Positions 1 through 35,370 of a stretch of DNA of 35,370 bases are shown here, one piece after another. Origin of the DNA: an uncultured Chromatiales bacterium (GTDB taxonomy: Bacteria > Pseudomonadota > Gammaproteobacteria > Steroidobacterales > BM003); NCBI GenBank assembly GCA_937128475.1, contig CAKZML010000261.1, positions 1 to 35,370 on the forward strand, in the 5' to 3' direction. The notes under the pieces were generated by a model, which saw only the letters and a list, made by a program, of their open reading frames with translations, did not search any database and had not been told where the DNA came from. The translations under genes were made by a program, and so were the position numbers. The stretch's first letter is position 1. The number at the start of each line of letters is the position of its first letter.

Positions 1-395
1 AGTTCCAGCTCCGAGAAGAATCGGATGTTGTCATTGAACTGGTGTCCGAAAAACAGCACGAAGCGATGGAAGTCCAATTCGTTTCCGCTATCCAGGTTGT
101 TGTAATGCAGTTCGCCGTAGCCGCCAATTTTGCTTTGAGCTGCCCAACTGGCCTCGGCGGGAAGTCCGCCAGCCTGTTCAATCATGTCTCCGGCGATCTC
201 TACCTTCTGGTCAGTTTCTGCGACCTTTTCATCGGTCTGTTCCAGCTTCTGTTGCAGAGCTTCTATCTGCTGCTGCTGTTGCTGAATAATTTCCCACATT
301 TGTTCGGGGGTGGGTGCTTCTGCAGCCTGTCCAGTGGTGAATGCCAACAGCATGGCGGAGAGAGCCAACAGGTGCCGCTTGGATGCCAATTTCAT
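1..395 (-). CDS. Outer-membrane porin-like protein, N-terminal part (runs off the left edge)
   Basis: Reading the minus strand from the ATG at 395 gives 131 codons with no stop before the window edge. The first ~24 residues are a Sec signal peptide (MKLASKR, a hydrophobic core, then GQAAEA). A Gln/Glu-rich coiled coil follows at about residues 30-70, with QQQQQ and LQQKLEQ. A beta-strand pattern then begins (IGGYGELHYNN, LDFHRFVLFFGHQF). A signal peptide, short coiled coil and barrel starting with a GGYGELHY-type strand are typical of phosphate-selective-porin-like (OprO/OprP fold) outer-membrane proteins. GGAG lies about 9 nt before the ATG and supports this start. A Fur-like operator lies 80-100 nt upstream, so I infer iron-repressed expression. 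The substrate cannot be told from this fragment. Confidence 0.8.
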   Translation of the reverse strand, partial: MKLASKRHLLALSAMLLAFTTGQAAEAPTPEQMWEIIQQQQQQIEALQQKLEQTDEKVAETDQKVEIAGDMIEQAGGLPAEASWAAQSKIGGYGELHYNNLDSGNELDFHRFVLFFGHQFNDNIRFFSELE

Positions 396-473
396 GAGGT
401 GTACTCCAGTTTTCGGTCAGTCGGGGACGGTTAAATCCCCTTTGTTAAGTGAATGGTATGCATTCTAAATACA

Positions 474-492
474 AATAACAATCATTCTCATT
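474..492 (-). promoter_or_regulatory. Fur-box-like operator upstream of the porin gene
   Basis: Read on the minus strand, the site is AATGAGAATGATTGTTATT. It matches 14 of 17 positions of the common Fur site form TGATAATGATTATCATT and keeps the 7-1-7 inverted-repeat layout. It sits 79-97 nt before the porin start codon, where a repressor would cover the promoter. A weaker AT-rich site with GTTATTAATGATAAAT lies near 555-570. A Zur-type assignment is possible but the match is to the Fur pattern. Confidence 0.65.
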
Positions 493-766
493 CGTATTTA
501 CCGATATGACCCTTCGGAGACTCCCAATTCCGTTTAGTAGTCAGATAACTATCTGTTATTAATGATAAATTTGCCTAACCCGGGGTCCTGCGCCACGATT
601 CAAATCAGGAGGGCGAAATGCCCGGAAACCGAGAAATCCGCAGGAAACGGGGCCCAATGGCCGGCATTCCGGGTGAGAAGAGCGTAGGTTTCGACTCTCT
701 GCCGGGAGGAGTCGGGATGACCGTTTGTGTGTGGGACCTGTATTCCACTGACTTTTAGGGATTCGC
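493..766. other. Intergenic stretch without a convincing gene; possible dispersed-repeat or insertion scar
   Basis: The left part (493-575) is AT-rich regulatory DNA belonging to the porin promoter. From about 590 to 766 the sequence is GC-richer and contains short imperfect inverted pieces (for example CTCTGCCGGGAGGAGTCGGG). Open frames here have no recognisable protein character. It ends abruptly where the homology of the downstream transporter remnant begins, so it may be DNA brought in by the event that truncated that gene. I could not identify an insertion-sequence family or clear terminal repeats. Confidence 0.35.
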
Positions 767-982
767 CTGTATTTGACCAGCGCGCCAACGATTACTGCCA
801 ACTGGGAAGCCGACAGTGGCAATACCTGGACCGTGCCCTTTGGTGGTGGCATCGGCAAGATCGTCAAGATTGGCAAACAGCCGGTCAATGCCCAGGTTTC
901 AGCCTATTACAACGTTGAAAAACCCGAGTTTGCTCCCGACTGGCAATTGCGTTTGCAGTTCCAATTGCTGTTCCCGAAGTAA
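767..982 (+). pseudogene. Remnant C-terminus of a MetA-pathway/transporter-type outer-membrane protein
   Basis: The plus frame from about 767 to the TAA at 980-982 encodes about 71 residues, including LTSAPTITANWEADSG, VPFGGGIGKIVKIGKQPVNA, AYYNVEKPEFAPDWQLR and a terminal LLFPK. This is the C-terminal barrel end of the Phenol_MetA_deg-like (transporter/'MetA-pathway of phenol degradation') family, which is normally about 300 residues long. The frame hits a stop at 749-751, and there is no signal peptide or upstream barrel in any frame. An ATG-less fragment ending in a proper aromatic/Lys barrel terminus is best read as a 5'-deleted pseudogene. Identification is from recognition of the motif pattern. 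Confidence 0.7.
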
Positions 983-1003
983 TACCAAGGCCAGCTTGCC
1001 ACG

Positions 1004-1930
1004 TCAGCCAGGTTGCCTGTTCTCCAGGGTAATCTCGCTGGACACGTCGATAATGGCTTTCTCCATGGCCTGCCGCGCCACCGAGGGTGCTCGTTTTGCC
1101 AGGGTGATAATTCCGGCATGACTGTTTAATGCCCAGTCGCGGATATCCAGTGCACAGAGTTCATCCCGGTCGACCAGGTACCGCGCCAAGGATGCTGGCA
1201 AGGCTGTCAGACACCGGGAGCGCCTCACGGCGCCTATCAATGCGGTGTAGCTGTCGCACTGAATATTGGGTTGGGCTAATCGGGATTGAATTGACAAACC
1301 TGGCAGTTGCTGGAGATGCTTAATCATGTGCCTGGGAGCGGTCGGGATCGCTACGGGAAAGGGCTCCAGGTCCTTGAATGGAATCTGACGCCGTGTTGCC
1401 AGCGGGTGAGACGTGGCAGCTACCCATACAAGGGGTTCGGTAACTAACTCGGTGACGTGAAACTCCTCCCGTTTTCCTGCATCGCCGATGTCCGCGGCCA
1501 CCAGATCCAGTGAATAATCCTGGAGTTGGTGAGTCAGGTTTTCCCAGTTCCCTGAGACGACTTTCACTCGTATTCCCGGATGTTGGATAGAAAATTTGGC
1601 CAGGGCACGGCCCACGATGCTGTGCAATACGATGGGGCCGCAGCCAATGCGTATTTCGCCAGTCTCCAGTCCCCGTTCACGCTGCATGTCGGCCTGTATT
1701 TCGTCGGCTTCGTCCAGAATTCTGCGGGCTCGACCCAGCAGGGCGGTTCCAGCGGAAGTCAGGCGGGGTTCTCCGCGCCTGCGATCGAACAGAGTCACGC
1801 CGAGTTCTTGCTCGAGGGACTGTATGCCCTTGGTGAGGGCCGGTGGAGATACGTTGCTTTGCTCGGCAGCCCTTTTAAAGCTTCCCGAACTCACCACCGC
1901 TTGAAAGAATGCCAGTTTGCGTAGATCCAT
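1004..1930 (-). CDS. LysR-family transcriptional regulator (SdsB-like)
   Basis: The protein has 308 residues, the usual LysR length. Residues 1-60 form the winged helix-turn-helix (MDLRKLAFFQAVVSSGSFKRAA, then VSPPALTKGIQSLEQELG and LFDRR). A linker helix follows, and a periplasmic-binding-protein-like effector domain runs from about residue 90 (TGEIRIGCGP) to the end. It is transcribed away from the alkyl sulfatase gene at 2150, with 219 nt between the starts. This is the arrangement of sdsB/sdsA in Pseudomonas, where the LysR protein activates the sulfatase gene in response to alkyl sulfates. The regulator role is firm from the family, while the effector is inferred from the neighbour. The palindrome directly before its start suggests autoregulation. 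Confidence 0.88.
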   Translation of the reverse strand: MDLRKLAFFQAVVSSGSFKRAAEQSNVSPPALTKGIQSLEQELGVTLFDRRRGEPRLTSAGTALLGRARRILDEADEIQADMQRERGLETGEIRIGCGPIVLHSIVGRALAKFSIQHPGIRVKVVSGNWENLTHQLQDYSLDLVAADIGDAGKREEFHVTELVTEPLVWVAATSHPLATRRQIPFKDLEPFPVAIPTAPRHMIKHLQQLPGLSIQSRLAQPNIQCDSYTALIGAVRRSRCLTALPASLARYLVDRDELCALDIRDWALNSHAGIITLAKRAPSVARQAMEKAIIDVSSEITLENRQPG

Positions 1931-1937
1931 AATTAGC

Positions 1938-1956
1938 TAATAGTTAATTACTATTA
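1938..1956. promoter_or_regulatory. LysR-type operator palindrome between regulator and sulfatase genes
   Basis: TAATAGT and ACTATTA form perfect 7-bp inverted arms separated by TAATT. They lie 8 nt upstream of the LysR start codon. The T-N11-A core expected for LysR-type sites can be placed in the arms. Further related half-sites (AATAGTC, AGTTAATTA, AATAGTTC) follow to about 1996, as in tandem regulator and activator sites. The whole 1931-1996 stretch is much more AT-rich than its surroundings. Binding by the adjacent LysR protein is inferred. Confidence 0.6.
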
Positions 1957-2149
1957 GGAAATAGTCAATTGCAGTTAATTAAAAAATAGTTCTAAATGGC
2001 CAGCTTGAAACTATTCCCCGACTAAAGGCGAGCAATTATTAACAGCTAGGTAACACGGCGTTGGTGTCAGGGTTACTTAGTTACCGGGGACAGAATTGGT
2101 CGGCAGACGGCCTAAAGACAACGCGTTTAATCGAAAGGAATCAGCGCAT

Positions 2150-4150
2150 ATGATGCAATTGAAAAAAATATCTTTGGCGGTACTGGCATCGGCTATGGCC
2201 GTGGGCACAGGAACGGCGGCCGAACCGGAGCATTTCCACCCCAAGGGGAAGCAGCCTTCGAGTTTCACCAAGGAGTTCCAGGCCAATCAGCGGCAAATCC
2301 TGCCCTTGTCTGACCGCAAGGACTTTGAAGAGCAGAGCCGTGGATTTATCGCCAGGCCGGACTACACCCAGATTATGGCCGAAGCGGGCAATGTTGCCTG
2401 GGACATGGGGCGTTATGAATTTCTGCTCGATGGCAAGGATTTCGACAGCATCCATCCGTCGCTGCAACGCCAGGCCATTCTGAATATGAACTACGGGCTG
2501 TATGAAGTTATGCCCGGAAAGATTTACCAGGTGCGAGGCTTCGACCTGGCAAATATCAGTTTCGTAAAGACTGACACAGGTTGGGTGGTGTTTGATCCCC
2601 TGACCGCCAAGGAAACCGCTGCTGCCGCACTGAAGCTGGTAAACGATACCCTGGGTGAACGGCCGGTAGTCGCGGTGGTGTATTCCCATACTCACGCTGA
2701 CCACTTCGGCGGCGTACACGGCGTGGTGGACCTTGCAGATGTGGAAAGTGGCAAGGTGCCGGTTATTGCTCCCGAGCACTTCCTGGAGCATGCAGTGTCG
2801 GAAAACGTGTATTCCGGAAACGCCATGGCTCGCCGCTTGTTCTTCCAGTACGGCGTACTCACCCCGGCCAGTCCTTTCGGCCATGTTGACCAGTCCATCG
2901 GCAAGAACGTGGCGGCAGGCAACATGGGTCTGATTGCTCCCACTATGAGCATTTCCAAGCCCATGGAAGAGGTGACGATTGACGGCCTGCGGATGGTTTT
3001 CCAGAACACTCCCGGCACCGAAGCTCCTGCGGAAATGAACACTTACTTCCCTGACCTGAAAGCTTTTTGGGCGGCAGAGAACATCACCGGAACCATCCAT
3101 AACATCTACACCCTGCGCGGTGCTCCGGTACGTGATGCCCTGGCGTGGTCCAAGTACATTAACGATGCCCTGTACGAGTTTGGTCAGGAAGCTGACGTCA
3201 TGTTTGCCTCCCACAGCTGGCCCCGTTTCGGTAACGATCGCATTCAGGAAGTCATGCGCGGACAGCGTGACCTGTATGCACACATGAATAACCAGGTACT
3301 GCACCTGGCCAACCAGGGTGTGACCATCAACCAGGTGCAGAACGTTTATGCGCCGCCCAAGAGTCTCCAGCAGCAGTGGTATGCTCGCGGCTACCATGGC
3401 TCCATGGAGCACAACAGCCGTGCGGTGATTAACCGTTACCTGGGTTACTGGGATGCAAACCCGACTACTCTGATTCCCCTTTCACCTGAAGATTCTGCTC
3501 CGCTGTATGTGGAGATGATGGGCGGGGCTGACAAGATTCTGGCCAGGGGTCAGGAACTGTTCGACCAGGGCAAGTATCGTCACGCACAAGAGATTGTGAA
3601 CAAGCTGGTGTATGCCGAGCCGGATAACCAGGCAGCCAAGGATTTGCTGGCTGACGCGTTCGAGCAGTTTGGTTACCAGCAGGAAAGCCCCAGTGTTCGA
3701 AACAGTTTCCTTGGCGCCGCCTATGAGCTGCGTTCGGGTATCCCTGAGGGCATTTCTCCCAAGACCCTTACCCCCGATGTCATCAATCAGATGACCACCG
3801 AAATGTTCCTGGATTTTGTCGGAATTCTGTTGGACAGCCGCAAGGCCGAAGGCATGAAGTTCACCATCAACATGATCGTGCCTGACGAGGGTGCCCGCTA
3901 TGTCGTGGAGTTGAGCAACGAGACGCTGACGAATATTGAAGGCCGTAGTGCTGCGAATCCTGACCTTACATTGACCGCCGACAAGAAGCTCTTGATGGCC
4001 GTCATGATGGGCCAGGGAACGTTCGCCCAGTACATCGAGTCTGGTGATATGAAAGCGGAGGGAGACGTGAGCGTGCTTCAGCAGCTCAAGTCCACTCTGA
4101 CCAAGTTCGATCCGCTGTTCGAACTGATGCCGGGCACCAAGAAAAAATAA
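2150..4150 (+). CDS. sdsA: Secreted metallo-beta-lactamase-fold alkyl sulfatase (SdsA1/YjcS type)
   Basis: The start chosen is the ATG at 2150. GAAAGGA lies about 11 nt upstream and the product then opens with a clean signal peptide (MMQLKKISLAVLASAMAVG, cleavage near TAAEP). Upstream in-frame codons give no sensible leader. The mature enzyme of about 640 residues has the zinc motif SHTHADHFGG at residues 179-188 (His180, His182, Asp184, His185). Later family motifs are TPGTEAPAEMN and ASHSWPRFG. Helical dimerisation repeats and an SCP2-like C-terminal domain (about 545-666) follow, matching the 650-660-residue SdsA1 family. Such enzymes hydrolyse primary alkyl sulfates such as dodecyl sulfate to alcohol and sulfate. 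Periplasmic or extracellular location is inferred from the signal peptide. The divergent LysR gene is the likely regulator, and a strong terminator follows. Confidence 0.93.
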   Translation: MMQLKKISLAVLASAMAVGTGTAAEPEHFHPKGKQPSSFTKEFQANQRQILPLSDRKDFEEQSRGFIARPDYTQIMAEAGNVAWDMGRYEFLLDGKDFDSIHPSLQRQAILNMNYGLYEVMPGKIYQVRGFDLANISFVKTDTGWVVFDPLTAKETAAAALKLVNDTLGERPVVAVVYSHTHADHFGGVHGVVDLADVESGKVPVIAPEHFLEHAVSENVYSGNAMARRLFFQYGVLTPASPFGHVDQSIGKNVAAGNMGLIAPTMSISKPMEEVTIDGLRMVFQNTPGTEAPAEMNTYFPDLKAFWAAENITGTIHNIYTLRGAPVRDALAWSKYINDALYEFGQEADVMFASHSWPRFGNDRIQEVMRGQRDLYAHMNNQVLHLANQGVTINQVQNVYAPPKSLQQQWYARGYHGSMEHNSRAVINRYLGYWDANPTTLIPLSPEDSAPLYVEMMGGADKILARGQELFDQGKYRHAQEIVNKLVYAEPDNQAAKDLLADAFEQFGYQQESPSVRNSFLGAAYELRSGIPEGISPKTLTPDVINQMTTEMFLDFVGILLDSRKAEGMKFTINMIVPDEGARYVVELSNETLTNIEGRSAANPDLTLTADKKLLMAVMMGQGTFAQYIESGDMKAEGDVSVLQQLKSTLTKFDPLFELMPGTKKK

Positions 4151-4173
4151 ATACCGGCTGGTGTTAATACTGA

Positions 4174-4201
4174 AAGGGGCTCTTACTGAGCCCCTTTTTT
4201 T
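4174..4201 (+). terminator. Rho-independent terminator after the alkyl sulfatase gene
   Basis: AAGGGGCTC pairs with GAGCCCCTT across a TTACT loop, and a run of seven or more T follows. It starts 23 nt after the sulfatase stop and its tail overlaps the stop codon of the convergent EF-G gene. Confidence 0.9.
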
Positions 4202-6233
4202 ATGCCATCCGGTCGAATATATGGAAGCGCATGGTGAAGGTGGCCCGTCCGTGACTCAGCGAGCGCAGGGCCGTGGAATAGCCGAACATCTTGGCAAGAG
4301 GCGCCTGGGCCTTAACCAGTCGCATATGGCCGCGCCATCCGATGTCCTGTATCAGTCCGCCCCTGGATTGCAGGTCCCCGATGACTGAGCCCACGTCTTC
4401 ATCTGGCGCGACGACTTCAAGGCTCATGATCGGTTCCAGGCGCACCGGGCTGGCGGCGGCGATGGCCTTGCGTACGGCGGCGCTTCCCGCAGCCTGGACG
4501 CCCGCCAGCATTTCCGGAAGGTCCTTGTAACCTGCCGAGAGCAGGGTCACTGTCATATCTGCCAGCGGATGACCATCGGGCCCGCTCGAGGCGCCTCCTC
4601 GAACCCCTTCCATTGCGGCGTCTATCACCGCCTGGGGTGTGCCCGACTCGGCTTCCACGGCGCAATCAAACTTCATGCCCTTGCCGCGCTGTCTTGGGGC
4701 GACCCGACAACTGGCCTCGCCGTAAAGTTCGGCATCCTTGAGTTTGCGTTCAACCACAGAGTTTTCTTCTGCGATCTTGCTAATGGTTTCGCGGAACACC
4801 ACCTGGGGTCTGCCCACGGTGACCGACAGGTTGAATTCCCGTCGCAGGCGTTCGACCAGGATTTCCAGGTGCAATTCGCCCATCCCGCTGATCAGGGTCT
4901 GGCCGGTTTCCTCGTCAACCCTGACCAGGACCGTCGGGTCTTCGTCGGCAAGTTTCGACAGGCTTAGCTCCAGCTTGTCACTGTCCGAACTGCTACCCAG
5001 TTCCAGCGCCAGGGACATCACAGGCTCATAGGCCTCGATGTCTAACAGCAATATAGGTGCTTGTTCACTGCACAGGGTATCGCCGGTGGTGGTGTAACGC
5101 AGGCCGGTTGCCGCCACGATGCTGCCGGGGCCGGCTTTATCCACCCGTTGACGCTTGTGGGAGTGCATGACGAACAATCGCGCGATACGCTCGCTGGCGC
5201 CAAGTCGCGGATTGTAGACTTCCATGCCCGGGGTGATGCAGCCACTGAATACTCGTAGGTAAACCAGCCTCCTGCCTTCATCCATGGCGACCTTGAACAA
5301 CAAGGCGCAGACCGGTTCTTTCTCACCTGTCTTGAAGGTGATTATTTCTCCGGAACCCCCTGGGAGGGTGCCTGTGAGTGGTGGCAGGTCTTCGGGAGAG
5401 GGCAGGTAGCTGACAATTCCGTCCAGCAACAGATCAACGCCCTTGTTGCGTAGCGCGGCGCCACAAAAAACCGGCACGACTTGTTGTGCCCGGCATGCCC
5501 GGCGCAACGCCTGGGCCAGCTGGTCATTACTGGGCTCCTGGTCAGCCAGGTACAACTCCGCCAGGCCTTCATCCACGTCCGCAATGGTTTCAATCAATCG
5601 TTGTCTAGCCTGCCTGGCGGATTCCAGCCAGTGCTCATCCAGTTCCATGGGCTCGCTGGATTGCTCCAGGTCACCGGCCAGCCGGTAACCCTGCATGGCT
5701 ACCAAGTCGATCACCCCGTTGAATTCATCCTCGGCGCCCATAGGCAATTGAACGGCAGCAGGGTTGGCATGCAGTTGCTTTCGCATTTGCTCCAGCACGG
5801 CATCAAAATCGGCGCCGATCCGGTCCATCTTGTTCACGAAGGCGATTCGAGGGACATGGAATTTATCGGCCTGGCGCCAGACGGTTTCCGATTGTGGCTC
5901 AACGCCATCCACGGCGGAGAACACCACCACAGCGCCATCGAGAATTCGCAGGCTGCGTTCCACCTCCATGGTGAAATCCACATGGCCGGGGGTGTCAATC
6001 AGGTGTATGTCGTGATCACGCCAGGACAAGGCGGTTGCCGCGGCGGTAATGGTTATGCCCCGCTCTCGTTCCAGTTCCATCCAGTCCATTTCGGCCGCGC
6101 CGTCGTGGACTTCGCCGACCTTGTGCAGTTCGCCGGCGTGGAAGAGCAGTCTCTCGGTCACGGTGGTCTTGCCCGCATCGATGTGGGCAACGATTCCTAT
6201 GTTTCTGATGAGTTCAATATTCACCATGGCCAC
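4200..6233 (-). CDS. fusA2: Translation elongation factor G, second-copy (fusA2) type
   Basis: The 677-residue GTPase carries every G motif: AHIDAGKTT (16-24), the switch-I stretch [12 protein letters not shown] (57-67), DTPGHVDF (80-87) and NKMDR (134-138). Domains II-V follow, with the domain IV/V stretch [19 protein letters not shown] near the C-terminus. EF-G moves tRNA and mRNA through the ribosome or, as paralogues, works mainly in ribosome recycling. It is slightly shorter than the main EF-G (about 695-704). It stands alone, not beside rpsL, rpsG and tuf as the str-operon copy does, so I call it a paralogue. The start is uncertain by two codons (ATG at 6233 or 6227), since no strong ribosome-binding site is visible. 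Confidence 0.9.
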
Positions 6234-6348
6234 CGTGGCATTGGCATCGGCGCTATTGCATCCGATGCGGTCCTACTCACCATGCAGGGTACACAGGCGC
6301 CTCGTCATGGACGAGCAGGAATCATACCTATAGTCTTTCGGGTGGCGG

Positions 6349-7200
6349 CTAGCCGGGGGAGATATCCTTTTGCGCTTCCAGAAAGTGCTCTTCCTCAGTC
6401 TCCTCGCGCCACGTAATGACATTCATTTCAATGAATACGAAGGCCACCAGCCACAGGAATGCATCCCAGAAGTCGATGAATGCCCCTGACCAACCCCAGT
6501 ACAGGGCGGCAATCAGCAGGCCGGAATAGAGAATGATCTTGGAGGCACCACTGGCCAGTTCGTAGGCCCTGGACTCCTTTTCCTTCAGTTGCATCCACAC
6601 GTCCAGTTCCAGCATCACCACGATGAACAACCACAGGCTGGCGTTGAAAACGTCTACCCATGCCAGCGCCCTGGCATCCGACAGGACTTCGGCATCGGAA
6701 ATGATATCGGTGTCGTTGAGTTGCACGAAGCCGCCCTCGGCGGGCAGTTCCTGGCAATTTTCCAGAGTAAGTTTTTCAAATTCATCCAGCGTGGTCATGT
6801 AAAACGTTTCGTGGTCCACGAGTTCACATGCGGTGCTGGCTTGTAAGGGGCTTACCTCGTACAGATCCAGGGACTTGGCCCAGTAGCCGTGATACGAGAG
6901 CAGGATAAAGAAGTAACTCAGGAAGCGCACACCGTGCAGTGACCAGCGATGATGTTCTACCTGCTCGTCCGACAGCACGTAGGTTTCCATTTCGAACAAC
7001 AGAAGAAGGACTACCCAGGCGGCGGTATCTATGCTCGCAGAAAATGCCTGGAAGACATCCATGATGTCGACGCCGTCCATGAACAGGTGATTGGCCGCCG
7101 TCCATTCGTCAGCGAAAAAGAGATACACATTAAGCGCTAGAAGGCTGTAAATGCAGTATTTGAATATTTGGAAGACGCGAAAGAATTTATTCGATGCCAA
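6349..7200 (-). CDS. Unrecognised six-helix membrane protein with three hairpin repeats
   Basis: I do not recognise this 283-residue protein. Hydrophobic segments lie near residues 13-31, 58-74, 91-107, 183-199, 222-236 and 246-262. They fall into three hairpins. The second helix of each ends in a similar pattern with a buried glutamate: WVVLLLLFEMETY, WLFIVVMLELDVW and WLVAFVFIEMNVI. The first helices share a Y-S/F-x-LL-A/S-x3-Y look. Between helices 3 and 4 lies an acidic loop of about 75 residues with two cysteines (125 and 149), predicted periplasmic. The C-terminus is strongly acidic (REETEEEHF). It lies 115 nt downstream of no obvious partner; the EF-G gene starts beyond its stop on the same strand. 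No function is assigned. Confidence 0.75.
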   Translation of the reverse strand: MASNKFFRVFQIFKYCIYSLLALNVYLFFADEWTAANHLFMDGVDIMDVFQAFSASIDTAAWVVLLLLFEMETYVLSDEQVEHHRWSLHGVRFLSYFFILLSYHGYWAKSLDLYEVSPLQASTACELVDHETFYMTTLDEFEKLTLENCQELPAEGGFVQLNDTDIISDAEVLSDARALAWVDVFNASLWLFIVVMLELDVWMQLKEKESRAYELASGASKIILYSGLLIAALYWGWSGAFIDFWDAFLWLVAFVFIEMNVITWREETEEEHFLEAQKDISPG

Positions 7201-7365
7201 CGTCGTCTCTCCGTAGTCTCATAGATTAGCGGTCGATCATACAGTAGCGAACCCGCGGTCGGATACCCCCGGATAATACAGTGCTGTGAATTAGGAATTG
7301 ATTGCGGAAACCCAATTCCATTTGAGGATAGAATCGGGACGATAGATGGAAATCAGGAATGGATT

Positions 7366-8853
7366 GTGAATTCAGGGACACTGGTCACGACTCGGATATG
7401 TATTGTCGGCGCGGGCTTTTCAGGCCTGGGCATGGGAATTCGATTGCGACAGGTGGGCATTACTGATTTTGTGATCATTGATAGTGGGCCGGAAGTGGGG
7501 GGTACCTGGCGGGATAATCACTATCCCGGTTGCGCCTGCGATGTGCCTTCCCGACTGTACTCATTTTCCTTCCAGCCCAACCCGGACTGGTCCAGAACAT
7601 ATTCGCCCCAGTCCGAGATATGGGCTTACCTGAAAGCCTGTGTGGAACAGGGTGGACTGGCCTCCCACATCTATTTCAATCGCAAGCTTCGGCGGGCCAG
7701 CTATAGCGAGCAAGATGCCCGATGGCGGCTTGAGTGTGGAGATGGCCAGCGCTATGAATGCCAGGTTTTGATTTCTGCCATGGGCGGTTTAAGCAGGCCA
7801 GCCATGCCGTCCATACCCGGCCTGGAACGTTTTTGCGGTCCGGCATTTCACTCGTCAAACTGGCGCCACGATGTGGACTTGGCGGGCAAGACTGTCGGGG
7901 TGATTGGCACCGGCGCGAGTGCTATTCAGTTTGTCCCCCAAATAGCTCCCCAGGCGAAAAAGCTGGTGTTGTTCCAGCGCACGCCGCCGTGGATCCTGCC
8001 TCGCAGGGACCGGGCCATCGGGCAGGGTTGGAAGCGAATGTATGGCCGATTCCCGTTGATCCAGAAACTGGTCAGGGGTTTGACCTACCTGCGGATGGAA
8101 AGTCGGGCCCTGGGTTTGAGTCGTTATCCGAGTTTGCTGCGGATCATGGAAAAAAGAGCGCGCAGACACATCGCGGTGAGTATAGGAGACAAGACTCTTC
8201 GGGAGCAGGTGACACCCCGGTTTCGCCTGGGTTGCAAGCGCGTTTTGTTGTCGGACGATTACTATCCAGCCCTGGCCCGTTCGAATGTACACCTGGAAAC
8301 GGCCTCCATTGCATCGGTTCAGGAGCAAGGGGTGAAGCTGGACAATGGTGAGTTTGTGGCGCTGGACGTGCTGGTGTACGGAACCGGATTCCAGGCCACC
8401 AGTCCCGTGCCCGCCGGGTTGATATTCGGGCGCAAAAGCCAGGACCTGACCCAGGCCTGGCGCTGTGGGCCGGAGGCGTACCTGGGGACGACGGTTGCTG
8501 GATTCCCGAATATGTTCATGCTGATGGGCCCTAATACGGGCCTTGGTCATAACTCCATCGTTTACATGATCGAGTCCCAGATTAGCTATGTCCTGGGCTG
8601 TCTTGCGACCATGCAGGAACAGGAACTGCGTAGCGTCGAAGTCAGGCCGGAGGTGCAGGCGGCGTTTAATTCGGACTTGCAGGCTGAGTTCGAGGGTTCG
8701 GTGTGGACCAGTGGATGCAAAAGCTGGTACTTGCATGAGAGCGGAAAGAATACGACTCTTTGGCCTGGGATGAGTTATCAGTTCAGACGCAGGATGAAGC
8801 GTTTTAGCTTGTCCGATTTTTGCTGGGAAGCCAAGGAGCACAAAGCGGTCTAA
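7366..8853 (+). CDS. Flavin-containing / Baeyer-Villiger-type monooxygenase
   Basis: This is a 495-residue FAD/NADPH enzyme. An N-terminal Rossmann motif GAGFSG (15-20) binds [20 protein letters not shown] is the typical BVMO continuation. [11 protein letters not shown] (156-166) fits the BVMO fingerprint FxGxxxHxxxW, although Arg follows where Pro or Asp is usual. GTGASA (181-186) is the NADPH Rossmann motif, and [10 protein letters not shown] closes the core. Such enzymes insert oxygen into ketones or oxidise heteroatoms, but the substrate is unknown. The start is a GTG with AGGA 7 nt upstream; the nearby ATG is out of frame. Its stop overlaps the next start (TAATG at 8851-8855), so it is translationally coupled to the DUF1538 genes. 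Confidence 0.88.
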
Positions 8854-9584
8854 TGCAGTCGTTAAAAAATATTCTTAGACCGTTATTGCAAAGTAGCAAG
8901 GACCTTGCCCCGATTGTCCTGGTGATTGCATTTTTCCAGCTGGCAGTTCTCAAGCAGCCGATACCCAACCTGGGTGGTCTGGTGTTTGGCCTGGTCCTGG
9001 TGATGTTGGGCCTGGCCTTTTTCGTACGCGGGTTGGACCTGGGTCTTTTCCCTCTTGGTGAGGCCATGGCCTACGCCTTCGCAAGGAAAGGCTCCTTGTT
9101 CTGGTTGCTTTGTTTTGCGTTTGCCCTGGGTTTTGGCACTACCGCGGCTGAACCTGCGTTGATCGCCATCGCCGATGAGGCGGCTGCCGTGGCGGCTACT
9201 GGCGGGATGATCGTCGACACCCTCGACTCCCGGGAACAGTACGCCCTGGGCCTGCGTTTTACTGTGGCCCTGTCGGTAGGGTGCGCCATCATGATCGGTG
9301 TCTGGCGAATCCTTAAAGGCTGGCCCCTGCACCTGATGATTGCCTGCGGTTATGTGTTGGTGGTGATCATGACGGCCATTGCGCCCCCGGAGATTATCGG
9401 CATTGCCTATGACTCCGGTGGGGTGACTACTTCCACCATCACGGTACCCCTGGTGACCGCCCTGGGCGTGGGCCTGGCCTCGTCACTGCAGGGCAGGAGT
9501 CCCTTGTTGGACGGCTTCGGCCTGATTGCCTTCGCATCCTTGCTGCCAATGATATTCGTGATGGCCTACGGAATGATTATCTGA
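8853..9584 (+). CDS. DUF1538 family membrane protein, first subunit
   Basis: The start is the ATG overlapping the monooxygenase stop, giving 243 residues. The protein is almost wholly hydrophobic with about six or seven membrane spans. Two conserved glycine/threonine loops stand out: [11 protein letters not shown] (93-103) and [16 protein letters not shown] (186-201). Both are DUF1538 family hallmarks and are shared with the next gene product. The family has no established function that I know. Polar Gly-Thr-Thr breaks inside helices, each near a Pro, resemble the discontinuous helices of ion or solute transporters, so a transport role is inferred. It overlaps the next gene by one base (TGATG), which suggests equal expression of two paralogous subunits. 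Confidence 0.85.
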
Positions 9585-10411
9585 TGCCCTCCCTGGATCA
9601 AATGCTCGCGGTCTTGTTAAGCACCTTGCGTGACGTGATGCCCATTGCCGTTATCCTGACAGTCTTCCAGGTGTTTGTAATTCGCCGGGCAGTGCCAAAT
9701 CTTGGCCAGGTGCTAGCGGGATTTGTCTATGTAGTGATTGGTCTTACCCTGTTCCTGATTGGACTGGAGCAGGCCCTGTTCCCGGTGGGCAGGACAATGG
9801 CCGGGCAGTTTACCGATCCCGAATTCCTGGGGTTGGCGGGTGCGGAAGGTGGCGAGGCTCATCACTGGATGTCGTACTTGTGGCTATACCTGTTCGCGTT
9901 TTCGATCGGATTCAGTACCACTATCGCCGAGCCTGCTCTGATTGCCGTGGCTCACAAGGCCAACTCCCTGTCTGGTGGAGCCATCGGGCAGACAGGGTTG
10001 CGTATTGCCGTCGCGATCGGGGTGGCGCTGGGAATCACCCTGGGCGTGTATCGCATTGTGATCGGTTTCCCCATTCACTATTTCATCATCGCCGGCTATA
10101 TCGTGGTGGTGGTGCAAACATTCTTTGCGCCCAAGTCCATCGTACCGCTGGCCTATGACTCCGGTGGCGTCACCACCTCCACCGTGACGGTGCCCCTGGT
10201 GGCGGCCCTTGGCCTGGGGCTGGCCGAAAACATTCCCGGTCGTAACCCACTGGTGGATGGCTTCGGGTTGATTGCCTTCGCCAGTCTTTTCCCGATTATT
10301 TCTGTCATGACCTATGCGCAGCTCTCTGAGTGGCGAGCTCGAAGGGTACTGACAAAGAACGCTGATGAATCAAAACCGAACGATGAAGAACGTTCCCAAG
10401 GAGAACAGTAA
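9584..10411 (+). CDS. DUF1538 family membrane protein, second subunit
   Basis: This 275-residue paralogue of the upstream protein has the same order of motifs: FQVFVIRRAVPNLGQV near the N-terminus, GFSTTIAEPAL (109-119), [16 protein letters not shown] (191-206) and [14 protein letters not shown] near the end. It differs by an extra loop of about 16 residues before the first motif (GLAGAEGGEAHH) and a charged cytoplasmic tail (ERSQGEQ). Separate, tightly coupled genes for two unequal copies suggest an obligate heteromer. Its stop overlaps the start of the PII-like gene (TAATG), and AAGGAGAA in its own tail serves as that gene's ribosome-binding site. Function is unknown and a transporter subunit is my inference. 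Confidence 0.85.
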   Translation: MPSLDQMLAVLLSTLRDVMPIAVILTVFQVFVIRRAVPNLGQVLAGFVYVVIGLTLFLIGLEQALFPVGRTMAGQFTDPEFLGLAGAEGGEAHHWMSYLWLYLFAFSIGFSTTIAEPALIAVAHKANSLSGGAIGQTGLRIAVAIGVALGITLGVYRIVIGFPIHYFIIAGYIVVVVQTFFAPKSIVPLAYDSGGVTTSTVTVPLVAALGLGLAENIPGRNPLVDGFGLIAFASLFPIISVMTYAQLSEWRARRVLTKNADESKPNDEERSQGEQ

Positions 10412-10764
10412 TGAGGTTCAAATTAATCATTGCCTTTGTGGAGGACTCCAAGACAAAGGCTATTATGGAAGCTGCCAGGCAGGCAGGTGCGACGGGTTGT
10501 ACCGTGCTAACCAATGCCCGCGGTCAGGGGGTGGAAGAGAAAACCACATTCCTGGGGCTGGCGCTGGAAAGCCAGCGGGACATGGTGCTTATGCTGGTAG
10601 AAGAGCACCGGGCACGTGGAATCCTGGAAGAAATTGCCACCGCTGGGAAATTCGATATGACCCCGGGTACCGGCATCGCATTCCAGGTTGATGTTGAAGA
10701 TGCTTTGGGCGTGTTGCACCAGGCTGAACTGATCGCACCTTCGCTGGAGGAGGCGGAACTATGA
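10411..10764 (+). CDS. PII-like signalling protein linked to DUF1538
   Basis: The protein has 117 residues, the length of GlnB/GlnK, with a PII-type beta-alpha-beta start (MRFKLIIAFVEDSKTKAIMEAARQAGA). The T-loop region is short and reads NARGQGVEEKTTFLG, without the uridylylated tyrosine. The B-loop signature TGKIGDGKIF is replaced by AGKFDMTPGTGIAF (79-91). It is therefore a divergent PII-fold protein, not a nitrogen PII. PII proteins bind nucleotides between trimer subunits and dock on membrane partners (AmtB, SbtA), so this one probably gates the DUF1538 pair; that is inference. It is coupled at both ends, TAATG to DUF1538 and ATGA to the CBS gene. Confidence 0.82.
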   Translation: MRFKLIIAFVEDSKTKAIMEAARQAGATGCTVLTNARGQGVEEKTTFLGLALESQRDMVLMLVEEHRARGILEEIATAGKFDMTPGTGIAFQVDVEDALGVLHQAELIAPSLEEAEL

Positions 10765-11201
10765 GCGAGAATACTCCCACCATCATTGCCGATGTGATGA
10801 ACAATAATTTTGTCCTGGCCCACGGGCTGACGACGGTTTCCGAGGCGCTGCAGATCATGCGCGAGAAGGGCGTGAATTTCCTGATCGTTGACCGGCGGGA
10901 CAAGACTGATGAGTACGGCATCATGCTGGCATCGGATATTGCCAAGAAAGTCCTGGCGAAGGATCGTTCGCCGGATCGCATCAATATTTACGAGCTGATG
11001 TCCAAACCCGTGCTGTTCGTTCGGCCCGGAATGGATATTCGTTACTGCGCGCGGTTCTTCGATCGCTTTGAGATTTCCACCTCCCCGGTCATTTCAAAGG
11101 GACAGATCGTGGGTATCGTGTCGTATAACGACCTGGTGCTCAAAGGCATGGCTCCGTTTACCGGAGAGCGGGCGCCCAGGGATGCGGATTCTGACGACTA
11201 G
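10761..11201 (+). CDS. Two-CBS-domain protein, last gene of the DUF1538 operon
   Basis: This small soluble protein of 146 residues has two CBS motifs: ADVMNNNFVLAHGLTTVSEA to LASDIAKKVL (about 10-68), then YELMSKPVLFVRPGMDI to IVGIVSYNDLVLKGM (about 77-133). CBS pairs (Bateman modules) bind AMP, ATP, SAM or similar ligands and often gate transporters and channels. The gene overlaps the PII-like gene by ATGA, so it belongs to the same translationally coupled operon. No other domain is fused to it. It would be a second nucleotide-type input on the DUF1538 complex; the ligand is unknown. The gene converges on hemY with a 21-bp gap. Confidence 0.87.
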   Translation: MSENTPTIIADVMNNNFVLAHGLTTVSEALQIMREKGVNFLIVDRRDKTDEYGIMLASDIAKKVLAKDRSPDRINIYELMSKPVLFVRPGMDIRYCARFFDRFEISTSPVISKGQIVGIVSYNDLVLKGMAPFTGERAPRDADSDD

Positions 11202-11222
11202 AGGCGGGTGGTGCCGCTGGCA

Positions 11223-12554
11223 TTACGCATCGGCGATGCTCAAGGCCAGCTCCCTACCATTGCGCACACAATCGTTCATGGCGATTCCGCCATAGGCGTT
11301 GGCGCACAGGTGCAGTCCAGGGTGAGTCGCGAGTTGTTCGAATATGCTCGCCACCCGATCAAGGTGCCCCGGCGCATAGCTGGGGATTCCGCGAGTCCAG
11401 CGCTTGATAAAGACAGAATCCGGTTCAGTTTCGATTTGCATGGTCTTTCGCAGCCCGTCACGGGCCAGCTTCAGCAACTGCTTGTCATCCAGTCCTACCA
11501 GCTCAGGATTGCGCTGCCCGCCAATCATGATGCGTATTAACTTGCTGCCGTCGGGGGCCCGATCCGGGAAGATGCTGCTGTCCCACAAGGCGCCCAGAAT
11601 CGGCAGGCCTGCGGCGCTGGTGGTCAACAGGCCGAAACCATTCAAGGGATGGTCCAGTTCTTCATAGCCAAAGCCGACAACCGCGATGGGTGAATAATCG
11701 ATCTTCTGCAATCGGCCGGTCATTTCCGGGTCCAGGCCCGCCAGCATCTCTGCAGCGGCATAGGCCGGGGCGCTGATGATGACCTGGTCAAATTCTTCAG
11801 AACCTTTTTCACTCTTCACCTGGAAACCCACCAGGTCACGGCTGATACCGGTGACGGGCGATCCCAGCCGCCATTCCGCATCAATAGTTTTCTTCAGGTG
11901 TGAAATGAATGAGCCGACGCCGCCACGGAAACTGGTCAGCACGCCGCCTGGTCCGCCACCTTTTTTGCGCTTGGCGATCATTCCCCTGAACAGTCCGCCG
12001 TATTCCTTCTCCAGCGCCACCACCATGGGGAACGCGGCTTGCACCGAAATCTTGTCAGGCGTGGTGGCGTAAATGCCTGCCACCATGGCGCCCAGGAATA
12101 CGTCGGTGAATCCCTTGCCGACCCGGCGGTAGCCGAATTCCTGCAGGGTTTCATCTTTGTCGCTGTCACTTGCCGCAACGAAAAACTCGCCGGCCACGCG
12201 AAGTTTTTCACGCAGGGTCAGTAAACCGGACTTGAGAAACAGCGGTGGTGATTCGGGCAGTCTGTGCAATCCATTGTTGTGGAAAATGAAGCGCTTGCGG
12301 GCCAGGTCCGAACTGGGCAGCAGCAGATGTTCCGCGCCGCTGTCTTTCACCAGTTGCATGCTGTCCGGCTTGTTAGTCAGGAAACCGTTGCCGCCTCCCT
12401 CGAACAGGAATCCGCCAACGTTGACGGTTTGCATGGTCCCGCCAGGACGAGTCTCCGGGTCATAAATGACCAGCGAACAGTCCGGCATTTTCTGCTTCAG
12501 GTAAAACGCCGTGCTCAGGCCGCTGATGCCAGCGCCAACAATTGCTATTTTCAT
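11223..12554 (-). CDS. hemY: Protoporphyrinogen oxidase, oxygen-dependent HemY type
   Basis: A 443-residue FAD enzyme of the amine-oxidase superfamily. The N-terminal dinucleotide motif is IVGAGISGLSTAF (5-17), followed by YDPETRPGGTMQT. RKRFIFHNNGLHRLPESP and the LRVAGEF segment are PPOX-family features. The C-terminal FAD motif reads GLHLCANAYGGIAMNDCV. The enzyme converts protoporphyrinogen IX to protoporphyrin IX in haem synthesis using O2, and is usually peripheral to the inner membrane. Gammaproteobacteria may use HemG, HemJ or HemY, and this lineage would use HemY. It follows ygbA by 39 nt on the same strand and could be cotranscribed with it. Confidence 0.87.
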   Translation of the reverse strand: MKIAIVGAGISGLSTAFYLKQKMPDCSLVIYDPETRPGGTMQTVNVGGFLFEGGGNGFLTNKPDSMQLVKDSGAEHLLLPSSDLARKRFIFHNNGLHRLPESPPLFLKSGLLTLREKLRVAGEFFVAASDSDKDETLQEFGYRRVGKGFTDVFLGAMVAGIYATTPDKISVQAAFPMVVALEKEYGGLFRGMIAKRKKGGGPGGVLTSFRGGVGSFISHLKKTIDAEWRLGSPVTGISRDLVGFQVKSEKGSEEFDQVIISAPAYAAAEMLAGLDPEMTGRLQKIDYSPIAVVGFGYEELDHPLNGFGLLTTSAAGLPILGALWDSSIFPDRAPDGSKLIRIMIGGQRNPELVGLDDKQLLKLARDGLRKTMQIETEPDSVFIKRWTRGIPSYAPGHLDRVASIFEQLATHPGLHLCANAYGGIAMNDCVRNGRELALSIADA

Positions 12555-12593
12555 AATTGAAATTCTACCCCGGGAGGACCGGGCCTCAACAGC

Positions 12594-13016
12594 TTATTCC
12601 TGAGTTTTTTCCTTTGGCTGGCCTTGTTTTTTCATCTGGCGCAGCTCCATTGGGGACGGCGCCTTTCGGAAACCATCCAGGATATGGGTGATTGCCAGGT
12701 AAGGGTGGCGGGTCAGCATGCGTGGTCCGGCATAGCGCATTATTTCACTTGCCCGTTCCTTTTGTGCTTTCTTGTAGCAGTGGATCGGACAGTTCGTACA
12801 GGTGGGCTTTTTTTCCTCGTAGGGGCATTTCGCGAGTCGCTGCTGGGCATAGCCGAGGAACTCCTCGCATTCGGCGCAGATCTTGTCCCTGGTGCCATCG
12901 TGAAACCGGACACAGTACATCCCGACCATCTTGGTCATGGTCAGAAATTCACGTTTCAGTCGTCGTTTTTCCAGTTCCATCCCGGTTCCCGGACCATCCG
13001 ATTTGGGGGCGGCCAT
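12594..13016 (-). CDS. ygbA: YgbA family (nitrous-oxide/NO-induced) protein
   Basis: This is a 140-residue basic soluble protein. The family core is visible: EKRRLKREFLTMTKMVGMYC, ICAECEEFLGYA, PTCTNCPIHCYK and EIMRYAGPRMLTRHP. Cysteines 35, 47, 50, 64, 73, 76 and 80 are arranged as CxxC, C and CxxCx3C, suggesting metal or Fe-S binding, which is inference. The E. coli homologue is induced by nitric oxide through NsrR and helps growth after nitrosative stress. Nothing like an NsrR site is obvious here. An alternative start at residue 13 (MELEKRR) would fit the family start better. Its position beside hemY may link nitrosative stress to haem supply. Confidence 0.85.
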   Translation of the reverse strand: MAAPKSDGPGTGMELEKRRLKREFLTMTKMVGMYCVRFHDGTRDKICAECEEFLGYAQQRLAKCPYEEKKPTCTNCPIHCYKKAQKERASEIMRYAGPRMLTRHPYLAITHILDGFRKAPSPMELRQMKKQGQPKEKTQE

Positions 13017-13195
13017 ATTTTAGACACATTCAAGATAGCAGTTGGGGAAGTGGCCTTCGATAGTGAATATCCGAAGCCCGTGGGTACAAGATGCCTATTT
13101 CATTTTCACCCGGGGCACCGTTGGCAACGCTCTGGAGATAAGCAGCAGGCACCCCAGGAGCTCGTTGCCTGGCCTTGTTTGGACCCAGTCGTCGT

Positions 13196-13996
13196 CTATG
13201 GCCGCCGGAACCGGAATACGAAGCGGTCTGTCTTGCCGCGCATCTCGTCGGAGAAGGTGTGCAGGGTGTGATCGTCCTCCGGGTTGGCCAGGACAGCACT
13301 GCTGGCCTCGAATATGAAGCCGGCTGCGGTGATGTCCGCCTTGGCCAGTTCCGGGTCGATTCGATGCAGGGTTTCACCGGTTTCTGGTGGCGCTCCGGCG
13401 ATTGCTGCGTGATCCACGATGCCCAGCACGGCCCCGGGTTTCATGGACTGGAATAACTGGGCCAGCATGGCGGGTCCATCGATGGCTTCCCAGCCGTTCT
13501 CCGGATCCACGTGGTACACATCGTGATAGCTCATGATCATCAGCACTGCATCGAAGCTGTCCGCGGGCAGGTCCAGCCGGTTGTTCTCGGCGGTGAAACG
13601 AATAACGTTGGGCAACTTTCCAGGCTGGTAGCGCTCCTTGATGGGGTCGGCCAACCAGCTCAGGTAGGGGCTGTTGTTGTGGGCGTGAACCTTGCCATCA
13701 TCGCCGACCACATAGGAAAGCAGCTCAGTGTAGTAGCCGCCGCCGGAGAACATGTCCAGCACTGTCATGCCGGGTTTGATCTGGAAAAACGCCAGTACCT
13801 GGTCCGGCTTGCGGCGCAGGTCGGTCTCCCGGTCAGCATCACTGCGAGCCGGATTGGCAATCGCCGCCTGTATGGGGTTTATCGCCGGGGTCGCGACGTT
13901 TTTAGCGACCGCTGTGTCAGCGCTCGGGGTGCCAGGCTCCTGGGAGCAGCCAGCCATGAATACGGCGGTCATAAATAAGACGGTGAAAAGTCGCAT
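13196..13996 (-). CDS. Predicted lipoprotein with class I SAM-dependent methyltransferase fold
   Basis: The 266-residue product begins with a lipoprotein signal peptide (MRLFTVLFMTAVFMAGCSQ; lipobox Cys17). A short Ala/Pro linker follows. A Rossmann methyltransferase domain then starts near residue 60, with motif I VLDMFSGGGYYTELLS at 79-94 and a motif-IV-like region LMIMSYHDVYHVDPE. The end reads GKTDRFVFRF. SAM is not known in the periplasm, so a lipidated methyltransferase-fold protein is odd. It may bind another ligand or have lost catalysis, though motif I looks intact. GAGGAATGAAGC before the ATG supports the start. The downstream gene ygbA is 179 nt away. Homologous proteins are annotated only as methyltransferases and the substrate is unknown. 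Confidence 0.82.
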   Translation of the reverse strand: MRLFTVLFMTAVFMAGCSQEPGTPSADTAVAKNVATPAINPIQAAIANPARSDADRETDLRRKPDQVLAFFQIKPGMTVLDMFSGGGYYTELLSYVVGDDGKVHAHNNSPYLSWLADPIKERYQPGKLPNVIRFTAENNRLDLPADSFDAVLMIMSYHDVYHVDPENGWEAIDGPAMLAQLFQSMKPGAVLGIVDHAAIAGAPPETGETLHRIDPELAKADITAAGFIFEASSAVLANPEDDHTLHTFSDEMRGKTDRFVFRFRRP

Positions 13997-14075
13997 GCTT
14001 CATTCCTCAATCTGGCCTGCCGGGAAAACTCAGCCTTAGTATGAATCAGAATGGATTTGCGGCGTAGTGTCTTGT

Positions 14076-15980
14076 CTAGCCCGCGGGTTTGCTGCGTTCT
14101 TCCAGTTCAGCCCAGCGCTCGAAACAGGTTTCCAGCTGGGTGTTCACCTCATCAATCCGGGCCAGGGTGGCCTGGATGGCGACCTGGTCCTGCTGGTAGA
14201 AGCTCGCGCCGCTGATCTGGGCGCTCAGGCTGCTCTGCTGTGTTTCCAGCTCTTCGATGGTCTTGGGCAGGGCGTCCAGTTCCCGTTGCTCCTTGTAGGA
14301 GAGCTTGGCGACTTTCTTCACTGGGGCAACTTTTTCGAGCGGCTTTTCTGCCGGTTTGGCAGTGGCGGTCTTTGTGCCGCCAGGTCTGGGACGCTGGCGT
14401 TGCCAGTCGCTATAGCCACCGACATATTCTTCAACCCGGCCTTCGGGAGTGATCACCAGGGAACTGGTGACCACATTGTCCAGGAACTCCCGGTCATGGC
14501 TCACCAGCAGCAAGGTGCCCTGAAACTGGTCGATCATCTCTTCCAGCAGTTCCAGTGTTTCAACGTCCAGGTCGTTAGTGGGTTCATCCATTACCAGCAG
14601 GTTGGCAGGCTGGGTGAAAAGCCGCGCCAGCAACAGGCGGTTGCGCTCACCACCAGACAGGCTTTTCACTGGTGACTGCAGGCGTTCCGGCGGAAACAGG
14701 AAGTCTTGCAGGTAGCCGGCCACGTGTCGTCGGTTGCCTGCCACCATGATGTGCTGGTTGCCGTCCGCCACGTTGTCCATCACCGACTTCTTTTCATCCA
14801 GCTGGGCGCGCTGCTGATCGAAGTAGGCGACCTCCAGCTTGGTTCCCTGGGTCAGGCGGCCGGTGACCGGCTGCAACTGTCCCAGTAGTAACTTCACCAG
14901 GGTGGATTTTCCGGCGCCATTGGGGCCGATAATACCGACCCGGTCTCCACGCATGATCCGGGTGGAGAAGTCGCGGATCACCGGTGTGCCGTCATAGGAG
15001 AAGCTCACGTCCTCGGCCTCAAAGACCAGTTTCCCCGAGGTTTCTCCCGCCTCTACCTGGATTTTCGCGTTGCCGCTGCGTTCACGACGCTGTCGGCGCT
15101 GCTCCCGCATGGCTTCCAATGCCCTGACCCGACCCTCATTGCGGGTGCGGCGGGCCTTGATGCCCTGGCGTATCCAGACTTCTTCCTCGGATAGCCGCTT
15201 GTCGAACAGGGCGTTATGCCTTGCCTCGGTTTCCAGTTGTTCTGCCTTGCCGCGCAGGTAGGCATCGTAATTGCCGGGCCAGGACGTCAGCCGACCCCGA
15301 TCCAGCTCCAGGATGCGGCTGGACATCTTGCGCACGAAGGCTCGGTCATGGCTGATGAATAACAGGGCGCCGGAGTACTCCAGCAGGAATTCTTCCAGCC
15401 AGGCGATGGCCTCGATATCCAGGTGGTTAGTCGGTTCATCCAGCAACAGGATGTCAGGCTCGCTGACCAGGGCCCTGGCGAGCATGGCCCGCCTGCGCCA
15501 TCCACCGGACAAGGAACTGAACAGCACGTCCCCATCCAGTCCCAGGCGGCTGAGCACGGTTTCGACCCGTTGTTCCATTTTCCAGCCGTCGGCCGCTTCC
15601 AGCTCATGCTGCAAGTGAGCCAGCCGGTTAACTTCCTCTGTGCCTGGATTGTGGGCCAGGGACACGGCGGCTTCGTGGTAGTCGGTTAACAGGTCGGCCA
15701 GGCCGGGTAATCCGCCGGCAACCACCTTGAAGACGATGTCATCACTGTCCAGGTCCACTTCCTGGCTAAGTTGTGCGACCCGTATTCCGGGGCGAATCCA
15801 GCAGGTGCCGTCATCGGCGATTACCTGCCCGGAGACCAGGCGCATCATGGAGGATTTACCTTCACCGTTTCGGCCGAGCAGGCACACCCGTTCCCCCCGG
15901 AAAATTTCCAGGTCGGCATTTTCCAGCAGGGGCCGGTGGCCGTAGGCCAGGTTTACCTTATCCAGTCTCAGCAAGGGCAT
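14076..15980 (-). CDS. uup: ABC-F family ATPase Uup
   Basis: This 634-residue soluble protein has two ABC ATPase domains in tandem and no membrane spans. The first has Walker A GRNGEGKSS (37-45), signature LSGGWRRR and Walker B LLLDEPTNHLD. The second has GPNGAGKST, LSGGERNR and LLVMDEPTNDLD. A lysine-rich linker and a C-terminal coiled coil (about 555-634, ELDALPKTIEELETQQ) identify the Uup branch over EttA or YheS. ABC-F proteins act on the ribosome as ATP-dependent factors; Uup is linked to relief of stalling and to transposon-excision phenotypes. The first Walker A has Glu-Gly in place of Ala-Gly, a known variant in this branch. The start codon follows within the usual MPLLRLDKVNLAYG opening. 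Confidence 0.92.
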   Translation of the reverse strand: MPLLRLDKVNLAYGHRPLLENADLEIFRGERVCLLGRNGEGKSSMMRLVSGQVIADDGTCWIRPGIRVAQLSQEVDLDSDDIVFKVVAGGLPGLADLLTDYHEAAVSLAHNPGTEEVNRLAHLQHELEAADGWKMEQRVETVLSRLGLDGDVLFSSLSGGWRRRAMLARALVSEPDILLLDEPTNHLDIEAIAWLEEFLLEYSGALLFISHDRAFVRKMSSRILELDRGRLTSWPGNYDAYLRGKAEQLETEARHNALFDKRLSEEEVWIRQGIKARRTRNEGRVRALEAMREQRRQRRERSGNAKIQVEAGETSGKLVFEAEDVSFSYDGTPVIRDFSTRIMRGDRVGIIGPNGAGKSTLVKLLLGQLQPVTGRLTQGTKLEVAYFDQQRAQLDEKKSVMDNVADGNQHIMVAGNRRHVAGYLQDFLFPPERLQSPVKSLSGGERNRLLLARLFTQPANLLVMDEPTNDLDVETLELLEEMIDQFQGTLLLVSHDREFLDNVVTSSLVITPEGRVEEYVGGYSDWQRQRPRPGGTKTATAKPAEKPLEKVAPVKKVAKLSYKEQRELDALPKTIEELETQQSSLSAQISGASFYQQDQVAIQATLARIDEVNTQLETCFERWAELEERSKPAG

Positions 15981-16123
15981 GACGGGTCTCGTGGGTGAAT
16001 CGCGGCGTGCACTATACCACCGCCGGCAGCGGGTCGGGTGGGTCTGTGAGGGGCAGCGAGGCTCACTTCCTGATACCCTAGCGGCCTCTTTGTACTGAAT
16101 GAAATGAAGGTTTGAGAAATACC

Positions 16124-16519
16124 ATGTCCAACGAAACCAACCAGCCCAGAACCAGTATGGATGCCAGTGACCTGTACCGGGAAGAAATCATCACCGACCG
16201 GAAAATTGGCAGCATTCAGCGCCTGGTCCCCCTTACCGAGGACGGTGAAACTGATCCCGCTCGCCCGGTGCGCTACGTGGGACAGGCCCAGGTCAATACC
16301 CCCGCAGGTCCGTTGCCCCTGAGCTTTGAGATCGAGGCCGAAAGCCTGAAAGAAGCCGTCGAGAAGTTTGGCCCGGCGGCTGAGAAATCCGTTGAAGAGA
16401 CCATGCAGCGGCTGCAGGAAATGCGCCGTGAGCAGGCTTCCTCAATCGTTGTACCCGGTGCCGAAGGCGGCATGGGTGGCATGGGCGGAGCACCCGGCGG
16501 AAAAATTCAGCTGCGCTGA
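16124..16519 (+). CDS. Small conserved hypothetical protein with Gly/Met-rich tail
   Basis: The ATG at 16124 is preferred over the in-frame TTG at 16112. GAAGG lies at 16106-16110, which is a loose spacing for the ATG. The 131-residue soluble protein has no signal peptide or cysteines. The N-terminal half has LYREEIITDRKIGSIQRLVP and a beta-rich stretch (YVGQAQVNTPAGPLPLSFEI). A charged helix follows (LKEAVEKFGPAAEKSVEE). The tail reads GGMGGMGGAPGGKIQL. It looks like a family of marine gammaproteobacterial hypotheticals that I recognise by pattern but for which I know no function. It is monocistronic: the divergent uup gene lies upstream and a strong terminator downstream. Confidence 0.8.
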   Translation: MSNETNQPRTSMDASDLYREEIITDRKIGSIQRLVPLTEDGETDPARPVRYVGQAQVNTPAGPLPLSFEIEAESLKEAVEKFGPAAEKSVEETMQRLQEMRREQASSIVVPGAEGGMGGMGGAPGGKIQLR

Positions 16520-16530
16520 TTTTACTGACC

Positions 16531-16575
16531 AAAAAAGAAGCCGGCCCGTGGAAACAGGCCGGCTTCTGCTTTTTT
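16531..16575. terminator. Bidirectional rho-independent terminator
   Basis: GAAGCCGGCC (16537-16546) pairs with GGCCGGCTTC (16556-16565). An A6 run lies before it and a T6 run near 16570-16575. It can stop the 16124 gene on the plus strand and the 16607 gene on the minus strand, which converge here. Confidence 0.9.
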
Positions 16576-16606
16576 GACGCTAGCAGTTCGCTGACTGCTC
16601 TTGGCG

Positions 16607-17872
16607 CTAGGTTTTCTCCGGTACCAGGCTGAAGGTCATCCCGGCGTTTTCGCACAGCCGGTCGATCAGTTGCTGGCCCATGGCGGCCGCCGGGGTCCAG
16701 AATCCGCCTGCCATGCCCAGCGGCTGGCTGTCACGGGCCAGGCAGACCGCGCTTTCTCCCAGCATCTTGCAGGTGGCGCCATAGCCCGGGTCTCGATCTG
16801 CGGTCACCCTGGCTGTCAGGTTGATGTCGTCATTTTCCGGGTGATGGGCAACCAGCACGATGTCGAAACTGCCGTGCTCGCGTTCTTGCTCATTGGGGCC
16901 CTCGCCGGGCTGGGGCAGGAAGAACTTGTTCAGCAAGGCCCGGGTGGGCGGTATCGCGGCCAGTCCCATGAAGCCTCCCAGGGAGGCGGTCAACATAGTG
17001 GCCCGGGTGAGTCCGAGTGCACCGCGGCCGGTCATCATGGCCTCGCTGTAGCGGAAATTCTTGCCGTAGGCGTACCCGAGCAACACGTTCGATCGGCGCA
17101 CGATCTTGGTGTTGATGTTGGCCATGATGAATGGCGCGATCCATGACTTGACGTCCTCGTCATAGCGAGGGGCCTTGGGGTCGGTGGGAGGCGGACCTTT
17201 TTGCTCACCCACCGGGTTCAGGGAGTAGGGGTGGCCCAGGGCCCGGCGCACTGCCTTGTCGCTGGCGCCGGCCTCAAAGGCTGCCAGCATGCTGGCAGCT
17301 GTGCCGCCACTGAACTTGCCCTTCATGCGGCGGACCCGCATGGCCACTTCCGAGGCGGCCACGCCGTGCTGTTCCTGCATGGCCTGCTGGACGAAGAAGG
17401 TTCCCAGGTCCGAGGGCAGGCTGTCGAAGCCGCAACAATTTACGATGCGAGCACCGCTTTTCTTTGCCGCTTTTTCGTTTGCATCCAGCATGGCGCGTAT
17501 CCAGTGGGCCTCGCCGGTGATGTCGCAATAGTCGGTGCCATGTTCGGCACAGGCGGCGACCAGTTCGCTGCCATACTTGGCAAACGGCCCTACGGTGGAG
17601 CACACCACCGCGGTGCGCTTTACCAGCTCTTTCAGTGACTCGGCGTCATGGCTGTCTGCCACGATCATGGGCAGCTTTGCTGCCGCCTTGCCCAGTGAGG
17701 CGCGAATTTCCTTGAGGCGAGATTCGCTGCGGCCGCCAATTGCCCAGCGCAGGTCTTTACCCACGCCATAGTGTTCGGCCAGGTAGCCGGCCACCAGCCT
17801 GCCGGTGAAGCCTGTGGCGCCCCAGACGACGACCTCGAATTCACGTTTCCTTGTGTTACTGGACTCGGTCAT
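16607..17872 (-). CDS. Saccharopine-dehydrogenase-like NADP-binding oxidoreductase (trans-acting enoyl reductase type)
   Basis: The protein has 421 residues, with a Rossmann start VVVWGATGFTGRLVAGYLAE (14-33) and GGRSESRLKEIRASLG. Next comes VVCSTVGPFAKYGSELVAAC, then YCDITGEAHWIR and NCCGFDSLPSDLGTFF. These are typical of the saccharopine-dehydrogenase-like/trans-acting enoyl reductase family rather than of true lysine-pathway enzymes. Members occur in bacteria and as lipid-droplet-associated SCCPDH in animals; the physiological reaction is usually unknown. A hydrophobic segment near residues 285-310 (TMLTASLGGFMGLAA) could touch membranes. The C-terminal part carries a conserved GYGATCKMLGESA stretch. 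It is transcribed in the same direction as the fusion gene at 17930, with 57 nt between them. Confidence 0.84.
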   Translation of the reverse strand: MTESSNTRKREFEVVVWGATGFTGRLVAGYLAEHYGVGKDLRWAIGGRSESRLKEIRASLGKAAAKLPMIVADSHDAESLKELVKRTAVVCSTVGPFAKYGSELVAACAEHGTDYCDITGEAHWIRAMLDANEKAAKKSGARIVNCCGFDSLPSDLGTFFVQQAMQEQHGVAASEVAMRVRRMKGKFSGGTAASMLAAFEAGASDKAVRRALGHPYSLNPVGEQKGPPPTDPKAPRYDEDVKSWIAPFIMANINTKIVRRSNVLLGYAYGKNFRYSEAMMTGRGALGLTRATMLTASLGGFMGLAAIPPTRALLNKFFLPQPGEGPNEQEREHGSFDIVLVAHHPENDDINLTARVTADRDPGYGATCKMLGESAVCLARDSQPLGMAGGFWTPAAAMGQQLIDRLCENAGMTFSLVPEKT

Positions 17873-17929
17873 AAAATTGTTTCCTTAACAGATTCGGTGG
17901 TTGTTCCGGGATTACGGTGGAGGGGGTGA

Positions 17930-20299
17930 TCATTCTAGTTCACCCAGGGCCTGTTCAAGGGTATTTATTAAAAGATCGGCATGGCTCCGGGCGAATACCA
18001 TTGGCGGGCGAAGTTTCAACACATTGTCCCGGGTTCCGGTTCGGCCGATAAATATCCCCAGTTCCTTGAGCCGATTAATTACCTGGGTGGTTTTTTCGAC
18101 GGCGGGTGTACGCAGATCACGATCGCTCACCAGTTCCACGCCGTTGAATAAACCAGCGCCGCGAACGTCTCCGATCAATGGGTGGCGTTGCATGAGTTGG
18201 CGTAGTCCTGTTCGCAGGTATTCGCCGGTTTCCCTTGCGTGCTCCAGCAGGTTTTCCCGCTGGATGATGCGCAGTACTGCCAGTGCCGCGGCACAGGAGA
18301 CAGGGTTTCCGCCGAAGGTGTTGAAGTAGTGGCGCTGGGTTGCAAATTTCGCTGCGATTTCCGGGGTTGTGACCACCGCTGCAATGGGGTGACCGTTACC
18401 CATGGGCTTGCCCAGGGTGACGATGTCGGGGGTTACATCGTCATGGGCGAAGCCCCACATATGATCGCCGGTGCGACCGAAACCGGACTGCACCTCGTCA
18501 GCGATGCACAGGCCTCCCGCGGCCCGCACTTTTGCGTAGACCGCTTTAAGGTAGCCCGGCGGGGGTGCGAAAATGCCTTCGCTGCTGAAAATATTATCGA
18601 ATATGACGCAGGCAGTGCCTTGCTCCCTGGCTTCCAGGTTGGCGATGGCCTCGTCCACGTGGGCAGCGTATTTAGGGATGCTTTCGGCACCGCGATACAT
18701 TCCGCCGTAGATATCGGGTCCGGGGATGGTTTCCAGCCAGGACTCACGCATCTCGACCGGGCAATCTTCGGGTGACATCTGGAACACCGCCGTGGTCGTT
18801 CCGTGATAGGCATTGGCCGCCACGATGCAGCCACGATGACCGCTGTTGGCCCTGGCGATTTGCAAGGCAAGGTCGTTGGCTTCACTGCCACTGCAGGCGA
18901 AAAAGCACACGCTGAGCTCACCGGGCAGGGTGTCTGTGATGCGCTCGGATAATTCCACGATGTTGTTATGCAGGTAGCGGGTGTTGGTATTCAGGGTCCG
19001 GGCCTGGGCGGCGATGGCGGCGGCCACTTCCGGGTGGGAATGACCCACGTGAGCCACGTTGTTGTAGGTATCCAGGTAGCGATTGCCCTGGCTGTCGAAT
19101 AACCAGACTCCCTCGCCCCGGACCACGTGCACGGGCTGCTCGTAAAACAGTCGCAGGGCGGGCCCCAGTGCCTTGCGACGTCGCTGCAGCAAGGACTGGT
19201 ATTGCTCCGGGGTTTCCTCGCCCGGCACGGGCAGGTCCCGGTCCGGCAGGCCGGCGGCGCTCAGCAGGGCCCGGGTCATGTCGTCGCGATCAATCTTGTC
19301 CAGGGCTTCCAGCGCCTGCCAGGTGGAGGGGAAGTCGCCCAGGATGTATTCGCGATTCTCCGGGTGTTCTCCTGCGCGCCATTGGGAAATGGTGGCTGAC
19401 ATGGCGATGCGGCTGGCAATCAGCCCTGGCAGCAAGGCTATCTCGTCCTCTTCCAGCGGGTTAATCGCCTGGTAGGCGCTGAGCATGTCGCAGACCGCGG
19501 CAACCGGGTCATCCACCCGGAATACCTGGTAGGCAGCAGCCACCGCCAGGTCGGTGATCAGCGGCGCCTGCAGCATGTCGCCAAAATCGATCATGCCTGC
19601 CAGCTGGTCAGGGTTGTCCTTGCTGACGATCACATTGGCGGGGTTCATGTCGTTGTGAATGACCTGGGCGCGCAAGGTGTGCAGCTTTGATTGAATGTGC
19701 GCTTCGAAATAATCCAGGGCCTTTTCTATCAGTGCCCGGTGCCGGGGCTCGGCCACATGATGCAGGTGGGTCCTGATTTCCAGGGTGTTTTTCACATCCC
19801 AGAGCAGGTCATGGCCCGCGGCTGGATGAAAGTATCCCTGCATTGCCCGGTTCAGGCGCGCCAGGAAGCGCCCCATATCCCGACGCAAGGCAGGGCTGGT
19901 GTTGCCGTGGCCTCGCTCGGAAAGGGGCACGCCCTCAAGGTAGGTCACCACCCGGAGCAAATAGGTTGTGCCATCGTGTTCATGGGTGCGTACGATTTTG
20001 TTATCGAGACTGCGCACCAGGCGGGGCAGGGCGAGTTCCGGATCACAGCTGCCGGCATGTTCCAGGGCGCTACTTTGAAATTCCAGGACGCTTGCCGACT
20101 CGGCTGGATTGGCGATCTTGAGAACAAACTTCCGACCGTCCCGGCCGCGCAGCCGAAAATTCTGATCACGCTCACTAACCAGCGGTTCGGCCACGGCGTC
20201 TATGCCAAAGTATTCACTGGCCATTTGTTGTGCTTGTTCCGTACTGAAGTCCGGGGCAGGAGTTTCCAGAACCGGGAAAGAGGGCGTGTATTCAGACAT
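17930..20299 (-). CDS. Fused APH-type kinase and class III PLP phospho-lyase/aminotransferase
   Basis: The start is the ATG at 20299, with GGAAG about 9 nt upstream. The fused protein has 789 residues. Residues 25-345 are an aminoglycoside-phosphotransferase/hydroxylysine-kinase-like domain with Brenner motif HNDMNPANV (215-223) and DFGD (238-241). Residues 370-789 are a class III aminotransferase with CSGSEAND (469-476), PLP-ring Asp601 in IADEVQSGFGRTG and PLP lysine 631 in TLGKPMGNGHP. In animals the separate counterparts are hydroxylysine kinase and the AGXT2L phospho-lyases, which eliminate phosphate from phosphohydroxylysine or phosphoethanolamine. A kinase-lyase fusion would phosphorylate an amino alcohol and then release ammonia and phosphate. 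Many bacterial versions carry a peptidase M23-like middle domain, which is missing here. The exact substrate is unknown. Confidence 0.88.
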   Translation of the reverse strand: MSEYTPSFPVLETPAPDFSTEQAQQMASEYFGIDAVAEPLVSERDQNFRLRGRDGRKFVLKIANPAESASVLEFQSSALEHAGSCDPELALPRLVRSLDNKIVRTHEHDGTTYLLRVVTYLEGVPLSERGHGNTSPALRRDMGRFLARLNRAMQGYFHPAAGHDLLWDVKNTLEIRTHLHHVAEPRHRALIEKALDYFEAHIQSKLHTLRAQVIHNDMNPANVIVSKDNPDQLAGMIDFGDMLQAPLITDLAVAAAYQVFRVDDPVAAVCDMLSAYQAINPLEEDEIALLPGLIASRIAMSATISQWRAGEHPENREYILGDFPSTWQALEALDKIDRDDMTRALLSAAGLPDRDLPVPGEETPEQYQSLLQRRRKALGPALRLFYEQPVHVVRGEGVWLFDSQGNRYLDTYNNVAHVGHSHPEVAAAIAAQARTLNTNTRYLHNNIVELSERITDTLPGELSVCFFACSGSEANDLALQIARANSGHRGCIVAANAYHGTTTAVFQMSPEDCPVEMRESWLETIPGPDIYGGMYRGAESIPKYAAHVDEAIANLEAREQGTACVIFDNIFSSEGIFAPPPGYLKAVYAKVRAAGGLCIADEVQSGFGRTGDHMWGFAHDDVTPDIVTLGKPMGNGHPIAAVVTTPEIAAKFATQRHYFNTFGGNPVSCAAALAVLRIIQRENLLEHARETGEYLRTGLRQLMQRHPLIGDVRGAGLFNGVELVSDRDLRTPAVEKTTQVINRLKELGIFIGRTGTRDNVLKLRPPMVFARSHADLLINTLEQALGELE

Positions 20300-20365
20300 C
20301 AGTGAGCTTCCGGGCAAAATGGCAGTGTAGCGGAGCATCGGGTGCGACAACAGATTTGAAGAGCC

Positions 20366-20371
20366 TATAAT
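20366..20371 (+). promoter_or_regulatory. Candidate -10 element of the arsenic operon
   Basis: A perfect TATAAT lies 65 nt before the arsC GTG start. No good -35 is visible at 17 nt, so an activator may be needed. Transcription from it would begin near 20378, downstream of the ATG at 20370. This argues for the GTG start of arsC. Confidence 0.4.
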
Positions 20372-20435
20372 GGGCTGCTTTGATTGTGCCTTGCAAAATC
20401 ATTGTCGGAATAAGAGTTCGCCGAGGAGACAGGGA

Positions 20436-20948
20436 GTGTTGAACGTATTGTTTTTGTGTACCGGGAATTCGGCCCGAAGTGTTCTGGCCGAGGCCCTGAT
20501 GAATCACTGGGGAGCCGGTCGGTTTCGTGCCTACAGCGCAGGCAGCCAACCCACTGGAAAGGTAAATCCCTGTGCCGTGACATTGCTCGCGGAGATGGGC
20601 ATGACGGATTACCAGATGCGCAGCAAGAGCTGGGACGAATTCGCCGGACCTGGCGCCCCCCAAATGGACCTGATCTTTACCGTGTGCGGCAGCGCGGCGG
20701 CTGAAACCTGCCCGGTATGGCCCGGTCACCCGGCGTCCGCTCACTGGGGTACCGAGGATCCGGCTGCGGTGCGCGGCAGTGAGTCCCTCAAGATGGATGC
20801 ATTTAGGCACGCTTTCAGGGTGCTCCAGCACCGGGTGAAGGCCTGCCTAGAGTTACCGGTGGATAACATGACGCCTGACGAGCTCAACCTGGCTTTGTCA
20901 GAGATTGGAACCAGCCTGCCTGATCTGGAAACAGGAAATAACCCGTGA
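20436..20948 (+). CDS. arsC: Arsenate reductase, low-molecular-weight phosphatase type
   Basis: The start chosen is GTG at 20436 with AGGAG 7 nt upstream. The upstream ATG at 20370 would add 22 unrelated residues. The 170-residue enzyme opens with the P-loop VLFLCTGNSARS (nucleophile Cys8, Arg14). It later shows FTVCGSAAAETCPVWPG (Cys84 and Cys92) and the acid loop WGTEDPAAV (Asp108). These cysteines form the disulfide cascade of LMW-PTP-type arsenate reductases. The enzyme reduces arsenate to arsenite in the cytoplasm, recycled by thioredoxin or glutaredoxin. It overlaps the arsenite exporter gene by four bases (GTGA). No arsR gene is beside it. Confidence 0.9.
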   Translation: MLNVLFLCTGNSARSVLAEALMNHWGAGRFRAYSAGSQPTGKVNPCAVTLLAEMGMTDYQMRSKSWDEFAGPGAPQMDLIFTVCGSAAAETCPVWPGHPASAHWGTEDPAAVRGSESLKMDAFRHAFRVLQHRVKACLELPVDNMTPDELNLALSEIGTSLPDLETGNNP

Positions 20949-22027
20949 ATAAGAAGACTGAAGCCCTGGGCAAAGAGCCTGCGAAAATGAGTGTGTTTGA
21001 ACGCTACCTGAGTATCTGGGTCGGCCTTTGCATCGTGGTTGGGGTGGTACTGGGTCACTTTTTGCCGGGGCCGGTTCAGGCCCTGGGAGAAATGAAGATT
21101 GCGGAAGTGAATCTTCCGGTGGCGGTACTGATCTGGCTGATGATTATCCCGATGCTGCTCAAGGTGGACTTCGGGGCGCTGCACACGGTGCGGGAGCATT
21201 GGCGGGGGATAGGCGTAACCGTCTTCGTGAACTGGGCTATCAAGCCGTTCTCCATGGCGCTGCTGGGCTGGTTTTTTATTCGTGGTGTTTTTTCCGAGTA
21301 CCTGCCCGCGGACCAGATAGATTCCTATATCGCCGGATTGATCATTCTCGCCGCGGCGCCATGCACCGCCATGGTGTTTGTCTGGAGCAACTTGTGCGAC
21401 GGTGAGCCCAACTTCACCCTGAGCCAGGTGGCCCTGAACGACACCATTATGGTGTTTGCTTTCGCGCCTATCGTGGGGCTGTTGCTGGGTTTGTCATCCA
21501 TCGTCGTGCCCTGGGATACCTTGCTGCTATCGGTGGTGCTGTACATCGTGGTGCCGGTGGTGATCTCGCAAATCTGGCGCCGTTCGCTGCTGACCAGGGG
21601 CCCCCAGGCACTGCAGTCTGTGCTGGACCGTTTACAGCCCGTGTCGCTGGTGTCCTTGCTGGCAACCCTGGTGCTGTTGTTTGCCTTCCAGGGTGAACAA
21701 ATCGTATCCCAGCCCATGATTATCGTGTTGCTGGCCGTACCCATCACCATCCAGGTGTATTTCAATTCCGGACTGGCTTATCTGCTTAATCGCAAATTCG
21801 GTGTTGCACATTGTGTGGCCGGTCCGTCAGCGCTGATTGGTGCGAGCAATTTCTTCGAACTCGCGGTGGCCGCAGCGATCAGCTTGTTTGGTTTTGAGTC
21901 AGGCGCCGCCCTGGCTACCGTGGTGGGTGTGCTGATCGAAGTGCCGGTGATGTTGTCAGTGGTGTGGATCGTGAATGGCAGCAAGGGCTGGTACGAAAAA
22001 GGCCTGCCGGGACGTTCTGCGTCCTGA
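20945..22027 (+). CDS. arsB: Arsenite efflux permease, Acr3 family
   Basis: The 360-residue inner-membrane protein has ten hydrophobic segments. The GTG start overlaps the arsC stop, and the first 17 residues are polar. The Acr3 hallmark AAPCTAMVFVWS carries the essential transport cysteine (Cys140) in a membrane segment. The C-terminal half has GASNFFELAVAAAISLFG and a conserved Glu in GVLIEVPVM. This is the bile/arsenite/riboflavin-transporter-superfamily Acr3 type and not the unrelated E. coli ArsB, so acr3 is the alternative symbol. It exports arsenite made by ArsC using the proton-motive force. The next gene, a thioredoxin-like protein, converges 2 bp away. Confidence 0.92.
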   Translation: MNKKTEALGKEPAKMSVFERYLSIWVGLCIVVGVVLGHFLPGPVQALGEMKIAEVNLPVAVLIWLMIIPMLLKVDFGALHTVREHWRGIGVTVFVNWAIKPFSMALLGWFFIRGVFSEYLPADQIDSYIAGLIILAAAPCTAMVFVWSNLCDGEPNFTLSQVALNDTIMVFAFAPIVGLLLGLSSIVVPWDTLLLSVVLYIVVPVVISQIWRRSLLTRGPQALQSVLDRLQPVSLVSLLATLVLLFAFQGEQIVSQPMIIVLLAVPITIQVYFNSGLAYLLNRKFGVAHCVAGPSALIGASNFFELAVAAAISLFGFESGAALATVVGVLIEVPVMLSVVWIVNGSKGWYEKGLPGRSAS

Positions 22028-22029
22028 GC

Positions 22030-22338
22030 TTATTCGACGGCCAGTGCTGCCTTGATCGCGCTGGCGATGGAGGCCGGCTCAAGGCTTCCTGCCGGGTAGA
22101 CCCTGCAGCAAGCGGCCTCGCCTTCGGTGGGCCCAAAGAGCTCTGTCCCGTTAACCAGGATGGTAGGTGAGGGATATTTTTCCATGCCTTCGGTGAAATT
22201 TCCGCCGGTGGTGTCAATGTCGACAACAGGGCAGTCCAGGCTCAGCTGATCCAGCGCTTTCTTCAGCGCCGTTCTTGCTGGATCTGCCAGTGGACAGCCT
22301 TTGAAATACACGAATTTGATTTCTGTCTGGTTTGGCAT
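22030..22338 (-). CDS. Small thioredoxin-fold protein next to the arsenic genes
   Basis: The 102-residue soluble protein has a thioredoxin-like beta-alpha-beta start, KFVYFKGCPLADPARTALKK, with a single Cys15 in a GCP turn. The cis-Pro strand reads YPSPTILVNGTELFG, followed by EGEAACCRVYPAG with two adjacent cysteines near residue 77. Proteins with FKGCPhxxxA, SPTILVNG and CRxY occur beside arsenic and mercury genes and resemble glutaredoxin or the alkylmercury-lyase-associated thioredoxin family. It may recycle ArsC or handle thiol-bound metalloid; this is inference from the neighbourhood. It has its own promoter region, shared divergently with the acyl-CoA ligase. Confidence 0.75.
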   Translation of the reverse strand: MPNQTEIKFVYFKGCPLADPARTALKKALDQLSLDCPVVDIDTTGGNFTEGMEKYPSPTILVNGTELFGPTEGEAACCRVYPAGSLEPASIASAIKAALAVE

Positions 22339-22461
22339 AGAGGTTTTTTTTTCGTGCTAAAGTCGATCGGGTGATTATTAACAACCCGGTAAATTAAAAG
22401 AAATGCCGGGAGAAACCAAACTACTACGCGATAGCGGAGAGTTCCAACTGGAGAGTAACAA

Positions 22462-24087
22462 ATGCTAGGGACGATGCAGGATTTTCCACTGACCATCAGG
22501 ATGATTTTCGATTACGGCAGAAAAGCCTATCCGGACAGCAAGGTATTTACCATGACGCCGGAGGGATACCAGGAAATCAGTTATTCGGGGCTTGCCGAGC
22601 GTGCCGGGAAACTGGCTAATGCGCTGGCTGGCCTGGGGATCAAGGAATCGGATCGAGTCGGTACGTTCTGCTGGAACAACCAGGCCCATATGGAGGCCTA
22701 TATGGCCGTGCCCTGCATGGGGGCCGTGCTGCATACCTTGAATCTGCGCCTGTTTCCCGAGCAGCTGGTATTCGTCACCAATGACGCAGAAGACAAAGTG
22801 ATTATCGTGGATGACACGGTGCTGCCCCTGTTAGCCAGGGTGGCATCGCAACTCAAGACCGTTGAAGCCTATGTGGTGGTTGGCCAGGGCGATGCATCGG
22901 CTCTGGAAGGCCATGGCGCACAGGTTCTGCGTTATGAGGAGTTGCTCGCCGGTGTCGAGGCCGACTACGACTGGCCTGACCTGGACGAGCGTGCTGCAGC
23001 AGCCATGTGTTACACCAGCGGTACCACCGGGGACCCCAAGGGCGTGGTGTACTCCCACCGCTCGTCGGTGCTGCATTCCATGGGGATTAACAGTGGAGCG
23101 GTACTCGGGCTGAATGAGCATGACGTGCTGCTGCCGGTGGTTCCCATGTTCCACGCCAATGCCTGGGGCCTGCCCTATGCCGGCTGGATGGTGGGTGCCG
23201 ACTTTGCCATGCCCGATCGCTTCCTGCAGGCCGAGCCCCTGTGCCGGCTGGTCAAGGAGCGCGGGGTGACCATGTCCGGTGCAGTCCCAACGATCTGGAA
23301 TGAAGTGTTGCGCTACGCGGACGCCAATCCGGTGGACTTTTCATCGGTACGCAGTGTGATCTGCGGTGGTGCCGCCTTGCCCCGATCTCTCATCGAGGGT
23401 TTCAGGGACAGGCATGGCGTGGAAATCGTGCAGGGCTGGGGAATGACCGAGACCAGTCCGGTGGCGGCTATTTCCACCCCGCCAAAAAATGTCCCTGAGT
23501 CCGAGCACATTGATTGGCAGGCAATGGCCGGTCAGATCATTGGTGGCGTGGAAATCAGGCTGATGGATGACGATGGGAACGAAGTGCCCTGGGACGGCGA
23601 GTCTACTGGCGAAATGCAGGTGCGGGGTCCCTGGATAACCGGCTCCTATTACCGGGACGCTGATCCGGACAAGTTCGTGGACGGTTGGCTGTGTACCGGA
23701 GATGTCGGGTCCCTGACCCCCAATGGCTATATCCGGATTACTGACCGGGCCAAGGATGTGATCAAGTCCGGTGGAGAGTGGATCTCCTCGGTGGACCTGG
23801 AGAACGTGATCATGTCCCATCCCCAGGTGGTGGAGGCCGCGGTGGTGGGCGTGCCGGATAAGCGCTGGGACGAGCGTCCCCTGGCCTGTGTCGTGCTGGA
23901 AGCCGGTGCGGCCCTGACGCCCGAAGAACTGTCGGCGTTTATATCCGACAAGATCGCCAAGTGGTGGATGCCCGAGCGTTGGTGTTTTATCAGCGAAGTC
24001 CCCAAGACCAGCGTTGGTAAATTCGACAAGAAAGTGTTGCGCGCCCGATATGGTGAGGGCGACCTGGATGTGCACACGTTGGGCTAA
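22462..24087 (+). CDS. Long/medium-chain fatty acid-CoA ligase (AMP-forming)
   Basis: The 541-residue ANL-superfamily enzyme starts at an ATG preceded by GGAGAGTAACAA. It shows core A3 YTSGTTGDPKGVVYSHRS (184-201), A5 GWGMTETSPVAA, A7 WLCTGDVGSL and A8 RITDRAKDVIKSGGEWISS. The catalytic lysine motif near the C-terminus is PKTSVGKFDKKVLR. Its length fits FadD-type or medium-chain acyl-CoA ligases, which activate fatty acids as acyl-AMP and then acyl-CoA for beta-oxidation. Chain length cannot be told from sequence alone. The 5' region (22339-22461) is AT-rich and contains a CGGGT/ACCCG inverted repeat at 22368-22388 of unknown meaning. It is followed by a universal stress protein gene. Confidence 0.9.
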   Translation: MLGTMQDFPLTIRMIFDYGRKAYPDSKVFTMTPEGYQEISYSGLAERAGKLANALAGLGIKESDRVGTFCWNNQAHMEAYMAVPCMGAVLHTLNLRLFPEQLVFVTNDAEDKVIIVDDTVLPLLARVASQLKTVEAYVVVGQGDASALEGHGAQVLRYEELLAGVEADYDWPDLDERAAAAMCYTSGTTGDPKGVVYSHRSSVLHSMGINSGAVLGLNEHDVLLPVVPMFHANAWGLPYAGWMVGADFAMPDRFLQAEPLCRLVKERGVTMSGAVPTIWNEVLRYADANPVDFSSVRSVICGGAALPRSLIEGFRDRHGVEIVQGWGMTETSPVAAISTPPKNVPESEHIDWQAMAGQIIGGVEIRLMDDDGNEVPWDGESTGEMQVRGPWITGSYYRDADPDKFVDGWLCTGDVGSLTPNGYIRITDRAKDVIKSGGEWISSVDLENVIMSHPQVVEAAVVGVPDKRWDERPLACVVLEAGAALTPEELSAFISDKIAKWWMPERWCFISEVPKTSVGKFDKKVLRARYGEGDLDVHTLG

Positions 24088-24210
24088 GCCCTGGTGATAA
24101 GGGCCCGACGGAAAGCCCGTATTCCCAAAGGCCGGCCCCTTGTCTAGAGTGAAAGCCTGGGCTCTGGTGGGGCCGCGTCCTTTGCGCCTTCATTGTTGCG
24201 GGGTAATTCC

Positions 24211-24654
24211 ATGAGTGATTCGGTAATTGTCTTTCCCACTGATTTCTCCAACCAGTCCATGGCGGCTGCCGAGTGGGTAAAGAAGATGGCGGCCCTGGAA
24301 AATGCCCGGATTCACTGCGTTTATTCTATTGAAATGCCCCATTACTACGGGGCGTTCGTGAATTCTGCGGCAATGATGCCCTCGGCCACTGACCTGGAGA
24401 ATTTTGGTCAGCAGCGGATGAAGGAGTTCCTGGGTGAAAACAGCGCCTACTTCAATCCGGAACCTGTGACCGCAGTGCTGGTGGGTAAGCCGGCGATCCA
24501 GATCGTTGACTATGCCCGGGAGCACGAGGCGAAAATGATAATCATGGCTACTCACGGCTACCGGGGAATCAGGCATGCCGTTTTGGGTAGTACAACCGAG
24601 GCGGTATTGCGCGAGGCGGACTGTCCGGTTCTGGTTATTCGCAGTAAAGACTGA
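24211..24654 (+). CDS. Universal stress protein (UspA domain)
   Basis: The ATG at 24211, with GGGG 8-11 nt upstream, gives 147 residues; the TTG 18 nt upstream is unlikely. A UspA fold is clear. The N-terminal strand VIVFPTDFSNQSM is followed by a helix with AAEWVKKMA. A middle strand is VLVGKPAIQIVDYA. The ATP-loop-like stretch ATHGYRGIRHAVLGSTTEAV leads into the C-terminal strand CPVLVIRS. Proteins of this family are single-domain dimers that often bind ATP and accumulate under stress. It lies 123 nt after the ligase gene and may be cotranscribed with it. A GC-rich hairpin follows downstream. Confidence 0.9.
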   Translation: MSDSVIVFPTDFSNQSMAAAEWVKKMAALENARIHCVYSIEMPHYYGAFVNSAAMMPSATDLENFGQQRMKEFLGENSAYFNPEPVTAVLVGKPAIQIVDYAREHEAKMIIMATHGYRGIRHAVLGSTTEAVLREADCPVLVIRSKD

Positions 24655-24938
24655 ATTTTTGGTACTGGCGAAGTCTTCGTAGAGGCCAGTCTGGGCCTTG
24701 CTTCGCCGCCCCCGGTCCGCCGTTCCGGCGGGGGGGAGTCACTCATTCGAACTTATCAATATCAGGCTGATGCTTTAGCCTTAGCGGCCTTGAGTGCATA
24801 AATACAACAGGAACAAGGCGAAAAACTTACTGTTTTTGCAGTGGTTTTCAAAGATTCGCCGCTATGGCTATAGGTATCCGCCACAGTTGACATTAAGGTG
24901 CTCAAATCGAAAACTTCGCACCGTGAGGGGAGAGTATT
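24655..24938. other. Intergenic region before crcB; GC hairpin and possible promoter, no riboswitch recognised
   Basis: A 6-bp stem CCGCCG/CGGCGG with a TTC loop (24717-24731) sits in a G/C-rich patch and may be a weak terminator, but it has no T run. A second loose inverted pair, GGCGAA (24817-24822) and TTCGCC (24855-24860), lies further on. A perfect TTGACA at 24887-24892 could be a -35 with a poor -10 near 24910. I searched for the fluoride riboswitch consensus expected near crcB and did not find it. Confidence 0.4.
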
Positions 24939-25334
24939 TTGAAGACCTTTTTGAGCTTGGCTCCTATAGCCTACGTAGGTGTCGGGGGAATGCTGGGGGC
25001 GATTTGCCGCTACTTGCTATCCCTGGCGGGTCAAGCTCTGGCAATAAGCTTCCCGGCGGGAACCCTGGTATCGAATTTGGCCGGCTGTTTCCTGATCGGT
25101 GTGATCATGCAATTGGTTTTCAAGACGGAGTTGCCTTCAACCGAGATGCGGCTTTTGCTGGCTACCGGTTTTTGTGGGGGCTTTACGACACTTTCCTCCT
25201 TTGTGTACGAGTTGCACGCCTACATGAGCGAGCACGACTATTTTTTGGCCGCGGCGTATATGACCGCGACATTGGTAGGCGCCATGGCATGTTTTTACCT
25301 GGGCATGCTCCTGGTGTCGGCCATTTTGAGGTAG
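24939..25334 (+). CDS. crcB: Fluoride channel CrcB/Fluc
   Basis: The 131-residue membrane protein has four hydrophobic segments. The start is a TTG at 24939 with GAGGGGAGA just upstream; no early in-frame ATG exists. Family signatures are GGMLGAICRYLLS (17-29), the pore asparagine stretch GTLVSNLAGCFLIG and the phenylalanine/threonine stretch TGFCGGFTTLSSFVYE. Fluc proteins form dual-topology dimers that export fluoride. This gene heads a tight array: DUF190 begins 4 nt after its stop and nqrA 18 nt after that. Cotranscription with the sodium pump is therefore likely. No fluoride riboswitch was recognised upstream. Confidence 0.9.
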   Translation: MKTFLSLAPIAYVGVGGMLGAICRYLLSLAGQALAISFPAGTLVSNLAGCFLIGVIMQLVFKTELPSTEMRLLLATGFCGGFTTLSSFVYELHAYMSEHDYFLAAAYMTATLVGAMACFYLGMLLVSAILR

Positions 25335-25338
25335 TTCG

Positions 25339-25713
25339 GTGAATTTGACGGGTCAAGCGATGCTAATGCGCATATTTGTGGGGGAGGCCGACAAGGTTGG
25401 CCACCAGCCGCTGTATGAACGCATCGTGCAAAGCGCTCGCTCGGCCGGTTTGGCCGGTGCGACGGCCTGGAAGGGGATGACCGGGTTCGGGGCAACCAGC
25501 AGGATTCGAACTGCCAGGGTCCTGGACTTGTCGGCAGATTTGCCGGTAGTCATCGAGATAGTGGATGAACAGGCGAAACTGGATGTGTTCCAGGGCGTAC
25601 TGGATGATTTATTTGAGCAGGCCGATTGTGGTGGCCTGGTGACGTTAGAGAGTGTGAACGTGCGCCGCTACCTGGCCAGTAATGGTCGGGCAAATGCGGT
25701 GGAACTTTCCTAA
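25339..25713 (+). CDS. DUF190 PII-like protein paired with CrcB
   Basis: The GTG at 25339 gives MNLTGQAMLMRIFVGEADK. The alignment with the family opening (LTGE..LLRIFIGESDK) supports it over the internal ATG at 25360. The protein has 124 residues. Further family marks are LYERIVQSARSAGLAGATAW, GFGATSRIRTARVLDLS and DLPVVIEIVDEQAK. DUF190 proteins have a PII-like fold and are commonly encoded next to crcB. A role as nucleotide-sensing partner or cytoplasmic modulator of fluoride export is assumed in the literature but not firmly shown. It sits directly before nqrA with an 18-nt gap, which is unusual for Nqr operons known to me. Confidence 0.88.
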   Translation: MNLTGQAMLMRIFVGEADKVGHQPLYERIVQSARSAGLAGATAWKGMTGFGATSRIRTARVLDLSADLPVVIEIVDEQAKLDVFQGVLDDLFEQADCGGLVTLESVNVRRYLASNGRANAVELS

Positions 25714-25731
25714 ATACTACGACGGGGTCTT

Positions 25732-27090
25732 GTGGCAAATACCATGCAGATTGAAATTAAAAAGGGTTTGAACTTACCGATTTCCGGAGTCCCGGAGCAG
25801 GTGATCGAGAGCCGGGAAACAAGCACCGTGGCGCTTATCGGATTCGACTATGTCGGCATGAAGCCGAAGATGTTGATTGAAGAAGGTCAGCAGGTCCGCC
25901 TGGGGCAGCCAATGTTCCAGGATAAAGCCAATCCGGAAGTGGTCTTTACCGCTCCGGGTACGGGTCTTATCGAGGCAGTTACCCGGGGACACAGGAGAGT
26001 GCTGCAATCCATAGTGATTCGCCTGTCCGGTGACGATCAGGTGACCTGGGACGCGGTGGGCGAACAAGGACTTGATTCGCTGGATGGCGAGCGGACCCGC
26101 AAGTTGTTGCTGGAGTCTGGTCTCTGGACAGCCTTGAGAACTCGTCCGTTTAGCAAGACACCGGTGCCGGGTACTGAGCCCATGGCGATTTTCGTCACCG
26201 CGATTGATACCGGTCCCCTGGCTGCCGATCCTGCAGTTGTGCTGCGCGGCCGTGAAAACGAGTTCAAGGCCGGCCTGAAGGCCCTGGGTACTCTGACCCC
26301 GGGCAAGGTTCATGTTTGCACAGCCCCGGAATTGACCCCTGTCATACCCGATGGCGAGAAATTCGAGCACAGCCAGTTCTCGGGACCCCATCCCGCCGGC
26401 CTGGTTGGTACTCACATTCATATGCTGCACCCGGTGGGCGCCAAGCGCATGGTTTGGCACATCGGTTACCAGGATGTGGTGGAGATTGGTCACTTGATGC
26501 TGACCGGCACCCTGGACCCGACCCGGATTATTTCCCTGGGTGGACCCAAGGTGAAACATCCTCGCCTGATCCGCACCCGGGTGGGTGCCTCGACCAGGGA
26601 ACTGGTTAGAGACCAATTGGATGCGGGAGCAAGCCGGGTGATTTCCGGTTCAGTGCTGTCGGGTCGTCGAGCCTCTGACTGGAGCGCCTACCTGGGCCGT
26701 TTCCATACCCAGATCTCGGTGATTGGTGACGAGGTGGAGCGCAAGTTCCTGGCGTTTACGCGACCGGGGCCGGAAAAGTTTTCAGTCACCCGCACGTTCG
26801 CCTCAAGCTGGTTTGGTCGTTCCAGGCTGTTTGGCTTCACGACCTCCCAGGAAGGAAGTCCGAGGGCGATGGTGCCCATCGGCTCTTACGAGGCGGTCAT
26901 GCCGCTGGATATTTTGCCCACCCAGTTATTGCGGGCGGTGTTGGTGCTGGACACTGATAGCGCACAGCAGCTGGGCTGCCTGGAGCTGGATGAAGAAGAT
27001 CTGGCTTTGTGCTCCTACGTGTGTCCCAGCAAGTATGACTTCGGTCCGGTGTTGCGGAGTAACCTTGATTTGATTGAGAGGGAAGGCTGA
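25732..27090 (+). CDS. nqrA: Na+-translocating NADH:quinone reductase subunit A
   Basis: The 452-residue peripheral cytoplasmic subunit opens [17 protein letters not shown], the standard NqrA start. The start is either GTG 25732, with GGGG 4 nt before it, or ATG 25744, which gives the canonical opening. I list the longer form without a firm preference. Further marks are [37 protein letters not shown] and the C-terminal [18 protein letters not shown]. NqrA has a biotin/lipoyl-like fold and contacts NqrB near the quinone site, and it carries no cofactor. It is the first nqr gene, and its stop overlaps the nqrB start (TGATG). Confidence 0.95.
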
Positions 27091-28307
27091 TGCGTGCTCT
27101 GCGTCGTTTGCTGGATAATCTTCACCCGCTGTTTGCCAAGGGTGGTCGGCTAGAGAGTCTCTATGCTGTCTACGAAATGGTGGACACGCTGTTCTTTTCA
27201 CCTGCTGACCGTACCAGGTTGGCTCCTCATGTTCGTGATGGCGTCGACCTGAAGCGAGTCATGACTGCAGTAGTTTTTGCAGCCATGCCCGCAGCGGTGT
27301 TCGGAATCTGGAACGTGGGTTTCCAGGCCAACACGGCTATCCAGGCCTTGTCACTGGCTGGACCCGAAGACTGGCGCGGCCTTGTGCTGACAGTACTGAA
27401 CGTGAGCTACAACCCAGGCAGCATGTGGGACAACATGTGGTATGGCATGGTGTATTTCCTGCCTATCTACGCGGTGACCCTGGCGGCTGGTGGCTTCTGG
27501 GAAGTGGTCTTCGCCGCAGTTCGGAACCACGAGGTTAACGAAGGCTTCCTGGTTACCTCCTTGTTGTTCGCCCTGATTCTGCCGCCGGCCATTCCTCTTT
27601 GGCAGGTAGCGCTGGGCATCAGCTTTGGTGTGGTGCTGGGTAAAGAGGTCTTCGGTGGTACCGGAAAGAACTTCCTTAATCCTGCCCTGACCGGTCGTGC
27701 ATTCCTGTTCTTTGCCTATCCGGCCCAGATCTCGGGTGACGCGGTATGGACGGCGGTTGACGGCTTCTCCGGCGCAACTCCCCTGGCCGTGGGCGCCAGC
27801 GGCGGCATGGCAGCTATCGCCAGTTCCGACGTGAGCTGGATGGATGCCTTCGTTGGTGTGGTGCAGGGCGACCTGGGTTCCACCTCGGCAATGTTGTGCA
27901 TACTCGGCGGCTTGATCCTGATCTTCTTCCGCATCGCATCCTGGCGAATCATCCTGGGCGTATTCCTGGGTATGGTGGCAACCAGTCTGCTGTTTAACTT
28001 CTTTGGCACCAACTACACCCCGATGGCCGGCATGCCCTGGTATTGGCACCTGGTGGTGGGTGGATTTGCCTTCGGCATGATGTTCATGGCTACCGACCCG
28101 GTCAGTGCGTCCATGAGTAATACCGGCCGATGGATATACGGTGCATTGATTGGCGCGCTCACGATAATTATTCGAGTCGCCAATCCCGCGTTCCCCGAAG
28201 GAATCATGCTGGCCATTTTGTTTGCCAACCTGGTTGCTCCACTAATTGATTATGGCGTCGTCAAGGCGAATATCAGCCGTCGTCGCCGCAGGGAGGGTTT
28301 GGCATGA
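27090..28307 (+). CDS. nqrB: Na+-translocating NADH:quinone reductase subunit B
   Basis: The 405-residue integral membrane subunit has about ten spans. A conserved N-terminal part leads into GGFWEVVFAAVRNHEVNEGF (134-153), the region tied to quinone and HQNO binding. The covalent FMN site is VDGFSGATPLA with Thr230. EGIMLAILFANLVAPLIDYG closes the membrane core and a basic tail follows (SRRRRREG). NqrB carries one FMN, the riboflavin site and the sodium path. FMN attachment needs the flavin transferase ApbE, whose gene is not in this window. nqrC overlaps by four bases. Confidence 0.96.
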   Translation: MRALRRLLDNLHPLFAKGGRLESLYAVYEMVDTLFFSPADRTRLAPHVRDGVDLKRVMTAVVFAAMPAAVFGIWNVGFQANTAIQALSLAGPEDWRGLVLTVLNVSYNPGSMWDNMWYGMVYFLPIYAVTLAAGGFWEVVFAAVRNHEVNEGFLVTSLLFALILPPAIPLWQVALGISFGVVLGKEVFGGTGKNFLNPALTGRAFLFFAYPAQISGDAVWTAVDGFSGATPLAVGASGGMAAIASSDVSWMDAFVGVVQGDLGSTSAMLCILGGLILIFFRIASWRIILGVFLGMVATSLLFNFFGTNYTPMAGMPWYWHLVVGGFAFGMMFMATDPVSASMSNTGRWIYGALIGALTIIIRVANPAFPEGIMLAILFANLVAPLIDYGVVKANISRRRRREGLA

Positions 28308-29092
28308 GTAACGATTCCTGGCAAAAAACGCTGTTGGTAGCGTTGGTGCTTTGCCTGGTGTTCTCTGTGTTGGTATCGGGTGCGGCCGTGGTGCTTCGCC
28401 CTACCCAGGAGGCTAACCAGCGCCTGGACGTGCAGCGCAATCTGCTGTTGGCCGCAGGCCTGGCAGAGGCTGGTGCCCCGGCTGACCTGGTTGGTGAGTT
28501 GATGGCTTCTGTTGAAGCCCAGATCATTGACCTGGATTCCGGTACCCAGAACACAGACGTCAATCCTGACACCTTCGACGCTATTTCTGCGGCACGTAAG
28601 CCGGCTACCAGCGAGGCGCTGGACTCGGAAGCTGACCTTGGTCGCATCAAGCGTCGGGCGAATATGGCAAAGGTCTATTTGCTCAAGAAAGAGGGTCAGT
28701 TAACCGGTGTTGTCTTGCCTGTCTATGGATCGGGTTTGTACTCGACTCTGTACGGCTTTATCGCCCTGGACGCTGACTTGAGAACGGTTCGTGGCCTGAA
28801 GTTCTACGAGCAGGGCGAGACCGCAGGCCTGGGTGCCGAGGTTGATAACCCCCGTTGGTTGGCCAAGTGGCCGGGCAAAATGGTGCTGGATGAAACCGGC
28901 GTTGCCAAGGTCGACGTGGTCAAGGGCGGAGTCAATCCTTCTTCACCAACGATCGCTTATGAGGTGGATGCTATTTCCGGCGCCACCCTGACCAGCAAGG
29001 GCGTCTCAGCCTTGCTGCAGTTCTGGCTGGGCCCTGATGGATTTGGTCCTTACCTTGCCAAGTTAAAAGCCCAACAGATGGAGGCTAGCTGA
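28304..29092 (+). CDS. nqrC: Na+-translocating NADH:quinone reductase subunit C
   Basis: The 262-residue subunit has one N-terminal membrane helix (about 9-31, [17 protein letters not shown]) and a large periplasmic FMN domain. The flavinylation motif is [14 protein letters not shown], with Thr228 the FMN-linked residue by analogy with Vibrio. [16 protein letters not shown] and [12 protein letters not shown] are other family marks. It passes electrons on through its covalent FMN within the complex. Its ATG overlaps the nqrB stop (ATGA), and nqrD starts one base after its stop. Confidence 0.95.
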
Positions 29093-29093
29093 A

Positions 29094-29752
<659 letters not shown>

Positions 29753-29753
<1 letters not shown>

Positions 29754-30361
29754 TGGATAGCCTATTTACACTTTTTATCCAGGTTGTCTTTGTTGAAAAT
29801 CTGGCACTGTCTTTCTTCCTTGGCATGTGTACCTTCCTGGCTGTGTCCAAGAAGGTCGACACCGCCATTGGTCTGGGTGCAGCGGTGATTGTTGTGCAGG
29901 CACTGACAGTGCCGATTAACAACATGATCTTCCAGTACCTGCTCAAGCCAGATGCACTGGAGTGGGCGGGAATCACCGGAGTGAATCTGGAGTTCCTTGG
30001 TCTGATCAGCTACATCGGCGTAATCGCCGCGCTGGTACAGATCCTTGAAATGACCCTGGACAAGTTTTTCCCTGCGCTGTATCACGCACTGGGAATCTTC
30101 CTTCCCCTGATTACGGTTAACTGCGCCATTCTTGGTGGCACGTTGTTCGTGGTTCGTCGTGATTACGACTTCGTACAGAGTGTTGTCTACGGCGTAGGCA
30201 GCGGCCTTGGGTGGGCTCTTGCGATCGTCATGCTGGCGGGTCTCAGGGAGAAGCTGAAGTATAGCGATGTACCTGATGGTCTCCAGGGGTTGGGAATTAC
30301 GTTTATTACTGTGGGCTTGATGTCCATGGCATTCATGTTGTTCGGTGGAATTCAGCTCTGA
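29753..30361 (+). CDS. nqrE: Na+-translocating NADH:quinone reductase subunit E
   Basis: The 202-residue membrane subunit resembles RnfA and has six spans. [20 protein letters not shown] (14-33) contains the first conserved Cys, and [11 protein letters not shown] the second, matching the pair in Nqr[20 protein letters not shown] is the family C-terminal stretch. Together NqrD and NqrE hold the iron centre inside the membrane between NqrF and NqrC. A 35-nt gap to nqrF is the largest inside the nqr cluster. Confidence 0.95.
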
Positions 30362-30396
30362 TCGTGTTGATCGGGGCCTAGCCGGGATAGTGGCAA

Positions 30397-31620
30397 ATGA
30401 CTGAAATTATTTTAGGAACTACTTTCTTTACCGGGATCATCCTGGTGCTGGTGGTTGTGATCCTGTTCTTCCGTTCCAAGCTGGTTGCATCCGGATCGGT
30501 AGATATAACTGTTAACGACGAGCGCGTACTGAAAGCGCCGGTGGGCAGCAAGTTGCTGGGCGCACTGGCGGATGCTGAACTGTTCGTACCCTCTGCATGT
30601 GGCGGTGGTGGTACTTGCGGCCAGTGTCGCGTGAAGATCAGCTCCGGTGGTGGAGTGATTCTTCCGACTGAGCTTTCCTCGATTAACAAGCGCGAAGCAG
30701 CAGAAGGCTGTCGCCTGGCTTGCCAGGTCGTGGTTAAAGAGGACATGAAGATCGAAGTGCCTGAAGAGGTGTTCGGTGTTCGCAAGTGGAACTGCAAAGT
30801 GCGCTCTAATCACAACGTGGCAACCTTCATCAAGGAATTGGTGATGGAGCTGCCCGAGGGTGAGGACGTTCCGTTCCGCGCCGGTGGTTATATCCAGATC
30901 GAGTGTCCTGCCCACAAGTTGAGCTTCTCCGAGTTCGACGTGGAAGAGGAATATCGCGAAGACTGGGATAAATACAAATTATGGGACCTGAAGTCCGAAG
31001 TGGATGAGCCCATGATGCGTGCGTATTCCATGGCAAGCTACCCGGGAGAGAAGGGCATTATCATGCTCAACGTGCGTATCGCTACGCCGCCTCCGGGCGC
31101 CTATGGCGAAGTTCCCCCGGGCAAGATGTCATCGTTCATCTTTAACCTGAAGCCGGGTGATGACGTGGTGATTTCTGGTCCCTATGGTGAATTCTTCGCC
31201 AGGGATACCGAAAACGAGATGGTGTTCATCGGTGGTGGCGCCGGTATGGCCCCCATGCGGTCGCATATCTTCGACCAGCTGCTTTCACTGGACAGCAAGC
31301 GTAAGATCAGCTTCTGGTATGGCGCTCGCAGCAAGCGTGAAATCTTCTACGCAGAAGAGTTCGATGAACTGGCCAAGAAGCACCCGAATTTTACCTGGAA
31401 TGTTGCTCTGTCCGATCCGATGCCGGAAGATAACTGGACTGGTCCTACAGGATTTATTCACCAGGTGGTGTATGACCTGTACCTGAAGGAACATCCTGCG
31501 CCAGAGGATTCCGAATACTATATGTGTGGACCGCCCATGATGAACTCTGCGGTAATCCACATGCTGGACGAGCAGGGTGTAGAGCCTGAAAACATCATGT
31601 TGGATGATTTCGGCGGCTAA
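30397..31620 (+). CDS. nqrF: Na+-translocating NADH:quinone reductase subunit F
   Basis: The 407-residue entry subunit has an N-terminal anchor helix (3-26). A 2Fe-2S domain follows with [11 protein letters not shown] (Cys68, 74, 77) and LACQ (Cys109). The FAD domain shows [12 protein letters not shown] (RxYS type). The NADH domain has [16 protein letters not shown] and [13 protein letters not shown]. It oxidises NADH and passes electrons to the iron centre of NqrD/E. The C-terminus ends in the usual MLDDFGG. nqrM begins 46 nt after the stop. Confidence 0.96.
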
Positions 31621-31666
31621 TCCGAAAAGGAGCCCAGGGTCCGGAAACGAACCCAGGAGAGAGTGA

Positions 31667-31840
31667 ATGGAATTTTTAGTAGCGTTTGCCGTATGTGCCT
31701 TAGCCCTTTTTGGGTGTGCTATCGGCGTGATGTTTGGACGTGACCCCTTAAAGGGTAGTTGTGGTGGCGTGGGTACTGACTGTCAGTGCACCAAGGCCGC
31801 GACGGGAACTTGCAGGAGACGCAACAATGCCCATCAGTAG
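31667..31840 (+). CDS. nqrM: Nqr maturation protein NqrM (DUF539)
   Basis: This short gene encodes 57 residues and is preceded by CAGGAGAGAGTGA. One membrane helix (about 3-22) is followed by the family core [19 protein letters not shown]. Cysteines lie at 10, 17, 32, 39, 41 and 49. NqrM is needed for assembly of functional Na+-NQR in Vibrio, probably by delivering iron for the NqrD/E centre. It directly follows nqrF, where apbE often comes first in other operons. Its last 14 nt overlap the start of the CBS gene in another frame. Confidence 0.9.
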
Positions 31841-32225
31841 TATCAAGGTTCGCGATTTTATGACGACCGATGTCATAACTCTCCGTCCGGATATGGAAGT
31901 CATGAAAGCGGTCGGCATCTTGATCGATCATGGCATTTCCGGCGCTCCGGTAGTGGATGAGCTTGGCGACGTGGTTGGTATGTTCACCGAGTTCGATTGC
32001 ATCAAGGCTGCCTTGCATGCCGGTTACCATGAAGATATGGCCGGTACGGTAAGTGATGTCATGGTCAAAGGCGTAGCCAGCGTTCATCCAGACACTTCAA
32101 TTCTCGACCTGGCAGAACGCTTCGTGAAAAAGCCATTCCGCCGTTTTCTGGTCATGCAGGACGAGCGCATGGTGGGCATGATTGCCCGTCGTGACGTGCT
32201 CAAGGCCCTGCGTAAAATTTACTAG
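31827..32225 (+). CDS. CBS-domain-pair protein at the end of the nqr array
   Basis: The start is the ATG at 31827, inside the end of nqrM, with GCAGGAGA upstream. The longer in-frame start would cover most of nqrM. The 132-residue soluble protein has two CBS motifs: [20 protein letters not shown] to [15 protein letters not shown] (8-66) and [17 protein letters not shown] to [14 protein letters not shown] (about 76-129). CBS pairs sense adenine nucleotides or SAM. Overlap with nqrM ties its expression to the sodium pump, but no direct role in Nqr is known to me. It resembles in design the CBS protein at 10761. Confidence 0.87.
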
Positions 32226-32250
32226 AACCTCTGTTTGTTACAGATCGACT

Positions 32251-32284
32251 GCCAGCCGCCCGGGATTACTCCCGGGCGGCTGGC
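32251..32284 (+). terminator. Strong hairpin terminator after the nqr-CBS array
   Basis: GCCAGCCGCCCGGGA (32251-32265) pairs perfectly over 15 bp with TCCCGGGCGGCTGGC (32270-32284) across a TTAC loop. It is followed by TCTGTCTT, a weak T tract. It separates the nqr array from the thiamine operon. Confidence 0.75.
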
Positions 32285-32322
32285 TCTGTCTTAATACCCC
32301 GTCCTGGGGTATATTGGTGCCC

Positions 32323-32422
32323 GCCTTAGGGGTGGCCTGGATGGCCTGAGATACCGACTGCGAGTGTGGTGGTTGGGAACCCTTTGAACCTGATCCGGAT
32401 AGTGCCGGCGTAGGGACTAGGT
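32323..32422 (+). promoter_or_regulatory. TPP riboswitch (THI element)
   Basis: The conserved aptamer parts are present in order: GCCTTAGGGGTG (P1/P2 entry), CTGAGAT (32346-32352), ACCCTTTGAACCTGATC (32379-32395), then GGATAGTGCCGGCGTAGGGA and CTAGG closing P1. A TATATT at 32310-32315 would place transcription start at the aptamer's first bases. Downstream, ATCTCC (32466-32471) can pair with GGAGAT (32485-32490), which holds the ribosome-binding site of the TonB receptor. That suggests translational control. Thiamine pyrophosphate binding would lower expression of the uptake operon. Confidence 0.95.
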
Positions 32423-32498
32423 GCCTTCCTTTCGGCAAACCAGCCACCTCATCGCTCACTACCGGATCTCCCGGATGATTCCCTGGAGATTCTGTTAC

Positions 32499-34586
32499 AT
32501 GAATAGACTGAGCCGCCTGTTGATGGCCACCGCTACTTGCACACTCGCCTGTGCATCGGTTGGCAATGCCCAGGATTCCACTGATCCCCGGATGGAGACC
32601 CTGACGGTCACCGCATCGCTGAGAGAGGCTTCCGAGATGGAAACCGCCGCCAGCGTGAGCGTGCTTGATGAGGCGCTTATCAAGGAAGCCGGACAGCAGC
32701 ATTTTGAAAGCCTTTCCCAGATGGTTCCGAACCTGAACTGGGCGGGGGGTACGTCCAGGCCCCGGTATTTCCAGATTCGCGGAATTGGCGAGCGTAGCCA
32801 GTATGAAGGTGCTCCCAATCCTTCGGTGGGCTTCATTGTGGATGACATCGATTTCAGCGGAATGGGGGGCGTCGCCACCTTGTTCGATACTCGGCAGATC
32901 GAAGTGCTCAGGGGACCCCAGGGAACGGTCAATGGGGCGAATGCCCTGGCCGGTCTGATTTCAGTGCGGACTGTGGATCCGTCCGACAGCAATGAATTTA
33001 CCGCTGAGACCACCCTGGGCAGCGATGCCGCCCTTGGTGCAGGCCTGGCGTTTGGTGGCCCCCTTGGTGAGAGCCTCAGCTACCGGGTTGTTGCCCAGCA
33101 GTATTCCCAGGACGGATTTCGCGACAACGCCTACTTGGGCGCCAGTGATACCAACGGCCGGGATGAATTGACCACTCGGGGCAAGTTGCACTGGGAGGTG
33201 TCCGAGGACTTGCGGGTGAAGTTTACCGGCATGCTGGTTGACCTGGATAACGGGTATGACGCCTGGGCGATTGATAATTCCCTGACTACCCTTTCCGACA
33301 AGCCCGGCAAGGACAGCCAGCGTACCGCGGCCGGCGCCATGCGTATCGAGTGGGATGTGTCCGAGCAGGTTTCCCTGCTGAGTATCAGCACCCTGGCGGA
33401 CAGCGATGTGCTGTTCAGTTTCGATGGGGACTGGGGTAACGACGACAGTTGGGGGGTTAATGGGCCCTACGACTTTTTCTCCACCACCAATCGGCAACGT
33501 AACAGCATGAGCCAGGAACTGCGCCTGAGTTCTCGTCCGGGAGCGGAATTATTTTCCGGGACGACTGACTGGGTACTTGGTCTGTACGCACTGGACGTTG
33601 AGGAGAGCAACGACATCCTGGATACCTATAACGGTGATATCTACCGTTCCTTGTATTCCGATTACCAGGCCACCAACCTGGCGGTGTTCGGCCAGCTGGA
33701 TTCCCAACTGGCTCAGCAATGGAACCTGGCGGTGGGAGTGAGACTGGAACAGCGTGATGCCACGTACAGCGATAGCCAGGGGGTGAGTTTCGAACCCTCC
33801 GATAATATGCCCGGCGGTCATCTCACCCTGAGTTACGACATGGCGCCCCTGACCCGCCTGTATTCCACCCTGTCCCGGGGTTACAAGGCGGGGGGCTTCA
33901 ACATCAATCCCTCGATTCCTGCCGAGCGTCGGGAGTTTGATCCCGAGTATTTGTGGAACCTGGAGTTCGGTCTGAAGACTGCCATGCCTGACAAGGGCTT
34001 GCGTGGATCCATGGCGGTGTTTTACATGGACCGGGATGACGCCCAGGTCAGCACCTCCTTCCAGGATGATCCAAGCGATCCGCTGTCATTTACGTTCTAC
34101 AACGACAATGCGGCCGAGGGTGTGAACTACGGTCTGGAGGCAGAGGTGCAGTGGGACTTCGCCGACGGTTGGACCTTGCACGGTGCGCTGGGTTTGCTGC
34201 ACGCCGAGTTCAAGAACTACCAGGCCGGGACTCGCGTACTCGATGGTCGGGAGCAGGCCCATGCGCCTTCCTGGAACTACAACCTGGGGCTGAGCTATCA
34301 CTCAAGCGAAGGCTATTACGCCCGGGCCGACCTGGGCGGCAAGGACAGTTTCTACTTTTCCGACAGCCACGAGCAGCAATCCACTCGCTACAGCCTGCTA
34401 AATGCCCGGCTGGGCTACCAGGGGCTGCATTGGGGTGTCCAGGTCTGGGCCAGGAACCTGCTGGATGAAGAGTACCAGGTGCGTGGTTTCTTCTTCGCCA
34501 ATGAACCCCCGGACTGGATTGAAAAGCTCTACACCCGCCAGGGTGATCCGCGCCAGGCTGGTGTGACCCTCAGTTATCGCTACTAG
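32499..34586 (+). CDS. TonB-dependent outer-membrane receptor, probably for thiamine
   Basis: The start at ATG 32499 gives 695 residues with a signal peptide (MNRLSRLLMATATCTLACAS, cleavage near GNAQD). A TonB-box-like METLTVTA lies at 32-39. The plug domain shows GTSRPRYFQIRGIGERSQY and IEVLRGPQGTVNGANALAG. The 22-strand barrel includes TRLYSTLSRGYKAGGFNIN and ends in LSYRY with a terminal aromatic residue. Substrate thiamine is inferred from the TPP riboswitch upstream and the thiamine-binding and PnuT genes downstream. It resembles the predicted THI-box TonB receptors of other marine proteobacteria. Uptake would be powered by TonB-ExbBD encoded elsewhere. Confidence 0.92.
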   Translation: MNRLSRLLMATATCTLACASVGNAQDSTDPRMETLTVTASLREASEMETAASVSVLDEALIKEAGQQHFESLSQMVPNLNWAGGTSRPRYFQIRGIGERSQYEGAPNPSVGFIVDDIDFSGMGGVATLFDTRQIEVLRGPQGTVNGANALAGLISVRTVDPSDSNEFTAETTLGSDAALGAGLAFGGPLGESLSYRVVAQQYSQDGFRDNAYLGASDTNGRDELTTRGKLHWEVSEDLRVKFTGMLVDLDNGYDAWAIDNSLTTLSDKPGKDSQRTAAGAMRIEWDVSEQVSLLSISTLADSDVLFSFDGDWGNDDSWGVNGPYDFFSTTNRQRNSMSQELRLSSRPGAELFSGTTDWVLGLYALDVEESNDILDTYNGDIYRSLYSDYQATNLAVFGQLDSQLAQQWNLAVGVRLEQRDATYSDSQGVSFEPSDNMPGGHLTLSYDMAPLTRLYSTLSRGYKAGGFNINPSIPAERREFDPEYLWNLEFGLKTAMPDKGLRGSMAVFYMDRDDAQVSTSFQDDPSDPLSFTFYNDNAAEGVNYGLEAEVQWDFADGWTLHGALGLLHAEFKNYQAGTRVLDGREQAHAPSWNYNLGLSYHSSEGYYARADLGGKDSFYFSDSHEQQSTRYSLLNARLGYQGLHWGVQVWARNLLDEEYQVRGFFFANEPPDWIEKLYTRQGDPRQAGVTLSYRY

Positions 34587-34601
34587 GTTGGGAGACTCCC
34601 C

Positions 34602-34856
34602 GTGAAAGTAACCGTAGAAATAAGCATGTATCCGTTGGCCGATGACTACCTGCGAGGCATCGTGGGTTTTATCGAAGCATTGAATAGTCATCCTGAACTG
34701 GAGGTACATACGAATCCAACCAGCACCCATGTCTTTGGCGATTACGATACTGTGATGAGCCTGCTGTCGAAGGAAATGCACAGCGCTCACCAGTCAGGTG
34801 GCCAGGCATCCTTTGTGATGAAAGTCCTGGCCGGTGACGTGAGACCGGTGGGCTGA
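34602..34856 (+). CDS. Small thiamine-binding protein (MTH1187/YkoF-like, DUF77)
   Basis: The GTG at 34602, with GGGAG 8 nt upstream, gives 84 residues without a signal peptide. The ferredoxin-like pattern of the MTH1187 family shows VTVEISMYPLADDYLRGI, FIEALNSHPELEVHTNP and STHVFGDYDTVMSLLSKEM. Members and the related YkoF bind thiamine or its parts in the cytoplasm. Placement between the TonB receptor and PnuT, under a TPP riboswitch, strongly supports a thiamine role. A possible task is to hold thiamine after transport or sense it. The next gene starts 2 nt after its stop. Confidence 0.85.
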   Translation: MKVTVEISMYPLADDYLRGIVGFIEALNSHPELEVHTNPTSTHVFGDYDTVMSLLSKEMHSAHQSGGQASFVMKVLAGDVRPVG

Positions 34857-34858
34857 GC

Positions 34859-35370
34859 ATGCAGCAACTCATTGCGGACTTTCTTGCCATGAACTACCTG
34901 GAACTGGTGGCGGTGGTGCTAGCTATTGGCTACTTGCTGCTGGCGGTTAAAGAGAGTCTGTGGTGCTGGGCCGCGGCCTTTGTCAGCACCGCCATTTATC
35001 TTTACCTGTTTTTCGATGCGCGACTGTACATGGAGTCTGTGCTGCAGGTGTTTTACCTGGCCATGGCGGTATATGGATGGCAGCAGTGGCGTCGTGGCGG
35101 TGCAGGTGGCAAGAGCCTGGAGGTTTCCAGCTATCCGCTGGCTGTCCATGGGGTGGCCATCACCGTCGTGCTGGCGCTGAGCGCCCTGTCCGGGTGGTTG
35201 CTGTCCAGTTACACCGAGGCTGCATTCCCGTACCTGGATTCGTTCACCACCTGGTCGGCGGTCTGGACGACTTTCCTGGTAACCCGGAAAAAAATCGAGA
35301 ACTGGTTGTACTGGATAGTGATCGACAGTCTATCGATCTATATCTATGACAGTCGCGGCCTGGCCCTGAC
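34859..35370 (+). CDS. pnuT: PnuT-type thiamine transporter (PnuC family), C-terminus off the right edge
   Basis: The ATG at 34859 opens a frame without stop to the window end, 170 complete codons. The protein is mostly hydrophobic with seven or so spans. Family marks are AVKESLWCWAAAFVSTAIYL, QVFYLAMAVYGWQQWR and NWLYWIVIDSLSIYIY. The last belongs to the PnuC substrate-gripping region and lies close to the normal C-terminus, so about 20 residues are missing. PnuC proteins move nicotinamide riboside, PnuT thiamine and PnuX riboflavin by facilitated diffusion. TPP-riboswitch control points to thiamine. Phosphorylation by a kinase elsewhere would trap it. Confidence 0.88.
   Translation, partial: MQQLIADFLAMNYLELVAVVLAIGYLLLAVKESLWCWAAAFVSTAIYLYLFFDARLYMESVLQVFYLAMAVYGWQQWRRGGAGGKSLEVSSYPLAVHGVAITVVLALSALSGWLLSSYTEAAFPYLDSFTTWSAVWTTFLVTRKKIENWLYWIVIDSLSIYIYDSRGLAL

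Follow-up and report, generated by a model that had tools for sequence, protein, structure and literature searches.

Four overlapping genes on the + strand of the window (the whole stretch of 35,370 nucleotides analysed here), at positions 8853-11201, code for a pair of DUF1538 proteins, a PII-fold protein of divergent sequence and a CBS-domain pair. Reading their sequences and gene neighbourhoods, we propose with a probability of about two in three that this operon specifies a monovalent cation/proton antiporter of the UmpAB type along with dedicated regulators, and that the antiporter would be gated by PII and CBS; the gating, the ligand and the docking are what we infer. The genes are as follows.

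8853..9584, + strand: umpA-like DUF1538 membrane protein (PF07556, 223.7 bits; NF041627 UmpA, 370.5 bits; charge bias; seven helices predicted, N-in/C-out)
9584..10411, + strand: umpB-like DUF1538 membrane protein (PF07556, 233.1 bits; NF041628 UmpB, 342.2 bits; AlphaFold2 model; charge bias; seven helices predicted, N-out/C-in, with a charged C-terminal tail)
10411..10764, + strand: PII-fold protein of a UmpAB-linked subfamily that is distinct from GlnB/GlnK (PF00543, 45.1 bits; Foldseek matches of the predicted model; tree)
10761..11201, + strand: stand-alone CBS-domain pair (PF00571, 63.1 bits in two stretches; -4 spacing to PII)

Organization of the four genes

The umpA-like gene starts with ATG at 8853, the A of which is the last base of the upstream TAA, and the genes overlap by 1 base (umpA/umpB), 1 base (umpB/PII) and 4 bases (PII/CBS), as the original prediction of joints of one to four bases had it. 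All four proteins scored above the curated Pfam cut-offs (22.6 bits for DUF1538, PF07556; 25 for P-II; 24 for CBS), which bears out its description of two DUF1538 proteins, a divergent PII and a stand-alone CBS pair. An FMO-like gene upstream (7366-8853) has one base in common with umpA. Its membership of the module was not supported, since among five other loci it adjoins umpA in L045 and L046, which are of the same genus, and not in L043, L048 or L055. The window also contains a Na+-NQR operon, and in a phylum sample nqrA was present in every one of the 22 genomes of its class that have DUF1538, its own genome among them. A Na+-NQR link was rejected as general evidence: in the class sample, where a strong nqrA match meant at least 85 bits, DUF1538 occurred in 14 of the 37 genomes that had one and in 62 of the 192 others (Fisher p 0.57).

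The DUF1538 pair is related to UmpAB

In 2017 a DUF1538 pair of Halomonas was described under the name UmpAB as a heterodimer with Na+(Li+,K+)/H+ antiport activity. When cloned into E. coli, in a construct described without PII or CBS, it exchanged each of these three cations for H+ (PMC5484666). NCBIfam names NF041627 and NF041628 accordingly, as the UmpA and UmpB subunits of a Na,Li,K/H(+) antiporter. The two window genes overlap by 1 base and encode homologous subunits in the order UmpA, UmpB, which is the UmpAB-type arrangement; the proteins match both models over the full length and in the expected gene order, the UmpA model being best for the first protein and the UmpB model for the second. 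The scores lie below the equivalog cut-offs (370.5 bits vs 490 for UmpA, 342.2 vs 500 for UmpB), and the UmpA cut-off was passed by none of the 229 genomes of the class sample, where the top score was 408 bits (G483, with the order A-B-PII-CBS). The substrate had been left open at the outset, with an ion or a small anion in mind; NCBIfam and PMC5484666 instead give Na+(Li+,K+)/H+ antiport, and nothing was found in favour of a small anion. Likewise, the transporter had been called undescribed, which no longer holds for the DUF1538 pair itself, but stands for the regulators: the main text of PMC5484666 mentions neither PII nor CBS, and we found no description of them as regulators of UmpAB in the literature searched.

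PII is a near-constant and CBS a frequent gene partner

In a broad survey (survey 1), PII lay directly downstream of 118 of 124 DUF1538 units (six had none there), and in a class-level sample (survey 2) it was downstream on the same strand at all 58 loci. Given that the window's genome has only 3 PF00543 genes in 3.06 Mb, the window PII included, this adjacency is far beyond chance, and it runs strongly against the alternative that DUF1538 pairs mostly occur without such neighbours. CBS was more variable, following the unit in 57 of 58 loci of survey 2 but in 68 of 124 units of survey 1, where it was absent from 56. The overlap between PII and CBS is exactly 4 bases in 101 of the 125 pairs from both surveys. 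The PII linkage is kept across widely differing flanking genes, persists where UmpA and UmpB are fused and extends to Bacillota, in which PII is a tandem double. In the class-level sample, 76 of 229 genomes carried DUF1538 itself, which was also seen in Campylobacterota and Bacillota. These results, together with the UmpA/UmpB matches, support the prediction of a transporter made of two DUF1538 subunits and accompanied by a linked pair of sensor-type proteins, and the near-constant PII and frequent CBS partners suggest that many bacteria switch this exchanger by an intracellular signal.

The linked PII proteins form a separate subfamily

The predicted model of the window PII (pLDDT 60.3) had 178 Foldseek matches at E ≤0.001, the best being to GlnK1 (E 4.9e-5), and the protein exceeded the P-II profile threshold (45.1 vs 25 bits). 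In the tree, the 27 canonical PIIs grouped as a single clade with a support of 100/100, set off by a branch of 3.94 changes per column, and the sequences thus place the UmpAB-linked PIIs apart from canonical GlnB/GlnK. The latter are marked by Gln39, the T-loop Tyr51, Lys90, Arg101 and Arg103; the window PII carries E, L, I, G and L at these positions and does not classify as canonical. Among 174 PII domains, tyrosine occurred at position 51 in 7 (a position in a gapped stretch), the Lys90 position was Ile or Val in 138 and the Arg101 position was Gly in 148. The residue alignment therefore agrees in substance with the prediction that the T-loop tyrosine and a standard B-loop are absent here. 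The 2-oxoglutarate and phosphate residues of GlnB/GlnK are mostly missing from the UmpAB-linked PIIs, while T29 (163 of 174), G35 (171), G37 (161), G87 (146) and G89 (169), presumably near the adenine site, are retained. Since the equivalents of K90, R101 and R103 are mostly substituted, nucleotide binding by this PII is uncertain. In the CBS protein (PF00571, 63.1 vs 24 bits), CBS2 carries GIVSYND, which fits the ribose-binding motif of CBS nucleotide sensors, G-x-x-S/T-x-x-D; CBS1 has GIMLASD, without S/T at the motif place.

UmpA and UmpB are probably inserted in opposite orientations

UmpA and UmpB showed opposite positive-inside charge patterns in 160 of 162 cases each. The 162 pairs were drawn from 160 loci, namely those of survey 1 plus the first 40 of survey 2, with L040 (a duplicate) and L117 (a fragment) excluded; L198, the sole contrary row per group, was counted, although its A and B are probably swapped, as overlapping frames were ordered by start. 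These patterns indicate that UmpA and UmpB probably form an inverted-topology heterodimer, and the main text of PMC5484666 mentions neither topology nor an antiparallel or inverted arrangement. The Glu116 and Asp192 positions are at least 98% conserved in both subunits; the Glu of the AEP motif and the Asp of the YDSGG motif fall on or close to breaks in two predicted helices and could be candidate ion or proton sites.

The AlphaFold2 model of UmpB was of moderate quality (pLDDT 71.8, pTM 0.63, 8 sequences). Foldseek matched it to no solved fold in the PDB (top E 0.91), VIA-align gave no clear match (top Z 5.7 over 66 residues), and the model comparisons establish neither a known nor a new fold. 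A DUF1538 profile search of PDB sequences found no relative. Viral contigs searched with a single alignment as the query gave no relative, and phage records gave six partial, unannotated matches.

Proposed mechanism and its alternatives

We propose that UmpA and UmpB, homologues with seven predicted helices each, would sit in the membrane the opposite way round from one another, and that the dedicated PII-fold protein, probably a trimer like other PIIs, would dock on their cytoplasmic face via its short T-loop and close or open the antiporter in response to a small ligand. This ligand would probably be an adenine nucleotide held by fewer phosphate contacts than in GlnK. The CBS pair, where present, may be a second ligand sensor that works with PII, and cation and pH homeostasis would thereby be coupled to the energy or nucleotide state of the cell. 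We also lean, by a smaller degree, towards the general proposal that such inverted-topology heterodimeric antiporters are widespread, gated by their own PII subfamily and often by a CBS co-sensor, and control Na+/K+ and pH via an adenylate-type signal unrelated to nitrogen.

One alternative is that PII and CBS act elsewhere, being in the operon with umpAB as parts of a common stress response, and that PII targets an enzyme or a transcription factor. UmpAB of Halomonas was active in E. coli when its cognate PII and CBS were absent, so that neither is needed for activity (PMC5484666), and four units of families f60/f61 (L078, L113, L115 and L158) lack a downstream PII. Moreover, of the 120 best PII rows (at least 103 bits), 95 lay beside a DUF1538 match, 19 did not and 6 were unjudged (G257, G227, G039, G159, G087 and G119). 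Sixteen of the 19 lone-PII loci were fetched, and 14 have upstream sequence with no DUF1538 in it (families f38, f48 and f61); L175 and L180 begin at a contig edge, and G100, G076 and G037 fell outside the fetched set. However, in 3 of 5 loci whose neighbours were examined the lone PII has an SH3-domain gene on its upstream side, with an amino-acid-kinase (ArgB-like) gene beyond it in 2, and G009 has the same neighbours but umpA-umpB between SH3 and PII, so lone PIIs may be relicts of the umpAB operon. Given also that the DUF1538 link survives very different flanking genes, we regard action elsewhere as quite unlikely.

It is doubtful, too, that the DUF1538 pair moves another substrate, the Halomonas antiport being a side activity or clade-specific. 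The sub-cut-off scores and the want of a clear fold match would allow it, and PMC5484666 is by its own statement the first functional report for DUF1538; the full-length UmpA/UmpB matches in the right gene order and the conserved Glu116 and Asp192 positions speak against it. The regulators might also sense cyclic di-AMP. Bacillota have receptors for this nucleotide with PII-like (PstA/DarA) and CBS (DarB) folds, and it controls potassium homeostasis. The receptors of both folds, the potassium role and the double PII of Bacillota DUF1538 loci fit this reading, but the cyclase domain PF02457 was absent from the window's genome and from 22 of 25 DUF1538-PII genomes, all from outside Bacillota and including all 18 of the class, one of the three matches (G040) being weak, while 11 of 14 control genomes were positive. 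Cyclic di-AMP is thus unlikely as the ligand in these 25 genomes, and as a reading of the operon it is very improbable.

PII proteins are known as the textbook sensors of nitrogen; here a divergent member accompanies an ion/proton exchanger family at nearly every locus. On the preferred reading, that of a PII/CBS-gated antiporter, the cell's energetic or nucleotide status would, if PII gates the exchanger, bear directly on cytoplasmic pH and on Na+/K+, and the operon would be a compact system of two unrelated sensor folds on one transporter. It also offers a testable topology for UmpAB, a family for which the PDB profile search found no solved relative.

Comparison with known systems

The window locus shares with UmpAB of Halomonas zhaodongensis (PMC5484666) the paired homologous DUF1538 genes with a 1-base overlap and the longer UmpB with a hydrophilic C-terminal tail, and differs in its scores under the equivalog cut-offs. 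PsmrAB, a paired small multidrug resistance type antiporter, is likewise encoded as two homologous subunits, but with 3 helices per subunit vs 7 and, according to PMC5484666, no identity with UmpAB. The structures that Foldseek matched to the window PII include GlnK, some from the AmtB complex; this PII departs from GlnK at Gln39, Tyr51, Lys90, Arg101 and Arg103. In AmtB-GlnK, a PII-gated ammonium channel, a PII-fold gene adjoins a membrane transporter gene as it does here, and AmtB belongs to another transporter family than UmpAB. The CBS pair of MgtE and other CBS-regulated transporters is a cytoplasmic nucleotide sensor; the window CBS is a protein of its own, and MgtE chains aligned with the UmpB model at Z 4.5 and 4.0 over ~110 residues, within the chance range. 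In SbtA-SbtB, the gene adjoining the bicarbonate transporter likewise encodes a PII-like protein that is not devoted to nitrogen. SbtB matched the UmpAB-linked PII profile only weakly (E 0.022), and UmpAB differs from SbtA-SbtB in being a homologous subunit pair, often with a CBS partner in addition.

Results

The original prediction had described four overlapping genes, and their arrangement was borne out: all lie on the plus strand, and successive genes overlap by 1, 1 and 4 bases.

8853-9584, plus strand: umpA-like gene; Pfam DUF1538, above the curated cut-off; NCBIfam UmpA
9584-10411, plus strand: umpB-like gene; Pfam DUF1538, above the curated cut-off; NCBIfam UmpB
10411-10764, plus strand: PII gene; Pfam P-II, above the curated cut-off
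10761-11201, plus strand: CBS gene; Pfam CBS, above the curated cut-off

NCBIfam labels UmpA and UmpB as subunits of an Na,Li,K/H(+) antiporter. Both window proteins scored below the equivalog cut-offs, and that for UmpA (490 bits) was reached by none of the 229 class-sample genomes, the best score being 408 bits. An FMO-like monooxygenase gene (7366-8853, plus strand) has one base in common with umpA; such a gene also adjoins umpA in L045 and L046, two loci of the window's genus, and not in L043, L048 or L055.

DUF1538 was present in 126 of 398 phylum-sample genomes and in 4/4 family-sample genomes, the window's own included. We surveyed its neighbourhoods in 104 phylum-sample genomes, three family relatives, two named contigs (Sulfurospirillum and Sulfurovum), seven plasmid records and the window, leaving out L040 as an apparent duplicate of L046. 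This gave 124 units (a pair or a fused A-B) in 121 loci, with 26 units fused. The proposed association was upheld strongly for PII and more variably for CBS, PII lying directly downstream on the same strand in 118/124 units and CBS following in 68/124. The six units lacking PII in that position were those of L078, L113, L115 and L158, the L096 unit, where the contig edge ends the locus, and one of the units of L083, the second, flanked by a PII on the opposite side.

A second survey, meant to replicate the first, drew on the class sample, in which 76 of 229 genomes were DUF1538-positive. It covered one locus each from 60 of the 76; the top 59 by DUF1538 score were taken, leaving aside two genomes used before, and G483 was added as the best match to the UmpA model. 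Since the 14 positive genomes outside the survey score lower, the sample is tilted to the commonest type. L200 and L279 stop at a contig edge, and in the other 58 loci PII was found downstream in 58/58 (after 1,388 bases in L266) and CBS in 57/58, the exception being L265. With the loci of both surveys pooled, 101 of the 125 PII-CBS pairs had a spacing of exactly -4, and another 10 had one of -1. Taken together, PII is a near-constant partner of DUF1538, and the CBS partner varies by lineage.

Gene architectures of the surveyed loci
I: A, B, PII, CBS
II: fused A-B of ~500 aa, PII, CBS; includes the contigs from Sulfurospirillum and Sulfurovum
III: fused A-B of ~570-600 aa, PII, often with another PII gene of weaker match behind it
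IV: fused A-B, tandem double PII (~220 aa); 4/5 Bacillota plasmid records
V: A, B, PII without CBS; includes Methylocystis and Chelativorans

In L131-L134, a fused DUF1538 of ~600 aa precedes two PII genes in a row, of which the latter has diverged further. In the Bacillota plasmid records (L164-L168), the fused DUF1538 is followed by a PII protein, mostly of ~220 aa, carrying two PII stretches by the profile built here; Pfam gives a single P-II stretch in L165. The fifth record has an open frame longer than ~220 aa, and 3/5 records carry a PII annotation. A double PII would alter the usual PII trimer geometry.

To compare charge patterns, 162 UmpA and 162 UmpB domains were placed in one alignment, and the patterns were opposite at the same columns. 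In UmpA, Lys/Arg residues are concentrated in loops 2, 4 and 6 and at the N-terminus; in UmpB they are concentrated in loops 1, 3 and 5 and at the C-terminus. The bias was positive in 160/162 UmpA and negative in 160/162 UmpB; after clustering at 60% identity it held in 18/19 and 23/25, and with tails excluded in 17/19 and 23/25, respectively. The simplest reading of these sequences is that UmpA and UmpB are seven-helix proteins oppositely oriented in the membrane, a predicted inverted-topology heterodimer. Natural A-B fusions suit opposite orientations; their linker would be outside. Glu116 and Asp192 (UmpB numbering) are 98-100% conserved in both groups, and the UmpB structural model has helix breaks at 115-116 and 199-201.

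The 27 canonical PIIs, from 12 of the surveyed genomes, formed one clade (support 100/100), separated from linked and lone PIIs by 3.94 changes per column in a tree of few columns with uncertain rooting and inner branches. Compared with one canonical chain, the 174 PII domains retained Thr29 (163), Gly35 (171), Gly37 (161), Gly87 (146) and Gly89 (169), while Gln39, Tyr51, Lys90 and Arg101 were mostly lost, with Ile or Val at position 90 in 138/174 and Gly at position 101 in 148/174. Taking these nine positions to have their canonical roles, one reading is that UmpAB-linked PIIs may keep a site of the adenine type that lacks the contacts usually made with phosphate and 2-oxoglutarate. The AlphaFold2 model of the window PII matches GlnK/PII structures, although its confidence is low to middling (pLDDT 60.3).

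Among the best 120 PII rows, 19 lay where no DUF1538 match was seen (families f38, f48 and f61), which makes them candidate lone PIIs. Of 16 inspected, 14, from three families, had upstream sequence present with no DUF1538 in it (L169-L174, L176-L179, L181-L183 and L188). An SH3-domain gene lay upstream in 3/5 loci with neighbours inspected (L172, L181 and L182), with an amino-acid-kinase (ArgB-like) gene beyond it in two of these; the order in genome G009 (L055) is kinase, SH3, umpA, umpB, PII. The lone PIIs may have been left behind where umpAB was lost.

Elsewhere in the window, a DUF190 gene (25339-25713, plus strand) stands directly before nqrA-F, at the front of the operon for the Na+-translocating NADH:quinone reductase (25339-31620, plus strand). 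We take DUF190 to have a PII-like fold; the window therefore holds two PII-like genes, each adjoining a cation-transport system. No association between DUF1538 and Na+-NQR was seen in the class sample. A 182-aa frame upstream of nqrA (24794-25342, plus strand) shares 4 bases with the DUF190 gene and had no match in Pfam or NCBIfam. A second stand-alone CBS pair (31761-32225, plus strand) is flanked by nqrF and by a gene for a TonB-dependent receptor (32421-34586), and an ACR3-family arsenite efflux transporter gene occupies 20945-22027 (plus strand).

Discussion

UmpAB of Halomonas zhaodongensis is reported to be a membrane heterodimer, with seven helices predicted in each subunit; in E. coli KNabc it shows Na+(Li+,K+)/H+ antiport that depends on pH (PMC5484666). 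Term searches found no mention of PII or CBS in its main text, and none of topology, antiparallel or inverted. Among the titles and abstract openings searched, with most subscription papers and all preprints outside, none ties the DUF1538/UmpAB pair to PII or CBS. The antiporter family is already known, and the strongly conserved regulatory gene pair is unreported in the literature searched.

We give roughly two chances in three to the whole explanation, an UmpAB-type antiporter with PII and CBS regulators that forms an inverted-topology heterodimer. c-di-AMP is unlikely to be the ligand, as 22/25 genomes with DUF1538 and PII lack its cyclase. Gene linkage, gene overlap and likeness to GlnK and SbtB suggest that PII would dock on UmpAB and gate the antiporter, and that CBS may take part. 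GlnK and SbtB are precedents for such docking and gating by PII proteins.
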